Origin: an uncultured Pelagibacteraceae bacterium
Lineage (GTDB): Bacteria > Pseudomonadota > Alphaproteobacteria > Pelagibacterales > Pelagibacteraceae
NCBI GenBank assembly: GCA_902630665.1
Contig: CACOVP010000005.1
Coordinates: forward strand, 1-64,000
Direction: 5' to 3'
DNA: 64,000 nt
This document shows, piece after piece, positions 1-64,000 of this stretch. The position numbers were made by a program, and so were the translations under genes. The notes beneath the pieces were generated by a model. It ran no database searches. It had not been told where the DNA came from and was given only the letters and a program-made list of their open reading frames with translations. Within the stretch, counting starts at the first letter, position 1. Each line of letters begins with the position of its first letter.

Positions 1-472
1 AGTTCCATTATATGATTTATTTTGTAGAGTAACAGGATTTGGCGGAACTACTCAAAACGCAACTGACAAAGAAATTCCAAAAATTATTGTAAATCAAGAC
101 TACAAAATGAGATTTGACACAAACATTAATAGTACTTTGGATTGGAAATTTTATCCTGAAATGAATACTTTAAATTTAAAACCAGGCGAAGTTCATACGG
201 TTAAATTTAATGTTGAAAACCCTAGTAATGAAATTTCTTCAGGGTCAGCAACATTTAATGTGTCTCCATCATCATTTGGTATTTATCTAAATAAAATAGG
301 CTGTTTTTGTTTCGAAAAACAAACCTTGCAACCAGGTGAAAAAAAAGAGTTTGTACTAACATTTTTCTTGGATCCTAAAGTTGTTGATGATAATAAAACA
401 AAAAACATGTCTGATGTAACGTTATCTTTTACTTTCTTTTCATCAGGCTATTACGAAAAGAGTAATACATAA
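1..472 (+). CDS. ctaG: Cytochrome c oxidase assembly protein Cox11/CtaG (5' end outside window)
   Basis: This is the C-terminal part of a membrane-anchored copper chaperone that helps insert CuB into cytochrome c oxidase subunit I on the periplasmic side. The reading frame is open from base 2 and begins VPLYDLFCRVTGFGGTTQ, well before the ATG used in the ORF track, so the gene is cut by the window edge and its N-terminal membrane anchor is not visible. The conserved copper-binding CFCF motif appears in KIGCFCFEKQ, followed by the beta-sandwich end typical of Cox11. Its stop overlaps the next start as TAATG, so it is probably translated together with coxIII. The family call is firm. Confidence 0.93.
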   Translation, partial: VPLYDLFCRVTGFGGTTQNATDKEIPKIIVNQDYKMRFDTNINSTLDWKFYPEMNTLNLKPGEVHTVKFNVENPSNEISSGSATFNVSPSSFGIYLNKIGCFCFEKQTLQPGEKKEFVLTFFLDPKVVDDNKTKNMSDVTLSFTFFSSGYYEKSNT

Positions 473-1263
473 TGTCAGCGGAAAAACCAAAACATGATTA
501 TCATTTAGTTGACCCAAGTCCTTGGCCAATCTATGTTTCATTCGCTACTTTAGTCTTAGCTTTTGGCGCGGTTTATTATTTTCATTCCAAAGCTCTTTGG
601 TTACTATTAATTGGTTTCGCATTGGTAGTTTATGGTGCATTTATGTGGTGGAGGGATGTTATAGAAGAAGCAGAGCATCAAGGTCATCATACTCCAGTAG
701 TTCAAATCGGACATAGGTACGGCATGACATTATTTATTGCCTCTGAAGTAATGTTTTTTGTTGCATGGTTCTGGGCCTTTTTTAATGCAAGTTTATTTCC
801 CCCGGACTCAATAGGCGGTATCTGGCCGCCAGCAGATATTAAAACTTTTGATCCTTGGGATATACCATTAATTAACACCCTAATTTTATTATTATCAGGA
901 ACTACAGTCACTTGGGCGCATCATGCAATGTTAGAAAATGACAGAAAAGGATTAGTCAACGGATTAATAGCAACCGTATTTTTAGGATTTATATTTTCTT
1001 GTTTTCAAGCTTATGAGTATCACCACGCAACATTTACTTTAGATGGTGGAATTTATGGTTCTACTTTTTATATGTCGACTGGTTTTCATGGCTTTCATGT
1101 AATAGTAGGAACTGTTTTTCTTGCAGTTTGTTTGTTTCGATCAATGAGGGGCCACTCGACGCCTCAACACCATTTTGGATTTGAAGCGGCAGCCTGGTAC
1201 TGGCATTTCGTAGACGTAGTCTGGCTATTCTTATTTGCTGCGATCTATATTTGGGGAAGTTAA
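472..1263 (+). CDS. ctaE: Cytochrome c oxidase subunit III
   Basis: Integral membrane subunit of the aa3-type terminal oxidase, which passes electrons from cytochrome c to oxygen. The 263-residue length is normal. About seven hydrophobic segments can be read, with typical motifs such as FIASEVMFFVAWFWAFF, VTWAHHAMLE and STGFHGFHVIVGT, and the end AAWYWHFVDVVWLFLF. It starts one base into the cox11 stop codon and is followed closely by SURF1. The order cox11-coxIII-SURF1 is a standard alphaproteobacterial assembly cluster. Subunits I and II are not in the window and presumably lie upstream. Confidence 0.97.
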   Translation: MSAEKPKHDYHLVDPSPWPIYVSFATLVLAFGAVYYFHSKALWLLLIGFALVVYGAFMWWRDVIEEAEHQGHHTPVVQIGHRYGMTLFIASEVMFFVAWFWAFFNASLFPPDSIGGIWPPADIKTFDPWDIPLINTLILLLSGTTVTWAHHAMLENDRKGLVNGLIATVFLGFIFSCFQAYEYHHATFTLDGGIYGSTFYMSTGFHGFHVIVGTVFLAVCLFRSMRGHSTPQHHFGFEAAAWYWHFVDVVWLFLFAAIYIWGS

Positions 1264-1270
1264 TCTCAAA

Positions 1271-1933
1271 TTGAAAAGAGCATTCTTATTTCAACTATTC
1301 GTAATTCTATTTGTAACAATATTTTGCGCCTTAGGAACTTGGCAACTTTATAGATTGCAATGGAAGCTAGAGCTTATAAGCGAAATAACTTTTGGATTAG
1401 ACTCTAAACCTATAGAATACTCTAATTCAATAAATAAAAATTATCAGAGAGTAAGCGCTAAAGGAAAATTTAATTTCGATAAGCAAATTTACCTTTATAG
1501 TTTGAATGATAATGGAAAACCTGGATATGATGTTGTAACCCCATTTAGAACTGTTAAGAATCAAAATGTGTTGATCAACAGAGGTTGGATTAAAAAAGAA
1601 TTAAAAGATAATCCAAGCATAAACTTCAATGCATCAACCAACAAGGAGATAATTGGCCTTTTAAGAGAAATATATAAACCAAGTATATTTAAACCAGATA
1701 ATGACATAAAAAATAATATTTGGTTTTCATTAAACTTAGAAGATTTAAAAGAAGCTACAGGAGAGCAATTTAACAAATTTGTAATTTTTCTAGAAGATAA
1801 TCAGGCTGAATCACCCTTACCTAAAAAGATAAGTATAGATGTGCCAAATAATCACCTTAAATATGCTATAACATGGTATGCAATATCGATCTCGATAATT
1901 TTTTATTATTTATATTTTAGAAGAAAAAAATGA
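1271..1933 (+). CDS. SURF1 family cytochrome oxidase biogenesis protein
   Basis: A two-helix inner-membrane protein that helps assemble cytochrome c oxidase, probably in heme a delivery or stabilisation. The ORF track starts at TTG 1235 inside coxIII. I prefer TTG 1271, which gives MKRAFLFQLF followed directly by the first membrane helix (about residues 5-27) and a protein of about 220 residues; GGGGAAG lies 11 bases upstream. FCALGTWQLYRLQWK is the usual N-terminal SURF1 signature, and VLINRGWIKKE the central one. A second helix near the end (YAITWYAISISIIFYYLY) completes the topology. The stop overlaps the thrC start as ATGA. Confidence 0.9.
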   Translation: MKRAFLFQLFVILFVTIFCALGTWQLYRLQWKLELISEITFGLDSKPIEYSNSINKNYQRVSAKGKFNFDKQIYLYSLNDNGKPGYDVVTPFRTVKNQNVLINRGWIKKELKDNPSINFNASTNKEIIGLLREIYKPSIFKPDNDIKNNIWFSLNLEDLKEATGEQFNKFVIFLEDNQAESPLPKKISIDVPNNHLKYAITWYAISISIIFYYLYFRRKK

Positions 1934-3306
1934 ATTATTTTAGCACTAGGGATAAATCTTTAAAATTTAGTTTTAAAGATATTTTCTTAAGAGGACTTGC
2001 GCCAGGCGGAGGTTTATTTTTACCTGCTGAAATAAAGAAGTACAATCAAAAAGAGCTAAATAATTTAAGTCAGCTCAATTATAATGAACTCGCTACAGAA
2101 ATTATCTTTAATTTTTGTTCAGATGAAATTAAAAAGAAAGAACTTAGTTCTCTTATACAAAAATCTTATAGTAGTTTTAAAGATAAAGAAGTAGTTAATT
2201 TAAAAAAAATTGGAGAGATCGATCTACTTGAGCTTTATCATGGGCCCACTTTAGCTTTTAAAGATATTGCAATGCAGGTAATTGGCAATATGTATGACTA
2301 CTTAGAAGTCGCTAAAGATAAAACTGTAAACGTCGTTGTAGCTACATCAGGAGATACTGGTTCAGCAGCTATTGCAGCATTAAGTAATAGAAAAAATATA
2401 AACCTTTTTATTCTGCATCCGCATAATAAAATTTCTAATATTCAAAGAAAAATAATGACAACAATTGGTGGAGCTAACATTTATAATATTGCTATTGAGG
2501 GTTCATTTGATGATTGCCAAAAAATTGTAAAAGAGCTTTTTAATGAAGATAGTTTTAGATTAAAAATAAACATGTCTGGCGTAAATTCTATCAATTGGGC
2601 AAGAATTGTTTGTCAAATTGTTTATTATTTTTACTCTTTCTTTAGATTAAAAAAAAACAAAATTAGCTTTTCTGTGCCAACTGGTAATTTTGGAGATATA
2701 TATGCTGGATATGTGGCAAAAAAAATGGGCTTACCAATTAATAAACTTATAGTTGCTACAAATAAAAATGATATTTTACAAAGAGTTATTAATACAGGTG
2801 AATATAAACCAGATACAGTGAAATCAACCATTACACCAAGTATGGATATTCAGGTTGCCAGTAATTTTGAGAGACTACTTTATTATATATTAGATGAAAG
2901 TGATAGTAAGGTAGGGTCATTAATGAATGATCTATCATCAAAAAGTTTATTTAATTTAGAAAAAAAGGAAATTGATAAAATAAAAAAAGATTTTGAAGCA
3001 GTAAAAATTACAGATGAAGAGACAGTAAGTATTATTGATGAGATATACAAAGAACACAAATTTATAATTGATCCTCACACTGCTACTGGGGTAGGAGCAG
3101 CAAAAAATTTTAAAAATTTAAGAGATATAGTTGTTCTTGGCACAGCTCATCCTTACAAATTTAACGATACTATTAAAAAAGCAATAGGAAAAAATTTAGA
3201 TTCACCTAAGCATTTAAAGTTGAATATAGATAAAAAAGAAACATTTGATATAATTGGTAATTCAAATTCGGAAGTTAAAAATTATATTTTAGCTAAAATA
3301 AAATGA
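1930..3306 (+). CDS. thrC: Threonine synthase
   Basis: PLP enzyme that converts O-phosphohomoserine to threonine in the cytoplasm. At 458 residues it matches the long bacterial class. The N-terminus reads MNYFSTRDKSLKFSF; the PLP lysine is in HGPTLAFKDIAMQ, and VVVATSGDTGSAAIAAL and FSVPTGNFGDIYAGY are the phosphate-binding and active-site loops. It overlaps SURF1 upstream by ATGA and the peroxiredoxin downstream by ATGA. The preceding enzyme, homoserine kinase, is in this window but on the other strand at 4203-5171. Confidence 0.96.
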   Translation: MNYFSTRDKSLKFSFKDIFLRGLAPGGGLFLPAEIKKYNQKELNNLSQLNYNELATEIIFNFCSDEIKKKELSSLIQKSYSSFKDKEVVNLKKIGEIDLLELYHGPTLAFKDIAMQVIGNMYDYLEVAKDKTVNVVVATSGDTGSAAIAALSNRKNINLFILHPHNKISNIQRKIMTTIGGANIYNIAIEGSFDDCQKIVKELFNEDSFRLKINMSGVNSINWARIVCQIVYYFYSFFRLKKNKISFSVPTGNFGDIYAGYVAKKMGLPINKLIVATNKNDILQRVINTGEYKPDTVKSTITPSMDIQVASNFERLLYYILDESDSKVGSLMNDLSSKSLFNLEKKEIDKIKKDFEAVKITDEETVSIIDEIYKEHKFIIDPHTATGVGAAKNFKNLRDIVVLGTAHPYKFNDTIKKAIGKNLDSPKHLKLNIDKKETFDIIGNSNSEVKNYILAKIK

Positions 3307-3788
3307 TAATAAAAATAGGAGACAAATTACCTAACTCGAAATTATTTTATCTTGATCAAAATAATGATGTAAAAAAAATAGATATTTTAGATCTTTGTAA
3401 AGGTAAAACTATTATTTTAGGTATGCCTGGTGCTTTTACAAAAACTTGTTCAGCTTTTCATCTGCCAGGATATATAAATAATTACGATCTAGCTAATAAA
3501 AAAGGAATTTCTAAAATTGTTTGTGTTGCTGTGAATGATCCTAATGTAATGAAGGCCTGGGGTGAAAATCAAAATGCTGGAAGTAAAATTTTCATGGCGG
3601 GTGACCCCTTTCTTGAATTTACAAAAGCTATCGGAGCAGAAGTAGATAAATCCGAAAAAGGCTTAGGAATGAGATCTAATCGCTACACTATGTTGGTAGA
3701 AAATGGTGAAGTTAAAAAAGTCGTGGAAGAAAAAGAAACTGCTACTTGTGAATTATCTTCAGCTGAAAGCTTTTTAAAATCTATTTAG
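3303..3788 (+). CDS. Peroxiredoxin, Prx5/AhpC-TSA type
   Basis: Thiol peroxidase of about 161 residues that reduces peroxides in the cytoplasm. The peroxidatic cysteine sits in PGAFTKTCSAFHLPGY, the hallmark of the Prx5 branch (PGAFTxTCSxxHxPGY). VAVNDPNVMKAWGENQ and LGMRSNRYTMLVENGEV are further Prx5 features. A second cysteine in ATCELSSAESF near the C-terminus could be resolving. No glutaredoxin domain is fused. Its start overlaps the thrC stop by ATGA, and its 3' end overlaps the convergent rnhA by 8 bases, leaving no room for a separate terminator. Confidence 0.92.
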   Translation: MIIKIGDKLPNSKLFYLDQNNDVKKIDILDLCKGKTIILGMPGAFTKTCSAFHLPGYINNYDLANKKGISKIVCVAVNDPNVMKAWGENQNAGSKIFMAGDPFLEFTKAIGAEVDKSEKGLGMRSNRYTMLVENGEVKKVVEEKETATCELSSAESFLKSI

Positions 3789-4203
3789 TTTTCGAAACTG
3801 CCAATTCATCAACAAGATTATTATATTTATTACCAGCGTGTGCCTTAACCCATTTCCAAGTAACTTTATGTTTTAGACAAGCATTATCTAATTTAATCCA
3901 AAGATCTTTATTTTTAACTGGTTTCTTGTTTGAGTTTTTCCATTTATTAACTTTCCACTTTTTAATCCAATCAGTTATTCCATCTTTCACATACTTCGAG
4001 TCAGTAAAAATTGTAATCTCTGATTTCTTTGTTATTTTTTTTAATGCCATAATTGGAGCCATTAATTCCATCCTATTATTAGTTGTATTATTTTCACTTC
4101 CAGAAATACTTGATAGATTAGAATCATCTAAGATGACTGCCGCCCAACCTCCTTTCCCAGGATTTCCAGAGCAAGCACCATCAGTATAAATTTTTAATTT
4201 CAT
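3781..4203 (-). CDS. rnhA: Ribonuclease HI
   Basis: Cytoplasmic endonuclease that cuts the RNA strand of RNA-DNA hybrids. The 140-residue length is normal and all four acidic catalytic residues can be placed: the first Asp in YTDGACSGNPGKGG, Glu in NNRMEL, Asp in FTDSKYV and the last Asp in NNLVDELA. WVKAHAGN is the conserved flexible loop (WVKGHxGH in Escherichia coli). It is the last gene of the long minus-strand run, and its start overlaps the thrB stop by one base. The second RNase H of the window, RNase HII, is at 19525-20094. Confidence 0.96.
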   Translation of the reverse strand: MKLKIYTDGACSGNPGKGGWAAVILDDSNLSSISGSENNTTNNRMELMAPIMALKKITKKSEITIFTDSKYVKDGITDWIKKWKVNKWKNSNKKPVKNKDLWIKLDNACLKHKVTWKWVKAHAGNKYNNLVDELAVSKTK

Positions 4204-5171
4204 TAAAAGAAGTAATCCTCATGATTTTTTGCATTCTTGTGAAATTCTAATCTTTTTAAATACTCCATTGGATCTTTAATTTTAACTATTGCTCCTTCTA
4301 CTTTATTTAATGCATCGAATACTCGAGTTAACAAGAATCTCAAAGCAGCGCCTTGAGATAAAACCTTAATATTATTCAATTCTTCGTGAGATAATTTTCT
4401 CACAGATGTATATCCATCTATAAAATTCTTTGCTTTAGTAACGTTAAAACTTAAATTATTTTTTAGACCGTCAAAACACAAAGCGTTAAAGCAAATAGCG
4501 ATTTCAAACGCAAAAAAATCTTCACACGAAAAATAAAAGTCAATCACACCACTAAATTTATCTTGAATAAAAAAAATATTATCGTGAAATAAATCTGCAT
4601 GGATTATTCCTCTTGGGAGATTCTTTGGCCAATTTTTTTCAACATCATTAAGATTTTCCTCAATTAATCTTGGCAGATCTTTATGTATATTTTCACACTT
4701 ATCTTTGACTGAATTAAATAATTTTCTCCATGAATTTACGGAAAGGTCATTTTGCCGTTTAAATTTTAAATTCTTTGTGAGCTGGTGCATTTTAGCTATT
4801 TCAGATCCAATTGACTGACAATTGGCTGGAGATAAATTTTGTTTGGCCTTACCCTCAAGAAATGAGACGATCATTAATTTTTTTCCATTAAAATTTGTAA
4901 TAGTTTCATTATTATTATTTAAAATAGGAGCAGGGCATTTAAAACTTGCTTTATTTAAAGATGACATTAGATCGGAAAAAAAAGGAAGATCAGTAGATTT
5001 AACTCTTTTTTCGTAAATAGTTAATATAAATTTTTTTTTATTAATTAATAAAAAATAGTTTGTATTTTCAATACCCTCTTCAATTTCTTTGAATGAGTCC
5101 AATTTACCTAAACTATAATTAGATAAAATTTCCTCTATCTTTTTTTGATTTAACTTTGTATAGACAGCCAT
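4203..5171 (-). CDS. thrB: Homoserine kinase, APH-fold type
   Basis: Phosphorylates homoserine, the step before threonine synthase. The 322-residue protein has the aminoglycoside-phosphotransferase/choline-kinase fold rather than the GHMP fold of enterobacterial ThrB. The catalytic Brenner motif is IIHADLFHDNIFF and the metal-binding motif is GVIDFYFSCEDFFAFEIAI. The N-terminus MAVYTKLNQKKIEEIL with GIENTNYFL is characteristic of the alphaproteobacterial enzyme. Single-base overlaps with ispH and rnhA on either side suggest one transcript. thrC lies nearby on the opposite strand, so the two steps are close but not in one operon. Confidence 0.93.
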   Translation of the reverse strand: MAVYTKLNQKKIEEILSNYSLGKLDSFKEIEEGIENTNYFLLINKKKFILTIYEKRVKSTDLPFFSDLMSSLNKASFKCPAPILNNNNETITNFNGKKLMIVSFLEGKAKQNLSPANCQSIGSEIAKMHQLTKNLKFKRQNDLSVNSWRKLFNSVKDKCENIHKDLPRLIEENLNDVEKNWPKNLPRGIIHADLFHDNIFFIQDKFSGVIDFYFSCEDFFAFEIAICFNALCFDGLKNNLSFNVTKAKNFIDGYTSVRKLSHEELNNIKVLSQGAALRFLLTRVFDALNKVEGAIVKIKDPMEYLKRLEFHKNAKNHEDYFF

Positions 5172-6115
5172 TAATTGAGTTCTTTCGGCAATTTGAATAC
5201 AACTCTTTCTTCTGCAACTATCACTTCCTCAATAGAGACTTTTCTTTCTTTTCTTATATTATCTAACAATGTTTGAACGAGTTTTTCTGGCGCTGATGCC
5301 CCGGAGGATATTCCAATAGTCTTAGAATTTTCTATCTCATTAAAAGGAATTTCTTTTTCAGAATGCATCAAATGAGAATTATTACAACCTGCTTTTTTTG
5401 CAACCTCAACAAGTCTAACAGAATTAGATGAGTTACGGCTACCTACTACAAAAAACATATCACATCTGGAGGCTATCTCTTTGACTGCAGTCTGTCTGTT
5501 AGTAGTTGCGTAACATATATCTTCTTTTATAGGGCCTTTGATTTTCGGAAACTTCTTTTTAAGGGCTTCAATTATTTCAGCTGTATCATCCACGGATAGA
5601 GTTGTTTGAGTAATATATGCAAGAGGTTTTTTAAAATCATTTTCTATTATTTGATCAACATCACTTTTAGTCTCAATTAGTTTTATCGAACCTTTTGGAA
5701 GCTGACCCATCGTTCCTATAACCTCAGGGTGATTTTTATGTCCGATTAATAATATATCGAACCCATTTTTATTTAATTGTACCGACTCTCTGTGCACTTT
5801 TGAAACTAGTGGACATGTAGCATCAATAAAGGACAATTTTTTTAATTTAGCCTCTTCCGGAACTGACTTTGGAACTCCATGAGCAGAGAAAATTACAGGT
5901 CTACTTGCGTCGTCTACATCAGATAATTCATCAATGAAAATTGCACCTTTTTCTTTTAACTCTTCCACAACCTGTTTATTGTGTACTATTTCATGACGAA
6001 CATATACCGGAGCTCCAAACTTGCTAATAGATTTTTCAACTATTTCAATTGCTCTTTTAACTCCAGCACAAAATCCTCTTGGTGAGGCTAAATAAATTTT
6101 AAGTTCTTTTTTCAT
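5171..6115 (-). CDS. ispH: 4-hydroxy-3-methylbut-2-enyl diphosphate reductase
   Basis: Last enzyme of the MEP isoprenoid pathway, making IPP and DMAPP with a [4Fe-4S] cluster. The three cluster cysteines are seen in SPRGFCAGVKRAI, DATCPLVSKVH and DICYATTNRQ. The 314-residue length is normal. VRHEIVHNKQVVEEL and FSAHGVPKSV provide the substrate-binding histidines. Its start overlaps the end of blh by 17 bases, so it seems to be part of the carotenoid/retinal transcription unit. In that position it could raise isoprenoid precursor supply together with the crt genes; this is inference. Confidence 0.97.
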   Translation of the reverse strand: MKKELKIYLASPRGFCAGVKRAIEIVEKSISKFGAPVYVRHEIVHNKQVVEELKEKGAIFIDELSDVDDASRPVIFSAHGVPKSVPEEAKLKKLSFIDATCPLVSKVHRESVQLNKNGFDILLIGHKNHPEVIGTMGQLPKGSIKLIETKSDVDQIIENDFKKPLAYITQTTLSVDDTAEIIEALKKKFPKIKGPIKEDICYATTNRQTAVKEIASRCDMFFVVGSRNSSNSVRLVEVAKKAGCNNSHLMHSEKEIPFNEIENSKTIGISSGASAPEKLVQTLLDNIRKERKVSIEEVIVAEERVVFKLPKELN

Positions 6116-7004
6116 TTTTTTCTAAAAGATATTCTAACAATATATGCGGAAAAGTTAGTGACGCCAAACCAATAAATATTACCTTATAAATGGCCTCATC
6201 AAGCTTATAAAAATTATTTAAAAAATATATTGCTAATAAAAATATTACTGTAGTTACAAAAGTTAAAGGGATAGCTTTAATTATAAATTTTTTAAGCCCT
6301 GGCTTGAAAGATCTATCCAACTCAAAAATAAGAGTAATCGAATGTCTAAATGAGTGAAGAAAACAAAAATAAAGAGTGAAAGCTAAAATAGGAGACAAAA
6401 AAAAATTTAGTATAATTAAAGAAAAGAAGTCCATTATCATGATACCTTTTAAATTTGCGTTTTCTTTTTTTGAAATGTACATAGATGATAAAAAACCAAG
6501 ACATAACATTACAATTAAAAATTCATTACTAAAAAATCCTGCTTCAAAAACTTCAAAATTTAGAGTCTTAAATATTTCATTAGTTTCTTCTCTCTTTAAT
6601 AATAAGGGGGCCATAATTACTGTTGATCCTTTTAAGAAGAATAAAAACTCAGATAAGAGAAACTTTTTTCTAAAAAAAAATACTGTATCTTCTTTTCCAA
6701 AATGATAGGCGGCCACAATTAAAAAAAGTAATAAAATTGTATTAGGAAATATCAACCAGAATATTATTATCAATGATGAAATTAATACATACACAAGATA
6801 AAATGATACGGTTTGTTTATATCCGAATGACCTTAAAAGCTTTTTACCTTTAATATTATCTAATGCTCCGTGAGAAATCCCTAAAATTAAAATTAAAAAC
6901 AAGCAAAATATAACTGGTTCAAAATTGAGCATTAGATAAAGAGGACTTATCAAAATACAAAAATTAAAAAAAACGATTGAGTGCTTAAAGTTGATATTTT
7001 CCAT
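6099..7004 (-). CDS. blh: Beta-carotene 15,15'-dioxygenase, Brp/Blh family
   Basis: Integral membrane iron enzyme that cleaves beta-carotene into two retinals, the chromophore of proteorhodopsin. The 301-residue protein is very hydrophobic, with roughly seven to eight membrane helices. The family's iron-ligand histidines fit GISHGALDN (His near 45), AAYHFGKED (near 101), a central HSFRHSI and FPHILLEYL near the C-terminus. It overlaps crtY by one base and ispH by 17 bases. The set crtI-crtB-crtY-blh is complete from GGPP to retinal; crtE and the rhodopsin gene are not in the window. The identification rests on motif and context and is strong. Confidence 0.93.
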   Translation of the reverse strand: MENINFKHSIVFFNFCILISPLYLMLNFEPVIFCLFLILILGISHGALDNIKGKKLLRSFGYKQTVSFYLVYVLISSLIIIFWLIFPNTILLLFLIVAAYHFGKEDTVFFFRKKFLLSEFLFFLKGSTVIMAPLLLKREETNEIFKTLNFEVFEAGFFSNEFLIVMLCLGFLSSMYISKKENANLKGIMIMDFFSLIILNFFLSPILAFTLYFCFLHSFRHSITLIFELDRSFKPGLKKFIIKAIPLTFVTTVIFLLAIYFLNNFYKLDEAIYKVIFIGLASLTFPHILLEYLLEKNEKRT

Positions 7005-8071
7005 TAATTAAATAATGCTTTTAAAAAAATTAATTTTGGCATTTTTCTAATAATATTTATGTCTTCGATAATATTACTTTTATTAGATAAAAATTTTATA
7101 ATCGTATTTGAAGAAGTTTTAAACATATTAAAAAAAATTTTAGGCATCTTTTCGGGGTGTTTTTCTAATACTTTTAAAAATACTTTATCTAAAAATTGAT
7201 ATTTTTTTCCTATAGAGAATATTTTCGCTTTATTAATATTGTCAATGTTTTTTACAATATAACGACTATGTTCTTGAATGTTCAAAAAAGTGTAACCTGT
7301 ACTTAATCGAGTCATCCCTCCAGCTGATCCGATATTAATTATTTTATCGTTATTACTTAATGATGGAGAAAAGAGTGGTATAGCTCCTTTTTCAGTAAAA
7401 TTTATTTTATAGTTTTTTATCCCCAGATTATTCTCAATATAATTTTCTAACTGAAGGTCATAATCTCTGAGGCTCTGATCCTCTAAATCCGACAACCAAG
7501 TAGTTTCAATCAATGCTTTGTTTTTGCTGAATGGCAATGTGTAGAAAAAATGTACATCTTTTCTCTGATCACAATTAAAATCCATTAAGTTTATTATTTC
7601 CTCATCAAAAATGTTCTTAGGTGTCTCTATCTCGATACCTTGAAAATGTTGCCATAACTCAGATTTATCAAGTTGCATTTCAAAAATACTATTAAAAATT
7701 ATTGAATTTTCTGAATTGACTTCGTTCAGATTTTTGAAAAAACTAATATTTAAATTAGAAGAAAGTTTAGAGTTTATCTTTTTATAAAATTTTCCACTAT
7801 CGATACTTTGGTAAGGAAATTTTTTATTTGTTAATTCATTAGAGTTTTCAGCAGTATTAATTGTAAAGTTATTCCAACTTTTAATTACACAATCTTCAAA
7901 ATTATGATCAAATACTTTCCAGAATGACCAAGTTTTATCTCTCTTATACTCTTCACGGGTTTCAATTATTGCTAAAGTTTTCTCCTTTAACTTATCATTT
8001 ATTTCAAGCTCATAGGCCAAAGATAAACCAGCGCATCCACCTCCAACAATAATATAATCAAATTCTTTCAT
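7004..8071 (-). CDS. crtY: Lycopene beta-cyclase
   Basis: FAD-dependent enzyme that cyclises both ends of lycopene to beta-carotene. The 355-residue protein opens with the dinucleotide-binding motif DYIIVGGGCAGLSLA and contains RDKTWSFW, a CrtY-type signature. FYTLPFSKNKALIETTWLS and GSAGGMTRLSTGYTF are conserved CrtY blocks. It overlaps the crtB stop by 14 bases and ends on the blh start. The product is the substrate of Blh encoded next. The sequence is diverged and AT-driven, but the motif order is clear. Confidence 0.93.
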   Translation of the reverse strand: MKEFDYIIVGGGCAGLSLAYELEINDKLKEKTLAIIETREEYKRDKTWSFWKVFDHNFEDCVIKSWNNFTINTAENSNELTNKKFPYQSIDSGKFYKKINSKLSSNLNISFFKNLNEVNSENSIIFNSIFEMQLDKSELWQHFQGIEIETPKNIFDEEIINLMDFNCDQRKDVHFFYTLPFSKNKALIETTWLSDLEDQSLRDYDLQLENYIENNLGIKNYKINFTEKGAIPLFSPSLSNNDKIINIGSAGGMTRLSTGYTFLNIQEHSRYIVKNIDNINKAKIFSIGKKYQFLDKVFLKVLEKHPEKMPKIFFNMFKTSSNTIIKFLSNKSNIIEDINIIRKMPKLIFLKALFN

Positions 8072-8906
8072 TCAAATTAATCTCTTGTTCTAAAATATTA
8101 TGATTTAATTGATTGTTGTACTTTAATTTTCTGATGAATAATAACTTGATAAAGTCAATAATAGATAAAAAGGTCTGAATTACTTTTTCAAATACTGGGA
8201 CGTATATTCTGCCGGCTTTGTTATAATTATCTATGTCTTTTTGCTTTAAAATGTAATCACCTATTTTTCTATAAACTCGTCTTGCAACAATAACTGAAAA
8301 TCTAGATTTCAATGGTATGTAGCTCATAGATTTGAATGATTTTTCGTAAAATACTTGAGAGTCATCTATAATAGTTCGAATTGATGAAAAATCGTGTTTT
8401 ACGTACTCTCTATTTCGAGCTTTATCCTCACAAACATCTCTAGCAATATTAGTAAGTTGCATAGCTATCCCTAGATCAATCGCGCCTTTTAGAGCTTCTT
8501 TATTTTTTACTTTCAAAATTTTTGACATCATTAATCCGACTGTCCCTGCCACTCTATAAGAGTAAACAAATAAATCTTTTTTTGAATTAATTACGACTTG
8601 CTCTTCTAAGTCTGTTTCAACCCCATCAAATAAATCAATTATTACTTGTTTAGAAATATTTTCACTATCAATAATTGACCACATATCCTTTATAATTTGA
8701 TTTTCTAGATTTTTATTCTCAAAATCTTTTTTAAATTTTGAGAAAATTTCTCTCTTTACACTTAGATTATTATCATCATCAACTATATCGTCCAATGTTC
8801 TACAGAAATTATATAAAGATGAGCATTTACTTAAAGTATTATTTGGTAAAAAAAAACTTGCCCAATAAAAAGATTTAGCATGTTTTTTTAATAAATTTTC
8901 TTTCAT
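8058..8906 (-). CDS. crtB: Phytoene synthase
   Basis: Condenses two GGPP into phytoene, the first committed carotenoid step. The 282-residue protein has the two aspartate-rich motifs of trans-isoprenyl squalene/phytoene synthases: TLDDIVDDDNN near residue 40 and NIARDVCEDKARNREY in the second half. FYWASFFLP near the start is also typical. It begins on the last base of crtI and runs 14 bases into crtY. No GGPP synthase gene (crtE) is linked here, so GGPP must come from an isoprenyl diphosphate synthase encoded elsewhere. Confidence 0.95.
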   Translation of the reverse strand: MKENLLKKHAKSFYWASFFLPNNTLSKCSSLYNFCRTLDDIVDDDNNLSVKREIFSKFKKDFENKNLENQIIKDMWSIIDSENISKQVIIDLFDGVETDLEEQVVINSKKDLFVYSYRVAGTVGLMMSKILKVKNKEALKGAIDLGIAMQLTNIARDVCEDKARNREYVKHDFSSIRTIIDDSQVFYEKSFKSMSYIPLKSRFSVIVARRVYRKIGDYILKQKDIDNYNKAGRIYVPVFEKVIQTFLSIIDFIKLLFIRKLKYNNQLNHNILEQEINLNERI

Positions 8907-10372
8907 TAAAATAAATTGTCTAAAACTTTTGCTGAAGAGAGAACCCCGGGCATTCCAGCACCTGGATGAGTACCAGCACCAACAAAGTATAAGTTTTTAT
9001 AGATTTCAGATTGGTTGTGAAATCTAAAATAAGCTGATTGAGAAAATTTTGGTTGAATTGAAAATCCAGATCCATAAAGAGTTGCTAGATCTATTTCGAA
9101 GTAGTCTGGTGTTAAATAAAAATCACTTACCACATTTTCTTTAATACCAGGTAGAACAGTTTTACTCATTTTTTCTAAAACTAAATCTTTAAACTTATTA
9201 CCTTCTGCGATCCAATCAACTTTAGATAAATTATTAGGGACGGGAACCAATACATAAAAAGCATCTTGGCCATCTGGTGCCATATTAGGATCTGTTGCAG
9301 AAGGTCGATGTAAATAATAGCTTATATCTTCTGAAAGTATTTTCTTTTCAAAGATTTTATCAAGATGTTTTTCATAATCTTTTCCAAAATAAATTGTATG
9401 ATGTGCAACATTGGTATATTTTTTTTTAGAGCCAAAATAATAAACAAATAATCCCATTGAATAATCCATTCTTCTCATTTTCTGTTTAAAGAAAAAATCA
9501 TAATCCTTCTTTGATTTAATCAAGTTGTTGTAAACATTTGGGGGATCGGAGTTACATATTACATAGTCGCTATTAATTATTTTTGAATTATTAATTTTAA
9601 CACCTTTAACCTTTTTATTTTCTGTAAGTATTTCTGTGACTTCTGCGTTTTTGATAATTTTGACATTTTCCTCAATCATAAGTTTTTCTAAAGCTTGAAC
9701 AACACTTCCTGTACCTCCCATTGAGTAATGAATTCCCCATTTCTTCTCTAAAAATAAAATCAATGTATATATTGAAGTAGTGCTAAAAGGATTACCGCCT
9801 ACCAAAAGTGGGTGCATACTAAATACTCTTCTTAATTTTTCATTAGAAATATAGTTAGAAACCAAACTATAAACTGACTTATAGCTTTTTAATTTTAATA
9901 AAGATGGAATTTGTTTCATCATAAAAACTAAATTATTAAAGGGTTTGTCAGATAAATCCGTAAACCCTTTGTCAAAGATTTTTTTAGTAAAATTTACTAA
10001 ATTTTTATATCCTTCATAATCATTAGGGTTAAACTTTTTTACTTGTTCCTCCATAGATTTATCATCACCATTATAGTCAAATGTATCCCCGTTACTGAAT
10101 ACAAATCTGTACCATAAATCTAAAGGGACTATTTCTACATAGTCAGAAATATTTTTATTAAATAATGAAAATAATTCCTCAAATAGGTATGGAGCAGTTA
10201 TTACTGTTGGACCACCGTCGTAAATAAAATGATCTTTTTTAAAAACTCTTGCTCGACCACCTAAATCTGGATGTTTTTCTAATAAAGTAACTTTATGACC
10301 TTTTGCTTTTAACCTAAGTGCAGCAGCCATCCCTCCAAAACCTGAACCAATAACAGTTGTTTTTTTTGCCAT
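8906..10372 (-). CDS. crtI: Phytoene desaturase
   Basis: FAD enzyme that desaturates phytoene, in bacteria normally in four steps to lycopene. The 488-residue length is standard. KTTVIGSGFGGMAAALRL is the N-terminal dinucleotide-binding fold, YDGGPTVITAP is a CrtI motif, and FVGAGTHPGAGMPGVLSSA is the C-terminal carotenoid desaturase signature. It is the first retinal-pathway gene. Its ATG lies 16 bases after the atpF stop, with only weak purines (TAGG) upstream and no hairpin in the gap. Co-transcription with the ATP synthase F0 genes is therefore plausible. Confidence 0.96.
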   Translation of the reverse strand: MAKKTTVIGSGFGGMAAALRLKAKGHKVTLLEKHPDLGGRARVFKKDHFIYDGGPTVITAPYLFEELFSLFNKNISDYVEIVPLDLWYRFVFSNGDTFDYNGDDKSMEEQVKKFNPNDYEGYKNLVNFTKKIFDKGFTDLSDKPFNNLVFMMKQIPSLLKLKSYKSVYSLVSNYISNEKLRRVFSMHPLLVGGNPFSTTSIYTLILFLEKKWGIHYSMGGTGSVVQALEKLMIEENVKIIKNAEVTEILTENKKVKGVKINNSKIINSDYVICNSDPPNVYNNLIKSKKDYDFFFKQKMRRMDYSMGLFVYYFGSKKKYTNVAHHTIYFGKDYEKHLDKIFEKKILSEDISYYLHRPSATDPNMAPDGQDAFYVLVPVPNNLSKVDWIAEGNKFKDLVLEKMSKTVLPGIKENVVSDFYLTPDYFEIDLATLYGSGFSIQPKFSQSAYFRFHNQSEIYKNLYFVGAGTHPGAGMPGVLSSAKVLDNLF

Positions 10373-10388
10373 ATGTTAATGGCCTATT

Positions 10389-10886
10389 CTAACTAGATTT
10401 CTTCTTAAGTGCTAATTTTGTTTCTTCGATACTAGAGCTGTAAATTTTATCTAATTTGCTTTTATCCAGTGAGTTTTTAATCAATTTTTCAACCGACTCT
10501 ATGGCTATTTTAACCGATGCATTTTTAATATCCTTTTCAGCTTGACTTTTAAGCTGTCTAATTCTTTCATCAGCATTTTTTTTTCTAGTTTCCATTAAAT
10601 TGTGAAACTCTTCATTTACCCTAATGACGTTTTTTTCTGCCTCTTCACTTGCCTTATTAATCATTAATTTAACCTCATCTTTTGAATTACTAATTTTTCT
10701 TTCTTGTTCGATTAACATATTTTTAGCATCATCTTTAAGTTTTTCTGCCTCGCTTATTTGGTTTTTAATATTTAAAATATTTCCTTCAAGAGTATCTTTT
10801 ACTTTTTGAGGTATTTTAAAATAAACTAGAATCCCCAAAAAAATAAAGAAAGAGATAGTCACCCAGAAAGTTGCATCTAATGTCAT
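10389..10886 (-). CDS. atpF: ATP synthase F0 subunit b
   Basis: Peripheral-stalk subunit of the F1F0 ATP synthase: one N-terminal membrane helix (TFWVTISFFIFLGILVYF) followed by a long charged coiled coil to residue 165. It overlaps the end of the preceding b' gene by four bases (ATGA type). Two b-type genes in a row is the usual alphaproteobacterial arrangement, giving a b/b' heterodimer. The F1 genes (delta, alpha, gamma, beta, epsilon) are not here, matching the split F0/F1 operons of this class. crtI follows after 16 bases. Confidence 0.93.
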   Translation of the reverse strand: MTLDATFWVTISFFIFLGILVYFKIPQKVKDTLEGNILNIKNQISEAEKLKDDAKNMLIEQERKISNSKDEVKLMINKASEEAEKNVIRVNEEFHNLMETRKKNADERIRQLKSQAEKDIKNASVKIAIESVEKLIKNSLDKSKLDKIYSSSIEETKLALKKKSS

Positions 10887-11458
10887 AGGTATTTTCCGAT
10901 ATTTTTTTTCGAAACTTCTTCAACTGTAGCTCTAATACTGCTTTCGTTTAATTTATCTCCAGAAATACTTTCAATTAGAGTTGAAGAAATGCTTTCCGAG
11001 ATCTTTTGTATTGATAAAATAGAATTTTTCTTAATTTCTAAAATTTCTTTTTGAGCCTTAGCTATTTCTTTTTCGATTTCTTTCTCCATTGAATTTTTTT
11101 TTGATTGAATATTTTTATCTAAAATTTTTTTTGACTCAAAGTGTATTTTTGTTACTTCTTTTTTAGCATTTTTAAGTATTGCTTCATATTCTTTTATTTT
11201 TTCCTCTGTTTGTTCTTTGAATTTATTTGCGTTCTCTAAGTCCTCTTTAATTTTGCTTTCTCTATTGTCCAAATTATTTTTGATTTTTGGCAGGTAAAAT
11301 TTTGATATCGAAATATAAAGTATTGTAAAAACCAAAATTAACCAAAATGCTTGAGACGCCCAATATGTTGGATCCAGCTGAGGCATACCAGCCTCAGCCG
11401 CATACAAATCAAAGTCTATAGCTTTTAGAGCTATAAAAAGAAATAAAAAACTTTTCAT
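10883..11458 (-). CDS. atpG: ATP synthase F0 subunit b'
   Basis: Second peripheral-stalk subunit (b'). The ORF track starts at a TTG at 11479, inside atpE. The ATG at 11458 gives MKSFLFLFIALKAIDF and a 191-residue protein that no longer overlaps atpE, so I take that start. An N-terminal hydrophobic stretch (possible signal or leader) is followed by PQLDPTYWASQAFWLILVF, which contains the true anchor helix and the PQxD..YW..Q pattern of alphaproteobacterial b' subunits. The rest is a charged coiled coil. The symbol is used here as in alphaproteobacteria, not for the gamma subunit. Confidence 0.88.
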   Translation of the reverse strand: MKSFLFLFIALKAIDFDLYAAEAGMPQLDPTYWASQAFWLILVFTILYISISKFYLPKIKNNLDNRESKIKEDLENANKFKEQTEEKIKEYEAILKNAKKEVTKIHFESKKILDKNIQSKKNSMEKEIEKEIAKAQKEILEIKKNSILSIQKISESISSTLIESISGDKLNESSIRATVEEVSKKNIGKYL

Positions 11459-11468
11459 ATTTAATTTA

Positions 11469-11696
11469 CTAAAATGCAAATAAAATAATTAAAGCCACTA
11501 CTAGCCCAAACAATCCCGTAGCTTCTGCAAGAGCAAACCCTAACAGCAAATTAGGGAATTGTTTTTGAGCCGCTGATGGATTTCTCATTGCACCTGATAA
11601 GTAGTTACCGAAAATAATTCCGATACCTACACCAGCTCCAGCTAATGCGATTGCAGCGAGACCTGCTCCAATCATTTTTGCCGCTTCTAACTCCAT
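11469..11696 (-). CDS. atpE: ATP synthase F0 subunit c
   Basis: Proteolipid that forms the proton-driven rotor ring. The 75-residue protein is two membrane helices joined by a polar loop (YLSGAMRNPSAAQK, with the conserved RNP). The proton-carrying carboxylate is the Glu of LLGFALAEATGLFGL. The first helix is rich in Gly and Ala (AGLAAIALAGAGVGIG), as needed for ring packing. A clear AAAGGAGG-like ribosome site lies just upstream of the ATG. It sits between atpB and the b' gene. Confidence 0.97.
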   Translation of the reverse strand: MELEAAKMIGAGLAAIALAGAGVGIGIIFGNYLSGAMRNPSAAQKQFPNLLLGFALAEATGLFGLVVALIILFAF

Positions 11697-11709
11697 TTTT
11701 CCTCCTTTA

Positions 11710-12444
11710 TTAATGGTGTAAATTTAATGCATCATTTAAATAGATGCAGGTTAATATTGCAAAAACATATGCTTGAAGAAATGCTACTAAAATTTCCAAA
11801 CCTGTTAATGCTACTGAAAAACTAAGTGGTAACCAACCACCTAATACTCCTAAACTTACGACAAATCCTCCAAAAACTTTTAGCATGGTATGACCCGCCA
11901 TCATATTCGCAAATAAACGCACTGATAAACTTACTGGTCTACTTAAGTAAGAAATTATTTCAATAATTGTTATTAAAGGTAAAAGCACGACTGGTACTCC
12001 GCTGGGGACAAAAATACTTAAATATTTAAAACCATGTTTTATAAAACCAATTACAGTAACCGCCACAAAAATAAATAAAGCCATAATTAAAGTTACTATT
12101 ATATGACTTGTAACTGTAAAAGAGTAAGGCAACATCCCTACCATGTTGCAAAAAAGAACAAACATAAATAAGCTAAATATAAAAGGAAAATAAGGTTTTG
12201 CTTTCGAGCCAGCGGTGTCACTAATCATCTTTGCAACAAAAGCATAAAACATTTCAGCGATAAGCTGCAATTTGCTAGGAATTATACTTTTATTCTTTGA
12301 ACCTAAATATAAAAATAAAATAATTATTGAGGCGCTAATCACCATAAACATACTTGCATTAGTAAAAGATAAATCAATACCAGCAATTTTTATTTCAGGT
12401 CCAATTTTGTGGACTGTAAACTGTTGCATTGGATTACTTGCCAT
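11710..12444 (-). CDS. atpB: ATP synthase F0 subunit a
   Basis: Membrane stator subunit holding the two proton half-channels. The 244-residue protein has about six hydrophobic helices. The essential arginine is in SRPVSLSVRLFANMMAGH, the strongest subunit a motif. FLQAYVFAILTCIYLNDAL ends the protein as usual. It lies 9 bases after atpI/atpZ and 13 before atpE in the standard F0 order. Confidence 0.97.
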   Translation of the reverse strand: MASNPMQQFTVHKIGPEIKIAGIDLSFTNASMFMVISASIIILFLYLGSKNKSIIPSKLQLIAEMFYAFVAKMISDTAGSKAKPYFPFIFSLFMFVLFCNMVGMLPYSFTVTSHIIVTLIMALFIFVAVTVIGFIKHGFKYLSIFVPSGVPVVLLPLITIIEIISYLSRPVSLSVRLFANMMAGHTMLKVFGGFVVSLGVLGGWLPLSFSVALTGLEILVAFLQAYVFAILTCIYLNDALNLHH

Positions 12445-12453
12445 ATAAACTTT

Positions 12454-12738
12454 CTAGTCTTCTTTCTGCATTTTTTTAGCTGCTCTTATTACGTTTAACA
12501 TGCCAGCAGCTGCGCCCAAAAAAAAGAAAATTATTATTAACCAAGGTTTAGTATCAAACCAATTATCTAAAATAAACCCAATTATTGTCCCAACTGCGAC
12601 TGCAGCCACAAGCTCTGTTCCAAGCTTAAAAGCGTTTCCCATAAACGAGCCCCTTTTTTCATTATCATTTAAAAGCTGGTTTTTTATTTTAGATTTTGCA
12701 ATTTTTAGGCGAGTTTTAAAATCATCTGGATCTGTCAT
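12454..12738 (-). CDS. AtpZ/AtpI-like F0F1 ATP synthase assembly protein
   Basis: Small membrane protein of 94 residues at the head of the F0 genes. A basic, soluble N-terminus is followed by two hydrophobic helices (LVAAVAVGTIIGFILDNWF and PWLIIIFFFLGAAAGMLNV) and a short charged tail. The GxxxGxxxD helix-loop pattern matches the AtpZ/AtpI accessory family, linked to assembly of the c-ring or to magnesium uptake. It starts 5 bases after smc and ends 9 before atpB, so it belongs to the same transcription unit. Confidence 0.87.
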   Translation of the reverse strand: MTDPDDFKTRLKIAKSKIKNQLLNDNEKRGSFMGNAFKLGTELVAAVAVGTIIGFILDNWFDTKPWLIIIFFFLGAAAGMLNVIRAAKKMQKED

Positions 12739-12743
12739 TTTAT

Positions 12744-15188
12744 CTATGCAACTAATTCCTCGGCTCTTTGCAAGTCAACAGATACTAGTTGGCTTACCCC
12801 TTGCTCAGCCATTGTGACACCATAAAGTCTATCCATTCTGGACATAGTTAAAGCATGGTGAGTAATGATAATAAATTTTGTGTTAGTAATTTTTGTTAAA
12901 TCATCCAGTAATCCACAAAATCTTGTAACATTCGCATCATCCAAAGGAGCATCTACTTCGTCTAACACACAAATAGGGGAAGGGTTCACTAAAAAAACAG
13001 CAAAAATGAGAGATAAAGCCGTCAAGGCTTGTTCACCCCCGGATAGAAGAGTAATCGATTGAAGTCTTTTTCCTGGAGGAGAAACAAACATTTCTAAACC
13101 TGCCTCTAAAGGATCATCTGAGTCAACCAACTCTATTTTTGCTGTTCCACCATTAAATAATTTTGTGTAAACCTCATTAAATTTTCTATTAACTTTTGTG
13201 TAAGCATCAAGCAATCTTTCCCTACCTTTTTGATTTAATTCATCAATACTTGTCTTTAATTTTACAATCGCTGTATACAAGTCAGCTCTATCATCCTCCA
13301 TTTTTTTGATTTCAGTCTCATATTTTTTGGTTTCTTCATCAGCTCTTAAATTAACTGAGCCAAGAGAGTCTCTAATCTTCTTAGTTTGTTCAATTTTTTC
13401 AGACTGTTCTTCCATTGAGGGAAAATTTTCAAATTCTACATCACTTAAATCTGATTGTGGTAAAATTGAGCTTTCATTTTCTATATTAAGTTCACTCTTG
13501 ACTGAATAAAGCAAATCTTTTTTCCTATTTTCTATACCTTCAATAGTAGCCTCATTACGAGCTTTATTTTCTTTCAGACTAGTAAGTTTTAGTTGAATTT
13601 CTCTAAGATTTTCATTGATAGAACCAAATTTTTTTTCTGCTTCAAGTAGTTCGCTTTCTATTTCCTCGTTTCTTTTTTTTATATTTTCCAAGTTTTGTAA
13701 ATTCTGACCCTTAGAAGTCGCTATTCTTTCGGGATTTTTTTGATTTTCTGCAATTTCTAATTTTATTCGGCTTATTCTATCATTTAATTCAAACACCATC
13801 TTTTCTGAATTAGTTTTTAGATTTCTCCAGTTTTCTAATTCAACATCAATATTTTTAATTCTTTCTTTTCTTTTAATCGACTCGCTCTCGATAGATTTAT
13901 TTTTTCCGTATTTTTCTGCATATTCCTCTTGAGAAAGTGTAATTTTTTTTACTAATTTTTTTAATTCTTTAAAAGTTTCTTTAGAAAGTTTTTTATTATT
14001 ATCAATATCATCTTCAATTTGATCAAGCATATTATCTAACTGGCTTTGAAAATTATTCAATTCATTTTTTGAAATTTGCAGTTCTCTAGAAGAATTTGTT
14101 TCTACATCTAATAATCTTGTTTCTGTATTAAGAAGATCTTCCTTTTCTTTTAAGATTCTTTTTTCGTTTAATTCAGCGTCTAGTGAAATACTTTTTTCAC
14201 GTTCAAGATCTGACTCAACAATTTTGACAGATTTTTCAAGCTTTTCTTGTAAAGATTTGATTCTTGCTTCTTCTTCAACAAGGCTTGTCATATCCAAATT
14301 TAATTTTTGTAATGTAGCGGCACTTTCCATCTTTTTATCTCGCAGAGGTGCCAACTTTCTATTTTCTTCCTCTAAAAGAGTATTATTATGGTTATAATCA
14401 ATATTTATCGCGCTAATCTCATCCTCAAGTTCACTTAACTTTTCTTGAATCTTTTTTTTATCTTTTTCGATATCTTTAATCTTCAAAAAGTACAAACCAG
14501 CCTCAATTTTTTTTATTTGACCAGAAATTTCTTTGTATCTAGTAGCTTCCTCAGCTTGTTTTTTTAAGTTATCAAGCTGCTTTTGTTGTTGTTTTCTCAA
14601 CTCATCAGCTCTTTTCAAATTATTTTCAGCCGCGTTTAATCTTGTTTCAGCTTCATGTCTTCTGGAGTGAATACCAGAAATACCCGCTGCTTCTTCAAGA
14701 ATAGATTTTCTTTCAATTGGTTTAGAGGTGACTAATTGCCCAATTCTTCCTTGGCTAATTAAAGATGGAGAATGAGCTCCCGTAGAAAGATCAGCAAAGA
14801 AAGTTTGAACGTCTCTAGCTCTCACCTCTTTATCATTAATGAAATATTTTGAACCTTTATCTTTTTCAATTTTCCTTCTTATGGATATTTCCTCAAATTC
14901 TTTATATTGCACTGGTCCAGTTTTTTCACCATTATCAAGCAATAAGGAAACCTCAGAAATATTTTTAGAAGGTCTATTAGATGTTCCTGAAAAAATTACA
15001 TCTTCCATGCCTGAGCCTCTCATGCTTTTCGCAGAATTTTCTCCCATACACCATCTTAGTGCTTCAACAATATTAGACTTTCCACAACCATTTGGTCCAA
15101 CAATTCCTGTCAGACCCTTTTCTATGAGCACAGTTGTTTTTTCAGAAAAAGATTTAAAACCTGTCATCTCTAAATTTTTAAATTTCAT
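12744..15188 (-). CDS. smc: Chromosome segregation SMC-family ATPase, short form without visible hinge
   Basis: ATPase that organises and helps segregate the chromosome. The N-terminal head has MKFKNLEMTGFKSF and Walker A GPNGCGKSN; the C-terminal head has the ABC signature LLSGGEQALTAL, Walker B PICVLDEVDAPLDD and a TTHH-like switch (IIITHHALTMSR). Bacterial SMC is normally about 1,150-1,200 residues; this one is 814. Between the heads I see continuous coiled coil (about residues 165-690) with no glycine-rich globular hinge, so the arms seem shortened and the dimerisation hinge lost. The frame is unbroken, so this is not a frameshift product. scpA and scpB are not in the window. RecN- or MukB-like identity is less likely given the SMC-type signature. 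Confidence 0.9.
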   Translation of the reverse strand: MKFKNLEMTGFKSFSEKTTVLIEKGLTGIVGPNGCGKSNIVEALRWCMGENSAKSMRGSGMEDVIFSGTSNRPSKNISEVSLLLDNGEKTGPVQYKEFEEISIRRKIEKDKGSKYFINDKEVRARDVQTFFADLSTGAHSPSLISQGRIGQLVTSKPIERKSILEEAAGISGIHSRRHEAETRLNAAENNLKRADELRKQQQKQLDNLKKQAEEATRYKEISGQIKKIEAGLYFLKIKDIEKDKKKIQEKLSELEDEISAINIDYNHNNTLLEEENRKLAPLRDKKMESAATLQKLNLDMTSLVEEEARIKSLQEKLEKSVKIVESDLEREKSISLDAELNEKRILKEKEDLLNTETRLLDVETNSSRELQISKNELNNFQSQLDNMLDQIEDDIDNNKKLSKETFKELKKLVKKITLSQEEYAEKYGKNKSIESESIKRKERIKNIDVELENWRNLKTNSEKMVFELNDRISRIKLEIAENQKNPERIATSKGQNLQNLENIKKRNEEIESELLEAEKKFGSINENLREIQLKLTSLKENKARNEATIEGIENRKKDLLYSVKSELNIENESSILPQSDLSDVEFENFPSMEEQSEKIEQTKKIRDSLGSVNLRADEETKKYETEIKKMEDDRADLYTAIVKLKTSIDELNQKGRERLLDAYTKVNRKFNEVYTKLFNGGTAKIELVDSDDPLEAGLEMFVSPPGKRLQSITLLSGGEQALTALSLIFAVFLVNPSPICVLDEVDAPLDDANVTRFCGLLDDLTKITNTKFIIITHHALTMSRMDRLYGVTMAEQGVSQLVSVDLQRAEELVA

Positions 15189-15781
15189 TAAAGTTTTTTC
15201 TCCAATTCCCTTTTAAATTCTTTGTAATCTGATTTTCCAGAATATTTTTTTTCATTAATGAATATTGTTGGCGTAGCTTCAATTTTATATTTTTTCTGTG
15301 CTTCAATTCTCAAACTTAATATTTGGTCTTGTATTTCTTCATTTTTCAAACAAGTATCTATTTTTTTATTATCATAATTAAGTTCAGCCGTAATTTTTTT
15401 GATCGACTCATTAACTTTAATGATATCAGAACCAACAGCCCAGTTTCTCTGATTTTCATAGATTTTGCCTAAAAGTTTAAAGTTTTTATTGTTGTCAACA
15501 CTACATCTTAAAATTATTTCTGCATTTAAGGCAGCTAAGTCTAATGGAAAAGGATGGTGTTCAAACCTTACTAAACCTTTGTCAATGTATTCTTGTTTTA
15601 ATTTATAAAAAATTTTTGAGTGGAAATTAGCACAAGCTGGGCAAGTTAAAGATGAAAAAACTTTTACTGTTATCTTAGAGTCTTGATTTCCCAAACCTAT
15701 AATTTGACTTTTGACCTCTATAGAAAATAAAACCAAAAAAATAGGAAATATTTTGTAAATAAAATTATTTAACTTTTTCAT
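15188..15781 (-). CDS. DsbA-family thiol-disulfide oxidoreductase
   Basis: Exported thioredoxin-fold protein of 197 residues. An N-terminal hydrophobic signal segment (IFPIFLVLFSIEV) leads to the active site FSSLTCPACANFHSKIF, a CPAC redox pair, and the cis-proline loop IEATPTIFINEKKYSG is present. It probably forms or shuffles disulfides in periplasmic proteins. It overlaps dciA by 17 bases and ends on the smc start. The order mutY / DUF721 / DsbA-like / smc is common in alphaproteobacteria, which supports the call. Confidence 0.88.
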   Translation of the reverse strand: MKKLNNFIYKIFPIFLVLFSIEVKSQIIGLGNQDSKITVKVFSSLTCPACANFHSKIFYKLKQEYIDKGLVRFEHHPFPLDLAALNAEIILRCSVDNNKNFKLLGKIYENQRNWAVGSDIIKVNESIKKITAELNYDNKKIDTCLKNEEIQDQILSLRIEAQKKYKIEATPTIFINEKKYSGKSDYKEFKRELEKKL

Positions 15782-16250
15782 TGTATGCTTTTAAAAAATT
15801 ATTAAGTGAAATTTTTAATTGGTTATCATTAATTTTTTGCATTTTTTTTTCAATCTTATCTAAATCTTTAAATACTCTTAATATCTTTTTTTGCTTATTT
15901 ATTTTAGCTTGTACGATTTTAAGCTTCACGCTAGTAATGCAATCATATCCAAAAAAACTATTGATTTTATCCATTATCTTATTCTTTTCGTACTCAATTT
16001 CTATTTCTTTTCCATGAACAACATTTAATATTAAAGTTCCGTCTTTCATATCTTTTCCCATTTTTATCTTAATAGGATAGCAGTAGTCTGAAATATTTTT
16101 AGCAACTATTTTTGTCCAGTTATCAACTATATTAGAATAATTATAGCCACCTTTTCTCAAATATTTCCTTAAAGTTTTTGGAATCGAAGTTGAAAAGGGT
16201 CGAAGACCTTGTATGTACGTCTGCGTTTTATTATTATTTTTGTTATGCAT
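15765..16250 (-). CDS. DUF721/DciA-family protein
   Basis: Protein of 161 residues whose centre matches the DUF721 (DciA) domain: an N-terminal basic part (IPKTLRKYLRKGGYNYSNIVDNWTKIVAKNI) followed by a KH-like part with DGTLILNVVHGKEIEIEYEK. In other bacteria DciA loads the replicative helicase where DnaC/DnaI are absent; that role here is inference from family. Its ATG at 16250 reads out of the palindrome ATGCAT, whose other strand is the proposed mutY start, so the two genes overlap head to head by six bases. It opens the long minus-strand run that ends at rnhA. Confidence 0.82.
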   Translation of the reverse strand: MHNKNNNKTQTYIQGLRPFSTSIPKTLRKYLRKGGYNYSNIVDNWTKIVAKNISDYCYPIKIKMGKDMKDGTLILNVVHGKEIEIEYEKNKIMDKINSFFGYDCITSVKLKIVQAKINKQKKILRVFKDLDKIEKKMQKINDNQLKISLNNFLKAYNEKVK

Positions 16251-17246
16251 ATAAATTCGACACTATCAAAAAAAATTTTAGCTTGGTATGATAATAACAA
16301 AAGAACTTTACCTTGGCGTGTTGGCAAAAAGTCACCTAAAAATCTGTATTATAGGCTTTTAAGTGAATTTATGTTGCAACAAACTCAAGTAAAAACAGTA
16401 GTTCCATTTTTTAACAAATTCACTAAAAAATTTAAAACATTAAATGATTTGTCTAAAAGCAATGAAAAAGAAATTTTAAAAATGTGGGAAGGCCTGGGTT
16501 ATTATAGAAGAGCAAGAAATCTTTTAGCAAGTTCTAAAATTTTAATTCAAAATTACAATTCTATATTACCAAGATCAATAATTGAAATAAAAAAACTTCC
16601 AGGAGTAGGTGACTATACTGCGAACGCATTATTAGGATTAGTTTATAATGAACCAAGAATAGCATTAGACGGAAATGTAAAAAGAGTATTCTCGAGAAAT
16701 TTAAACATTGAAGAAAATAAAATAAATTTTGATAAATTTATTAAAAAAAATAAAAAAAAACTTTTTGTCACTAGACGAAACGATGATTTTGTTGAGGCTT
16801 TGATGGAATTTGGAGCATTAATATGTAAACCAAAAGACCCAAATTGTCTTACGTGTTGTTTGAAAAAAACTTGTAAGTATTTTAAGTCTAGTAAAAAAAT
16901 TAAAAATATTAGAAATAAAATGATTAAAAATAAAAACTATGATATTTTTTGTTACATAAACAAAAAAAAACAAATAGCATTAACTAAAAGCAATCAAATA
17001 AGTTTTTTAAAGAATTTCAATTTACCAGAAATTAAAGAAACCAAAAGATCTTTTAAAAATCCAAACTGGACATTTCTTAAAAAATATAAAAATTCAATTT
17101 CAAATTTAAAATTAAATATAAATTTATATTATAAATTTTCAGATAAAATTCCGAGGGCGTACAGTTGGTATTCCTTAAAAAATAATAGGGAATTTGTTCC
17201 AAGTTTTACAAAAAAAATATTTAGACAAGTATCAACTTTATTTTAA
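16245..17246 (+). CDS. mutY: A/G-specific adenine glycosylase
   Basis: Base-excision repair enzyme that removes adenine mispaired with 8-oxoguanine. The track start at 16209 lies far inside the opposite gene; ATG 16245 gives MHINSTLSKKILAWYDNNKR followed by TLPWR, the normal MutY start and about 333 residues. The recognition motif EFMLQQTQVKTVVPFF, the helix-hairpin-helix LPGVGDYTANALL and catalytic Asp in IALDGNVKRV are present. Four [4Fe-4S] cysteines follow as C-X6-C-X2-C-X5-C (CKPKDPNCLTCCLKKTCKYF). The C-terminal NUDIX-like part is short and diverged. It ends on the next start as TAATG. Confidence 0.95.
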   Translation: MHINSTLSKKILAWYDNNKRTLPWRVGKKSPKNLYYRLLSEFMLQQTQVKTVVPFFNKFTKKFKTLNDLSKSNEKEILKMWEGLGYYRRARNLLASSKILIQNYNSILPRSIIEIKKLPGVGDYTANALLGLVYNEPRIALDGNVKRVFSRNLNIEENKINFDKFIKKNKKKLFVTRRNDDFVEALMEFGALICKPKDPNCLTCCLKKTCKYFKSSKKIKNIRNKMIKNKNYDIFCYINKKKQIALTKSNQISFLKNFNLPEIKETKRSFKNPNWTFLKKYKNSISNLKLNINLYYKFSDKIPRAYSWYSLKNNREFVPSFTKKIFRQVSTLF

Positions 17247-18376
17247 TGAAAAAAAAAATAGCGATTATTGGTGCTGGTATAGCAGGTTTAACTCTTGCAA
17301 ACTTTATAAAAAGAAATTCTGATCATGAATTTATGTTGTATGAAAAAAATGAAAGCTTATCTCTTGATGAAGGGTATGGAATTCAACTTTCAACAAATAG
17401 TATAAAAATTTTAAATCAAATTGAATTTAACAAGATTAATGATAAGAAAATATTTCACCCAAAAGCAGTTGATTTTTATAATATTCAAAATAAAAAAATT
17501 TGTGATTTAGATTTAACACAATTTAATAAGGGTCAGAGTAAATATACAACATTACAAAGATCAACTTTAATAGAGTTTTTAAAAGATGAAGTTTATACTC
17601 AACACTTAAGATTTGGAAAAAAAATAAAAGAAGTTTCTGAACTAAAAGGCAAGGTGCTTATTAAATTTGACGATAACACGAACGACCTTGTTGACATAGT
17701 TGTTGGCGCTGATGGTATTTTTTCAAATACAAGATCCTTTTTTGAAAAGAAAAAAAACGAGCCTAAATTTAAAAAAGCAGTAGCTGTAAGAACAATACTT
17801 AAATCAAAATCTGATCTAACGATAGACGAAGAAAATATTAGTCTCATGATGGGAAAAAATTGCCACGTTGTTATTTATCCTATAAATAAAAATAAAGAAC
17901 TTAATGTTGTTTGTATTATTAGAGAAAAAAAATATGATCCTGATAATATTAAGTTATTAGTTGGTAAAGTTATTGCACAAAATTCTGACTTAGAAAAAGT
18001 TTTTAAAGGAGATTTGAAGTCTTGGCCTTTATATTTTACTCCTCAAATACTTCCGTCCACAAATAACAAAGTTTTTTATATTGGAGACGCTTTTAATGGA
18101 TTTTTACCAACTTTAGCTCAAGGAGCAGGGCAATCGATAGAGAGTGCCTACGAATTATTTAATTTAATTCAAGATGATAAAGCAGAAATTCAAAATATTT
18201 ACTTTCAAGAGAGATCAAGAAGAGCAAAGTTAGTAAAGAGAAGATCAAATATTAACTTTTTTGCTTTCCATTTTTCTAGCTTAATAATGCAAACATTAAG
18301 AAATTTTTTCATGAAGTTTCTTGTAAAAAGAAAAAAATTTATTAGTTCTTATTTAGGAACAGTCTACAAAAATTAA
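17246..18376 (+). CDS. FAD-dependent aromatic monooxygenase-like protein
   Basis: Flavoprotein of 376 residues with the three signatures of class A flavin hydroxylases: N-terminal GxGxxG in IAIIGAGIAGLTLANF, the DG motif VVGADGIFSNTRS, and the GD motif FYIGDAFNGFLPTLAQGAG. The family hydroxylates aromatic rings using NAD(P)H; members include salicylate- and p-hydroxybenzoate-hydroxylase-like and ubiquinone-pathway enzymes. The substrate cannot be told from sequence. It starts on the mutY stop, so it is probably co-transcribed with that repair gene. Its 3' end overlaps convergent ccrM by four bases. Confidence 0.82.
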   Translation: MKKKIAIIGAGIAGLTLANFIKRNSDHEFMLYEKNESLSLDEGYGIQLSTNSIKILNQIEFNKINDKKIFHPKAVDFYNIQNKKICDLDLTQFNKGQSKYTTLQRSTLIEFLKDEVYTQHLRFGKKIKEVSELKGKVLIKFDDNTNDLVDIVVGADGIFSNTRSFFEKKKNEPKFKKAVAVRTILKSKSDLTIDEENISLMMGKNCHVVIYPINKNKELNVVCIIREKKYDPDNIKLLVGKVIAQNSDLEKVFKGDLKSWPLYFTPQILPSTNNKVFYIGDAFNGFLPTLAQGAGQSIESAYELFNLIQDDKAEIQNIYFQERSRRAKLVKRRSNINFFAFHFSSLIMQTLRNFFMKFLVKRKKFISSYLGTVYKN

Positions 18377-19446
18377 ATTTGTTTACCAGCAATAAATTTT
18401 TGCCTTAAATTATCAATCAGTACGGTCGATCCGTTTAAATTATAATGCCAATAAGTCCAACCATTATAACTTTCTGCGCCCATTATTTTTGCTGCGATTT
18501 TATGTATTGATCCTTCTGTATCCTTATATTTTATACTTCCATCAACCATTATTTTTGCATTAATCTTTTTATTTTGATCAAACAAAGATGTTCCAGGTTT
18601 AATTATTCCCAACTCCACTAGTGAGCCAAAAGGTATTCTAGGTTTTGATTTATTATTTTCAATAGTATCTAGGTAGTCATCAGCTATTGTTTTGGTCTTG
18701 TTAATCCTTTCTTTAGCTGCAACGAAATATTTTTTATCTTTTTCAATCCCATAATAATTTCTACCTAATTTTTTGGATACGACAGCAGTGGTTCCTGTAC
18801 CTAAAAAAGGATCAAATACAGCGTCACCTTTATTAGTAGTTGCTAATATAATTCTGTGAAGTAGGGCTTCTGGCTTTTGCGTGGAATGTATTTTTTTTCC
18901 ATTTTTTTTTATCCTCTCTTTTCCATTACAAATTGGCAATATCCAGTCCGACCTCATTTGCAAATCATCGTTTAAACATTTGAGAGATTGATAATTAAAA
19001 GTATATTTTGATTTTTTAGTCTTTGATGCCCAAATAAGTGTCTCGTGAGCATTAGTAAATCTTGTTCCCCTGAAATTTGGCATTGGATTATTTTTCCTCC
19101 AAATAACATCGTTAAGCAACCAATAACCTAAATTTTGTAAATGATATCCTACCCGAAAAATATTATGATAAGAACCTATTACCCAAATAGATCCATTATC
19201 TTTTAAAATTCTTTTGCATTCAGCTAACCAAGACTTACAAAATTCATCGTAATGTTTGAAATTATTAAATTGATCCCATTTATCATTAACACCATTGACT
19301 TTACTAGAATCTGGACGTGTTAATTTTTCACCAATCTGCATGTTATAAGGTGGATCAGCAAAAACTAAATCAAAAGTTTTGTCAGGAATTTTTTTTAATT
19401 CCTTTAAACAGTCACCATTAATAACTTTGTTAGAAAATTTTAACAT
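18373..19446 (-). CDS. ccrM: CcrM-type DNA adenine-N6 methyltransferase (predicted GANTC)
   Basis: Solitary methyltransferase that in alphaproteobacteria methylates adenine in GANTC and links gene expression to the cell cycle. The 357-residue protein has catalytic DPPY near the start (LVFADPPYNMQIG), the target-recognition region in the middle, then the SAM motif FDPFLGTGTTAVVSKKLGRN, which is the beta-class order. HSTQKPEALLHRII is a further CcrM match. A C-terminal domain (RIPFGSLVELGIIKPGTSL to YNGWTYWHY) is the one characteristic of CcrM rather than restriction enzymes. No restriction endonuclease is nearby. Two GANTC sites lie in its 78-bp leader. Confidence 0.94.
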   Translation of the reverse strand: MLKFSNKVINGDCLKELKKIPDKTFDLVFADPPYNMQIGEKLTRPDSSKVNGVNDKWDQFNNFKHYDEFCKSWLAECKRILKDNGSIWVIGSYHNIFRVGYHLQNLGYWLLNDVIWRKNNPMPNFRGTRFTNAHETLIWASKTKKSKYTFNYQSLKCLNDDLQMRSDWILPICNGKERIKKNGKKIHSTQKPEALLHRIILATTNKGDAVFDPFLGTGTTAVVSKKLGRNYYGIEKDKKYFVAAKERINKTKTIADDYLDTIENNKSKPRIPFGSLVELGIIKPGTSLFDQNKKINAKIMVDGSIKYKDTEGSIHKIAAKIMGAESYNGWTYWHYNLNGSTVLIDNLRQKFIAGKQI

Positions 19447-19524
19447 TTTCTTAATTCAACTTTAAATTGAATCAAGGGTCAAACGAATTAAGAAAAAAAA
19501 TGAGCCTTTTTGTGTCTGGGATTC
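19447..19524 (-). promoter_or_regulatory. ccrM leader with two GANTC sites and a TTAA-N7-TTAA motif
   Basis: The 78-base gap between rnhB and ccrM holds GAATC at 19469-19473 and GATTC at 19520-19524, both substrates for a CcrM enzyme. It also holds TTAATTCAACTTTAA at 19451-19465, which fits the Caulobacter CtrA pattern TTAA-N7-TTAA, and an inverted repeat ATTCAA-N7-TTGAAT at 19454-19472 that contains part of one GANTC site. Two GANTC sites by chance in this length are uncommon in AT-rich DNA. Methylation-dependent self-control is inference; the TTAA motif could be chance. Confidence 0.4.
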
Positions 19525-20094
19525 TTAGCTGGACAATATCTTGTGTATAGGTTTAAAACCTTTTCTGTGATGTGAAGTTACGCCAAATTTTTTTAAACCC
19601 TCAAGATGAGCTTTAGTCCCATAACCAAAATTTCTCTCCCAAGCATAATTAGAATATTTTTCAGACAATTTTATCATAAATCTATCTCTATAAACTTTTG
19701 CAACAATTGAAGCAGCGCCTATGACTTTAATTTTTTCGTCTCCGTTTATAATTGTTTTATAATTTTTTAAGCCGGCTGGTGCAAAATTTCCGTCTATTAA
19801 AGTCAAACTTGGTTTCACTTCAAGCTTTTCAATTGCCCTTTTCATTGAGAGTAATGATGCTTGTAAAATATTTAGACTTAGGATCTCCTCCACAGATGCG
19901 ATGCCAATTGCAAAATAAGAATTATTTTTAATGTGTTTTGAAATTTCTTGTCTTTTAAAAAATGATATTTTCTTTGAGTCTTTTAAAAGGTTTAAATTAA
20001 TACCTTTTTTTAATATTACAGCGGCTGAAACAACAGGACCTGCCAGACATCCTCTCCCTACTTCATCTACTCCAGCTGTAATCAGTTCTCTCAA
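19525..20094 (-). CDS. rnhB: Ribonuclease HII
   Basis: Removes ribonucleotides embedded in DNA and RNA primers. The 189-residue protein starts in the typical way with ITAGVDEVGRGCLAGPVVSA, which carries the first Asp and Glu of the DEDD metal site; further acidic residues lie in TLIDGNFAP and VAKVYRDRFM. AHLEGLKKFGVTSHHRKGF is the usual C-terminal motif. Its start abuts the end of the uracil-DNA glycosylase gene, and ccrM lies downstream; rnhB next to ccrM is a common alphaproteobacterial pairing. Confidence 0.96.
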   Translation of the reverse strand: MRELITAGVDEVGRGCLAGPVVSAAVILKKGINLNLLKDSKKISFFKRQEISKHIKNNSYFAIGIASVEEILSLNILQASLLSMKRAIEKLEVKPSLTLIDGNFAPAGLKNYKTIINGDEKIKVIGAASIVAKVYRDRFMIKLSEKYSNYAWERNFGYGTKAHLEGLKKFGVTSHHRKGFKPIHKILSS

Positions 20095-20787
20095 TCAAAT
20101 TTTTAGGTTAGTTTTTTTATCTCTTATCATTTTTAAATCAATCCAAGCCAATTTTTTTTGGGCCGGTTGTCTCATTAAAAAAGCTGGATGAAAAGTTATA
20201 ATTACTGAGGTTTTACAAGTTCCAAATTGTTTCTCAATCCATTTACCTCTCATTTTTGAAATAACATTATCTTTACCTATAAGAGCATTCATTGCAGTAC
20301 TACCTAGAAGCACTAATATTCTTGGTTTTATAATCTCAATGTGTTTTGTTATAAAAGGTAAATATCTTTTAATTTCATCTTCAGTAGGTCTTCTATTATC
20401 AGGAGGTCGATAATTGATTATGTTTGAAATATATACTTTTTGTCTATCTAAATTTATCGCTGAAAGCATTTTATCTAAAAGTTGACCGGCTCTCCCCACG
20501 AATGGTAATCCCTCTAGATCTTCATTTGCACCCGGTGCCTCACCTATTAGCATGATGTTTGATTTAGGATTTCCATCGTTGAAAACAATATTTTTTGCCT
20601 GATTTTTTAAATCACAGTTTTTTAGATTTAAAATTGATTTTTTTAATAGATTTAAACTTTCAGCTTGATCCTCTGACAACTCAAATTTTTCTTTTTTATA
20701 CCTGTTAATTGCCTTATTATTGTAAATTAAATTATAATTTATTAAATTAAAATATTTAATTAACTTAAGAGATGAGTTTTTTATCAT
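20095..20787 (-). CDS. Uracil-DNA glycosylase, family 4-like, lacking most Fe-S cysteines
   Basis: Removes uracil from DNA. The 230-residue protein has the family 4 active-site motif MLIGEAPGANEDLEGLPFVG, the block VYISNIINYRPPDNRRPTEDE and the end motif ITFHPAFLMRQPAQKK. Family 4 enzymes normally bind a [4Fe-4S] cluster with four cysteines; here I find only two cysteines in the whole protein (KNCDLK and FGTCKTS), and the position after RPTEDEI where the family often has Cys is Tyr. The cluster is therefore probably absent. The N-terminal 50 residues are unrelated to the core and lysine-rich. Its ATG is only 3 bases from the divergent TPR gene. Confidence 0.86.
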   Translation of the reverse strand: MIKNSSLKLIKYFNLINYNLIYNNKAINRYKKEKFELSEDQAESLNLLKKSILNLKNCDLKNQAKNIVFNDGNPKSNIMLIGEAPGANEDLEGLPFVGRAGQLLDKMLSAINLDRQKVYISNIINYRPPDNRRPTEDEIKRYLPFITKHIEIIKPRILVLLGSTAMNALIGKDNVISKMRGKWIEKQFGTCKTSVIITFHPAFLMRQPAQKKLAWIDLKMIRDKKTNLKI

Positions 20788-20790
20788 AGT

Positions 20791-22491
20791 ATGTTTAAAA
20801 GTATAAAGCTACAAAAGATTACAATACTTTTTTTATTTGTCATTCTTTTAATTACTTTTTCCACAATTGAAGGAAAAACTTTAGAAAAGTATAGTAAAGG
20901 TGAAAATATTGCTAACTATTTTTCAGGAATTTTACTTTTAAATAATAGCAAATATTCTAGGTCTTATAAATATTTGAAAAAACTTGATGGACTAGAGGAG
21001 AGTCATCCTTTTTACGCATCTAAATATTTATATTCTTTAGTAAACTCAGGAAATTTTAGTCAAGCCTATAATTTTTCCAAAAAACTTGAAAAAAGAAAAA
21101 TAGACACAATTGAGAGCAACTTGGTCCTAGGCACACATTATCTTAAAAATTCTCAATTTGACTATGCAAAAAAATATTTTGATAAAGCAAAAAGGCTTAC
21201 AGATCGGTCTTTATTGGATAACTACATTACTAATTCGCTGTATCTTTTATCTAGCTTGAAAAATATAAAATTAGAAAAAGCCGAGTCAAATTTGCTTACA
21301 TTTGACGATAGATTTGAAAATTTAAACAAGATACAAGATGTATTTCTGTACTGCTATTTTAATAGTGAAAAAACCGAAGCTAAATTTCAAAGCCTTCTAG
21401 TAAATCAAAAAATAGATTTTTCTAGATACAGTTATTTTTACGCAAAATATTTACACGATGCAGGAAAAAGTTCCCAGGCTAAAAAAATCATTCAAGAATC
21501 ACTTAAAAACAACCCGAGAAATCTTTTACTTAATCAGTATAAATTTGATCTAGAAAAAACAAAAGCTGGTTTTTATTTTGATTGTAAAAATGAAAGTCAT
21601 ATTGCAGCAGAAATCTTATTTATATCCGCAAGCGCTTTGTCATCTCAATCACTTTATTATTCATCTAATTTTTATTTAAATTTAGCTAAATATCTAAATA
21701 AAGAATTTCAAGCTTATATTTCATTAGAAGCGGAAAATTTTTATAATGTAGAAGATTTTGCAAAAGCCAAAAACTCTTACAAAAAATTAATCAATTATGG
21801 AGAAGCTTTTAAGTGGTATTCTTACAAACAAATTTCAAAAATTTTAATTCAAGAAAAAAAAGAAGAGCTCTCAATAAAATTATTATCAAAAGCTTATAAC
21901 GAATTACATTCAAAAGGTTTATATGAAATTTTTGATTATGCTGAGTTTTTAAAAAATAATAAAAAATTTAAAGAATCTATAAAATTTTATTCTGAGATAC
22001 TCGATAGCATAAATCAAAGTCACCCTCTATTTCCCGAAGTAACTGATAGCAGGGGAGTAGCTTTCGAGAGAATAGGAGAGTGGAATAAAGCTGAAAAAGA
22101 TCTTCTTGCCTCCTTAGAAGCTAGCCCTGATCAAGCTTACGTAATAAATTATCTTGCTTATTCTTGGATAGAGCAAGGTGTCAAGATAAACAAGTCATTA
22201 GAGATGTTAGAAAAAGCAAATAAAATTAAATCCAATGATCCATATATAATAGACTCTTTAGGATGGGCACTATTCAAATTAAAAAGATATAAAGAGTCCA
22301 AAGAATATCTCCAACTTGCTGTAAGATTGTTGCCCGCTGATCCTATTGTAAACGACCATTATGGAGATGTTTTATGGAAAAATGGAAATGTAATTCAGGC
22401 AAGATATTATTGGAATTATGTTTTAAATTTAGAAAAAGCCGAAAAAGATTTAAAAGATGAAATTGAAAAAAAATTAATTAAAGGCCTTTAA
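20791..22491 (+). CDS. Exported tetratricopeptide-repeat protein
   Basis: Protein of 566 residues with an N-terminal signal or anchor segment (ITILFLFVILLITFSTIEG) and TPR-like helical repeats through most of its length. The clearest repeats are at the C-terminus: DSRGVAFERIGEWNKAEKDL, AYVINYLAYSWIEQGVKINK, PYIIDSLGWALFKLKRYKES and PIVNDHYGDVLWKNGNVIQA. The combination with ispE downstream (3-base gap) is seen in alphaproteobacteria. It probably acts as a scaffold in the periplasm or at the membrane; no enzymatic motif is visible and the exact role is unknown. It is divergent from the uracil-DNA glycosylase gene with only 3 bases between. Confidence 0.82.
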   Translation: MFKSIKLQKITILFLFVILLITFSTIEGKTLEKYSKGENIANYFSGILLLNNSKYSRSYKYLKKLDGLEESHPFYASKYLYSLVNSGNFSQAYNFSKKLEKRKIDTIESNLVLGTHYLKNSQFDYAKKYFDKAKRLTDRSLLDNYITNSLYLLSSLKNIKLEKAESNLLTFDDRFENLNKIQDVFLYCYFNSEKTEAKFQSLLVNQKIDFSRYSYFYAKYLHDAGKSSQAKKIIQESLKNNPRNLLLNQYKFDLEKTKAGFYFDCKNESHIAAEILFISASALSSQSLYYSSNFYLNLAKYLNKEFQAYISLEAENFYNVEDFAKAKNSYKKLINYGEAFKWYSYKQISKILIQEKKEELSIKLLSKAYNELHSKGLYEIFDYAEFLKNNKKFKESIKFYSEILDSINQSHPLFPEVTDSRGVAFERIGEWNKAEKDLLASLEASPDQAYVINYLAYSWIEQGVKINKSLEMLEKANKIKSNDPYIIDSLGWALFKLKRYKESKEYLQLAVRLLPADPIVNDHYGDVLWKNGNVIQARYYWNYVLNLEKAEKDLKDEIEKKLIKGL

Positions 22492-22494
22492 AAC

Positions 22495-23334
22495 ATGGTC
22501 TTAAAATCTTACGCAAAAATAAATTTATCACTTAATTTAAAAAAAAAATTAAAAACCGGTTTACATGATTTAAAGTCAGTCTATTGCTTAATAAATTTGA
22601 ATGATAAAATAATCATTAAAAAACTTAAAAACAAAAATAAGGATCAGATTTTTTTTAAAGGTCCATATTCTAAGTTTGTTAACCGAACTAACAATTCTGT
22701 AAAAAAAGTTCTACATATTTTGAGAAAAAAAAAATTAATTTCTGCTTTTTATTCAGTCAAAGTTTATAAAAATATACCTGTTTTCGCAGGTCTAGGTGGA
22801 GGAACCAGCAATGCTGCGACTATTTTAAAAAATCTAGCAAAAAAAAAATTAATCAAGAGCAAATTAAATAAAATAACAAAATTTATTGGTTCTGATTTAA
22901 CGCTATTTTTTCATAATCAAGGATATCTTAAAAATATTGAGACAGCAAAAAAGTTTGATAAAAAGTATAAACTTTATTTCTTATTAGTTTATCCGAATAT
23001 AAAGTGTTCGACTAAAGAGGTTTTTTCAAAAGTAAAAAGATTTACTCGGTCAAAAAACATTTCACAAACAGATTTAAAATCAAAAAAAAAATTTATTGAT
23101 TTTCTTATTAATTCAAATAATGATTTACAATCAATTGTTGAAAAAAAATACTCAATAATTCAAAAAATATTAAAAAACATAGCTAAAGAAGAAGGTTGCT
23201 ATTTTTCACGAATGACTGGTTCGGGATCAACCTGTTATGGATTATTTGTTAATAAAAATTGTTCAAAAGTCGCACTTAAAAATTTGAGAAAAAAATACCC
23301 AAAATTTTGGTTTTCAATCGCAAAAACTATTTAA
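22495..23334 (+). CDS. ispE: 4-diphosphocytidyl-2-C-methyl-D-erythritol kinase
   Basis: GHMP kinase of the MEP pathway, phosphorylating CDP-methylerythritol with ATP. The 279-residue protein starts MVLKSYAKINLSLNLKKK, the usual AKINL opening, and carries the ATP-binding loop PVFAGLGGGTSNAATIL. The C-terminal GHMP motif is FSRMTGSGSTCYGLF. It lies three bases after the TPR gene. With ispH at 5171-6115 it gives two separate MEP pathway genes in the window. The sequence is extremely lysine-rich, like its neighbours. Confidence 0.95.
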   Translation: MVLKSYAKINLSLNLKKKLKTGLHDLKSVYCLINLNDKIIIKKLKNKNKDQIFFKGPYSKFVNRTNNSVKKVLHILRKKKLISAFYSVKVYKNIPVFAGLGGGTSNAATILKNLAKKKLIKSKLNKITKFIGSDLTLFFHNQGYLKNIETAKKFDKKYKLYFLLVYPNIKCSTKEVFSKVKRFTRSKNISQTDLKSKKKFIDFLINSNNDLQSIVEKKYSIIQKILKNIAKEEGCYFSRMTGSGSTCYGLFVNKNCSKVALKNLRKKYPKFWFSIAKTI

Positions 23335-23369
23335 ATTTATTTAATTATGATATATCAGTCACTTACTAT

Positions 23370-23443
23370 TGGGGCATAGCCAAGCGGTAAGGCAGCGGTT
23401 TTTGATACCGCCATCCTAGGTTCGAATCCTAGTGCCCCAGCCA
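23370..23443 (+). tRNA. tRNA-Gln (anticodon TTG)
   Basis: The cloverleaf can be folded by eye: acceptor TGGGGCA with TGCCCCA, D-arm AGCCAAGCGGTAAGGCA, anticodon stem around the loop TTTTGAT giving anticodon TTG, and T-arm CCTAGGTTCGAATCCTAGG. The discriminator is G and CCA is encoded. The acceptor start with U-A as the first pair is usual for glutamine tRNAs. The gene sits 35 bases after ispE and only 7 bases before the ATG of the CCA-adding-type enzyme gene. Confidence 0.96.
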
Positions 23444-23450
23444 TAGATTT

Positions 23451-24713
23451 ATGTTTAATCTAAGTTTTAATTATTTACAAAACATCAAAAATTTTATTTT
23501 TCCGTTTTATAAAAATAAAGAGCTAAGATTTATTTTTAAAAGATTACAAAAAGGTTTCCCTAAAGATAAAGAAGTTACTAAATTTGTTGGAGGTTGTGTT
23601 AGAAAACATATTTTAGGTGAAAAAATTGAAGATATTGATGTTGCAACAATTTTAACAGTTGATCAAATAAAAGAAAAGCTAAGCGGTACAAATTTAAAGA
23701 TTATTGATACAGGTATTAAACACGGAACTTTGACGATCATTTCAAAAAATCAAAAAATAGAAATAACAACATTAAGAAAAGACATAAAAACAGATGGTAG
23801 GCACGCTGAAATACAATATACAGATAATTGGCAATTGGACTCTGAAAGAAGAGATTTTACAATTAATGCAATTTATTTGAACATCAATGGTAAAATTTTT
23901 GATCCTCAAATGGGTACTGTAGATCTTAAAAATAAAAATGTTAAATTCATTGGAGATCCTCAAAAAAGAATAGAGGAAGATTATTTAAGAATAATAAGAT
24001 TTATTAGATTTAAAATTATGTATGATATTAAAGTTGAAAAAACCACAAGTGACGCAATTAAACAAAATTTAGATGGAATTAAAAAAATTTCAAAAGAAAG
24101 AGTGCTAATTGAGTTATTAAAAATTTTAGAATTAAAGAGCGTTTTAAATATTAATAAAAACCAAAACTTAAAGGAAATATTTTCGATGATATTTCCCGAA
24201 TTTTTATATTTAGATAGATTAGAAAGATTAAAAAAAATATATAATATTAACAATATTAATAAAGAAATTTTACTCGCGGTTTTATTAATAGATGACAATG
24301 ATAATCACGAATATTTTTCTCATAAATACAATGTTTCAAATAAAATTAAAGAAAATTTGAGAAAGCTAGCCTTACAACTTAATCATATAAAAAAAAACAA
24401 AGATTTTTTTGAAAAGGACCTTAAAAGAAATGTTTATATCTTCGGAAAAAACCATCTAATAAATTTAAATTTAATCAATTTTTCTATTAATTCGAAAATC
24501 AAAACTCAAGAATTTTTTAAAATTACTAAAAAAATTTTAGGATCAAATGTACCTAAATTCAAAATAGATGGGGATTACTTAAAAAAAAATGGAATGATAG
24601 AAGGAGAGTCCTTGGGGAGAGCTTTGAAACTAATAGAAAAAGAGTGGATTAATAATAATTTCGAAATTTCGAATAAAAGAGTCAAAGAGCTAATAGAAAA
24701 AAATTTTAATTAA
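23451..24713 (+). CDS. CCA tRNA nucleotidyltransferase / poly(A) polymerase family protein
   Basis: Class II nucleotidyltransferase that adds or repairs the CCA end of tRNA or adds poly(A). The head domain has FVGGCVRKHILGEKIEDIDVA with the catalytic Asp-Asp pair, the flexible loop SERRDFTINAIYLN, and the ATP-binding IEEDYLRIIRFIRFKI, so the polymerase core is complete in 420 residues. The C-terminal part is diverged and low in complexity. The ATG comes 7 bases after the encoded CCA of tRNA-Gln, with no separate ribosome site possible outside the tRNA. Choosing between CCA-adding enzyme and poly(A) polymerase is not possible from sequence. The 3' end overlaps greA by four bases. Confidence 0.9.
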   Translation: MFNLSFNYLQNIKNFIFPFYKNKELRFIFKRLQKGFPKDKEVTKFVGGCVRKHILGEKIEDIDVATILTVDQIKEKLSGTNLKIIDTGIKHGTLTIISKNQKIEITTLRKDIKTDGRHAEIQYTDNWQLDSERRDFTINAIYLNINGKIFDPQMGTVDLKNKNVKFIGDPQKRIEEDYLRIIRFIRFKIMYDIKVEKTTSDAIKQNLDGIKKISKERVLIELLKILELKSVLNINKNQNLKEIFSMIFPEFLYLDRLERLKKIYNINNINKEILLAVLLIDDNDNHEYFSHKYNVSNKIKENLRKLALQLNHIKKNKDFFEKDLKRNVYIFGKNHLINLNLINFSINSKIKTQEFFKITKKILGSNVPKFKIDGDYLKKNGMIEGESLGRALKLIEKEWINNNFEISNKRVKELIEKNFN

Positions 24714-25186
24714 ATATAATCGACCTCAAGTATTTCAAAATTCTTTTCACCTGAAGGTGTTAATACACTTACCATTTCACCCTTGTTTTTTCCTATCAAA
24801 GATTTACCTATTGGACTTTTAAAAAAGACCAAATTTTTTTTAATATCAGCTTCATCTTGACCAACTAATCTGTACGAAATTTTTTTGTTAGTGTCTAAGT
24901 CCTGAACTTTTACAGTCGCACCAAAAATTACTTTCCCATTGTTCTCAATTTTTGTGACGTCAATCACATTAGCCCTTGCAATTAAGTCATTAATTGCAAT
25001 TACTCGACTTTCAATTAATGCTTGTTGCTCTTTTGCAGCATGATATTCGGCGTTTTCTTTAAGATCACCATGAGACCTCGCTTCCGCTATTGCTTCAATT
25101 ATTTTCGGTCTTTGAATGCTTTTTAAATTTTCTAATTCTGACTTTAAATCATTTAGCCCACTTAAAGTAATAGGTTCTTTCTCCAT
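24710..25186 (-). CDS. greA: Transcription elongation factor GreA
   Basis: Binds in the secondary channel of RNA polymerase and stimulates cleavage of backtracked RNA. The track begins at 25198, but ATG 25186 gives MEKEPITLSGLNDLKSEL and exactly 158 residues, aligning with other GreA proteins; GGA lies 7 bases before it. The N-terminal coiled coil carries the acidic tip in ARSHGDLKENAEYHAAKE (Asp and Glu that coordinate magnesium), and the C-terminal domain contains SPIGKSLIGKNKGEMVSV. It follows hemF closely. The 3' end overlaps the convergent nucleotidyltransferase gene. Confidence 0.96.
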   Translation of the reverse strand: MEKEPITLSGLNDLKSELENLKSIQRPKIIEAIAEARSHGDLKENAEYHAAKEQQALIESRVIAINDLIARANVIDVTKIENNGKVIFGATVKVQDLDTNKKISYRLVGQDEADIKKNLVFFKSPIGKSLIGKNKGEMVSVLTPSGEKNFEILEVDYI

Positions 25187-25188
25187 AG

Positions 25189-26013
25189 TTATTTCCATTT
25201 AGCTTCAGGAGGTAATGACATTAAAATTGAATCAATATTTCCTCCAGAGTTTAATCCAAATTTTGTACCTCTATCATATAAAAGATTAAATTCAACATAC
25301 CTTCCTCTTTTATATAATTGTATTTCTTTATCTCTTTTAGACCATTTTATTTTTTTTTTTCTCTTAATAATTTTTTTCGATACATCAATAAATGTCAAGC
25401 CAAGTTCTCTCACAAATTTAAAATTTTTTGTCCAATCTTTTGTTTCGTAATCAAAAAAAATTCCTCCAATTCCTCTTGACTCTTTTCTATGAGGTAAATA
25501 AAAATATTCATCACACCATTTTTTGTATTTGATATAATTCTTTTTATTTTGTTTACAAACAATTTTTAAACAATCATGAATAATCTTTTTTTCTTTATTA
25601 TCTTTAAAACTTGGAGTCGCATCAACACCGCCCCCAAACCATTCTTTAGAAGTAACAATAAATCTTGTATTAAAATGAATAGCAGCAATTTTTGGATTTT
25701 TCATGTGAGCCACAACAGAGACTCCTGAGGCCCAATATTTACCATTTTTTTCTGCACCTAAGATTTTAGATCTAAACTGTTTCGGAAAAATTCCCGATAC
25801 AGTCGATTTATTTACACCGACCTTATCAAATACCTTTCCTCCAGTTAAGAGAAATGAGGTGCCGCCACCTTCTTTTTTTTTATTTTTACTCCAATTTCTT
25901 TGGCTAAACTTTAATTTATTTCTTTCTAAAAATTCAAACTCTTTACAAATTTGAGCTTGTAAATAAGAAAACCAACTGTCTACAATCTTTTTTCTAAACT
26001 CAATTGACATCAT
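25189..26013 (-). CDS. hemF: Coproporphyrinogen III oxidase, oxygen-dependent
   Basis: Converts coproporphyrinogen III to protoporphyrinogen IX in heme synthesis using oxygen. The 274-residue protein has the HemF hallmarks: GGGTSFLLTGGKVFDKVGVN, AAIHFNTRFIV, WFGGGVDATPSF and KESRGIGGIFFDY, and the end YDRGTKFGLNSGGNIDSILMSLP. Length is typical. It overlaps trmL upstream by four bases. Use of the aerobic rather than the radical-SAM enzyme fits an oxic surface-water life. Confidence 0.96.
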   Translation of the reverse strand: MMSIEFRKKIVDSWFSYLQAQICKEFEFLERNKLKFSQRNWSKNKKKEGGGTSFLLTGGKVFDKVGVNKSTVSGIFPKQFRSKILGAEKNGKYWASGVSVVAHMKNPKIAAIHFNTRFIVTSKEWFGGGVDATPSFKDNKEKKIIHDCLKIVCKQNKKNYIKYKKWCDEYFYLPHRKESRGIGGIFFDYETKDWTKNFKFVRELGLTFIDVSKKIIKRKKKIKWSKRDKEIQLYKRGRYVEFNLLYDRGTKFGLNSGGNIDSILMSLPPEAKWK

Positions 26014-26459
26014 TTGAATAATTTATTTTGCCTAAGTGCCTCAGATGCAACTATAGCAACACTAATAGCAACATTAAGTGATCTAGTTTTTTTATTCATA
26101 GGAATTTTTATTTTGTATTTAATAATTTTGTGTAAATTTTCAGGTACGCCAGCACTTTCCCTTCCGAATAAAAGCATATCATTTTTCTTAAATTTAAAAT
26201 TATGATAAAATTTTTTTGCTTTTGTTGTCATTAAAATTATTCTTGATTTTTTATATTTTTTTAAAAATGTCTCAAAATCTTCGTGTCTAATAATTTTAGA
26301 TAAACCGATATAATCCATAACAACTCTTTTAAATCTTTCATCACTTAAATTAAACCCACATGGCTCAATTAGGTGAATTTTTAAATCAAAACAAGCTCCT
26401 AACCTTATTATTGCTGCAGTATTTTGAGGAATATCGGGCTTATAAAGTACAATGTGCAT
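26010..26459 (-). CDS. trmL: tRNA (cytidine(34)-2'-O)-methyltransferase TrmL
   Basis: SPOUT-class enzyme that methylates the wobble ribose of certain tRNAs. The 149-residue length fits TrmL, the minimal SPOUT protein. The three knot motifs are visible: YKPDIPQNTAAIIRLGACF, MLLFGRESAGVPENLH and KKTRSLNVAISVAIVASEAL. It is the first gene of the minus-strand set trmL-hemF-greA, and it is divergent from petABC across 89 bases. Confidence 0.94.
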   Translation of the reverse strand: MHIVLYKPDIPQNTAAIIRLGACFDLKIHLIEPCGFNLSDERFKRVVMDYIGLSKIIRHEDFETFLKKYKKSRIILMTTKAKKFYHNFKFKKNDMLLFGRESAGVPENLHKIIKYKIKIPMNKKTRSLNVAISVAIVASEALRQNKLFK

Positions 26460-26502
26460 TATTTAACCTTAATTTATGTGTCATTCTGACCCTAGAAATT
26501 TT

Positions 26503-26508
26503 TATAAT
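26503..26508 (+). promoter_or_regulatory. Candidate -10 box for petABC
   Basis: A perfect TATAAT lies 41 bases upstream of the petA ATG in the 89-base gap between trmL and petA. The matching -35 region is weak (TGTCAT-like at 18 bases), as might be expected if an activator takes part. A regulator of the OmpR/PetR type is encoded at 36674-37354, but no link is shown by sequence. Confidence 0.4.
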
Positions 26509-26548
26509 CTGGTTTTATTTAATAATTACATTATAAGCACTTACATAA

Positions 26549-27070
26549 ATGAGCAAAGAAGAAAAAAAAGTTAATAGAAGAGATTTTTTATTTACCGCAA
26601 GCTACACAGTTGGAGCTGTTGGTGTTGGAGCTGTTATTTGGCCAATGATTGATCAAATGAATCCAGATAAAGCCCAGCAAGCACTAGCAACAACGGAGGT
26701 AGATATAAGCAGTATTGAGCCAGGAAAGTCTATTACAGTTTTATGGAGAGGCAAGCCAGTATTTTTAAAAAGGCGAACTTCTGAGGAAATAGCAGAGGCC
26801 AGAGCTGTCAACTTGGACGATTTGCCTGATCCACAAAAAGATGAAGATAGAGTAAAAACAGGTAAAGATGAATGGTTGGTCATGTTAGGAGTATGTACTC
26901 ACCTTGGATGTGTACCACTAAAAGATAAAGGAGATTATAATGGTTGGTTCTGTCCTTGTCATGGGTCTCATTATGATGTATCAGGCAGAATTAGAAAAGG
27001 CCCGGCACCAACTAACATGGAAATACCTAAATTTGAATTTGTTGATAATAACACTATTAAAATCGGATAA
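26549..27070 (+). CDS. petA: Ubiquinol-cytochrome c reductase Rieske iron-sulfur subunit
   Basis: Carries the [2Fe-2S] cluster of the bc1 complex that takes electrons from ubiquinol to cytochrome c1. The 173-residue protein has a twin-arginine-like N-terminus (KKVNRRDFLFTASYTVGAVG) that also forms its membrane helix. The cluster ligands are in VCTHLGCVPL and WFCPCHGSHYDVSG, and the Pro loop GPAPTNMEIP follows. It is the first gene of petABC with 5 bases before petB. Confidence 0.97.
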   Translation: MSKEEKKVNRRDFLFTASYTVGAVGVGAVIWPMIDQMNPDKAQQALATTEVDISSIEPGKSITVLWRGKPVFLKRRTSEEIAEARAVNLDDLPDPQKDEDRVKTGKDEWLVMLGVCTHLGCVPLKDKGDYNGWFCPCHGSHYDVSGRIRKGPAPTNMEIPKFEFVDNNTIKIG

Positions 27071-27075
27071 AATAA

Positions 27076-28335
27076 ATGAGTGAACAAGAATACACACCAA
27101 CATCAAAAGCAGGTAAATGGTTTAACGATCGTTTACCTTTGTTAACACTTGGTAAACACCTTACAGATTATCCAACACCAAAAAACTTAAACTATTGGTG
27201 GACATTTGGAGGCATATTAACTTTTTGCCTAATAACTCAGATAGTTACTGGTATAGTTTTAGCTATGCACTATGTCGCTCATGCTGATTTAGCCTTTGCA
27301 AGTGTTGAACATATAATGAGAGACGTAAATTATGGATGGCTAATTAGATATATACATAGCAATGGTGCGTCTATGTTTTTCTTAGCAGTCTATATTCATA
27401 TTTTTAGATCACTATTTTACGGTTCATATAAATCACCAAGAGAAGTTATTTGGATCATTGGGCTAATGATCTACTTATTGATGATGGCAGCAGCTTTTAT
27501 GGGCTATGTTTTGCCTTGGGGTCAAATGAGTTTTTGGGGTGCAACAGTTATAACAAATTTATTTAGTGCTATTCCGTTAGTTGGAGATAGTATCACAACT
27601 TGGCTTTGGGGAGCTTATTCTGTTGATAATCCGACATTAAACAGATTCTTCAGTTTACATTACTTAATACCATTTTTAATTTTAGGATTAGTTGTTTTAC
27701 ACATTTGGGCATTACATGTTCCTGGTAATAATAATCCTGTTGGTATCGATATAAAGAAACCGTCTAAGGATACTGTTCCTTTTCACCCATACATCACAAT
27801 CAAAGACGCTTTTGCTCTTCTAGTCTTTATGATTATATTTGCTGGATTTGTTTTCTTTACACCAAATGTATTAGGACATTCAGACAATTATATTCCAGCT
27901 AACCCATTAGTCACTCCTGCACATATAGTGCCTGAATGGTATTTGCTTCCATTCTATGCAATTTTAAGATCAGTTCCTGACAAATTAGGGGGTGTAATTT
28001 TAATGTTTAGTGCAATCTTTATTTTGTTCGTTCTACCTTGGTTGGATACATCAAAAGTAAGATCTGCAGTTTTCAGACCGATATACAGACAATTTTTCTG
28101 GATACTGGTTATAGATGTTTTAATGCTAGGGTATGTAGGCGCAATGCCAGCTGAAGGAGTTTATTTAGTATTAGCTAGAGTAGGAACTATTTATTATTTC
28201 TTACACTTTATTGTTGTCATGCCAGTTGTTGGTTATTTGGAAAAAACTGATCCAATACCAATGAGTATTTCAGAACCAGTTTTGTCTGGTGGTGCTGAAC
28301 CATCTTTAGCCAGGAAGGTTAATGACAAAGTCTAG
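27076..28335 (+). CDS. petB: Cytochrome b of the bc1 complex
   Basis: Membrane subunit with two b hemes and both quinone sites. The 419-residue length covers eight membrane helices, as in mitochondrial cytochrome b rather than split b6. Heme-ligand histidines lie in [27 protein letters not shown] and in [26 protein letters not shown]. The quinol-site PEWY motif is seen as [18 protein letters not shown]. It overlaps petC by 14 bases. It lies 5 bases after petA. Confidence 0.98.
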
Positions 28336-29104
28336 ACTAAGATTATTCGTTTTATCTTTTTTTTTAATAATCTCATTAAAACCACTACAAAGCGCCGAAA
28401 TGGTGGACCCTATAAAAGTTGACTGGAGTTTTAAAGGCTTAACAGGAACTTTCGATAGAGCATCATTACAAAGAGGTTTTCAAGTTTATAAAGAAGTATG
28501 CGCTTCTTGTCATTCAATGCAGTATCTTAGTTACAGAAATTTAGGTGAGCCTGGTGGACCTGAGTTTTCAGAGCAAGAAGTTAAAGCTATAGCTGCAAGT
28601 TTTGAGATTGAAGATGGTCCTGATGCGCAAGGAGAAATGTTTACCAGACCAGGAAGGCCATCCGATAAATTTAAAAGCCCTTACCCTAATGTTCAAGCAG
28701 CGACTGCTGCTAATGGAGGAGCTTATCCTCCAGACATGTCAGTTTTAGTTAAAGCAAGAAAAGGTGGGGCAAATTACATTTATTCGGTATTAGTTGGGTA
28801 TGAGGACCCACCCCCAGGAGTAACCCTTGATGACGGAGTTTATTACAATAAATATATGGTTGGAAATAAGATTAAAATGCCAAATAATTTAATGGATGGT
28901 TTAGTTGAGTACGCTGATGGAACAGAATCTACTGTAGATCAAATGGCTAAAGATGTAACAACTTTTTTGGCTTGGGCAGCTGAGCCTGAACTTGAAGAAA
29001 GACATAAAACTGGCGTTAAGGTAATCATTTATTTAATTCTATTGACAATATTAGTTTACTTGAGCATGAAAAAAATATGGTCAAGGATTGACTCTGAAGT
29101 ATAA
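28322..29104 (+). CDS. petC: Cytochrome c1
   Basis: Membrane-anchored c-type cytochrome of the bc1 complex. A signal peptide ([20 protein letters not shown]) is followed by the heme attachment site [15 protein letters not shown]. The axial methionine is in [16 protein letters not shown], and a C-terminal helix ([20 protein letters not shown]) anchors the domain. [15 protein letters not shown] is a conserved c1 block. It starts 14 bases before the petB stop and its end overlaps the convergent ychF by 24 bases. Confidence 0.97.
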
Positions 29105-30148
29105 AACATCACCATCTTTAACAATATAGTCTTTTCCTTCAATTCTTAATTTTCCATTTTCTTTACATTTTTCTGCACTGCCATATTTTATGAAATCTTC
29201 GCAAGATACAGCTTCTGCTCTAATAAAATTTTTTTCAAAGTCTGTATGAATGACACTAGCTGCTTTTGGCGCAAGAGTATTTTTTCTTATTGTCCAAGCT
29301 CTACTTTCCTCTGGACCTGAAGTAAAAAAAGTATCTAATTTTAATAGATCATATCCCTCTTTGATCAATTGATTTAGTCCAGTTTTATTCAAACCAATAT
29401 CTTGCATAAAAGCTTCTTTTTCACTCTTATCTAAACCCGAAAGTTGATCTTCTATGTCGGCACATATATTGATTATTTTTTCATCAGGGTATTTGTTTTT
29501 CACTTCTTCAGTATATTGGTTTCCTATGGACAAATTCTCCTCATCTATATTACATACAATTATTTTAGGTTTAATACTTAATAAACCTATACTAGATAAA
29601 AATTTTTCTTCTTCATTTTTAACGTCCACCTTTTGATTTTTGTCAAGTTGATTTAATACATCTTCTAAAATTTTTATTTCTTTATCTGAAAGAAGTTTTT
29701 TTTTACCTTTTTCAAGTTTTTTTTGAACAACATCAAGGTCAGATAAAACTATTTCTGTTTTGATAGTCTCTAAATCACTTGTCGGACTTATTTTTGAATT
29801 AACGTGGGTAATCTTTTCTGAGTCGAAGCACCTAACTAAATGAATTATAGCATCTACCTCTCTAATGTGTGACAGAAATTTGTTACCAAGACCCTCACCT
29901 TTTGATGCGCCTTTGACTAAACCGGCAATATCAACAAAAGTAATATTGGTGTAAATTTTTTTCTTTGAATTTGAAAGCTTTGACAATTGATCTAATCTTT
30001 CATCAATTACGTCAACAATACCAATATTTGGATCAATTGTGCAAAAAGGAAAATTAGCTGCCTCAGCATTTTTTGAAGCTGTAAGAGCATTGAATAAAGT
30101 TGACTTACCTACGTTTGGTAGCCCAACAATCCCACATTTAAATCCCAT
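29081..30148 (-). CDS. ychF: Ribosome-associated ATPase YchF
   Basis: Universal P-loop protein of the Obg group that prefers ATP and associates with ribosomes. The 355-residue protein opens with [20 protein letters not shown] (Walker A), followed by [16 protein letters not shown], the G3 box [20 protein letters not shown], and the C-terminal TGS domain ([31 protein letters not shown]). It overlaps pth by 11 bases; the pth-ychF pair is very common. The 3' end runs 24 bases into petC on the other strand. Confidence 0.97.
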
Positions 30149-30710
30149 TAAGATTTTGATTAACTTTACTTGAAAATAAATCTATTTTTTTATCTATTAA
30201 AGTAGGAATTTGTTTAACTATATTCTCAGTAATCTCATTAATTTTTTCTTCTTCATCCTCTTTAAAATCCTCAAGCACATGATTGTTTACTTTCTTCTTT
30301 TGCTTTGGATGCCCAATACCAACTCTCACTCTAGAATAATCCTTTCCAATAAATTTATCGATTGATTCAATCCCATTGTGACCTGCGCTACCCCCGCCAA
30401 ATTTTGCTTTTATTTTTCCAAAATCAATATCCATGTCGTCATGAAAAACTATCACATCTTTAGCATCAATTTTAAAGTAATCTATCAGCTCTTTTATTGC
30501 AGTCCCTGAATTATTCATAAATGTTAAAGGTTTGATTGCGTAAATCTTTTTCTCTTCAATATTACCTGTAGTAAGAAGACCTTTGAACTTCGGTTTTTGT
30601 TTTGAAAGTTTAAAATGAGAGTTTATCGCATCTATGATTCTAAAACCAATATTATGTCTAGTGTTAGTATAATTCGATCCTGGATTTCCTAATCCAACTA
30701 GTAATAGCAT
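30138..30710 (-). CDS. pth: Peptidyl-tRNA hydrolase
   Basis: Releases tRNA from peptidyl-tRNA that has dropped off ribosomes. The 190-residue protein contains VGLGNPGSNYTNTRHNIGF with the catalytic His, PLTFMNNSGTAI, VFHDDMDIDFGKIKAKFGG and GHNGIESIDKFIG. Length and motif order are standard. It follows rplY after 5 bases, and rplY-pth-ychF form a typical translation operon. Confidence 0.97.
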   Translation of the reverse strand: MLLLVGLGNPGSNYTNTRHNIGFRIIDAINSHFKLSKQKPKFKGLLTTGNIEEKKIYAIKPLTFMNNSGTAIKELIDYFKIDAKDVIVFHDDMDIDFGKIKAKFGGGSAGHNGIESIDKFIGKDYSRVRVGIGHPKQKKKVNNHVLEDFKEDEEEKINEITENIVKQIPTLIDKKIDLFSSKVNQNLNGI

Positions 30711-30715
30711 ATTAA

Positions 30716-31468
30716 TTATTTTTTCTCAGGTGATTTTTTTTCAGCGGGTTTTTTGTCTTCTGCTTTTTTGTCTACTGCACCTTCTTTAGCTTTGTCATCT
30801 TTTTTAGGTGCCTCTCCCTCTTTAGCTGTTGCTTCTGCACCCTCCGCTGGAGCCTCACCCTCAGCTCCCTCAGCTGCAGCCTCTTCTGATGGTTTCTCAG
30901 GTTCTTTTATAACTGTAGGCGCTGCTACTGTAGCAACTACGAAATCACGGTCTGTAATTGTTGGAATTACATTTTCCGGTAGTTTAACGGATGATATTTT
31001 AATACTTGTTCCTATATCACTACCTGTTAAATCAAAAATAATCTCATCCGGTATATTTTCAGCAGGACATTTTAATTCAACTTTTCGTCTAACAATGTTT
31101 AATACACCGCCTCGCTTTAGCCCTGGTGAGTCCGGGTGATTAATAAATTTTACTGGAATTTCTAAAATGATTTTTTTACCTGAAACAATTCTCATAAAGT
31201 CAATATGAATAGGCTCCTCCGAAACAACATGGTAAGCTACTTCTCTTGGAATAACCTTTTCTTTTTTTCCATCAACATCTAATTCCAATACTTTAGATAA
31301 AAACGTATCCGAATTAATAATATTGCTTATCTCTTTTTTACTTACGGAAATATTTTGATTTGGGACTTTGCCACCATACAAAATTGCAGGAATATAACCT
31401 TCCGCTCTTAGTTTATTATTTGAGCCTGAAGTTAGGCTCTCTCTTTTAATTGCTTTAAGATTGCTCAT
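30716..31468 (-). CDS. rplY: 50S ribosomal protein L25/general stress protein Ctc with long acidic-basic tail
   Basis: Binds 5S rRNA in the large subunit. The TL5/CTC form has an N-terminal L25 domain (AIKRESLTSGSNNKLRAEG, YIPAILYGG) and a second beta domain ending near residue 185 (TDRDFVVATVAAP). After this comes a tail of roughly 60 residues made almost only of Ala, Glu, Lys, Pro, Gly and Asp, likely disordered. The coding of this tail is visibly richer in G+C than the surroundings. Upstream is a candidate promoter in the gap to prs, so the gene can be transcribed separately from prs. Confidence 0.94.
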   Translation of the reverse strand: MSNLKAIKRESLTSGSNNKLRAEGYIPAILYGGKVPNQNISVSKKEISNIINSDTFLSKVLELDVDGKKEKVIPREVAYHVVSEEPIHIDFMRIVSGKKIILEIPVKFINHPDSPGLKRGGVLNIVRRKVELKCPAENIPDEIIFDLTGSDIGTSIKISSVKLPENVIPTITDRDFVVATVAAPTVIKEPEKPSEEAAAEGAEGEAPAEGAEATAKEGEAPKKDDKAKEGAVDKKAEDKKPAEKKSPEKK

Positions 31469-31485
31469 AAATGTATAAAGAGGGG

Positions 31486-31514
31486 TATATAACTCAAGAT
31501 CTTCGCTAAAACAA
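31486..31514 (-). promoter_or_regulatory. Candidate sigma-70 promoter for rplY-pth-ychF
   Basis: On the minus strand TTGTTT (31509-31514) and TATATA (31486-31491) are 17 bases apart in the 49-base gap between prs and rplY. The leader would be very short, about a dozen bases, with no obvious Shine-Dalgarno. AT-rich sequence makes false matches easy. Confidence 0.35.
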
Positions 31515-31517
31515 GTA

Positions 31518-32450
31518 TTAATTAAATAAATCTGATACTGAATTTGAATTAGCTATTCTTTTTATTGCTTCTGACATTAATGAGGCAATAGATAACACCT
31601 CAATTTTATTATTATTCTTAATTTTTTGGGCATTTTCAATTGTGTCAGTGATTATCAATTTTTTTATTTTTGAATTTTTAATTTTTTTTACTGCATCTCC
31701 ACTCAAAACTGCATGAGTAATAAATACATATACCTCATTTGCACCCTTTTTTTTTAAAGCATCTACGGCATTAACAATAGTTCCACCGCTATCAATGATG
31801 TCATCAACAATAATACAAGTTTTATTTTTTACGTCTCCAATTATGTTCATTACTTCAGATTTTCCTGGCGCTGGTCTTCTCTTATCAATTATGGCTAGAT
31901 CTGCTTTTATTCTTGTTGCTAAAGCTCTGGTTCTTGCAACACCTCCAACATCTGGTGAAACGCATATTAATTTTTTTGAGTTTAATTTCCTCTTTATATA
32001 CTTTGCGAAAAGAGGTGCGGTGTATAAATTATCAACCGGCATATCAAAAAAACCTTGAATTTGTCCGGCATGCAAATCTACCGTAACAACTCTAGTTGCC
32101 CCTGCATTAGAAATTAAATTTGCAACTACTTTTGCTGATATAGAAGTTCTAGGTGCAACTTTTCTATCCTGTCTCGCATAACCAAAATAAGGTATTACCG
32201 CTGTAATAGTTTTTGCAGAAGATCTTTTCAATGCGTCTATAACTAAGAGAAGTTCCATAATATTATCATTAGCTGGATTTGATGTAGATTGGATAACAAA
32301 GACACTATTACCTCTAATATTTTCGTTTATTTCTATATAAATTTCACCATCAGCAAATCTTCTTATATTTGTATTTATTAATTTAAGTTTAAGGTTCTTC
32401 GAAATATCTTTGCTAAGCTTAAGATTGCTAGTTCCAGATAAAATTTTCAT
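31518..32450 (-). CDS. prs: Ribose-phosphate pyrophosphokinase
   Basis: Makes PRPP from ribose 5-phosphate and ATP for nucleotide, His and Trp synthesis. The 310-residue protein has the class I features: RFADGEIYIEINENIRG, the flexible loop FGYARQDRKVAPRTSIS, the metal-binding DLHAGQIQGFFDMPVDNL and the PRPP loop CIIVDDIIDSGGTIVNA. Length is normal. It lies upstream of rplY with a 49-base gap that holds a candidate promoter, and downstream of pgeF. Confidence 0.97.
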   Translation of the reverse strand: MKILSGTSNLKLSKDISKNLKLKLINTNIRRFADGEIYIEINENIRGNSVFVIQSTSNPANDNIMELLLVIDALKRSSAKTITAVIPYFGYARQDRKVAPRTSISAKVVANLISNAGATRVVTVDLHAGQIQGFFDMPVDNLYTAPLFAKYIKRKLNSKKLICVSPDVGGVARTRALATRIKADLAIIDKRRPAPGKSEVMNIIGDVKNKTCIIVDDIIDSGGTIVNAVDALKKKGANEVYVFITHAVLSGDAVKKIKNSKIKKLIITDTIENAQKIKNNNKIEVLSIASLMSEAIKRIANSNSVSDLFN

Positions 32451-32498
32451 GAAATGTAACTATATATACAATTATTTTTTAGAGTTTTCAAATTTAAT

Positions 32499-33251
32499 CT
32501 AAATTAACGAAATAGCTGATATACACCTCCCATAATCATTCTCTTTAAGAATTGCAGACCTTCTGAAACTAAAAAAGTTATCCTTTTCTTTAAAAGTATC
32601 ATGATTTACATGATCAATTCTCACTTTTAACTCTAAAAGCTGATCTGCAACAAATTTTCTTAAATTAAATAATTTTTTTTTTGGACTTTTGTAACTGAAA
32701 TATTGCTTGTATCTTTTTGATTTTTTAATGAATTTTTTAAAAAAAAATAAATCTACTTCATAGTTAGTCTTACCGATACACGGACCAATACTTGCATGAA
32801 TATCATTATTAGAACTTAATTTTTTAATTTTTGAAACTGTATTTTTGATAACTCCGGAGAAAGCACCTCTCCAGCCAGCGTGTATACAACCAATAACTTC
32901 ATTTTTTTTATCGTAGATTAAAATGGGCACGCAATCTGCCGTAACAACACCTAAGGCATAGCCCCTTAATTTAGTAAAAATTGCATCCGAATATTTTTTT
33001 GTTTTAAGATTAGTTTTTTTGATCTCTATAGCTCTGTTGCTATGTGTTTGATGCATGAGAATCAAATTGTTTTTTTTTACATTCATTTTTTTTGCAACGT
33101 ATCTAAGATTTTTTTGAATGGTTTTTTGATTATCTTTTGAACCTCTACCGCAATTTAATCCTTTGTATTTTCCCTTTGAGAATCCATTTTTTCTAGAAAA
33201 AAAGCAGTGTCTTACTCCTTTGAATTGGTCTAATCTTTTAGAAAAATACAT
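32499..33251 (-). CDS. pgeF: PgeF/YfiH family protein (multicopper-like, peptidoglycan editing factor / purine nucleosidase-type)
   Basis: Protein of the DUF152/laccase-domain family, 250 residues. Metal-binding motifs are GVVTADCVPILIYDKKNEVI followed by CIHAGWRGAFSGV, with HAGWRG as the family signature, and an N-terminal LMHQTHSNRAIEI histidine block. Members have been reported both as peptidoglycan editing factors and as purine nucleoside phosphorylase/adenosine deaminase enzymes; which applies here is open. Its start overlaps the end of the MidA-like gene by one base; lgt-midA-pgeF is a common alphaproteobacterial set. Confidence 0.92.
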   Translation of the reverse strand: MYFSKRLDQFKGVRHCFFSRKNGFSKGKYKGLNCGRGSKDNQKTIQKNLRYVAKKMNVKKNNLILMHQTHSNRAIEIKKTNLKTKKYSDAIFTKLRGYALGVVTADCVPILIYDKKNEVIGCIHAGWRGAFSGVIKNTVSKIKKLSSNNDIHASIGPCIGKTNYEVDLFFFKKFIKKSKRYKQYFSYKSPKKKLFNLRKFVADQLLELKVRIDHVNHDTFKEKDNFFSFRRSAILKENDYGRCISAISLI

Positions 33252-34330
33252 TACTTAAATCCCAGAAAGTTATTATTATTTGATTTGAAAGCAAATATAA
33301 CTTTAAATAAGTCACCCATTAAATCTTTATTTAAAAGCCTCTGTAATGTAAAAAACATGTATTCTTTTTCCTTATTTGACATATTCTTCTCTAATATTTT
33401 AGCTCTTTCGATAATACCCATCTTTTCTAAAAAAAATTTTTGGGAAACTATTTTTTTAACTTTAAGATCGCTTTTAAGAAAATACTCTTTTAAAAGTTTG
33501 AAATTTACTAGAGAAGTAATATCAGCCTTGCCGAGATTTTTGGGAAGTTGTTCCATCTCGATTTTTTTGTTTTTCATTACTGCTTGTATCGTACTTTTAT
33601 TTTTAACATTTAAATATCCGTAATCTATAAGCAAAATACCCCCCGATAGGTTTTTGATCTTTTTTATTATTTTGCTTAATTCAGAAATTCCCAATTTAGG
33701 AAATTCAATAAATTTGTGGCCTTTAAATATTTTAAATAGTTTAATTTTTTCTATGTCTTCTTTTTTTGCTTCTCGATAAATTTCTCTTAAATGAAATCTT
33801 AAATTAATTTTGTAGCATTTCTCAAATAGTATTTTATCATGATATAAAAATTGTTTTATTGGTATAGCATCGAAAAACTCATTACCAAAAAATATGATAG
33901 GACCTTTTTTAATTTTACTAAAATTTTGAAGCCATCGTACTTTAAATCCCTTTAATTTTTTTTTTTGAATTTTGATTAAATATTTGCTTTTCTCGTATAA
34001 AAAAAATTCTATTGCCTTATCTAGCTCTGGAAATTTTTTAAAAGTTTTTATTAAAACTTTTGCTAAACTTCCATCTCCAGGTCCAAGTTCTACAAAGTTA
34101 AATTTACTAGGCCTGCCTAATTTTTCCCAAGAAGAAACAACCCAGATTGCAATAATTTCAGAGAATAAGTTAGAGATAGTCGGAGCAGTAATAAAATCCC
34201 CCCTTTTTCCAAATGGAACTTTTCTCATATAGTAACCCATATCGGGCTTATAAAGTGATTTATCAACAAATTCGTCAACTGGAATAGTTGTATTGTGTTT
34301 AAAATTAAAATCTTCAAGATTTTTTTTCAT
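33251..34330 (-). CDS. SAM-dependent methyltransferase, MidA/NDUFAF7 family
   Basis: Class I methyltransferase of 359 residues. The mitochondrial homologue NDUFAF7 methylates an arginine of complex I subunit NDUFS2 during assembly; the bacterial role is inferred. The N-terminus has PVDEFVDKSLYKPDMGYYM and FGKRGDFITAPTISNLFSE, both diagnostic; the SAM loop is NFVELGPGDGSLAKVL, and GNEFFDAIPIKQFL follows. GILLIDYGYLN is also conserved. It overlaps lgt by 17 bases and pgeF by one base. Confidence 0.92.
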   Translation of the reverse strand: MKKNLEDFNFKHNTTIPVDEFVDKSLYKPDMGYYMRKVPFGKRGDFITAPTISNLFSEIIAIWVVSSWEKLGRPSKFNFVELGPGDGSLAKVLIKTFKKFPELDKAIEFFLYEKSKYLIKIQKKKLKGFKVRWLQNFSKIKKGPIIFFGNEFFDAIPIKQFLYHDKILFEKCYKINLRFHLREIYREAKKEDIEKIKLFKIFKGHKFIEFPKLGISELSKIIKKIKNLSGGILLIDYGYLNVKNKSTIQAVMKNKKIEMEQLPKNLGKADITSLVNFKLLKEYFLKSDLKVKKIVSQKFFLEKMGIIERAKILEKNMSNKEKEYMFFTLQRLLNKDLMGDLFKVIFAFKSNNNNFLGFK

Positions 34331-35102
34331 TTTTCTTAAGATAAATAATTAAACCAGCAATTATCATAAATAAACTCAAAATCATTCCCATACTTAGAAT
34401 CTCATAAATATATCCTAGTTGTACATCAGGTTCTCGAAAGAATTCAGAAAATATGCGAAAAATTCCGTAAAAAATTAAAAATAAAGATGAACAATGTCCG
34501 ACTTTATAATTTTTATTGAGCAAAATAAAATTCATTACAAAAAATAAAACTACTCCTTCAAGAAAAGCTTCATACAGCTGAGAAGGGTGCCTTAGATTGT
34601 CATCAAAATTTGTAAATATTACACCCCAATACACACTAGTAACTTTACCAACTAATTCGCCATTAATAAAATTTGCTATCCTACCAAAAAATAAACCTAT
34701 AGGAGCAACACAAGCTATAATATCCAGAAATAAAAAAGTATTTAAACCCTTTTTTTTAGAAAACAGATAAGTTCCAAAAATAATTCCAATTAAAGCGCCG
34801 TGGAATGACATCCCGCCTTTCCATATCTTGAATACATCCATAGGATTATCTATATAAAACTCAATATTATAAAAAATTATATATCCCAATCTACCTCCTA
34901 TAATAATTGAGATAATGATATATGTAATCAGATCATCAAAAAATTTTAAATATATTTTATGATCAATATTAGAAATTTTTAATATAATTTTTTTACCGTA
35001 CCACCACCCTAATAATATTCCAAAAATATAAGCTGCTGAGTACCACCTGATTGTAATTAACCCAAAATCAATCATTATTGGGTCTAAATTGTGGGTATAC
35101 AT
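34314..35102 (-). CDS. lgt: Prolipoprotein diacylglyceryl transferase
   Basis: Inner-membrane enzyme that transfers diacylglycerol from phosphatidylglycerol to the lipobox cysteine of prolipoproteins. The 262-residue protein has about seven helices. The Lgt signature GRIANFINGELVGKVT is present with the essential Arg, as are GGMSFHGALIG and RHPSQLYEAFLEG. A second in-frame ATG lies nine codons in, so the exact start is not certain. It is the first gene of the lgt-midA-pgeF set and is divergent from ubiK. Confidence 0.96.
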   Translation of the reverse strand: MYTHNLDPIMIDFGLITIRWYSAAYIFGILLGWWYGKKIILKISNIDHKIYLKFFDDLITYIIISIIIGGRLGYIIFYNIEFYIDNPMDVFKIWKGGMSFHGALIGIIFGTYLFSKKKGLNTFLFLDIIACVAPIGLFFGRIANFINGELVGKVTSVYWGVIFTNFDDNLRHPSQLYEAFLEGVVLFFVMNFILLNKNYKVGHCSSLFLIFYGIFRIFSEFFREPDVQLGYIYEILSMGMILSLFMIIAGLIIYLKKNEKKS

Positions 35103-35153
35103 GATTCTTTATATCATATTTGAAATTAACATATCTATCAAATAAGATGCGGA

Positions 35154-35399
35154 ATGAACAATTCTGAAAAAATTTTAAAAAGCATATCCAATTTATTAGA
35201 AAAGAGCATCCTTACATCAAAAGACTTTCAAAAAGAGCTATCTGATGATTTTAAATTTAAAAAAGATAAAATAATCAATAAACTTGAACTTGTTTCTAGA
35301 AAGGAATTTGAAGTTCTCAAAAAAATTGTTCAAAAGCAAGATTTAATAATTAAACAATTGAAAAAAAATAAAAAAACTAGAAAGGTAAAGAAATCTTAA
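35154..35399 (+). CDS. ubiK: UbiK-family ubiquinone biosynthesis accessory protein (BMFP domain)
   Basis: Small 81-residue protein. The first half is amphipathic and the second is a basic coiled coil (LVSRKEFEVLKKIVQKQDLIIKQLKK), with VSRKEFEVLKKI matching the conserved (V/L)xReEFdvqk core of the YqiC/BMFP family. In other bacteria UbiK promotes ubiquinone assembly under aerobic growth. It stands alone on the plus strand and its last 23 bases overlap the 3' end of the histidine kinase gene. Confidence 0.83.
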   Translation: MNNSEKILKSISNLLEKSILTSKDFQKELSDDFKFKKDKIINKLELVSRKEFEVLKKIVQKQDLIIKQLKKNKKTRKVKKS

Positions 35400-36693
35400 C
35401 CGACAATCCTTTTAATTTGCTTTTTGCCAAGGACACACTTCCGCCATGAGAATTAATAATATCTTCAACAATGGTCAAACCTAAACCAACTCCTGAATTG
35501 TTCAAACTTCTACTTTTATCCAACCTAAAAAAAGGTTTAAAAACATTTTTGTAATCTTCTTCAGGAATGCCTGGCCCATCGTCTTCAAAAATTATAAATA
35601 TGAGATTTGAACTTTTTTGTACATTTACCATCACATTTGAACCATAAACAAGTCCGTTTTGTATTATATTTTCAAAAGACCTTTTTAAGGCTAAGTATCT
35701 GCCTGTAAATATGATTTCATCTTGGCTCTTTATTTCGAGATTTTTTCCTAAAAAATTTTGCTTAATCTCCTCTAATAGATTTGCTAAATTTATTTTAATC
35801 ACTTTTTCTTGAGTCTGATTTTTTGCGAATTGCAAATAGTCATGAAGCATTTTTTCCATTTCATCAATATCCTTAGACATTTGTAGGGAAATATCTTTTT
35901 GACTTAGCATTTCTAATTGCAACTTCAATCTAGTTAAAGGTGTTCTCAAATCATGACTTATACCAGACAACATTTCTGATCTTTGATTTAAATGTCGATT
36001 GATCCTTTTAGCCATTCTATCAAATTCATATGCAGCTTTTCTAATTTCCAAAGCGCCTGAAGGTCTAAAATCATTCACATAGTCTCCTTTGCCAAATTTT
36101 TCAGCTGCTTTTGCCAATTTCACTAATGGTCTGGTTTGATTTTTTAAAAAGATTAAAGCAACAACAATTAAAACTATTGACGGCAAAGTGGTCCATAAAA
36201 CAAATAATCTTACAGAGGATGTAGATACCATTTCTTTAGGAACAAGAAATTCTAAAACTTCACCTTCTGATTTAATTTTTATTTCAACTGCCTTTTTAAA
36301 TTTTGAAGTATTAAACGAATAATTATTATTTCCAAAAGTCGATTTCAATTCTCTTCTTAATGAACGGTCCATAGGACTAAATCTTCTTTCACCAGAATAA
36401 TTTGGCAAGACTTCTTTACTTATACCTATTTCAAAATTAAAATTATTCTTGTAACTATCTGTAAAAAAATCAAGATTTTTTTTATCGTTTTGATAGACTT
36501 CCTCAATTGCTTTCAATTGAGCAACTAACGATCTAGTTATATTCTTATTAGCTTTAATCCAAATACTATCGTAAAAAACTATTGTAATAATTACTTGTAA
36601 GATAATTGTAGGCGCAGCAACAATTATTAGAGCTCTGTAAAAAAGTCTTTTTGGTAAAACAAGTTTAATAAATTTATTCAATCCAGAGAACAT
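35377..36693 (-). CDS. envZ: Sensor histidine kinase, EnvZ type
   Basis: Membrane sensor kinase of 438 residues. There are two helices (about residues 19-40 and 168-186, SIVLIVVALIFLKN) flanking a periplasmic sensor of about 125 residues, then a HAMP domain, the phosphoacceptor His in LSGISHDLRTPLTRLK, and the ATP domain with NIIQNGLVYG (N box), DDGPGIPEEDY (G1) and GVGLGLTIVEDII (G2). It overlaps the response regulator gene by 20 bases. The stimulus cannot be told from sequence. The name is used by similarity to EnvZ and is not proof of osmosensing. Confidence 0.87.
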   Translation of the reverse strand: MFSGLNKFIKLVLPKRLFYRALIIVAAPTIILQVIITIVFYDSIWIKANKNITRSLVAQLKAIEEVYQNDKKNLDFFTDSYKNNFNFEIGISKEVLPNYSGERRFSPMDRSLRRELKSTFGNNNYSFNTSKFKKAVEIKIKSEGEVLEFLVPKEMVSTSSVRLFVLWTTLPSIVLIVVALIFLKNQTRPLVKLAKAAEKFGKGDYVNDFRPSGALEIRKAAYEFDRMAKRINRHLNQRSEMLSGISHDLRTPLTRLKLQLEMLSQKDISLQMSKDIDEMEKMLHDYLQFAKNQTQEKVIKINLANLLEEIKQNFLGKNLEIKSQDEIIFTGRYLALKRSFENIIQNGLVYGSNVMVNVQKSSNLIFIIFEDDGPGIPEEDYKNVFKPFFRLDKSRSLNNSGVGLGLTIVEDIINSHGGSVSLAKSKLKGLSVKISLPF

Positions 36694-37354
36694 ATCCCGA
36701 ACCTCTTATAGTTTGTAAAAATTTTGGATTTTTTGGATTGACTTCAATTTTCTGTCTTAGTCTCGTTATCATAACATCAATAGATCTCTCTTGAGTAATT
36801 CCTGAAATTTTTCCGATTTTTTCTCTTGAAAAAGTTTTTCCTGGACTTGAAAGCATTTCAATCAAAACTTTTTTTTCTGAATTATTAATTTTGATAGACT
36901 TATTTTCAAAATTGATAATCATTTTATTTAAATCTATTTCTGCTTGTCCTATTTTTTGCTTAGTTTCTAAGTCTATTTTGCTAGTTTTTTTAATTATATT
37001 TTTTATTCTTAACAGTAACTCTTTTGGCTCAAATGGTTTTCCAATATAATCATCGGCTCCTAATTCTAAACCTTTTATTCTATTTTCGACTTCACCTTTA
37101 GCCGTAAGTAAAATTATAGGCACATCAATTTTTTTTTTTATATCTCTAGTTAGAGCGTACCCGTCTTGTCCAGGCATCATCACATCTAAAATAAGTAGAT
37201 CGAACTTAAAATATTCCAACCTATTTTTTGCTTGTTCAGCGTTCTCAGCTGTAGAAACTGTATATTTTTTTTCAGATAAGTAATCCTTTAAAAGTATTCT
37301 TATTCTATCATCATCGTCAACAATCAAAATATGATAATTATTATTTTCCATCAA
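36674..37354 (-). CDS. ompR: OmpR-family response regulator (OmpR/PetR-like)
   Basis: Two-domain transcription factor of 226 residues. The receiver has acidic residues in ILIVDDDDRIRILLKDYLS, the phosphoacceptor Asp in LLILDVMMPGQDGYAL, the Thr in ILLTAKGE and the Lys in ADDYIGKPFEPKELLLRI. The winged-helix output ends ITRLRQKIEVNPKNPKFLQ with TIRGSGYVLWIE. The arrangement MarR gene, regulator, kinase next to ilvE resembles the petP-petR locus of Rhodobacter, where the products are needed for bc1 expression; that link is inference. It overlaps the MarR gene by 14 bases. Confidence 0.88.
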   Translation of the reverse strand: MMENNNYHILIVDDDDRIRILLKDYLSEKKYTVSTAENAEQAKNRLEYFKFDLLILDVMMPGQDGYALTRDIKKKIDVPIILLTAKGEVENRIKGLELGADDYIGKPFEPKELLLRIKNIIKKTSKIDLETKQKIGQAEIDLNKMIINFENKSIKINNSEKKVLIEMLSSPGKTFSREKIGKISGITQERSIDVMITRLRQKIEVNPKNPKFLQTIRGSGYVLWIE

Positions 37355-37781
37355 TTATTTTTTTTAAAACGTTTTTAAATTTTATTACAGAGTCTGAGCT
37401 TGAGTTTTTTAAGGCATTGAATATTCTAGTTTTTTGAGAACTGTAAACCATGTCAAAGAAAATTTTTCCCTCTCTATCTAAAAATAAATTTTTCTTTCTG
37501 GTATCATTTTCATCCTTTATCTGTTTAATCATTTTAGATTTTATTAAATCTCTTAATACTCTATTGAGACTTTGTTTTGTAACTTTTAATTTGAAAATTA
37601 ACTCACCTAAATTAATACCTGGATTTCCCTCAATTAAGTGTAAAGCTCTAAGATGTGCCGGTCCAAAAAATTTTTTTGAAAGTATATCTCTTGGATCTGA
37701 AAAGGTTTCTCTATAAGCATAATATAATAATTGAATAAATTCCTTTATTTGATCATCTTTAAGATATAATAAATCTTTCAT
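37341..37781 (-). CDS. MarR-family transcriptional regulator (PetP-like)
   Basis: Winged-helix regulator of 146 residues. The DNA-binding part is HLIEGNPGINLGELIFKLKV followed by TKQSLNRVLRDLI and the wing IKQIKDENDTRKKNLFLD with the conserved D.R.K pattern of MarR proteins. It is the first gene of the minus-strand set MarR-regulator-kinase and is divergent from ilvE across 75 bases that contain a palindrome. The similarity in order to Rhodobacter petP-petR is suggestive only. It may control the divergent promoter region. Confidence 0.83.
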   Translation of the reverse strand: MKDLLYLKDDQIKEFIQLLYYAYRETFSDPRDILSKKFFGPAHLRALHLIEGNPGINLGELIFKLKVTKQSLNRVLRDLIKSKMIKQIKDENDTRKKNLFLDREGKIFFDMVYSSQKTRIFNALKNSSSDSVIKFKNVLKKIIDGK

Positions 37782-37795
37782 AATGGTAAGTTATA

Positions 37796-37822
37796 TTGAC
37801 TTATCCTTTCAAGGAATATACT
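37796..37822 (+). promoter_or_regulatory. Candidate ilvE promoter with internal palindrome
   Basis: In the gap between the MarR gene and ilvE, TTGACT (37796-37801) and TATACT (37817-37822) stand 15 bases apart, a short but usable spacing. Between them lies TCCTTTCAAGGA (37804-37815), an inverted repeat of 5-bp arms around TC. A repressor bound there would block the promoter; the MarR-type protein encoded next door is the obvious candidate. Inference only. Confidence 0.35.
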
Positions 37823-37856
37823 TTTTTATAAATTAAAAATCTATATATTTACACAA

Positions 37857-38744
37857 ATGGAAAGCATACCTTACGATAAAAGATCGGGCAAAATTTGGTT
37901 TAATGGTAAAGCTGTAGATTGGAAAGATGCAAATATACACATACTCAATCACGGATTACACTATGCTAGTTGTGTTTTTGAAGGTGAAAGAGTTTATGAG
38001 GGTGAAATTTTTAAATTAGAGGAACATACCTCAAGATTATTTTACTCAGCTAAAAGGATGGGAATTAAAGTTCCATATAGCGAGGAGGAAATAAATCGAG
38101 CTTGCAAAAGTATTGTTAATATACAAAAAGTACAAAATGGATACGTTAGACCTTTAATTTGGAGAGGAAGTGAGATGATGGCAATTTCAGCCCAAAAAAA
38201 TAAAATACATGTTGCTATTGCTACTTGGGAATGGGGTTCTTATTTTGATCCAAAGCTAAAATTAAATGGTATTAAATTGGATATTTCAAAATGGAGAAGA
38301 CCTGCGCCAAACACTATTCCATGGGATACAAAAGCTGCTGGATTATATATGATTTGTACTTTGTCTAAGCATGATGCTGAAGCCAAAGGTTTTACAGACT
38401 CTCTTATGCTTGATTACGAAGGCAATATAGCTGAGGCGACTGGAGCTAATATTTTTTTTAAAAGCAATTCGGGAGAGCTTCATACACCTGTTCCAGACTC
38501 GTTTTTGGATGGCATTACTAGGAGAGAAGTCATTAAAATTGCAAAGTCAAAAGGTATAAAAGTTAAAGAGAGAAAAATTAAACCTGAGGAGATGGCTAGC
38601 TTTGATGGCTGCTTTTTAACTGGAACCGCAGCTGAGGTTACACCAGTTTCTCAAATTGCAGACTATAAATTTAAAGTCTGTAGTACAATAACTGAACTTA
38701 ACGAAGCCTATCAAAATTTGGTAAGAAAAGACTCTGCAGCTTAG
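37857..38744 (+). CDS. ilvE: Branched-chain amino acid aminotransferase
   Basis: PLP class IV aminotransferase for Leu, Ile and Val, 295 residues. Features: WFNGKAVDWKDANIHILNHG, the PLP lysine in IPWDTKAAGLYMICTLSKHD, LMLDYEGNIAEATGANIFF and FLDGITRREVI. D-amino acid transaminase or aminodeoxychorismate lyase are possible relatives but the N-terminal block favours IlvE. It stands as a single plus-strand gene, and its last four bases overlap convergent pgsA. Confidence 0.94.
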   Translation: MESIPYDKRSGKIWFNGKAVDWKDANIHILNHGLHYASCVFEGERVYEGEIFKLEEHTSRLFYSAKRMGIKVPYSEEEINRACKSIVNIQKVQNGYVRPLIWRGSEMMAISAQKNKIHVAIATWEWGSYFDPKLKLNGIKLDISKWRRPAPNTIPWDTKAAGLYMICTLSKHDAEAKGFTDSLMLDYEGNIAEATGANIFFKSNSGELHTPVPDSFLDGITRREVIKIAKSKGIKVKERKIKPEEMASFDGCFLTGTAAEVTPVSQIADYKFKVCSTITELNEAYQNLVRKDSAA

Positions 38745-39325
38745 TCTTTATTGTCCTCATTGATGGCATGATCAATTCCTTTTCTAAAGTAGTCATACCC
38801 AGTGTATAAAGTAAGAAAAGCTGACAACCATAATAAAATAATACCTATAGTTTGAGCATTATAATCTTGAAAATTAAAAATTTTATTTCCTATGTCCCCT
38901 GTAAGTAAAATAGCAATTGCTGTCATTTGAATAACAGTTTTCAGTTTTGATAAACTTGTCACTTGCATGGTAATACTTCCTTTTGCTAAAAACTCTCTCA
39001 AACCAGAAACTAAAATTTCTCTCGTAAGAATTATAATTGCAGCAATTACTTCATAATTTTTAATTGTTCCATTCATCACCAATAGTATGAGCGCAGCTGA
39101 TACCAAGATTTTATCAGCAATAGGATCCAATAATTCACCAAGCTTAGATTCTTCTTTGAATAATCTGGCCAATAGTCCATCTAAATAGTCTGTGAAACTT
39201 GCAAGAACAAATAGAAAGAATGGTATTAAATCTCCGAAAAAACCAGGAATAAAAAATGTTAATACGAATATTGGAACAATAATTATTCTTCCAATAGTTA
39301 ATATATTAGGTATTTTTAATTTCAT
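38741..39325 (-). CDS. pgsA: CDP-diacylglycerol-glycerol-3-phosphate 3-phosphatidyltransferase
   Basis: Membrane enzyme making phosphatidylglycerol phosphate. The 194-residue protein has several helices and the CDP-alcohol phosphatidyltransferase motif spread over TDYLDGLLARLFKEESKLGE and LLDPIADK (D-G-AR-G-D-D pattern). KIPNILTIGRIIIVPIFV is the usual N-terminus. It follows uvrC with no gap (uvrC-pgsA is a frequent pair in proteobacteria) and overlaps the ilvE end. Confidence 0.95.
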   Translation of the reverse strand: MKLKIPNILTIGRIIIVPIFVLTFFIPGFFGDLIPFFLFVLASFTDYLDGLLARLFKEESKLGELLDPIADKILVSAALILLVMNGTIKNYEVIAAIIILTREILVSGLREFLAKGSITMQVTSLSKLKTVIQMTAIAILLTGDIGNKIFNFQDYNAQTIGIILLWLSAFLTLYTGYDYFRKGIDHAINEDNKD

Positions 39326-41164
39326 TTATTCGTGAAAATAATCATATATTTTCTTAGCCATGTTGTCTTCAATTCCTTCCACTGATTTTAAATCATCGAA
39401 ACTTGCTGACTCTACTGCTCTAGCTGACCCAAAATGATTTAGCAAAGCCCTTTTTCTTTGTTTTCCAATACCTTGAATTTGATCTAGTAAAGATTTACTT
39501 AAATTTTTTCTCCTTTTAGCTCTGTGAGTGCTTATAGCAAATCTATGTGCTTCATCTCTAATTCTTTGAATAAAAAACAATAATGGATCATTTTTGTTTA
39601 ATTTATATTCCTTGCCTTTAAAATAAATTTTCTCTTCCCCGGCATTTCTCCGTCTTCCTTTTGCCACAGCTATAATTGGAAGATCGTATAAGCCAAGTTC
39701 ATCTAATACTTCCCTACCAACAGAATATTGCCCTTTTCCACCATCTAAAACAACTAAATCCGGTAAAGAGAGTGAGCCAGATTTTTCTTTCACTGCTTTA
39801 GAAAATCTTCTAAATAAAACTTCTTTCATCATTCCATAATCATCATTTTTAACTTCGCTATTTTTAATATTAAATTTTCTGTATCTCTTTTTAATGAAAC
39901 CTTCTCGGCCAAAACAAATTAAAGCACCTATTGAGTCCGTGCCTTGTATATGGCTATTATCGTAAACTTCAATCAAATCAATATTCTCATTAATTTTAAA
40001 TTTAGCTGCTAAACTTTCTATTGAACTGTTATTAGTATCTGATTGAATAAGTTTTTGAGTTAGGGCTTGTTTTGCATTTTTTTCTGCAAGCTTTAAAATA
40101 CTAACTTCATTTCTACTTTTAGCTTGTTTAAGGACAACTTGTTTATTTTCTTTATTTGAAAATGTTTCTTCTAAAAGTTTTTTGTCGTTAACATCTGAGT
40201 TAGTGATTATTAAGCTAGGTATTGCCTTATTTTCATAAAATTGTGAAATGAATGAAGATATAATATTCTTGATACTTTCCTCTTCATCATGTTTAGGAAA
40301 AAATGCTTGGTTACCCCAGTTTTGCTTAGATCTATAAAAAAAAACTTGAATACAGGTTTTACCAGACTCTTTATATCCAGCAACAACATCAGCTTCAATA
40401 AGATTTGCTTCAGTTACTGTTAAGGAAGATTGGATTATATTTAGGGATTTAATTTTATCTCTCATTATTGCAGCTTTTTCAAAGTCTAGTTCCTCGCTAG
40501 CACTCTCCATTTGTTGTGAAAGAGTTTTTTGTATTTTTCTTGATTTTCCTTTACTTAAAAATTCATCTGCGGCTTCAACTAATTTTCCGTAGTCATCTTC
40601 AGTAATTTTACCTCCACAAGGTCCCGCACATCTTTTAAGTAAATAATTAAAACATGTTTTGTTAGCAGCCTCGACTTGTTTATCAGTACAAGATCTTAAT
40701 AAAAATATTTTTTGTATAGTTTTTATTGCCATATTAACAGCCAAAGAACTTGCAAAAGGTCCATAATATTTACCAGGTTTATTTTTAGAACCTCGGTGCC
40801 TTTCAATTCTTGGAAATTTATGATCAGATATAAAAATATAAGGAAATGATTTATCGTCTTTTAATAAAATATTAAATTTCGGTTTGAATTTTTTTATTAA
40901 ATTTGCCTCTAAAAGCAGAGCTTCACTCTCATTGTTAGTTGTCGTAGTTTCAAGATTATGTGTCTGTGATAACATCCTTTCGGTTCTAATAGGCAAATAA
41001 GACTCAGTAACATAACTTTTAAGTCTGTTTGGAATATTTTTAGCTTTCCCAATGTAAAGTATTTCCCCAGTCGCACCAAGCATTTTATACACACCAGGGT
41101 TTTTTGGTATCAAAGGTATTTTATCTTTTATAACTTTTTTTCCTAGCTCTAAACTATTACTCAT
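39326..41164 (-). CDS. uvrC: Excinuclease ABC subunit C
   Basis: Makes both incisions in nucleotide excision repair. The 612-residue protein has the N-terminal GIY-YIG nuclease ([20 protein letters not shown]), a cysteine-containing middle ([14 protein letters not shown]), the UVR motif ([20 protein letters not shown]), the C-terminal RNase H-like nuclease ([30 protein letters not shown]) and terminal helix-hairpin-helix repeats ([18 protein letters not shown]). uvrB is encoded three genes upstream on the same strand. It overlaps folB by eight bases. Confidence 0.97.
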
Positions 41165-41555
41165 CTTTTGTTTTTGAAACCTCTATACCAACAGACTCTG
41201 CATTTTTAATGATGTCTAACTTTTCTAATTTTAAATTGATTTTTTTTACAAGTCTATTATTAAAAATCATCTCAAATATACTTTCAGACAACTCTTCCAA
41301 AAGATCGTAATGTTTTTTTCCTACTAACAAATTTAAGTTTTTTATAACTTTTTCGTAGTCTAATATCGTTGATAATTCTTTTTTGTTTGGCTCTATTTTA
41401 GAATCAGTGGTAATTGTGATATTAAATTTTACTCTTTGTTTTTTTCTTTTTTCAAAATCATGTATTCCAATAAACATGCTTATTATCAAATTTTTTATGA
41501 TAACTTTTCTTTTACTTTTATAGTTTATTTTTTTTTTAAATTTAATAATTTTCAT
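41157..41555 (-). CDS. folB: Dihydroneopterin aldolase family protein
   Basis: Small tunnel-fold enzyme, 132 residues, that makes 6-hydroxymethyl-dihydropterin for folate. Motifs: [20 protein letters not shown] with the usual GxxxxE substrate block, the central [25 protein letters not shown], and the C-terminal [20 protein letters not shown] resembling v.v.v.KP. A preceding basic N-terminal extension of about 20 residues is unusual; the real start may be internal. It overlaps the SDR gene by four bases, an arrangement that supports pterin metabolism. Confidence 0.85.
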
Positions 41556-42307
41556 TCTTTTATATTAATAATATCTGGCGTTTTCCAAGCCAACCTTTGT
41601 CCGCTGTCTATATTTATAATTTCACCAGTTATATTATCATTTTCAATCAAGAATTTTATACCATTACAAATATTTTCTAAATTTACTTTTTTCTTAAGTA
41701 AAATAGATTTCCATTGTCTTTTAAAATGCTTATCTGATTGTCTTTTATTTTTTAAAGTTGGTCCTGGTGAAATAGCATTTACTCTTATACGTGGAGCTAA
41801 TTTCATTGCTGCAGTTTTGGTTAAAGTAGCTAATCCTGTTTTACTAAGTGTATACGAAAAAAAATAGGGTGTTAGTTTCTCAACTCTCTGATCTATTAAA
41901 TTGATAACACATGCACCTGTATCTTTAGTCAATTTATTAAGTCTTTGAATTAAAATCGAAGGACTTTTAAGATTTATATTTATATGTTTTAAAAAACTTT
42001 TATCACTAAAAGTTAAAAGATTGTCATTTTCAAATATTGATGCATTATTTATTAAGCAATCTATTCCTTTCATTAATTTAAAAGAATTCGTCATCAATTT
42101 ATTAGTTTGAGCATAATTATTTAGATCAGCTTTTAACAAAAAAACTTTACTTCCCAGTTCCTCCAATTCTTTCTTTAGTAAGGCCGCACTTTTTTTGGAT
42201 TTATTATAATGAATAGTAATTTTTATATCATATCCAGCAAGACTCTTTGCTATTGCAGCTCCAATTCTAGTTGCCCCACCTGTTATAACTATTTTTTTGG
42301 CTTCCAT
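41552..42307 (-). CDS. Short-chain dehydrogenase/reductase, pteridine reductase-like
   Basis: NAD(P)-dependent oxidoreductase of 251 residues. Cofactor motif [20 protein letters not shown], the structural motif [11 protein letters not shown], catalytic Tyr-Lys in [19 protein letters not shown] and [12 protein letters not shown]. The TGGATRIG and NNASxF features plus direct coupling to folB suggest a dihydropteridine/dihydromonapterin reductase (FolM-like) role, perhaps as a way to reduce folate or pterins; this is inference. It overlaps uvrB by 19 bases and folB by four. Confidence 0.86.
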
Positions 42308-44460
42308 TTTTTAATTCCCTTCTTAGGTCTCGTACCTGGCATCCCCATAGTAGATCTTCCTTTGGGATAAACTTTACTTTTTAAGTTATATTGTGAAATT
42401 TTTGGATTTACATTTATTTCAAGTTCACTTACCTCTAGTTTTCTTATTTCATCTCTTATTTTTGCAGCTTCCTCAAATTCTAAATCAGCTGCAGCTTCTT
42501 TCATTTTTCTATTAAGCGCTTTAACATGTTTTTTTAAATTACCCCCAATATTAGAGCCCTCGCTTATTTTGATGTAATCTTTTTCGTAAACTGATTCCAA
42601 AATATCACTTATTTCTTTTTTAACTGACTCAGCGGTAATATTATTTTTTTTATTGTATTCCAATTGCTTATTTCTTCTTCTCTCAGTTTCTTTTTGAGCT
42701 TTTTTAATACTATTTGTAACTTTATCAGCATATAAAATTACTTTTCCGTCGACATTTCTAGCCGCTCTACCAATAGTTTGAATAAGAGATGTTTCTGAAC
42801 GTAAAAAACCTTCTTTATCAGCATCCAAAATTGCTACTAATGCACATTCAGGAATATCTAAACCTTCTCTTAATAAATTAATACCAACAAGAATATCAAA
42901 AACACCCATCCTAAGATCTCTAATGATTTCAATTCTTTCTAAAGTATCTATATCGGAATGCATATATCTCACTTTTAAACCATTTTCGTGTAAATATTCT
43001 GTAAGGTCTTCAGCCATTTTTTTGGTAAGAGTGGTTGCCAAAACTCTATAACCTCGTTTAACTATTTCTTTTGACTCGTGCATCAAATCATCTACCTGAG
43101 TTTTAGCTGGTCTAATTTCTACTGGTGGGTCTATTAAACCAGTTGGTCTTATAATTTGATCTATGTATTCATTGTTAGTTTGCTTAAGTTCCCATGGACC
43201 TGGAGTTGCCGATACAAAAACAGTCTGAGTTCTCATTAAATCCCATTCCTCAAATTTTAATGGTCTATTATCCATACACGAAGGTAATCTAAAACCGTAC
43301 TCAGCCAACGTACTTTTTCTCGTTCGGTCACCTTTATACATTCCATTAAGTTGCGGTACAGTTACGTGGCTCTCATCAACAAATATAATTGTATTGTCCG
43401 GAAAATATTCAAAGAGGGTAGGAGGTGGCTCACCAGCTTTTCTCCCAGATAAAAATCTTGAATAATTCTCAATTCCCGCACAGGTACCAGTCGCCTCGAT
43501 CATTTCTAAATCAAATTTAGTTCTTTCTCTTAGTCTTTGTTCCTCCAATAATTTATTGTTTTCTCTGTGTTTTTTTAAAGTGTCTGCTAATTCAGATTTT
43601 ATTTGCCTAATTGCTTGCTCAATTGTGGGTTTAGGAGTGATGTAGTGACTATTAGCGTAAATTTTAATTATATTGTAGTCGTTTGTTTTATCACCTGTCA
43701 GTGGATCAAACTCTTCAATCTTTTCCAATTTATTTAAATTTAAACTTATTCTCCAAGCTCTATCTTCTAAGTGAGAAGGAAAGATTTCTAAATTTTCACC
43801 CCTAACTCTAAAAGTCCCCCTGAAAAAATTTTGATCGTTCCTTTTATATTGTAAATTGATAAAAGCTCTAATTAATTCATCACGCTCGTACTCATGGTTT
43901 TTTTTTAAAGTGATTGTCATTTTTGAATAAGCCTCAACTGATCCTAATCCATAAATGCAAGATACACTTGCAACTATAATTACATCATCTCTTTCTAATA
44001 AAGATCTTGTAGCTGAGTGCCTCATACGGTCTATTTGTTCATTAATCGATGCTTCTTTTTCTATATAAGTATCAGATCTAGGGACATAAGCTTCGGGTGT
44101 ATAATAATCATAGTAAGACACAAAATACTCAACAGCGTTATCAGGAAAAAAACTTTTAAACTCTCCATATAATTGTGCCGCTAAAGTTTTGTTAGGCGCT
44201 AAAATTAATGCAGGTCTATTTGCTTTTTCTATAACTTTTGCCATCGTAAAAGTTTTACCTGAACCCGTGACTCCTAATAAAACCTGTTCTTGCTTGTTAT
44301 CTTTTAGATTTTTGAGTAGTTTTTTTATTGCCTCTGGCTGGTCACCGCTAGGTTGAAAGTCACTTTTGATTTTAAAGTTTATACCACCCTCTAACTTCTT
44401 TATTTTTTTAGAGTTATTAACTTCTAGATCAGCTAATTTTTCTTGATAAGTATTTTGCAT
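42289..44460 (-). CDS. uvrB: Excinuclease ABC subunit B
   Basis: Helicase-like damage verifier of nucleotide excision repair. The 723-residue protein has Walker [14 protein letters not shown], the DNA-gripping beta-hairpin region ([20 protein letters not shown]), [14 protein letters not shown] (DESH box), [20 protein letters not shown] and the terminal UVR motif [20 protein letters not shown] that binds UvrC. It begins the minus-strand set uvrB-SDR-folB-uvrC-pgsA. A 38-base gap separates it from a divergent aminotransferase. Confidence 0.98.
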
Positions 44461-44498
44461 TTTGTGTTAATAATAAATTAATTATATTATAAATTTCA

Positions 44499-45686
44499 AT
44501 GAGCATAGTTTCCAATAGTTTAAAACGTATAAAACCGTCGCCTACAATAGCAGTTACCTCAAAAGCAAGAGAAATGAGAGCTGCTGGAAAGGATGTTATA
44601 GGTTTAGGGGCTGGAGAGCCTGATTTTGATACCCCAGACAATATTAAAGAAGCAGCAATAGAAGCGATTAGAAAAGGGGATACAAAATATACTGCAGTGG
44701 ATGGAACACCAGCTCTGAAAAAAGCTATTCAAGCAAAATTTTCCAGGGAAAATGATTTATCATACGAACTTGATCAAATTTCAGTTGGAACTGGTGGAAA
44801 GCAAGTTTTGTATAATGCTTTTATGGCAACTTTAAATAAAGGTGATGAGGTAATTATTCCAGCCCCTTATTGGGTTTCTTACCCCGACATTGTTTTGTTA
44901 GCTGGGGGAAAACCTAAAATAATAAAGTGCGATGAAAAAAATAATTTTAAATTAACACCAGAAAAATTAACTAAAGCAGTCTCAAAGAAAACAAAGTGGA
45001 TAATTATAAACTCGCCATCTAACCCTACAGGCTCTGGTTATACAAAAGATGAGATAATAACTTTATCAAAGATTTTGATAAAATATAAAAATTTATATAT
45101 TTTAAGTGATGATATTTACGAACATATTACTTATGACAGTTTTAAATTTTTTACAATTGCGCAAATTGAAAAATTAAAAAGCAGAACTTTAACTATGAAT
45201 GGAGTAAGTAAATCTTACTCAATGACTGGCTGGAGAATAGGTTATGCTGCAGGTCCAAAAGAAATAATTAAAGCGATGGCTAAAATTCAATCCCAATCAA
45301 CAAGTAATCCTACATCCATAAGTCAAGCAGCTGCAGTCGAAGCTTTAAACGGAACACAAGACTTTATTCAAGAAAGATCGAATTCTTTTAAAGAAAGAAG
45401 AAATTTTGTTGTTGAAAGTTTAAATAATATAAGAGGTATAAGCTGTTTAAGTCCTGAAGGTGCTTTTTATGTTTTTCCTAACTGTAAAAAACTACTTAAC
45501 AAGAAAACAAAACTTAAAACTGATAAAGATTTTGTAGAGAAACTGTTAGAAAAAGCTGAGGTAGCTGTAGTTCAAGGTTCTGCCTTTGGTTTAGACGGTT
45601 ACTTTAGAATATCTTATGCTACCTCAATGGAAAATTTGAAAAAAGCAATGAAAAGAATTAAAACTTTTTGTGATAGCCTTAATTAG
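44499..45686 (+). CDS. aspC: Aspartate aminotransferase, class I
   Basis: PLP enzyme of 395 residues that exchanges amino groups between aspartate and 2-oxoglutarate, possibly with prephenate activity as in other alphaproteobacterial class I enzymes. Motifs: VIGLGAGEPDFDTPDNIKEA, YTAVDGTPALKKAI, IINSPSNPTGSGYTKDE, and the PLP lysine in NGVSKSYSMTGWRIGYAAGP. It stands alone on the plus strand; its end overlaps the 3' end of trxB by eight bases. Confidence 0.93.
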   Translation: MSIVSNSLKRIKPSPTIAVTSKAREMRAAGKDVIGLGAGEPDFDTPDNIKEAAIEAIRKGDTKYTAVDGTPALKKAIQAKFSRENDLSYELDQISVGTGGKQVLYNAFMATLNKGDEVIIPAPYWVSYPDIVLLAGGKPKIIKCDEKNNFKLTPEKLTKAVSKKTKWIIINSPSNPTGSGYTKDEIITLSKILIKYKNLYILSDDIYEHITYDSFKFFTIAQIEKLKSRTLTMNGVSKSYSMTGWRIGYAAGPKEIIKAMAKIQSQSTSNPTSISQAAAVEALNGTQDFIQERSNSFKERRNFVVESLNNIRGISCLSPEGAFYVFPNCKKLLNKKTKLKTDKDFVEKLLEKAEVAVVQGSAFGLDGYFRISYATSMENLKKAMKRIKTFCDSLN

Positions 45687-46629
45687 ACTCAGATAGATAT
45701 TTTTCAGCTTCAAGTGCTGACATACAACCCATTCCTGCAGCGGTTACAGCTTGTCTAAAAATTTTATCCTTCACGTCTCCTGCAGCAAAAACTCCTGGAA
45801 TATTCGTTTCAGTAGAGTCAGGTTTTGTAATTAAATAACCTTCTTTGTCCATTTTAAGTTGATCTTTAAATAAAGATGTAGCCGGATCATGACCTATGGC
45901 AATAAATAAACCATCGACTTTGAGATCTTTAACTTTATTATCTTTTACATTTTTAATTTTTAGCGCATTTACAATTTTTGGCTCTCTAGTGCCAATAACA
46001 TCTTCAACTACTGTATCCCAAATAATTTCTATTTTCTTGTTAGATTTTAATTTTGCTTGAAGCATTTTTTCTGCTCTAAGCTCGTTTCTTCTATGTATTA
46101 AATAAACCTTTGAAGCAAATTTAGTAAGAAACATTGCTTCTTCAACAGCTGCATTTCCTCCACCTACTACAGCTACTTTTTTTTCTTTAAAGAAAAATCC
46201 GTCACAAGTAGCACATGCCGAAACTCCAAATCCTCTAAATTCCTGTTCAGATTTTAGATTTAACCATCTTGCTTGTGCTCCTGTAGAAATTATAAAACTA
46301 TCAGCAGTGTAAACTTGACCACTATCACCTGTTGCTGAAAAAGGTTTTTTTGTTAAGTCAACTTTGCTAATATGATCTTGTATCATCTCTGTACCTACAG
46401 CTTCTGCTTGGCCTTTCATTTCGTCCATTAGCCACGGTCCCTGAATCACTTTTGAATATCCTGGGTAATTCTCAACATCTGTGGTGGTAGTTAATTGTCC
46501 TCCGGGTTGAGAACCATGAACAAGTATAGGTTTAAGCATAGCTCTAGCCGCATAAATAGCCGCTGTATAGCCAGCGGGACCAGATCCAAGAATTAACACT
46601 TTTGTATGTTTTGTTGACTTATTATTCAT
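45679..46629 (-). CDS. trxB: Thioredoxin reductase
   Basis: FAD- and NADPH-dependent enzyme that reduces thioredoxin. The track starts at 46671; ATG 46629 gives MNNKSTKHTKVLILGSGPAG and about 316 residues, which fits the family and clears the divergent gene. The redox pair is in FGVSACATCDGFFFK (CATC), with FAD site LGSGPAGYTAAIYAARA, NADPH site VVGGGNAAVEEAMF and VFAAGDVKDKIFRQAVTAAG near the end. It is convergent with the aminotransferase and divergent, by 23 bases, from the ELM1-like gene. Confidence 0.97.
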   Translation of the reverse strand: MNNKSTKHTKVLILGSGPAGYTAAIYAARAMLKPILVHGSQPGGQLTTTTDVENYPGYSKVIQGPWLMDEMKGQAEAVGTEMIQDHISKVDLTKKPFSATGDSGQVYTADSFIISTGAQARWLNLKSEQEFRGFGVSACATCDGFFFKEKKVAVVGGGNAAVEEAMFLTKFASKVYLIHRRNELRAEKMLQAKLKSNKKIEIIWDTVVEDVIGTREPKIVNALKIKNVKDNKVKDLKVDGLFIAIGHDPATSLFKDQLKMDKEGYLITKPDSTETNIPGVFAAGDVKDKIFRQAVTAAGMGCMSALEAEKYLSESN

Positions 46630-46652
46630 TATGTAAAGATATATAGTAACTG

Positions 46653-47606
46653 ATGTTAGAATTAAAAGCACTTCTTTTAACGCAAGGTATGCACGGCATG
46701 ATTAGTCAAGTAGAGGGATTGGCTAAAGCTTTGGGCCTGAGTTATAAACATCAAAAAATTGAATTAAAATCTTTTTGGAATTTAATTCCCCCTAAAATAA
46801 GCCCAATTTCAGAAAATTTGGTAAAAAATAAATTCGTATGTGATTGTAAAATCATTATTTCATGTGGAAGAAAAAGCGTAATACCATCAATAGCTCTAAA
46901 AAAAAGATTAGGTAATCAAATTTTCAATATTCACATACAAGATCCCAAAGTTTCTTTTAAACATTTTGATCTTATAGTTAGTCCTGAGCATGATCGTTTA
47001 AAAGGCGAAAATATAATTAACACAACTGGAGCTATTCACTACTTAACTAAAAAGGAGATTAATGATAACTCAAAATATCTTGGAATAGAAAAAGATAAGA
47101 ACAAAGAATTAGTAGCATTTGTGCTTGGAGGACCAAATAAATACTTTAGGTTTTCAGAAAAACAAATTCATGAACTTTTTAATAAAGTAAAAACATTATT
47201 TACCCCTGATAAATTTAAGATTATTGTAATTCCCTCTTATAGAACTCCCGAAAATATTTTAAAAATAGCTTATAATACTTTCAGCATTAATCACCACGTT
47301 GTAAAAAATATTGATAAAAAAGCTTATCTTTCTGCATTAGCGATCTCAAATTATATAGTTGTGACGTGCGACTCTACGTCAATGATTTCAGAGGCTGCTA
47401 TGACCGGAAAACCTGTTTATATTGCCATGATGAAGTCTTTTAAGCCAACGGGAAGGTTTAAAAAATTTTATTCACAATTGAAAGATTTAGGTATAACAAG
47501 AGAACTAGAAGATAGGATCGAAAGTTGGAGTTATAATAAATTGAATGAGGTAAACAGAATCGCTCCAATTGTAAAAGCAAAAATGAAAAAAAATGGAATT
47601 ATTTAA
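46653..47606 (+). CDS. ELM1-like / mitochondrial fission family protein (DUF1022)
   Basis: Protein of 317 residues matching the ELM1 group, named after a plant mitochondrial fission factor and widespread in alphaproteobacteria. It resembles a GT-B glycosyltransferase: an N-terminal half with TQGMHGMISQVEGLAKALGL and VSFKHFDLIVSPEHDRLKG, then VAFVLGGPNKYFRF and a C-terminal nucleotide-sugar-type pocket VVTCDSTSMISEAAMTGKPV. The bacterial function is not known; a link to division or envelope sugar transfer is guesswork. It overlaps the next gene by 14 bases, so the two are likely co-translated. Confidence 0.85.
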   Translation: MLELKALLLTQGMHGMISQVEGLAKALGLSYKHQKIELKSFWNLIPPKISPISENLVKNKFVCDCKIIISCGRKSVIPSIALKKRLGNQIFNIHIQDPKVSFKHFDLIVSPEHDRLKGENIINTTGAIHYLTKKEINDNSKYLGIEKDKNKELVAFVLGGPNKYFRFSEKQIHELFNKVKTLFTPDKFKIIVIPSYRTPENILKIAYNTFSINHHVVKNIDKKAYLSALAISNYIVVTCDSTSMISEAAMTGKPVYIAMMKSFKPTGRFKKFYSQLKDLGITRELEDRIESWSYNKLNEVNRIAPIVKAKMKKNGII

Positions 47607-48258
47607 ATCATTAGAAAAAAGGACTAAATTATTCAGTGATCCATTTAAACATTTTGAAATCAACCAGCCACTGACTCAGAATGCTATTGATGAGATCTGT
47701 AGCGCAGAGATAGCTGATCCTAGAAAACAAAACTTAAATTACGATGGAACAAGAGCTCTTGATGGAGGAGAGGGCGCTTTTCGGGCTGGAATTAAAGATG
47801 GCGGAAAAGCTAAAAAACTAAGGTGTTATGTTACTAAAGAAAACTCTAATCAATTTCCAAATTTAATAAAATTTATTGAAGAATTAAGATCACCCGAAGT
47901 TTATAAAAAAATTGGATCATTAATTGGAAAAGATTTAAGTAATTCTTATGTGAGATTAGAAGTAATTTGTGATAGAGAAGGTTTTTGGCTAAAGCCTCAC
48001 TGCGATATTGAGGAAAAATTAATGTCATCAATAGTTTTTGTTAATTTACATAATGAGTCGGAGAATTTAGGAACTGATTTTTATGATTCAAAATTAAACA
48101 AAGTTAAAACAGTTCCTTACAAACATAATTATGGATATTTCTTTACAAGTGGGCCAAACACTTGGCATGGAATGGAAAAAAAAGAGATTAAAAAAGAGAG
48201 AAGATGCATCCAGATAAACTACGTCACTTTCGAGACTGACTGGAAAGTAAAAACTTAG
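47593..48258 (+). CDS. 2OG-Fe(II) oxygenase-like protein
   Basis: Protein of 221 residues with the iron triad of 2-oxoglutarate dioxygenases: [19 protein letters not shown] supplies His-X-Asp, [20 protein letters not shown] supplies the distal His and the 2-oxoglutarate-binding Arg. [20 protein letters not shown] between them fits the jelly-roll strands. The N-terminal 70 residues are not recognisable. Substrate unknown; such enzymes hydroxylate proteins, nucleic acids or small molecules. Coupled to the ELM1-like gene by a 14-base overlap, and overlapping the carB end by four bases on the other strand. Confidence 0.72.
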
Positions 48259-51200
48259 ATATCTTGCAAAGAAGTTACATTAATATCTTTCGATTTGAGA
48301 GATTTTATACCTTCCAAACAAACTTTTGCCGTGGACATATTAGTGCAGTAAGGAACTTTATTTGCTAAAGTAGCTCTTCTTAATGCAACGGCATCGCTCA
48401 ACTGAGCTTCACTGTTTCCGCCTCCGGTATTTATCACCAATGCTATTTTTTTAGCATTCAAAACATCTACAATATGCGGAGAACCCTGATTAACTTTGTT
48501 TATTTTTTTACACTTAATTCCATGCTGACTAATAAAATCAGCGGTTCCTGCAGTTCCACAAAGTTTAAAATTTAGCTTAACTAATTGTTTTGCTAATTTT
48601 ACCCCCTCTTTTTTATGACTATTTTTCAAAGAGATAAAAGCTAAACCTTTTTTTGGAAGAGAGTTTGAGGCCGCAATTTGACTTTTAGCAAAAGCCATAC
48701 CAAAATTTTTATCAAAACCCATAACTTCACCTGTTGATTTCATTTCCGGCCCAAGCAAAAGATCGCTGTTAGGAAACTTGTTAAATGGAAAGACCGCCTC
48801 TTTTACTGCAAACATATCTTTTGTTTTACTTTTTAAATTAAACTTAGTTAATTTTTCTCCTGTCATCACTCTTGAGGCTATCTTAGCAAGAGGTAAATTT
48901 TTTGCTTTTGAAACAAATGGGACAGTTCTACTTGCTCTAGGATTAACCTCTATTACATAAATCTTATCCTTTTTAATTGCATATTGAACATTCATGAAAC
49001 CTTTAACTTTAAGAGCTAAAGCTAATTTTTTTGTTTGGTTTTCAATTTCTTTCATCAAAAAAGGTTTTATTGATACCGGAGGCAGACTGCAAGCTGAGTC
49101 ACCAGAGTGTATTCCAGCTTCTTCAATGTGTTGCATAATGCCAGCCACAAAAACATTTTTACCATCTGATATTGCATCAACATCAACTTCCATTGCATTA
49201 TCAATAAACTTATCAATTAAAATTGGATTTTTTTCGGCAACTTTAAATGCTTCTTTTATAAAGTTTTTAAGTTGTCTTTTTTCATGAACAATTTCCATTG
49301 CTCTTCCACCTAATACGTAAGAAGGTCTTACCATTAAAGGCAAACCAATTTTATCTGCAATTTTTAATGCTTGAGGAAAATTTCTAGCTATGCCACTTTC
49401 AGCTTGATTTAAATTAAGTCTATTTAAAAGATCTCTAAATCTATCTCTATCCTCAGCAAGATCAATTGATGAATATTGTGTTCCTAAAATTGGAAGCTTA
49501 TTTTCGTGTAAAAATTTTGCAAGTTTAATAGGAGTTTGCCCTCCAAATTGGGTAATAACACCTTTCACATTACCTTTTGATTTCTCTCTCTTTATTATAT
49601 TGAAAACATATTCATCTATTAAAGGTTCAAAATACAATCTATCACTAGTATCATAATCTGTTGATACGGTTTCTGGGTTACAATTTACCATAATAGTTTC
49701 ATATTTAGCTTCCTTTAGAGCAAAACTAGCTTGGCAACAACAATAATCAAACTCTATTCCCTGACCAATTCTATTAGGACCTCCACCCAGAATTATAATT
49801 TTATCTTTGTTAGAGGGATCAGCCTCACATTCTGAGTTTGAAGAGAAATTTCTTTGATAAGTAGAGTACATATATGGAGTAAAAGATTTAAATTCTGCAG
49901 CACAAGTATCGACTTTTTTATAAACTGGTAAAACTTTTAAAGCAGTTCTTTTCTTTCTAACTAAAGTCTCTGAAGTATTTGTAAGTTCAGATAATTTTTT
50001 GTCAGAGAACCCTATCGATTTTATATAATTTAACTCATTGAAATTTTTGGGAAGACCTTTTTTCTTTATTTTAACCTCATTTTCTATGATTTCTTTTATC
50101 TGATTTAAAAACCAAGGATCAATTTTCGAAAGTTTATTTATATCCTTTAAATTTATTTTTTTTCTTATAGCTTCTCCAACAAGTAAAATCTTATTTGGAA
50201 TATTTTCTTTGAGTTTTTTTCTAATTTGTTTCGTGTTTAAATCAAATATTTGGTCTAATCCTGAGAAACCTGTTTCTAAAGAAACCAAAGCTTTCTGAAG
50301 AGACTCTTTAAAATTTCTACCAATAGCCATTGCCTCTCCCACCGATTTCATTGATGTTCCTAAAACTGCAGCTGATGAAGAGAATTTTTCAAAAGTAAAT
50401 CTTGGAATTTTGGTGACCACATAATCTATTGTGGGCTCAAAAGATGCAGGTGTAACTTTCGTAATTTCATTTTTTAATTCGTCTAATGTGTAACCTACAG
50501 CTAACTTTGCCGCTACTTTTGCTATTGGAAACCCAGTGGCCTTAGAAGCAAGTGCTGATGATCTTGAAACCCTTGGATTCATCTCAATGATTACCATTCT
50601 TCCATTTTTTGGGTTTATTGCAAATTGAACATTTGATCCTCCGGTTTCTACACCAATTTTTCTTAAGCAAGCTATAGATGCATTCCTCATAACTTGATAC
50701 TCCTTGTCGGTTAGAGTTAGTGCTGGAGCGATAGTTACTGAGTCCCCAGTATGAATACCCATGGGATCTAAATTTTCTATTGAGCAAATGATGATGCAAT
50801 TATCATTTTTATCTCTAACGACTTCCATCTCAAATTCTTTCCAACCTTCTAAACACTCTTCAACTAAGACTTGGTTTACAGGTGACTCGTGAAGCCCATT
50901 TTTTATTATCTTATAAAAATCTTTTTTATTTTTTGCGATACCACCTCCCAAACCACCTAGGGTGAAGGCCGGTCTTATAATTGCAGGTAATCCGATTTGT
51001 TTTAATACCTTTAAGGATTGTTTAAAACTATTTACTATTTTTGATTTAGGAAGATCTAAACCAATCTCTATCATATTTTTTCTGAACTTTTTTCTATCTT
51101 CGGCATTGGATATAGCTTTAGAGTTAGCGCCTATGAGCTCAATTTTATATTTTTTTAGAATCCCTTTTTTTTCAGCCTCCATTGCTAAATTTAGTGCAGT

Positions 51201-51479
51201 TTGACCACCCATTGTTGGCAAAATTGCATCAGGCCTTTCTTTAAAAAGAATTTTTTCAAGGACTTCTATTGTTATAGGCTCAATATAAGTTTTATCAGCA
51301 ACATTTGGATCTGTCATAATTGTTGCCGGGTTTGAATTAATGAGAATTACTTTAAACCCTTCATCTCTTAAAGCTTTACAAGCTTGAGTACCTGAATAAT
51401 CAAACTCACAAGCTTGCCCGATAATTATTGGCCCCGCACCAATAACCAAAATTTTTTTAATATCTTTTCTTTTTGGCAT
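48255..51479 (-). CDS. carB: Carbamoyl-phosphate synthase large subunit
   Basis: Makes carbamoyl phosphate from bicarbonate, ATP and ammonia, for pyrimidines and arginine. At 1,074 residues the two homologous ATP-grasp halves are complete: [20 protein letters not shown] and [10 protein letters not shown] in the first, [20 protein letters not shown] and [12 protein letters not shown] in the second, with [17 protein letters not shown]. The C-terminal MGS-like domain ([17 protein letters not shown]) is the usual allosteric part. It overlaps carA by 23 bases, so the two subunits are co-translated. Confidence 0.98.
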
Positions 51480-52665
51480 TTTTTTTCATACTTTTTATAA
51501 ATTTTTCAAATAAATAAACGCTATCTTGAGGACCAGGGTTGGACTCTGGATGATATTGAACTGAAAAAACAGGTTTGTTTTTTAACTCAATACCCTCAAT
51601 ACTGTTGTCAAACAAAGACTGGTGAGTAACTCTTATATTTTTAGGCATCCCCTTTTTTACTACTTCAAACCCGTGATTCTGACTTGTGATTTCTACATTG
51701 CCTTCAATTAAATTTTTGACAGGATGGTTAGCCCCTCTATGGCCTAATTTCATTTTTTCTGTTTTAGCACCGAGTGCTAAAGCTAGGATTTGATGACCCA
51801 AACAGATACCAAATAATGGTAACTTTTTTTTGATTAATTTTTGAATAGTAGGTATTGCATATTCCCCTGTCGCTGCAGGATCTCCAGGTCCATTTGATAA
51901 AAATATTCCATTAGGCTTGAGTTTTAGAATATCTTTGGCATCTGTTTTGCATGGTACAATTGTAACTTTACAATTAAAATCTGAAAAATATCTTAAAATA
52001 TTTTTCTTAATTCCGTAATCTATGGCAACCACATGCAATATTTTTTTTTTATTTTTTAAATATCCGTTTTCCTTTTTCCATGTTTTATAATCTTGCCACA
52101 AATAATTTTTCTTAGTAGTAACCATTTTTGCCAAATCTAAGTTTTTAAGGCCACTCCATTTATTGGTAATTTTAATTAGTTTTTTTATATTTAATTTATT
52201 TTTGTTATAAAAAGATATTGTCCCCTTAGGGGCACCTTTGTCTCTAATGAAATTTGTTAAATTTCTAGTATCAATTCCAGTTATCCCAACGATTTTATTT
52301 TTTTTTAGCCATTGATCTAAATGTTTTAACGATCTGTAATTTGATGGATTAGTTATCTCTGTATTTATTATTACTCCTTTAGTCCAAACGTTATCTGACT
52401 CGTGATCCTCTTTATTAGTCCCAACATTTCCAACATGCGGAAAGGTAAAATTTATAATCTGATCAGCGTAGGAAGGGTCGGATATAATTTCCTGGTAACC
52501 AGTAATAGAAGTATTAAAACATACCTCACCGGTTGCAGTCCCTTTGTAACCTAAACCAACACCTTGAAAAAATTTGCCGTTTTGCAGAACTAGAATAGCT
52601 GTGGGATCGATCTTTTTAAGATTTTTTTTAGAGTTTATATTTTGACTAACTTTCTTCAAATACAA
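51457..52665 (-). CDS. carA: Carbamoyl-phosphate synthase small subunit
   Basis: Glutamine amidotransferase subunit feeding ammonia to CarB. The class I triad is in [18 protein letters not shown] (Cys) and [12 protein letters not shown] (His, Glu); N-terminal [20 protein letters not shown] is typical. The start is uncertain: the reading frame opens with TTG 52665 (the ORF-track start) and has a second TTG at 52659 with TGAG 7-8 bases ahead; a nearby ATG at 52670 is out of frame. The first 20 residues are extra relative to the family core. A good promoter lies upstream. Divergent from yqeY. Confidence 0.95.
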
Positions 52666-52706
52666 CTCATGAGTTAAAGTAAAAAACTTATAAACATGAT
52701 TTTGCG

Positions 52707-52735
52707 CAACATATGAAATAGAAACAAAATCGTCA
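52707..52735 (-). promoter_or_regulatory. Candidate sigma-70 promoter for carAB
   Basis: On the minus strand TTGACG (52730-52735) and TATGTT (52707-52712) are separated by exactly 17 bases, in the 122-base gap shared with divergent yqeY. Predicted transcription would begin near 52700, giving a leader of about 35-40 bases before the TTG starts. No attenuator or riboswitch is apparent in that leader. Confidence 0.5.
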
Positions 52736-52787
52736 AGAAAGTTCTTTTTATTTTGTATTAGAATTGTGATTAAAATAAATTTTTAAA

Positions 52788-53243
52788 ATGTCTCTAAAAA
52801 AGCAAATAGATGATAAGCTAAACCAAGCCTTAAAAGCCAAAGATAAAAACATTTATCCAACATTAAGACTTATTGTTTCAGCTATAAAAGACTTGGAAAT
52901 CGCAGGCAGGTCTAAAGGTCAAAAAGAAATAAAGGATAGTGACATTATTTCGCTACTCAAAAAAATGATAAAACAGAGAAATGAGTCTTGTGAAGTTTAT
53001 GAAAAAGCTGGTCGCAAAGAGCTTCTTGAAAATGAAAAAAAAGAAATAGACGTGATAAGTACTTTTTTACCAAAGCAATTAAGTGAAGAAGACACAAAAA
53101 AAATTTGTGAAGAAACTATTAAATCAGTCGGAGCTTCTTCCATGAAAGATATGGGAAAAATCATGGGAGTTCTGAAAACAAAACATGCAGATTCACTTGA
53201 TTTTTCAGTAGTAAGTAAAATTTTGAAAGGAATCTTAAATTAG
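52788..53243 (+). CDS. GatB/YqeY domain protein
   Basis: All-helical protein of 151 residues related to the tail domain of the GatB amidotransferase subunit. The family core is easy to read: MSLKKQIDDKLNQALKAKDK, TLRLIVSAIKDLEIA, DIISLLKKMIKQRNES and EIDVISTFLPKQLSEEDTKK, ending MKDMGKIMGVLKTKHA. The free-standing form is thought to act on tRNA or amidation but the role is not established. It lies one base before dnaG, in the place where rpsU stands in enterobacteria; yqeY-dnaG-rpoD is the alphaproteobacterial version of that operon. Confidence 0.93.
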   Translation: MSLKKQIDDKLNQALKAKDKNIYPTLRLIVSAIKDLEIAGRSKGQKEIKDSDIISLLKKMIKQRNESCEVYEKAGRKELLENEKKEIDVISTFLPKQLSEEDTKKICEETIKSVGASSMKDMGKIMGVLKTKHADSLDFSVVSKILKGILN

Positions 53244-53244
53244 A

Positions 53245-55032
53245 ATGAAATATCCTAAAGAGTACTTGGATGAAATAAAACTTAGACTAAAAGTATCACA
53301 AATAGTTGGAAAAACTGTTCAGCTAAAAAAAAGAGGAAAAGAGTTTATAGGGTTATCTCCTTTTAAAAACGAAAAAACACCGTCCTTTACAGTCAATGAT
53401 GAAAAAGAATTTTATCATTGCTTTAGCACTGGAGAGCATGGCAACATTTTTGATTTTTTGATGAAAACCAAATCAGTAGGTTTTGGTGAAGCCGTTAGAA
53501 CTTTAGCTGCTGAGGCAGGAATGCAACCCTACAGATTTTCAAACTTTGACCAGAAAAAAGATTTAAGGTTTAAGACTTATAAAAATATATTAAAAGAGTA
53601 TAAAAATTATTTTAATCAAAATTTATACAGTAGCAGTAACAAAGAAGCTTACGATTATCTCCTAAACAGGGGTTTAAAAAAAGATATAATTGAAGAATTT
53701 AAATTAGGATATGTCCCCTGGAAAAATAATTTTTATGATACATTATTAAAAAATTATACTGAAGAGGAAATAAAATTAACAGGCCTATATTATAAAAGCG
53801 ACAAGACAGAAAAATTTATTGATCGTTTCAATTCTAGAATAATTTTTCCAATTAACAATATTTCTGGTGATACTGTTGCATTTGGTGGAAGAGTAATAAA
53901 AGATGGCAAATTAGCAAAATACATTAATTCCCCTGAAACTGAGTTTTATAAAAAAGGAAGCATGTTATTTAATTTAGATAAAGCGAAAAATTTAAGAGCT
54001 GAAACAGAGGATATTTTGATAGTCGAAGGCTACATGGATGTAGTGAGTGTTTATGCTGCAGGAATAAAAAATGTAATTGCTAACTCTGGCACCGCTCTGA
54101 CTGAAAGACAAATCGATTTAATTTGGAAATTTTTTTCTAATCCAGTAATTTGTTTAGACGGAGACAAAAGCGGCCAAGCAGCCGCTGTTCGGATTGCTGA
54201 AAAACTCTTTCCATTAATAAATGATAATAATAAAATTTACTTTTCTATTATGCCTGACGGTAAAGACCCGGACGACTATGTCAAAAAAAATGGCAAGGAA
54301 GCATTCTTAAATTTGCTTAAGCAAAAAAGTATAATTCAAACTTTTATTTGGAATAATTATTTAAACAAGATAAATTTAAATAATCCTTTCGAAATTTCTA
54401 AATTTGAAAAAGATATAAAAAAATTAACTTATTCCATTAATGATGAGACTATTAGAAAATACGTTCTTGAGGACTTTTTAGAAAAAATAAAAAAATTAAC
54501 ACCAATCCAATCTTCAAGACAAAAAGGCACATATTTTCAAAACAAAAATAAAAAAAACTATTCCTTACTTAAAGAGACAAAAATTTTATATCAAAAAAGA
54601 AAAGATCTATCAAAAATACAAATTATAGAGTTTTCTATTTTGTTTATAGCTTTGAATTATACCAAAATAATCACTAAAAGATTGGAAGAATTGTCAAATA
54701 TTAAATTTCTAGCTGAAAAAAATCATAATTTTAAAATGAATATAGTAAATTTGCTTGAACAAGGTCATGACAATGTATCTATACAATCCAAAATTAATTC
54801 GCTAGATCAAGAAATTTTAAGGGAAATTATCGAAAACTCTAATATTCAAATAATTATAAAAAATAAAAGCGAGACAGAAATCTCCGATTTGCTTGAAGAA
54901 TTGTTTCAAGACCACAAGGAACAAAGAAATCTTAAAAAAATAGAATCCCTTGAGCGAAAATTAATCAACAACTTAGACGAAAACTCTTATTCAGAGCTCA
55001 TTAGGCTGAAAAGTCAATTAAATAGGGAATAA
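53245..55032 (+). CDS. dnaG: DNA primase
   Basis: Makes RNA primers for replication. The 595-residue protein has the N-terminal domain, the TOPRIM core (ILIVEGYMDVVSVYAAGI and VICLDGDKSGQAAA with the acidic metal residues) and a diverged C-terminal helicase-binding domain. The zinc-binding domain is degenerate: where many primases have CPFHxEKTPSF and HCFGCG, this reads LSPFKNEKTPSFTV and YHCFSTGEHGN, leaving only one of the CHC2 ligands. I recall similar losses in other alphaproteobacterial primases, so this may be a lineage trait. It lies between yqeY and rpoD. Confidence 0.96.
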   Translation: MKYPKEYLDEIKLRLKVSQIVGKTVQLKKRGKEFIGLSPFKNEKTPSFTVNDEKEFYHCFSTGEHGNIFDFLMKTKSVGFGEAVRTLAAEAGMQPYRFSNFDQKKDLRFKTYKNILKEYKNYFNQNLYSSSNKEAYDYLLNRGLKKDIIEEFKLGYVPWKNNFYDTLLKNYTEEEIKLTGLYYKSDKTEKFIDRFNSRIIFPINNISGDTVAFGGRVIKDGKLAKYINSPETEFYKKGSMLFNLDKAKNLRAETEDILIVEGYMDVVSVYAAGIKNVIANSGTALTERQIDLIWKFFSNPVICLDGDKSGQAAAVRIAEKLFPLINDNNKIYFSIMPDGKDPDDYVKKNGKEAFLNLLKQKSIIQTFIWNNYLNKINLNNPFEISKFEKDIKKLTYSINDETIRKYVLEDFLEKIKKLTPIQSSRQKGTYFQNKNKKNYSLLKETKILYQKRKDLSKIQIIEFSILFIALNYTKIITKRLEELSNIKFLAEKNHNFKMNIVNLLEQGHDNVSIQSKINSLDQEILREIIENSNIQIIIKNKSETEISDLLEELFQDHKEQRNLKKIESLERKLINNLDENSYSELIRLKSQLNRE

Positions 55033-55085
55033 ATAAAGTATAGATTTTTTCATTTCAAAGATTATATATATCTCTCAATTCATTT

Positions 55086-56942
55086 ATGGCAGAAAAACTA
55101 ATTACAAAATCTTTCGAAAGACTTTTGGACAAAGGGAAGCATCGTGGTTTCATTACTTACGAGGAATTAGGCAAGTCTCTTGGAAAAAGAAACAGTACAA
55201 ATGAAAATTTAGAGAGAGCATTTTTAATAATCGTTGATGAAAAAATTACACTTGTAGAAAAAAAATCACAATTTCAGTCTAATAAAAAGAAGGAAGTTGC
55301 ATCTTCTAGCGAAGAGAAAACATCTGATAAAAGCGATGATCCAATTAGAATGTATCTCAGAGAAATGGGGGGTGTTGAATTACTTTCAAGAGAGGGCGAA
55401 ATAGCAATTGCTAAAAGAATTGAGGCAGGTAAAGACGTTATGATTAATGCTTTGACTCAAAGTCCAATTGTAGGAAAAAAAATAAATGAATGGAAAGAAC
55501 AAATCGAAACACAACAACTTTTAGTAAGAGATATTATAGATATTGACTCAACGTATGAAGATTTTGAGGGGTTGGAAGATGAAGATGAATTAAAGATTAA
55601 AAAATCCAAACCGGAAAAAGAAAAACCAAATGATGAAAAAAAAGAAGAGGAAAATTCTCCTGTCGAAGAAGATGAATTTAATGTTTCTTTGGCAAAAATG
55701 GAAGAGGAAATAAAACCAAAAATAATTAATATTTTAATATCTCTAAGTAAAAATTATTCCAAACTAAAAAAATATCAGCTAGAAAAACTTGAGTGTATGC
55801 TAAATTCGAGAGAGCTCTCAGTTTCAAAAAATAAAAATTTTAAGAAAATTCAAGAAATTTTAGTAGACAATTTCAAAAACTTACAGCTCGCCCCTCATGT
55901 TGTAGAAGAACTGGTCCAATCACATTATAAAGAAAATAAAAAGATAGTCTCTTTAGAGGGTGTTTTATTAAGGTTAGCAATGGACAATAAAATTTCTCGT
56001 GAAGAATTTTTAAAATATTATGTTGGAAATGAGATTAATCCAAAATTTGAGAATTTTTTAAAAGAAAATAATTCTTGGAAAGCTTTTTTTAAAAAACATA
56101 AAAAAGATTTTTCAGAAATCAAAGACAGATTAGTGGAATTCAGTAAAAAAATTGGTTTATCAGTTGGAGAATTTAAGAAGCTAGTATCAAGGATACAGAA
56201 AGGTGAAAGAGAGTCACGAATTGCTAAGAAAGAAATGGTTGAGGCGAACCTGAGATTAGTAATATCAATAGCAAAAAAATATACAAACAGAGGACTCCAA
56301 TTTTTGGATTTGATTCAAGAAGGCAATATTGGGCTAATGAAAGCAGTTGATAAATTTGAATATAGAAGGGGTTATAAGTTTTCGACTTATGCAACATGGT
56401 GGATCCGACAAGCAATAACGCGTTCGATAGCTGACCAGGCAAGAACAATTAGAATTCCAGTTCACATGATTGAAACAATAAATAAAATAGTAAGAACTCA
56501 GAGACAGATTATGAGTGAGTTTGGAAGAGAGCCGACTCCTGAGGAGCTCTCAAAAAAGTTAGCAATGCCTTTAGAGAAAGTTAGAAAAGTTCTTAAGATA
56601 GCTAAAGAACCAGTTTCACTTGAAACACCAGTTGGTGATGAAGAAGATAGTAGTTTAGGTGATTTTATTGAGGATAAGAATGCTCTACAACCGCTTGATA
56701 CTGCCATCCAATCTAACTTGAGTGAGTCAACTACAAAAATATTAGCCTCATTAACTCCTAGAGAAGAAAGAGTTTTAAGAATGAGATTTGGAATAGGCAT
56801 GAATACAGATCACACATTAGAAGAGGTCGGACTTCAGTTTTCAGTCACTAGAGAACGAATAAGACAAATAGAGGCAAAAGCGTTAAGAAAACTTAAACAT
56901 CCAAGTAGATCAAAACAACTAAAAAGTTTTTTAGAAAAATAA
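55086..56942 (+). CDS. rpoD: RNA polymerase primary sigma factor
   Basis: Housekeeping sigma-70, 618 residues. Region 1.1 is at the N-terminus, region 1.2 is [20 protein letters not shown], the non-conserved insert (about residues 165-200) is a highly acidic/lysine run, region 2 includes [20 protein letters not shown] and [19 protein letters not shown], region 3 has [13 protein letters not shown], and region 4 is [15 protein letters not shown] and [20 protein letters not shown]. It closes the yqeY-dnaG-rpoD set; a tRNA follows 26 bases later. Confidence 0.98.
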
Positions 56943-56968
56943 TTATTGTGATATAAGTGAATGTTTTT

Positions 56969-57045
56969 GGGCCTGTAGCTCAGTTGGTTAGAGCAGTACA
57001 CTCATAATGTATTGGTCCCAGGTTCGAGTCCTGGCGGGCCCACCA
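56969..57045 (+). tRNA. tRNA with anticodon CAT (Ile2 or elongator Met)
   Basis: A 77-base cloverleaf: acceptor GGGCCTG with CGGGCCC, D-arm GCTCAGTTGGTTAGAGC, anticodon stem GTACA/TGTAT around CTCATAA, T-arm CCAGGTTCGAGTCCTGG, discriminator A and encoded CCA. Anticodon CAT fits either elongator Met or the Ile2 tRNA whose wobble C is changed to lysidine by TilS. It is not an initiator, because the anticodon stem lacks the three G-C pairs. The TTGGTC variable region resembles ileX-type tRNAs, which mildly favours Ile2. The mlaC stop on the other strand begins at the very next base. Confidence 0.93.
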
Positions 57046-57642
57046 TTAATTATTTAAAAATTCCTCTAATTTTGAAATTAATGAGTTAATATCGTTATTA
57101 TTCGAGCTTAATATTGAAGCAAATTCCTCTTTCTGGGTTCTTGCTAAACTAAGTCCTTCAACAATTAAGTCTCTTATGAGAGGTTTATCAGGATTTTTAG
57201 TATAAATTCTCCAATCAATTTTGATTTCTGGATTGCCATCTTCAGGTTTTATTTTAGAGTTGACTATAGTGTAATTTGAACTTTTTTGCTCTGACATAGT
57301 AACCTCAAATTTACTGTAAGAGTAATCTGTTAATCTTGAAGTAAGACTTTTAAGGAAATATTTTTCGAAAGTTTTCTGGTATTTATTAATGTCCTCTTTA
57401 TTAGATGATTTTCTTAGCTCGCCTAAAGTATATAATCCAAGAGCATTAATATCGACATTTTCTTTAGCAATTTCCTCAACATATTTTGATTTTTCCTCAT
57501 TTGTAATGGATTTGTCAGATAGTTTGTTTATTGCATCACTTACTAATTCAAGGACAAACTCTTTTGGATCCGAGCTATAAGAAAATGCAGCTCCATTAAA
57601 TATAACTAATATCAAAATTATGAAAATGTTAAGTCTTTTCAT
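57046..57642 (-). CDS. mlaC: MlaC/Ttg2D-family phospholipid-binding protein
   Basis: Periplasmic shuttle of the Mla lipid transport pathway, 198 residues. A signal peptide (LNIFIILILVIFNGAAFSY) precedes a MlaC domain: KEFVLELVSDAINKLSDK, NVDINALGLYTLGELRK, KYQKTFEKYFLKSLTSRL and the strand IKIDWRIYTKNPDKPLIRDL with LIVEGLSLARTQKEEFASIL. It lies 8 bases after mlaA. The MlaFEDB transporter genes are not in the window. Its stop codon directly abuts the tRNA gene. Confidence 0.9.
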   Translation of the reverse strand: MKRLNIFIILILVIFNGAAFSYSSDPKEFVLELVSDAINKLSDKSITNEEKSKYVEEIAKENVDINALGLYTLGELRKSSNKEDINKYQKTFEKYFLKSLTSRLTDYSYSKFEVTMSEQKSSNYTIVNSKIKPEDGNPEIKIDWRIYTKNPDKPLIRDLIVEGLSLARTQKEEFASILSSNNNDINSLISKLEEFLNN

Positions 57643-57650
57643 TTAAAATT

Positions 57651-58388
57651 CTATTTATCTAGATCCCAATCTTCTTGATCACTATCAGAGTTTCCAACTT
57701 TATTTTCTCTGCTTTGTAAGTATACACTTTTCATTGAAGAATATAAGTCTATAGAATTTTTTTCTAAGCTTTCAAAATTTGTTAAGTTATCCGACCTAAA
57801 ATCCACTGCAGTTGTCCCTTTCAAAGAATAATAGTCAATATTGTTACCAGAGATGCTTAGTAATTCTTTTTCTCTTATAGTTACGTAAGCAAAAGGATCA
57901 ACAAATGTATCTGCGAACATCCCTATGGAGTCTCGGATAGTTGTTGGTCCAAGTATAGGTAAAACATAATAACATCCTTGACCTATTCCATACGAACCAA
58001 GGGTCTGACCAACATCTTCTTTAAGAGGTTTTAATCCCAACTTCTCCGCTGGATTTAAAAATCCAAAAATTCCAACTGTTGAGTTTATAGCAAAACTGCC
58101 AAATGAATTTCCTAGTTCTTTAAAGTTTCCTTGCAAAATATTGTTTGGAATTGATAGTAAAGTTGAAATGTTAGAAGTAAAATTACTTGTACCTTTTTTT
58201 ATAGGGCTTGGAAGTTTGTTATATCCTTTTGCAATAGGTTCTAAAATTACATCGTCAAAAGCCATATTAAATTTAAAAACTGATCTACTTACACCTTCAA
58301 AACATTCATCTGTAGCGTTTGCACTAGAGATAGTTCCTAGGAAAAGAAGCGCAGAAAAAGTTATTGGTATGACTTTTTTTAAATACAT
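57651..58388 (-). CDS. mlaA: MlaA/VacJ-family outer-membrane lipid transport protein, no lipobox
   Basis: MlaA removes misplaced phospholipids from the outer leaflet of the outer membrane. The 245-residue protein has the VacJ core: NKLPSPIKKGTSNFTSNIST, LLSIPNNILQGNFKELGNSF, FAINSTVGIFGFLNPAEKLG, EDVGQTLGSYGIGQGCYYVL and ILGPTTIRDSIGMFAD. The N-terminus (VIPITFSALLFLGTISSANA) looks like a signal peptidase I signal; I see no lipobox cysteine, so it may not be lipidated. The C-terminus is acidic (SDSDQEDWDLDK). It is followed by mlaC. Confidence 0.9.
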   Translation of the reverse strand: MYLKKVIPITFSALLFLGTISSANATDECFEGVSRSVFKFNMAFDDVILEPIAKGYNKLPSPIKKGTSNFTSNISTLLSIPNNILQGNFKELGNSFGSFAINSTVGIFGFLNPAEKLGLKPLKEDVGQTLGSYGIGQGCYYVLPILGPTTIRDSIGMFADTFVDPFAYVTIREKELLSISGNNIDYYSLKGTTAVDFRSDNLTNFESLEKNSIDLYSSMKSVYLQSRENKVGNSDSDQEDWDLDK

Positions 58389-58394
58389 TATATA

Positions 58395-58438
58395 ATGCTA
58401 TATATATAATTTTATTCTATATGCTATATAAAATTTTA
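58395..58438. repeat. Imperfect direct repeat upstream of mlaA
   Basis: ATGCTATATATATAATTTTA (from 58395) and ATGCTATATAAAATTTTA (from 58421) repeat at a 26-base distance in the 97-base divergent gap between mlaA and the amidase gene. The copies differ by a two-base indel. The region is almost all A and T, so this could be a regulator site or just low complexity. Confidence 0.3.
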
Positions 58439-58485
58439 CTCAAAAAATTTGTTTATATGATTTTTAGCGTAATTTTATTAATTTT

Positions 58486-59199
58486 ATGAAAATATCAATT
58501 GATTTATCTCCTAATTTTTCAAAAAAAAAGAGAAAAGCCGCAGAAATTAAATTTGTAATAATCCATTATACTGGAATGCAATCTGAAATTGAATCAATAA
58601 TTAGATTAAAGAGCAAAAAATACAAAGTCAGTTCACATTATATAATCAATAGAAAGGGAGAAGTAACTCAACTTGTAGAAGATTTACATATTGCTTGGCA
58701 TGCAGGTAAATCAAAATGGAAAGGTTTTAAAGATTTAAATAAAGATTCTATAGGTATAGAATTAGTCAACAAAGGTCATAAGTTTGGCTACCAAAAATTT
58801 ACAAATTTTCAAATTAAAAGTCTGGTTAAATTATGTAAAAAATTAAAAAAAAAATACAATATAAGTCGTAAGAATTTTCTTGGCCATTCTGATATTGCCC
58901 CGTTAAGAAAAAATGATCCTGGTGAAAAATTCCCGTGGCAAAAACTTAGTAATCATAATTTAGGTAATTGGTACCAACTAAAAAATATTAATACAAATTT
59001 AATCAAAAAAGGGACCTCACATTTTTTTTTTAGCAATCTACATAAAATTGGATATAGGTACTTTAAAATTTATAAAAGAACTAAAACTGATAAAACTATA
59101 ATCGAGGCTTTCCAAAAAAAATACTTACCAAACAAAGTAACAGGTAAAATCGACCAGAAAACTCTGCAAATTTCTAGTTTTTTAGCTAATATTCGTTAA
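58486..59199 (+). CDS. N-acetylmuramoyl-L-alanine amidase, AmpD/AmiD type
   Basis: Zinc amidase of the Amidase_2 family that cuts the bond between MurNAc and the stem peptide. In 237 residues: first zinc His in FVIIHYTGMQSEIESII, substrate region SSHYIINRKGEVTQLVEDLH, AWHAGKSKWKG, and second His plus acid residues in FLGHSDIAPLRKNDPGEKFP. The C-terminus (IIEAFQKKYLPNKVTGKIDQ) is a peptidoglycan-binding domain as in AmiD. No signal peptide is seen, which would favour a cytosolic recycling role as for AmpD; the domain layout favours AmiD. rnpB follows. Confidence 0.89.
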   Translation: MKISIDLSPNFSKKKRKAAEIKFVIIHYTGMQSEIESIIRLKSKKYKVSSHYIINRKGEVTQLVEDLHIAWHAGKSKWKGFKDLNKDSIGIELVNKGHKFGYQKFTNFQIKSLVKLCKKLKKKYNISRKNFLGHSDIAPLRKNDPGEKFPWQKLSNHNLGNWYQLKNINTNLIKKGTSHFFFSNLHKIGYRYFKIYKRTKTDKTIIEAFQKKYLPNKVTGKIDQKTLQISSFLANIR

Positions 59200-59204
59200 T
59201 ACAC

Positions 59205-59233
59205 TTGAAAATCGACAAATATTTTACTATTAA
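59205..59233 (+). promoter_or_regulatory. Candidate promoter for RNase P RNA
   Basis: TTGAAA (59205-59210) and TATTAA (59228-59233) are 17 bases apart and would place transcription start close to 59240, where the RNA's paired 5' end begins. This agreement supports the prediction. It lies just after the amidase stop codon. Confidence 0.5.
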
Positions 59234-59237
59234 TGAT

Positions 59238-59596
59238 CTGCCAGATAATTGGACAGTCGCTAAAATTAAAACTTTTAGAGGAAAGTCCGGGCTCCATAAA
59301 GACACAGTGCCAGTTAACGGCTGGCGAAGGTGACTTCAGGGATAGTGCCACAGAAAATAAACCGCCTAATCAAGGCAAGGGTGAAACGGCGAGGTAAGAG
59401 CTCACCGGTTTTCTGGTAACAGAAAACGCACGGCAAACCCCACTGGGAGCAAGGTTAAATAGAGAGGACACTGCAATTTTGCAAAAAACTGTCTTTAGTT
59501 AGTCCTCTGGGTTAACCGCTTGAGCTTAAGTGCGAACTTAAGCCTAGAGAAATGACATCTTCAATGACAGAACCCGGCTTATAGATTATCTGGCGA
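59238..59596 (+). ncRNA. rnpB: RNase P RNA
   Basis: Catalytic RNA that trims the 5' leader of tRNA precursors. The strongly conserved 5' P4 block GAGGAAAGTCCGGGCTCC lies near 59278 and its partner ACAGAACCCGGCTTATAG near 59567. The 5' end GCCAGATAAT pairs with ATTATCTGGC at the 3' end to form helix P1, which sets the borders to within a few bases. GGTGAAACGGCGAGGTAAGAGC and CACGGCAAACCCC are other conserved parts of the specificity and P-domain. About 355 bases, with G+C visibly higher than neighbouring genes. No reading frame covers it. Confidence 0.96.
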
Positions 59597-59646
59597 ATTC
59601 CTCATTTGTTGTTCTGCTTTTGTACTAAATCTCAAATATAAAGATA

Positions 59647-59674
59647 TTGACTATTTTTTAAAAACCCATACTAT
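59647..59674 (+). promoter_or_regulatory. Candidate sigma-70 promoter of mraZ-ftsZ cluster
   Basis: TTGACT (59647-59652) followed after 16 bases by TACTAT (59669-59674) forms a good sigma-70 promoter. Its -10 element is overlapped by the CCCA repeats of the MraZ box, so MraZ binding would compete with polymerase. Predicted leader about 60 bases. Confidence 0.5.
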
Positions 59675-59689
59675 CCCAAATAATCCCAT
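59665..59689 (-). promoter_or_regulatory. MraZ box: three TGGGN repeats at 10-base spacing
   Basis: On the plus strand CCCAT, CCCAA and CCCAT begin at 59665, 59675 and 59685, exactly 10 bases apart; on the minus strand they read TGGGN-N5-TGGGN-N5-TGGG. This is the known MraZ operator layout (TGGGN repeats with five-base spacers). It lies about 50 bases upstream of mraZ and over the -10 element, which suggests autorepression of the whole division cluster. The orientation relative to mraZ is reverse. Confidence 0.7.
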
Positions 59690-59739
59690 AATGGAGGGTG
59701 ATTTGAAAATTTTAATAATTAAAAGGCACCAATATAACG

Positions 59740-60204
59740 ATGTTTTTATCAAACTACGAAAACAAAATAGACAAGAAAGGTCGGGTCTCAGTGCCAGCTA
59801 CTTTTAGAGCGTACTTAAATTCTATGGGGTATAATGGATTTATTAGCTATCCATCATTTAGTCATTTTGCATTGGAAGGTTGTTCTCAAGATAGAATTGA
59901 AAAATTATCAAATACAATTGACTCATTAAATCCATTCGAGGAAAAAAGAGACTTTTTTGCTACATCAGTTTTGTCAGAAAGTGAAAACTTACAATTTGAT
60001 ACTGAAGGCAGAGTATCAATTTCAGAGAAATTACTCAATCATGCAAAAATAAGTAATAATATTTTATTTGTTGGCTTAGGCAAAACTTTTCAAATTTGGG
60101 AACCAAAAAATTTTGAAAAATTCAAAATATTTGCAAGAAAAAAAGCCTTTCAAAATAGATCAAACTTAAAATGGGAAAACAAACAGAAAGGAGAGATATC
60201 ATGA
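59740..60204 (+). CDS. mraZ: Transcriptional regulator MraZ
   Basis: DNA-binding protein that controls the division and cell-wall cluster. The 154-residue length is normal, and the two family DXXXR signatures are visible: KIDKKGRVSVPATFRAYL in the first half and FDTEGRVSISEKLLNHA in the second. It binds TGGGN repeats, and a three-repeat box lies just upstream. Its stop overlaps the ftsZ start as ATGA, and its last codons carry the strong ftsZ ribosome site, so FtsZ synthesis is tied to mraZ translation. Confidence 0.95.
   Translation: MFLSNYENKIDKKGRVSVPATFRAYLNSMGYNGFISYPSFSHFALEGCSQDRIEKLSNTIDSLNPFEEKRDFFATSVLSESENLQFDTEGRVSISEKLLNHAKISNNILFVGLGKTFQIWEPKNFEKFKIFARKKAFQNRSNLKWENKQKGEIS
60187..60193 (+). 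promoter_or_regulatory. Strong Shine-Dalgarno of ftsZ
   Basis: AAAGGAG lies 7 bases before ATG 60201, inside the 3' end of mraZ. It is the strongest ribosome site I noticed in this part of the window and decides the ftsZ start over the upstream ATG at 60171. Confidence 0.8.
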
Positions 60205-61694
60205 GTATAAATGTTGGAGGGGGTGAGCTAAGAGAATTGAAACCAAGAATATTAGTAATAGGAGTAGGTGGCGCTGGTGGAAACGCTATAAATGCCATGA
60301 TAGATGCAGGCATGCAAGGAGTAGAGTTTGTTGCAGTCAATACTGACGCTCAAGATTTGAAGATGAGTAAAGCAGATGCAAAGATACAAATAGGAATGAA
60401 TTTGACTAAAGGACTTGGAGCTGGAGCAAAACATGACATTGGTCAAGCAGCTGCTGATGAGTCAATAAATGAAATCGTGAATTATATTCAAGGAAGTAAC
60501 ATGGTTTTTATAGCTTCGGGCATGGGCGGAGGCACAGGAACTGGAGCTTCACATGTAATAGCAAGAGCTGCAAGAGAAATGAATATTTTGACTGTTGGTG
60601 TTACAACGCTTCCTTTCGCATATGAGGGCCCTAAAAGAATGCGAAGAGCTGTTGCTGGCCTTGAGGAATTGAAAAAACATTTAGATACTACGATTGTAGT
60701 ACCTAATCAAAATCTTTTTAAAATAGCAAATGAGTCTACTGGATTTGAGGAGTCCTTTAACTTATCTAATGAAGTTTTGAAACATGGTGTTCAAAGCATT
60801 ACAGATTTAATGGTGAGACCTGGCATGATTAATTTAGACTTCGCTGATGTCGAAACAGTGATGAGTTCAAGTGGAAAAGCTATGATGGGTACCGGAGAAG
60901 CTGAAGGAGAAAATAGAGCAATAGTGGCTACGGAACTTGCCTTGAACAACCCGCTGATTGACGAATACACTTTACAAGGTGCAAAAGGGCTCCTAGTTAA
61001 TATAACAGGGAGTAGTGACCTTAAACTTTTTGAAGTAGATGCAGCTGTAAATAAAATTAGGGCAGAGGTCGACCCAGAGGCTGAACTAATCTTTGGTGCA
61101 ATAAAGGATGAAAATATGAATGGTAAAATAAGAGTTTCAATAGTCGCTACCGCATTGTATGGCTCAGAAACAAAACCTTACTTGAACCTAGTTAATAATA
61201 ATTCAAACGGAACTCCTACAACTAAAACTTTTTCTCAATCAGAAAGTTTGTTCAATACAAATCATATCGAAAAAAATATTGTTAATTCGATTGATGGAGC
61301 TACCGCTTTAAAACTTGATGAAAGTTATGAAATCAAAAATAGCGAAGAACAAAGCGAATTGATTGATAGCTTTGAAAATAATGAAGAAAATCAAATCAAT
61401 ATTGATTTAAAAAATAATAAAAACAATAGCGAGGAAATCCCAACAGGCGTATCAATTGAAAGCGCTTCTTATATGGAGCAAAATAGAGAAAATGTTAACG
61501 AAAACAACCCTATAATTGATAAAGAAAAAGTAGAAGAAGAATTTACCCCAAAACTTTTTTCAGATGATCAAGGTCTAGATGCTGGTAAAACAAATACCTC
61601 TAAAGATGAAAATGAAACACAACAATTATTTGATCAAAATGAGGAGGAAGAAGATTTTGAAATTCCTGCATTTTTAAGAAGACAAAAGTTTTAA
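60201..61694 (+). CDS. ftsZ: Cell division protein FtsZ
   Basis: Tubulin-like GTPase that forms the Z ring. The track starts at 60171; ATG 60201 is preferred because of the AAAGGAG site and the protein start MSINVGGGELRELKPRILVI. GTP motifs: GVGGAGGNAINAM, AVNTDAQDL, tubulin signature GMGGGTGTGASHVIA and the T7 loop MINLDFADVETVMSS. After the GTPase core (about residue 315) comes a charged, asparagine-rich linker of about 165 residues and the C-terminal peptide FEIPAFLRRQKF that binds FtsA-type partners. It lies between mraZ and rsmH rather than after ftsA as in most bacteria. Confidence 0.97.
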   Translation: MSINVGGGELRELKPRILVIGVGGAGGNAINAMIDAGMQGVEFVAVNTDAQDLKMSKADAKIQIGMNLTKGLGAGAKHDIGQAAADESINEIVNYIQGSNMVFIASGMGGGTGTGASHVIARAAREMNILTVGVTTLPFAYEGPKRMRRAVAGLEELKKHLDTTIVVPNQNLFKIANESTGFEESFNLSNEVLKHGVQSITDLMVRPGMINLDFADVETVMSSSGKAMMGTGEAEGENRAIVATELALNNPLIDEYTLQGAKGLLVNITGSSDLKLFEVDAAVNKIRAEVDPEAELIFGAIKDENMNGKIRVSIVATALYGSETKPYLNLVNNNSNGTPTTKTFSQSESLFNTNHIEKNIVNSIDGATALKLDESYEIKNSEEQSELIDSFENNEENQINIDLKNNKNNSEEIPTGVSIESASYMEQNRENVNENNPIIDKEKVEEEFTPKLFSDDQGLDAGKTNTSKDENETQQLFDQNEEEEDFEIPAFLRRQKF

Positions 61695-61713
61695 ATGATA
61701 AAATTTGAAATTA

Positions 61714-62724
61714 ATGAAAACTCAAATATCATCACTGGAATACTCTCATTTTCCAGTGATGTTGAGTGAAGTTGTTCAAATTTCATCTCCAGAAAAAGGT
61801 GGTATTTTTGTTGACTGCACTTTTGGCGGCGGAAGTTACTCTAAAGCCTTACTCAAATTTCCAAAAACAAAAGTAATTGCAATAGATAGAGATCCAGCAG
61901 TGGTTGCGATTTCGAAAAAATTTGAAAAAGTATACAAGAACAGATTTCAATTTTATCAATCAAAATTTAGCCAAATAGACAAATTTCTAAAAAAAGATAT
62001 TGATGTAGCAATATTTGATCTTGGATTGTCATCAATACAACTCAATAATTTTAAAAGAGGTTTTTCTTTTAAATCTAAAGGAGAAATAGATATGAATATG
62101 GGTCTTTCTAATTTTTCCGCTCAAGATGCAGTGAACAACTTAAGTGAAACTCAATTAAAATTAATAATCAAAATATTAGGTGAAGAAAAAGAAGCTTATA
62201 GCATTGCAAAAAACATTGTGCGGGCAAGATCAAAAAAAAAGATAACAAGAGTAGATGAACTTGTAAAAATTATAGAAAAAAGTAAAAGGAAAAATTTCTA
62301 CTCTAAAATACATCCAAGCACTAAAACTTTCCAAGCTTTAAGAATTTATGTTAATAAAGAAATAACTGAGCTTATAAATGGAATAGTTAAGGCAACTAAA
62401 TTACTCAAACCTGGAGGTAAGTTATTAATAGTTAGTTTCCATTCAATTGAAGATAAAATCATCAAATTTCTTTTTAGTAATTTCTCACAAAATAAATCTA
62501 AGCCTTCCAGATATTTTCCTGAGGACAACAGTGAAAATTTAATTTTGTTCGAAAAATACACAAATAAAGTAATTAGACCTTCAAAAAAAGAAATAAAAAA
62601 AAATAATCCATCACGATCTGCAAAGTTGAGATACGCTATTCGAAGTAAAAATGAATTTATTTTTCCTAATAATTTAATAAAAAAATTTAGCAGGTATTTG
62701 GATATTGAGGCAATATATGTATAA
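61714..62724 (+). CDS. rsmH: 16S rRNA (cytosine(1402)-N4)-methyltransferase
   Basis: Methylates C1402 in the ribosomal decoding centre (formerly MraW). The track starts at a TTG at 61705; ATG 61714 gives MKTQISSLEYSHFPVMLSEV, with HFPVML the usual first motif, and about 336 residues. SAM site FVDCTFGGGSYSKALL, VAIFDLGLSSIQLNNFKRGF, RIYVNKEITELINGI and LLIVSFHSIEDKIIKF are conserved. It follows ftsZ after 19 bases and overlaps ftsL by eight. Confidence 0.95.
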   Translation: MKTQISSLEYSHFPVMLSEVVQISSPEKGGIFVDCTFGGGSYSKALLKFPKTKVIAIDRDPAVVAISKKFEKVYKNRFQFYQSKFSQIDKFLKKDIDVAIFDLGLSSIQLNNFKRGFSFKSKGEIDMNMGLSNFSAQDAVNNLSETQLKLIIKILGEEKEAYSIAKNIVRARSKKKITRVDELVKIIEKSKRKNFYSKIHPSTKTFQALRIYVNKEITELINGIVKATKLLKPGGKLLIVSFHSIEDKIIKFLFSNFSQNKSKPSRYFPEDNSENLILFEKYTNKVIRPSKKEIKKNNPSRSAKLRYAIRSKNEFIFPNNLIKKFSRYLDIEAIYV

Positions 62725-63055
62725 ATTTAAACTTTGTATTTCAATTATATTTTTTTCATTATTATTAGTTGGAACTTCAATTATTAAGAATGAAACTAGA
62801 GATCTTGAAAAAAAAATAGACAATTTGAATGAGCGCATTGTTTCAAAAGAAAAAGATTTAAATGAGACACAATTAGATTTTTTTTATTTAACCTCGCCTT
62901 ACGTCCTCGAACAAAGAATTCAGAATTTGGATATAAATATATATATCCCAATGAAACACTCAAATATATTCTTAAGTTTTTTAAGTTTCATAGATCTTCA
63001 AAATAAATTTGTAATTCAAGAAATTCAAAATGAGAAAAAAATACAAAAAAGATAA
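62717..63055 (+). CDS. ftsL: Cell division protein FtsL
   Basis: Short bitopic division protein, about 112 residues from ATG 62717 (the track uses TTG 62705). Layout is typical: short cytoplasmic end MYKFK, one helix (LCISIIFFSLLLVGTSI), then a coiled coil NETRDLEKKIDNLNERIVSK with ending LTSPYVLEQRIQNLD, which fits the FtsL/DivIC region LxxPxRIExxA. Identity rests mainly on position between rsmH and ftsI plus this topology. It overlaps both neighbours (8 and 26 bases). Confidence 0.83.
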   Translation: MYKFKLCISIIFFSLLLVGTSIIKNETRDLEKKIDNLNERIVSKEKDLNETQLDFFYLTSPYVLEQRIQNLDINIYIPMKHSNIFLSFLSFIDLQNKFVIQEIQNEKKIQKR

Positions 63056-64000
63056 AAATCCAAACAAAAATCAGACAAGTTTTTATTTCGAAGACTATTT
63101 AGAGACAAACAAGAAAATAAGATTCAGTCGAAAAAAAAATTTTTTACAAGATAGGATATATTTATTATTTTTCCTTTTTTTTACTTTAATTTTAATATTT
63201 AGTTTAAGGATTGTTCATATTTCACTCAATAAATTAGAAATTTCCAACCAATCTAATTCATCAAAAAAATTTACATTATTGAGGAGAGATATAGTTGATA
63301 GAAACGGTGAGTTGATATCAAGAAATATTCAATCTTTCCACGCAGCAATTAATCCAAAATTAATTAAAAATAAAGAAAATTTTCTAATAAATTTAAGATT
63401 AAATTTTCCAAATATTCAAAAAGAAAAAATTGAAAATCAGATCAAAAAAGGCAAATATTTTTATTTGAAGAAACGCATAAACCAACAAGAAAAAGAGAAG
63501 TTATGGAATTTAGGACACAAAGCTATAATTTTTGAACCATTTCAGTCAAGAATATATACACATGCAAATTTATTCAGTCACATAATTGGCCAGGTAGACT
63601 TTGATAATTATGGAATTTCTGGCATAGAAAAATATTTTGATAAGGAGCTCAAAAATAGGGATTTGCTTAGCGAACCTTTAGAAATTACTCTTGATGTTAA
63701 CTTGCAATATTTAATTAATAAAGAATTAAATAAAGCATTAACCACATTTAATTCTACTGGGGCGGGCGCTTTGTTAATGGACGTTAAGACTGGAGAAATA
63801 TTGTCCCTCGTTTCTTTACCAAATTTTGACATAAATAAAAGAGCAAATGTAAAAGATAAAAAGTATATGAATAAAATTACTAAAGGTGTCTATGAGTTAG
63901 GATCAATTTTTAAAACTTTTACTGTAGCTCTTGCTCTAGAAAATAAGATTGTATCTCCTCAAACAATAATTCAGGACATTCCTCGTTCAATAAAGTGTTC
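63030..64000 (+). CDS. ftsI: Peptidoglycan transpeptidase FtsI / penicillin-binding protein 3 (3' end outside window)
   Basis: Class B PBP that makes septal peptidoglycan. It is not in the ORF track because it has no stop inside the window. From ATG 63030 the frame stays open to the end (about 323 codons). It has a basic cytoplasmic start, a membrane helix (IYLLFFLFFTLILIFSLRIV), the PBP dimerisation block RRDIVDRNGELISRN, HIIGQVDFDNYGISGIEKYF, TLDVNLQYLINKELN, STGAGALLMDVKTGEILSLV and the acylation motif SxxK as GSIFKTF. It overlaps ftsL by 26 bases. The SxN and KTG motifs would lie beyond the window. Confidence 0.93.
   Translation, partial: MRKKYKKDKNPNKNQTSFYFEDYLETNKKIRFSRKKNFLQDRIYLLFFLFFTLILIFSLRIVHISLNKLEISNQSNSSKKFTLLRRDIVDRNGELISRNIQSFHAAINPKLIKNKENFLINLRLNFPNIQKEKIENQIKKGKYFYLKKRINQQEKEKLWNLGHKAIIFEPFQSRIYTHANLFSHIIGQVDFDNYGISGIEKYFDKELKNRDLLSEPLEITLDVNLQYLINKELNKALTTFNSTGAGALLMDVKTGEILSLVSLPNFDINKRANVKDKKYMNKITKGVYELGSIFKTFTVALALENKIVSPQTIIQDIPRSIKC

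Follow-up and report, generated by a model that had tools for sequence, protein, structure and literature searches.

A hinge-less Smc ATPase in SAR11 bacteria with a predicted single-hairpin fold

The smc locus and its ATPase head

The window, a 64,000-nucleotide stretch of DNA from an uncultured SAR11 bacterium of the Pelagibacteraceae, contains an intact 814-codon smc frame on the minus strand (Table 1). The gene lies in the order mutY (opposite strand)-dciA-dsbA-smc-atpI-atpB, which is found in SAR11 and in most other alphaproteobacteria with enough flanking sequence.

Table 1. Positions of smc, the parts of its product and the neighbouring genes in the window
Feature	Position	Strand	Basis
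AtpB, ATP synthase a subunit	11710..12444	-	PF00119; synteny
AtpI (ATPase_gene1), directly downstream of smc	12454..12738	-	PF09527; synteny
smc, hinge-less SMC ATPase (SAR11), 814 aa	12744..15188	-	ORF; TIGR02168; PF02463; nearest PDB sequences
C-terminal half of the ATPase head, residues 655-814, with LSGGEQ at 715-720, Walker B at 739-751 and H-loop at 775-778	12747..13226	-	PDB alignment; motif scan
Head-proximal C-terminal arm, residues 567-677, predicted short helices: SMC joint and neck, apparently retained	13158..13490	-	AlphaFold2 helices 592-607 and 616-677; B. subtilis Smc layout; 5xei
C-terminal arm helix (predicted), residues 403-566, with R443, W454, L468 and P486 conserved across Alphaproteobacteria	13491..13982	-	AlphaFold2 model; conservation
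Apex turn (predicted), residues 397-402, where other SMCs have distal arms and hinge	13983..14000	-	AlphaFold2 model; alignment; indels
N-terminal arm helix (predicted), residues 171-396, continuous	14001..14678	-	AlphaFold2 model; DSSP
N-terminal half of the ATPase head, residues 1-165, with Walker A at 31-39	14694..15188	-	PDB 3zgx/5h68 alignment; motif scan; dN/dS 0.026
Thioredoxin-fold protein, DsbA-like, immediately upstream of smc; neighbour conserved	15188..15781	-	PF13462; synteny
DciA, conserved neighbour	15765..16250	-	PF05258; synteny
MutY-like HhH-GPD glycosylase, divergent neighbour	16209..17246	+	PF00730; synteny

The 814-residue protein scores 685.9 bits against TIGR02168 (SMC_prok_B equivalog), above the cut-off of 567.35 bits that defines membership, and 168.7 bits against PF02463 (SMC_N). 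Among PDB sequences, it lies nearest to the heads of bacterial Smc. Its counterparts in the single-cell genome AG-917-N08 and in Pelagibacter HIMB058 share 99% and 83% identity with it, which places the organism in SAR11. The motif scan locates the Walker A motif (GPNGCGKSN), the Q-loop (near residue 146), the signature motif (LSGGEQ), the Walker B/D-loop segment (ICVLDEVDAPLDD) and the H-loop (ITHH). The protein thus meets the criterion of a split ABC ATPase head (Walker A, signature, Walker B and H-loop), and the catalytic motifs are invariant throughout the order. Because the TIGR02168 score exceeds its cut-off, the gene order is conserved and, in 12 genomes, the listed SMC_N matches include no second SMC-type protein, the ORF is, as judged from its sequence, the true and orthologous Smc of a SAR11 bacterium.

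An earlier sequence-only reading of the window had described a protein of only 814 residues, without naming its strand, in which two intact ATPase half-heads flank a charged middle region devoid of a glycine-rich hinge. The ORF has this length, all of the head motifs are recovered by the motif scan and the PDB alignment, and the middle region (residues 170-640) is 41% charged with eight glycines in 471 residues.

Hinge searches and distribution across the order

The Pfam hinge profile PF06470 finds no match in the 814-residue Smc or elsewhere in its own genome. PF06470 alone is, however, a weak test for a hinge in Alphaproteobacteria. As only 79 of 241 alphaproteobacterial genomes contain a match above its cut-off, a lineage-specific profile (A2) was built from an alignment of the hinge regions of 33 alphaproteobacterial SMCs. 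The A2 profile was validated by the individual matches of 30 of the 33 member sequences to PF06470, and it matches the solved Smc chain 5h69 (E=5.9e-5). It detects a hinge in 167 of the 241 genomes, in contrast to the 79 found by PF06470. By our own reading of the search listing, 174 of the 241 sampled genomes contain a strong SMC match. Outside SAR11, the A2 profile recognizes the hinge in 167 of the 171 sampled alphaproteobacterial genomes with an SMC. The seven genomes with a strong SMC match but without an A2 hinge comprise the three sampled Pelagibacterales and four others, in which contig ends interrupt smc or just one of its halves was recovered. A strong SMC match is lacking altogether in about 67 of the 241 sampled genomes, most of which are small.

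Across 58 Pelagibacterales genomes, the A2 profile identifies no hinge, and a lone match with E=0.04 is attributable to chance. When the search is repeated without filters, the middle regions of SAR11 Smc score at most 3.4 bits, which is below the values reached by shuffled sequence (up to 9.4 bits), whereas hinge-bearing control SMCs score 90-150 bits. Likewise, the RWDG hinge motif is present in all 49 of the other alphaproteobacterial SMCs compared, which were picked by head motifs and not by RWDG, and in none of the 139 SAR11 SMCs. The central hinge dimerization domain expected of SMC_prok_B is therefore not met in SAR11 Smc in the Pfam and A2 searches, both run with positive controls, and the absence of the hinge is confirmed at the level of sequence profiles. 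More generally, calls of hinge absence require lineage-specific profiles, since PF06470 under-detects alphaproteobacterial hinges. A candidate hinge remnant at the tip of a second SAR11 family (EVEGYDD..W.., resembling GYE.AL by eye) was rejected, with a score of about 0 bits, below those of shuffled sequences.

An smc match is found in 136 of 147 Pelagibacterales genomes. The 139 Smc copies that were read are 787-881 residues long, the shortest of which runs to a contig end, and all lack the hinge. One further feature of a single SAR11 smc copy is an internal TAG, which reflects a sequencing error or a broken gene there. In a tree based on the heads only, the SAR11 SMCs all group together in a single clade (SH-aLRT 99) with one change of hinge state; the tree results from a quick search and contains only alphaproteobacterial rows, some of them long-branched. 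The comparison shows that a single loss removed the hinge, in the common ancestor of the order. The genome position is conserved, and therefore it was the resident Smc that lost its hinge, and no new gene was gained. The sequence-only reading had proposed a hinge-less, short-armed SMC that could be refuted by a hinge found by profile search or by full-length SMC in close relatives. Neither was encountered, since the Pfam and A2 profiles found no hinge in the middle region and the frames of the entire order fall short of full length. The proposal is supported and extended to an order-wide loss in a single ancestral event, for which short arms are not a sufficient explanation; the dimerization by other means that it also included is an inference.

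By descent, the SAR11 protein is a Smc, but it lacks one feature used to define the family, the hinge. No report of a hinge-less Smc in SAR11 was found in the open-access literature, a scope that excludes most subscription papers and all bioRxiv preprints. The one earlier report of a 'hinge-less SMC' describes a cluster of ocean metagenomic ORFs assigned to Actinobacteria (class Actinomycetes) (Sussfeld et al. 2025, PMC12153180). The cluster resembles SAR11 Smc in its marine origin, in the lack of both hinge and CxxC, in the predicted head and coiled coil and in the absence of a second SMC in tandem. It branches near actinobacterial SMCs in a text that does not include SAR11, whereas the SAR11 gene is syntenic with alphaproteobacterial smc; the sequences were not compared directly.

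Predicted fold, arms and apex

An AlphaFold2 model of the 814-residue Smc (47 sequences, mean pLDDT 74.5) predicts a single helical hairpin with a six-residue turn and an apex pLDDT of about 80-90. The low pTM of 0.39 is as expected for a long rod. The criterion of coiled-coil arms with a head-proximal joint is met in the model, with antiparallel pairing following from the hairpin and with arms shorter than canonical ones. Among PDB structures, the best match to the fold is 5xei, a construct that comprises head and joint. In the joint of B. subtilis Smc, the N-terminal helix is continuous and the C-terminal part is divided into short helices (PMC5526789). Because the C-terminal breaks in the model match this layout, the joint appears to be retained in SAR11 Smc. 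The apex of the deepest-branching SAR11 family is also predicted to be all-helical, with a turn at residues 421-426, where the confidence is low.

SAR11 Smc and canonical bacterial Smc (B. subtilis Smc and alphaproteobacterial Smc of ~1150 residues) have a common origin and agree in their head motifs, in neck and joint, in genomic neighbourhood and in their partners ScpA, ScpB and ParB. The SAR11 protein differs in lacking the hinge, in arms of about 225 residues or less each and in the absence of about 340 residues. In an alignment with the 1153-residue SMC of L059, the missing segment corresponds roughly to residues 395-750 of the latter and encloses its hinge core (residues 523-614); the exact edges depend on the alignment. 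Loss of the hinge as a by-product of arm shortening in small genomes was considered and rejected. SMCs from three other small-genome alphaproteobacterial lineages (L199 and L200, 865-866 residues; L201, 881 residues; L202, 936 residues) are similarly short, with very short arms, and keep WRWDG and the remaining hinge. By rough count, their arms fall below those of the shortest working B. subtilis mini-Smc (PMC5344682). Unusually long alphaproteobacterial SMCs also occur (L206, 1524 residues; L207, 1417 residues; L208, 1341 residues), in which the hinge is present and the arms or inserts are extended.

The apex is hypervariable, with indels after residues 387, 398, 407 and 421, and is the fastest-evolving part of Smc, with a dN/dS of 0.085 compared with about 0.035 for the whole protein (607 pairs) and 0.014-0.026 in the heads (0.014 for residues 641-814). 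The arms are under purifying selection (dN/dS 0.03-0.05). These ratios are rough, as synonymous sites are near saturation. Short forms of Smc (798, 809 and 811-814 residues) sit among long forms (857-881 residues) at three places in the tree, implying at least three separate apex shortenings of 45-72 residues after hinge loss. This repeated shortening speaks against a conserved replacement domain, and no conserved replacement dimerization domain is evident at the apex. Below the apex, mid-arm residues that are conserved across Alphaproteobacteria are kept in SAR11 (R309, D327, E331, R443, W454 and P486), and the set just below the apex possibly marks an arm contact or an elbow. W454 (nucleotides 13827-13829) is a tryptophan in 40 of 49 alphaproteobacterial rows and in 12 of 12 SAR11 rows. 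A conserved aromatic motif, EVEGYDD..W...F..KFY, occupies the tip in the second SAR11 family (L036-L039 and L101-L105), around residues 420-440.

Partner proteins and possible modes of action

Of 58 Pelagibacterales genomes, 52 encode ScpA and 52 encode ScpB; ParB was recovered in 37 of 38 genomes examined. All three are encoded in the genome from which the window derives, which satisfies the kleisin and kite criterion of the family and answers the earlier suggestion to look for scpA and scpB in the full genome. In the second SAR11 family, ScpA frames span 266-281 residues and match only the first ~95 positions of PF02616, the C-terminal half being divergent. A second SMC, MukB or RecN as the agent of chromosome work was rejected; the SMC_N matches listed for the 12 genomes contain only smc, short RecF-like frames and ABC-type or UvrA-like ATPases, the latter classified on the basis of their frame length and a weak score. 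Because the partners are retained, purifying selection is strong and no other SMC is found among the matches listed, the chromosomal Smc-ScpAB system most likely works without a hinge in SAR11, a function that is inferred.

The reading that is favoured here, and that is considered reasonably probable, is that SAR11 Smc lost its hinge once, forms a single hairpin and acts in a ParB-loaded Smc-ScpAB complex as a natural 'core-only' SMC, with the dimer state, DNA binding and loop extrusion all inferred. As the comparison shows, the ancestor of Pelagibacterales lost about 340 residues, comprising the hinge together with the distal portions of both arms, and the polypeptide is predicted by AlphaFold to fold back at a short turn into one helical hairpin with one ATPase head, with the neck and joint kept. 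The hinge-less Smc-ScpAB complex would still organize the chromosome after loading by ParB, as inferred from its partners and from purifying selection. What joins two hairpins may be the ATP-dependent engagement of the heads, a bridge of ScpA and ScpB between them and side-by-side contacts of the arms. By inference from engineered Wadjet cores, such a core-only SMC would translocate on or extrude DNA without the hinge gate that is proposed to permit obstacle bypass.

Several engineered systems bear on this reading. In the ecJET(core) Wadjet, the region from elbow to hinge was swapped for a short linker, and the head and proximal arm remain, as in SAR11 Smc (Liu et al. 2025, PMC12647877). This hinge-less core cleaves plasmids, which was read as intact loop extrusion, lacks obstacle bypass and depends on a crosslink to close it (PMC12647877). 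Unlike SAR11 Smc, it is artificial, belongs to JetC of an anti-plasmid system and is closed by an engineered disulphide. The hinge of B. subtilis Smc can be replaced by an unrelated dimerizer, the Rad50 zinc hook (PMC5344682), and contacts between the arms reportedly help B. subtilis Smc without a hinge to dimerize (PMC5526789). Two of these analogies also weigh against the core-only reading. The Wadjet core required an artificial crosslink, and closure of a hinge-less ring may accordingly not be a given; the B. subtilis arm contacts were described with a hinge that raises the local concentration.

It is put at about an even chance that the SAR11 chromosome is run by a natural core-only motor, whose translocation or extrusion proceeds without a hinge-closed ring or hinge-gated bypass and was fixed in the ancestor of the order. 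Slow growth in poor water may, as a speculation, lessen the need for obstacle bypass, yet other streamlined lineages kept the hinge. The hinge counts as one of the defining parts of SMC motors; whether it serves as a dimerizer, a DNA entry gate or an obstacle-bypass gate is debated. An entire order of free-living bacteria, SAR11, the most abundant in the ocean, has done without it from its common ancestor onwards, and ScpA, ScpB and ParB are retained. SAR11 Smc is thus a natural experiment on the purpose of the hinge, a question hitherto approached only with engineered mutants, and if its Smc-ScpAB still organizes chromosomes, a hinge-closed ring is unnecessary for the basic job.

An open clamp without a ring, in which two hairpins are joined only at the heads through ScpA, ScpB and ATP and bridge DNA instead of extruding loops, is unlikely but remains viable. 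It would be compatible with the retention of the heads, neck, ScpA and ScpB and with the rapid evolution and repeated shortening of the apex, as if no specific binding took place there. However, the hinge-less Wadjet core is reported to be inactive once its artificial closure is reduced (Liu et al., PMC12647877), and purifying selection on the arms, together with the preserved mid-arm residues, also counts against such a clamp. A more doubtful alternative places a replacement dimerization element at the apex, where tip-tip contact would in effect form a mini-hinge. The aromatic tip motif of the second SAR11 family and the 45-80 additional apical residues of the 857-881-residue forms suggest such an element, but the order-wide apex is conserved neither in length nor in sequence, the apex of the window protein is modelled by AlphaFold2 as a mere six-residue turn, and the absence of CxxC from all 139 copies rules out a zinc hook and leaves the Rad50/SbcC apex criterion unmet.

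Repurposing of Smc, for example for RecN- or SbcC-like DNA repair, is very improbable. RecN and Rad50/SbcC are hinge-less SMC relatives with the same plan of a head and a hairpin. Rad50/SbcC and archaeal ASRP/coalescin share with SAR11 Smc an SMC-type head and an antiparallel coiled coil without an SMC hinge, but they dimerize by the CxxC zinc hook that SAR11 copies lack, and SAR11 Smc scores below the family cut-offs (at most 35.3 bits for the Rad50 family against 700-1087). RecN, to our knowledge, has no kleisin partner, and SAR11 Smc does not meet its family criterion either (TIGR00634, 38.6 bits against 407.85). Moreover, ScpA, ScpB and ParB are kept in SAR11, and no other SMC for chromosome work is found among the matches listed. 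A hinge supplied in trans by a separate gene is scarcely credible, as nothing was found in its favour and it is already contradicted by the A2 search, which returned nothing significant in the 58 Pelagibacterales genomes, several of them single-contig. An assembly error, a frameshift or a decaying gene, for which only the roughly 70% completeness of the window's assembly could be cited, can practically be set aside, being already contradicted by a dN/dS of 0.035 and by open frames in 139 copies, including those of single-contig and single-cell genomes.

Follow-up and report, generated by a model that had tools for sequence, protein, structure and literature searches.

Escherichia coli MraZ, in the account that PMC8475190 gives of Eraso 2014, is an autorepressor with MraZ boxes. 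The dcw promoter of Burkholderia cenocepacia, PmraBc, carries repeats with a 10-nt period, and the fragment is bound by MraZ in vitro (PMC7761207). Mycoplasma genitalium and M. gallisepticum, with their reduced genomes, have a short division cluster, ftsZ among its genes, that MraZ represses; the M. genitalium chromosome has a single copy of the operator motif (PMC8475190). A different kind of arrangement, in which a single ribosome-binding region serves two starts in different frames, is known from Thermus rnpA-rpmH and from a few E. coli genes (PMC9841429). Among open-licence papers we found none that deals with the control of mraZ in SAR11 or with a leader ORF in front of this gene.

The mraZ-ftsZ locus

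The window, a 64,000-nt stretch of DNA, is contig C5 of a genome that is 70% complete at 829 kb. The nearest named relatives of its MraZ, at up to 98% identity, are proteins of uncultured Pelagibacteraceae (SAR11), with Candidatus Pelagibacter HIMB058 among those listed. The preliminary description had assumed a genome with few regulators, which fits the SAR11 literature, where few transcription regulators are reported (PMC13198564). The gene run reads ampD-like amidase, rnpB, promoter, mraZ, ftsZ, rsmH, an ORF at the ftsL position and ftsI (Table 1). MraZ has the DxKGR motif in its N-terminal half and GR in its C-terminal half, and the DNA-binding loop residues D11, K13, G14 and R15 are common to E. 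coli MraZ.

Table 1. Features of the mraZ locus, in window coordinates
Feature	Position	Strand	Remarks
rnpB, RNase P RNA class A	59241..59597	+	Rfam RF00010, 302.8 bits
-35 element TTGACT	59647..59652	+	read directly; 94/94 distinct genus regions
MraZ box repeat 1	59664..59668	-	ACCCA on + (TGGGT on -)
-10 element TACTAT	59669..59674	+	between repeats 1 and 2; TANNAT form in 94/94 distinct genus regions
MraZ box repeat 2	59674..59678	-	TCCCA on +
MraZ box repeat 3	59684..59688	-	TCCCA on +
Shine-Dalgarno GGAGG of leader ORF	59693..59697	+	conserved in most genus members
Leader ORF	59703..59807	+	34 aa; TTG start, TAG stop (59805-59807)
mraZ	59740..60204	+	154 aa; ATG start; Pfam PF02381, E 3.2e-19
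mraZ codon 18, GTG	59791..59793	+	invariant in family
ftsZ	60201..61694	+	ATG start; PF00091, PF12327; only copy found
rsmH (mraW)	61705..62724	+	PF01795
ftsI	63030..63998	+	PF03717, PF00905; continues past window end

That ftsZ lies directly behind mraZ, as first described, is borne out by a 4-nt overlap of its ATG with the mraZ stop (ATGA); its Shine-Dalgarno sequence, AAAGGAG, is at 60187-60193. The FtsZ_C profile has one match per genome, hence a single ftsZ. No other sigma-70-like promoter was found on the + strand from 59700 to 60210, between box and ftsZ, so the box would control the only ftsZ, barring read-through from rnpB. The latter gene lies directly upstream of the promoter in the same direction, about 50 nt before the -35 element, and is placed likewise in other SAR11 lineages. 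Between rnpB and the mraZ promoter (59241-59700) no terminator was found, so read-through could supply ftsZ mRNA independently of MraZ. Such transcription from rnpB into the mraZ operon is possible.

All SAR11 loci of families f1 and f2 with a flank long enough to read have the order mraZ-ftsZ-rsmH, which two family f9 genomes share; the remaining Alphaproteobacteria and Pseudomonadota tested have mraZ-rsmH. Two f9 loci (L103, L119) show an rnpB-end-like sequence, boxes, and mraZ adjoining ftsZ.

A flipped MraZ operator on the core promoter

CCCA can be read directly at 59665-59668, 59675-59678 and 59685-59688, in steps of exactly 10 bp as the preliminary description had it, and its overlap of the repeats with TTGACT-N16-TACTAT agrees with the coordinates of both elements, which are separated by a spacer of 16 nt. 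The repeats straddle the -10, with repeat 3 just downstream of the predicted transcription start (about 59681, placed from the -10). The mraZ promoter thus contains TGGGN as a direct repeat, in at least three copies set 5 bp apart. In the 64-kb window CCCAN6CCCAN6CCCA has a single exact match, and the sole further match at up to two mismatches is unrelated. From the frequency of CCCA/TGGG, 0.0005 exact triples are expected per window and 0.006 per genome. This expectation and the restriction of the pattern to mraZ in 81 related genomes exclude a chance origin.

Relatives were examined genome-wide by pattern searches. The exact pattern is present in 69 of the 81, each time before mraZ and nowhere else, and a reversed control pattern gave 0 matches. 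Of the 12 others, nine gave no mraZ match and three have mraZ near a contig end. Matches with one mismatch are few away from mraZ, in the genus about as frequent as control matches. In the sister family f2 a box-like sequence with one mismatch, CCCATAAAAGCCCATCTCAATCCA, recurs away from mraZ in many genomes (e.g. G049:C1:118106-118129). Comparison of mraZ upstream regions, the check that the preliminary description had proposed, found the repeats kept: all 94 distinct regions from the genus have three exact repeats, TTGACT, a 16- or 17-bp spacer and a TANNAT -10. Other genera of Pelagibacteraceae have about three repeats, and the sister family has up to five at 10-bp steps (L025-L026, L052-L071). 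Five exceeds the three or four of described systems.

The orientation of the array follows the class. Among 45 other Alphaproteobacteria, exact in-register CCCA occurs at least twice in 39 and at least three times in 25, whereas TGGG runs reach two repeats in 2 and three in none. At 30 other Pseudomonadota loci the register runs near mraZ are TGGG or GTGGG on the coding strand, like E. coli. Relative to the gene, then, the array is flipped in Alphaproteobacteria. CATTGAC is found in 22 of the 45 alphaproteobacterial mraZ promoters, and in the sequences inspected the -35 often abuts a repeat.

The location of the repeats on the core promoter would also suit a conserved element, of the promoter or of DNA structure, that has nothing to do with MraZ. 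We consider this extremely unlikely, since the repeats occur at mraZ promoters alone across about 80 genomes, share the 10-bp TGGG periodicity with E. coli and differ in number between lineages. The claim that they form the MraZ operator is instead strongly supported by their sequence and distribution, with the qualification that the operator takes an alphaproteobacterial form, flipped and lying on the core promoter.

A leader ORF between operator and mraZ

The preliminary description is thus well supported on the operator, the position of ftsZ and the scarcity of regulators, but it overlooked both the class-wide flip of the array and a leader ORF between operator and mraZ. The TTG of this ORF lies 37 nt before the mraZ ATG and is therefore out of frame with mraZ, whose codons 1-22 the leader overlaps in another frame; the leader could instead start at an in-frame ATG, at 59691. 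Its product has no Pfam match, and the stability of mRNA structure over the leader is unremarkable (z-score -0.77).

Leader length in the genus ranges from 22 to 79 nt, yet the phase is nearly constant: of the 85 leaders recognised, 83 stand at 1 mod 3 from mraZ and none at 2 mod 3 (L181 counted from its GTG). The two others, L172 and L209, are in frame with mraZ. An open leader-frame start between box and mraZ is present in 88/91 genus sequences, against 30 in shuffles, and in all 22 scorable sequences from other genera, against about 6. In those genera the leader often starts at an ATG that precedes the ATG of mraZ by only 7 nt, and the Shine-Dalgarno sequence is better placed for the leader. 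In the clade around HIMB058 (L014, L016, L017, L135, L137) the leader TTG is lost and the frame is still open; these sequences have ATA where L169 has ATG, and most have an in-frame ATG further up.

To score the overlap, synonymous mraZ codons were redrawn by local usage and the frame was followed through codon 20. The leader frame is open in 118 of 119 distinct family sequences, against 0.6 expected (genus 94/95 against 0.5; other genera 24/24 against 0.1). The only closed overlap in the genus is that of L172, one of the two fusions of leader to mraZ. The sister family, whose leader shares the mraZ frame, has the overlap open in 1/23. Upstream of mraZ, distinct leader segments are open in the leader frame in 82/82 cases, compared with 1/82 and 9/82 in the other frames and 20% of shuffles. 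Because related sequences are not independent, we also give counts on a tree, built without the leader, on which phase changes were mapped. At least 16 changes of leader length are seen; the phase was altered in two, both of which fused leader to mraZ.

Codon choice points the same way. In five of 140 mraZ columns a minority codon is fixed, namely TAC6, AAC8, ATA10, GAC11 and GTG18. The T-ending alternatives of the first four would create stops in the leader frame; alternatives to GTG18 would not. Codon 6 goes back and forth between TAC and TTC, with at least 20 switches on the tree and no TAT or TTT. These patterns in the sequences show clearly that selection keeps the leader frame open.

An open frame could in principle be the decaying remnant of an N-terminal extension that MraZ once had, left after a frameshift. 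In favour of this, the sister-family leader is in frame with mraZ, as are the two in-frame leaders of the genus. A relic would lose its frame, though, and the near-complete openness of the overlap, together with codon 6 avoiding TAT and TTT, makes this very unlikely. In three sister-family loci (L063, L070, L020) the in-frame leader is TTG-led, and in that family it predicts an N-terminal extension of MraZ, hydrophobic and about 12 residues long (MLIILITNFFLK-MALFLS).

If the frame is selected, its peptide might be what matters rather than the act of translation, the overlap being dual coding for a functional small protein or an antagonist peptide. The frame is kept across the whole family, and the alanine read from GTG codon 18 never changes. 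Every other position that is free to vary does so: mraZ codons 14-17, 19 and 20 change 27-44 times on the tree. With an N-terminal part as short as 2 and as long as 26 codons and no Pfam match, a peptide function is unlikely. Variation at the free positions favours the act of translation.

Programmed frameshifting from leader into mraZ was rejected by inspection. TTT-TAG could slip +1, but lineages with the stop at +62 have no slippery codon, and the product would lack the conserved N-terminus of MraZ.

Codon 18 of mraZ

All 119 distinct family sequences have GTG at codon 18, a triplet that makes up only about 7% of Val codons, and selection for an open leader frame does not account for this invariance. 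One reading is that the leader feeds an internal restart at this codon, yielding an MraZ that is truncated at the N-terminus and lacks its first DNA-binding loop. The leader stop (+62 or +68) lies 9-15 nt downstream of the GTG, and Lys13-Gly14 provide AARGG about 10 nt upstream of it. Yet the stop can arise merely from the common codons TTT AGA, both fused-leader genomes retain the GTG, and truncated MraZ may not fold. We regard the restart as unlikely, on a par with the peptide. Slightly less likely still is a twofold control of SAR11 MraZ that would build on it, in which a flipped core-promoter operator is combined with a family-wide leader diverting ribosomes, a GTG restart and two MraZ forms whose ratio sets expression of the single ftsZ.

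Discussion

Taken together, our results are explained best, and with fair confidence, by an autoregulatory MraZ operator in combination with a leader ORF that lowers MraZ translation. By analogy with the MraZ of other bacteria, the protein would contact the direct repeats along a single face of the DNA, covering the -10 and the start site, and would shut off transcription of mraZ-ftsZ-rsmH-ftsL-ftsI. Since the operon is shared, MraZ and FtsZ would then rise and fall together. On the mRNA, the first strong ribosome-binding site is predicted to drive the leader ORF, which runs out of phase through the mraZ start. Ribosomes loaded there would bypass this start, which has no well-placed Shine-Dalgarno sequence of its own, and so little MraZ would be made per message, while ftsZ would be translated from its own site. 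In this way the leader ORF probably throttles MraZ translation. Feedback of MraZ on the level of FtsZ is plausible on the present analysis.

SAR11 cells are among the most abundant marine organisms, and the mraZ locus bears on the question of how cells with few regulators set FtsZ. It offers a single, testable point of FtsZ control, at which a transcriptional operator is joined by a conserved translational element. The operator belongs to a known kind, here as an alphaproteobacterial variant; the bigger find, and the part worth pursuing, is the overlapping leader ORF. Selected out-of-frame overlaps at gene starts are rarely described in bacteria (PMC9841429).

Compared with described systems, the operator resembles that of E. 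coli, where the K-12 genome sequence itself has three TGGG direct repeats at 10-bp steps before mraZ, at the dcw promoter. There TGGG is on the coding strand, which is usual but not defining, and in the window it is on the opposite strand; the E. coli repeats lie downstream of the -10, whereas those of the window straddle it, and the window has ftsZ immediately after mraZ. The B. cenocepacia dcw promoter shares the 10-nt repeat period but has four repeats, again downstream of the -10. The mycoplasmas resemble SAR11 in having a short division cluster with ftsZ, a reduced genome and a single operator. Their repeat unit, however, is AAAGTG[T/G], and mraW follows mraZ with ftsZ last. For the leader, the ambiguous starts of Thermus and E. 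coli are a near parallel, and the other Pelagibacteraceae genera share it with their frequent 7-nt distance between starts. At the present locus, by contrast, the first frame is short and its stop falls within the second gene, and in the genus of the window the two starts are mostly 37 nt apart.
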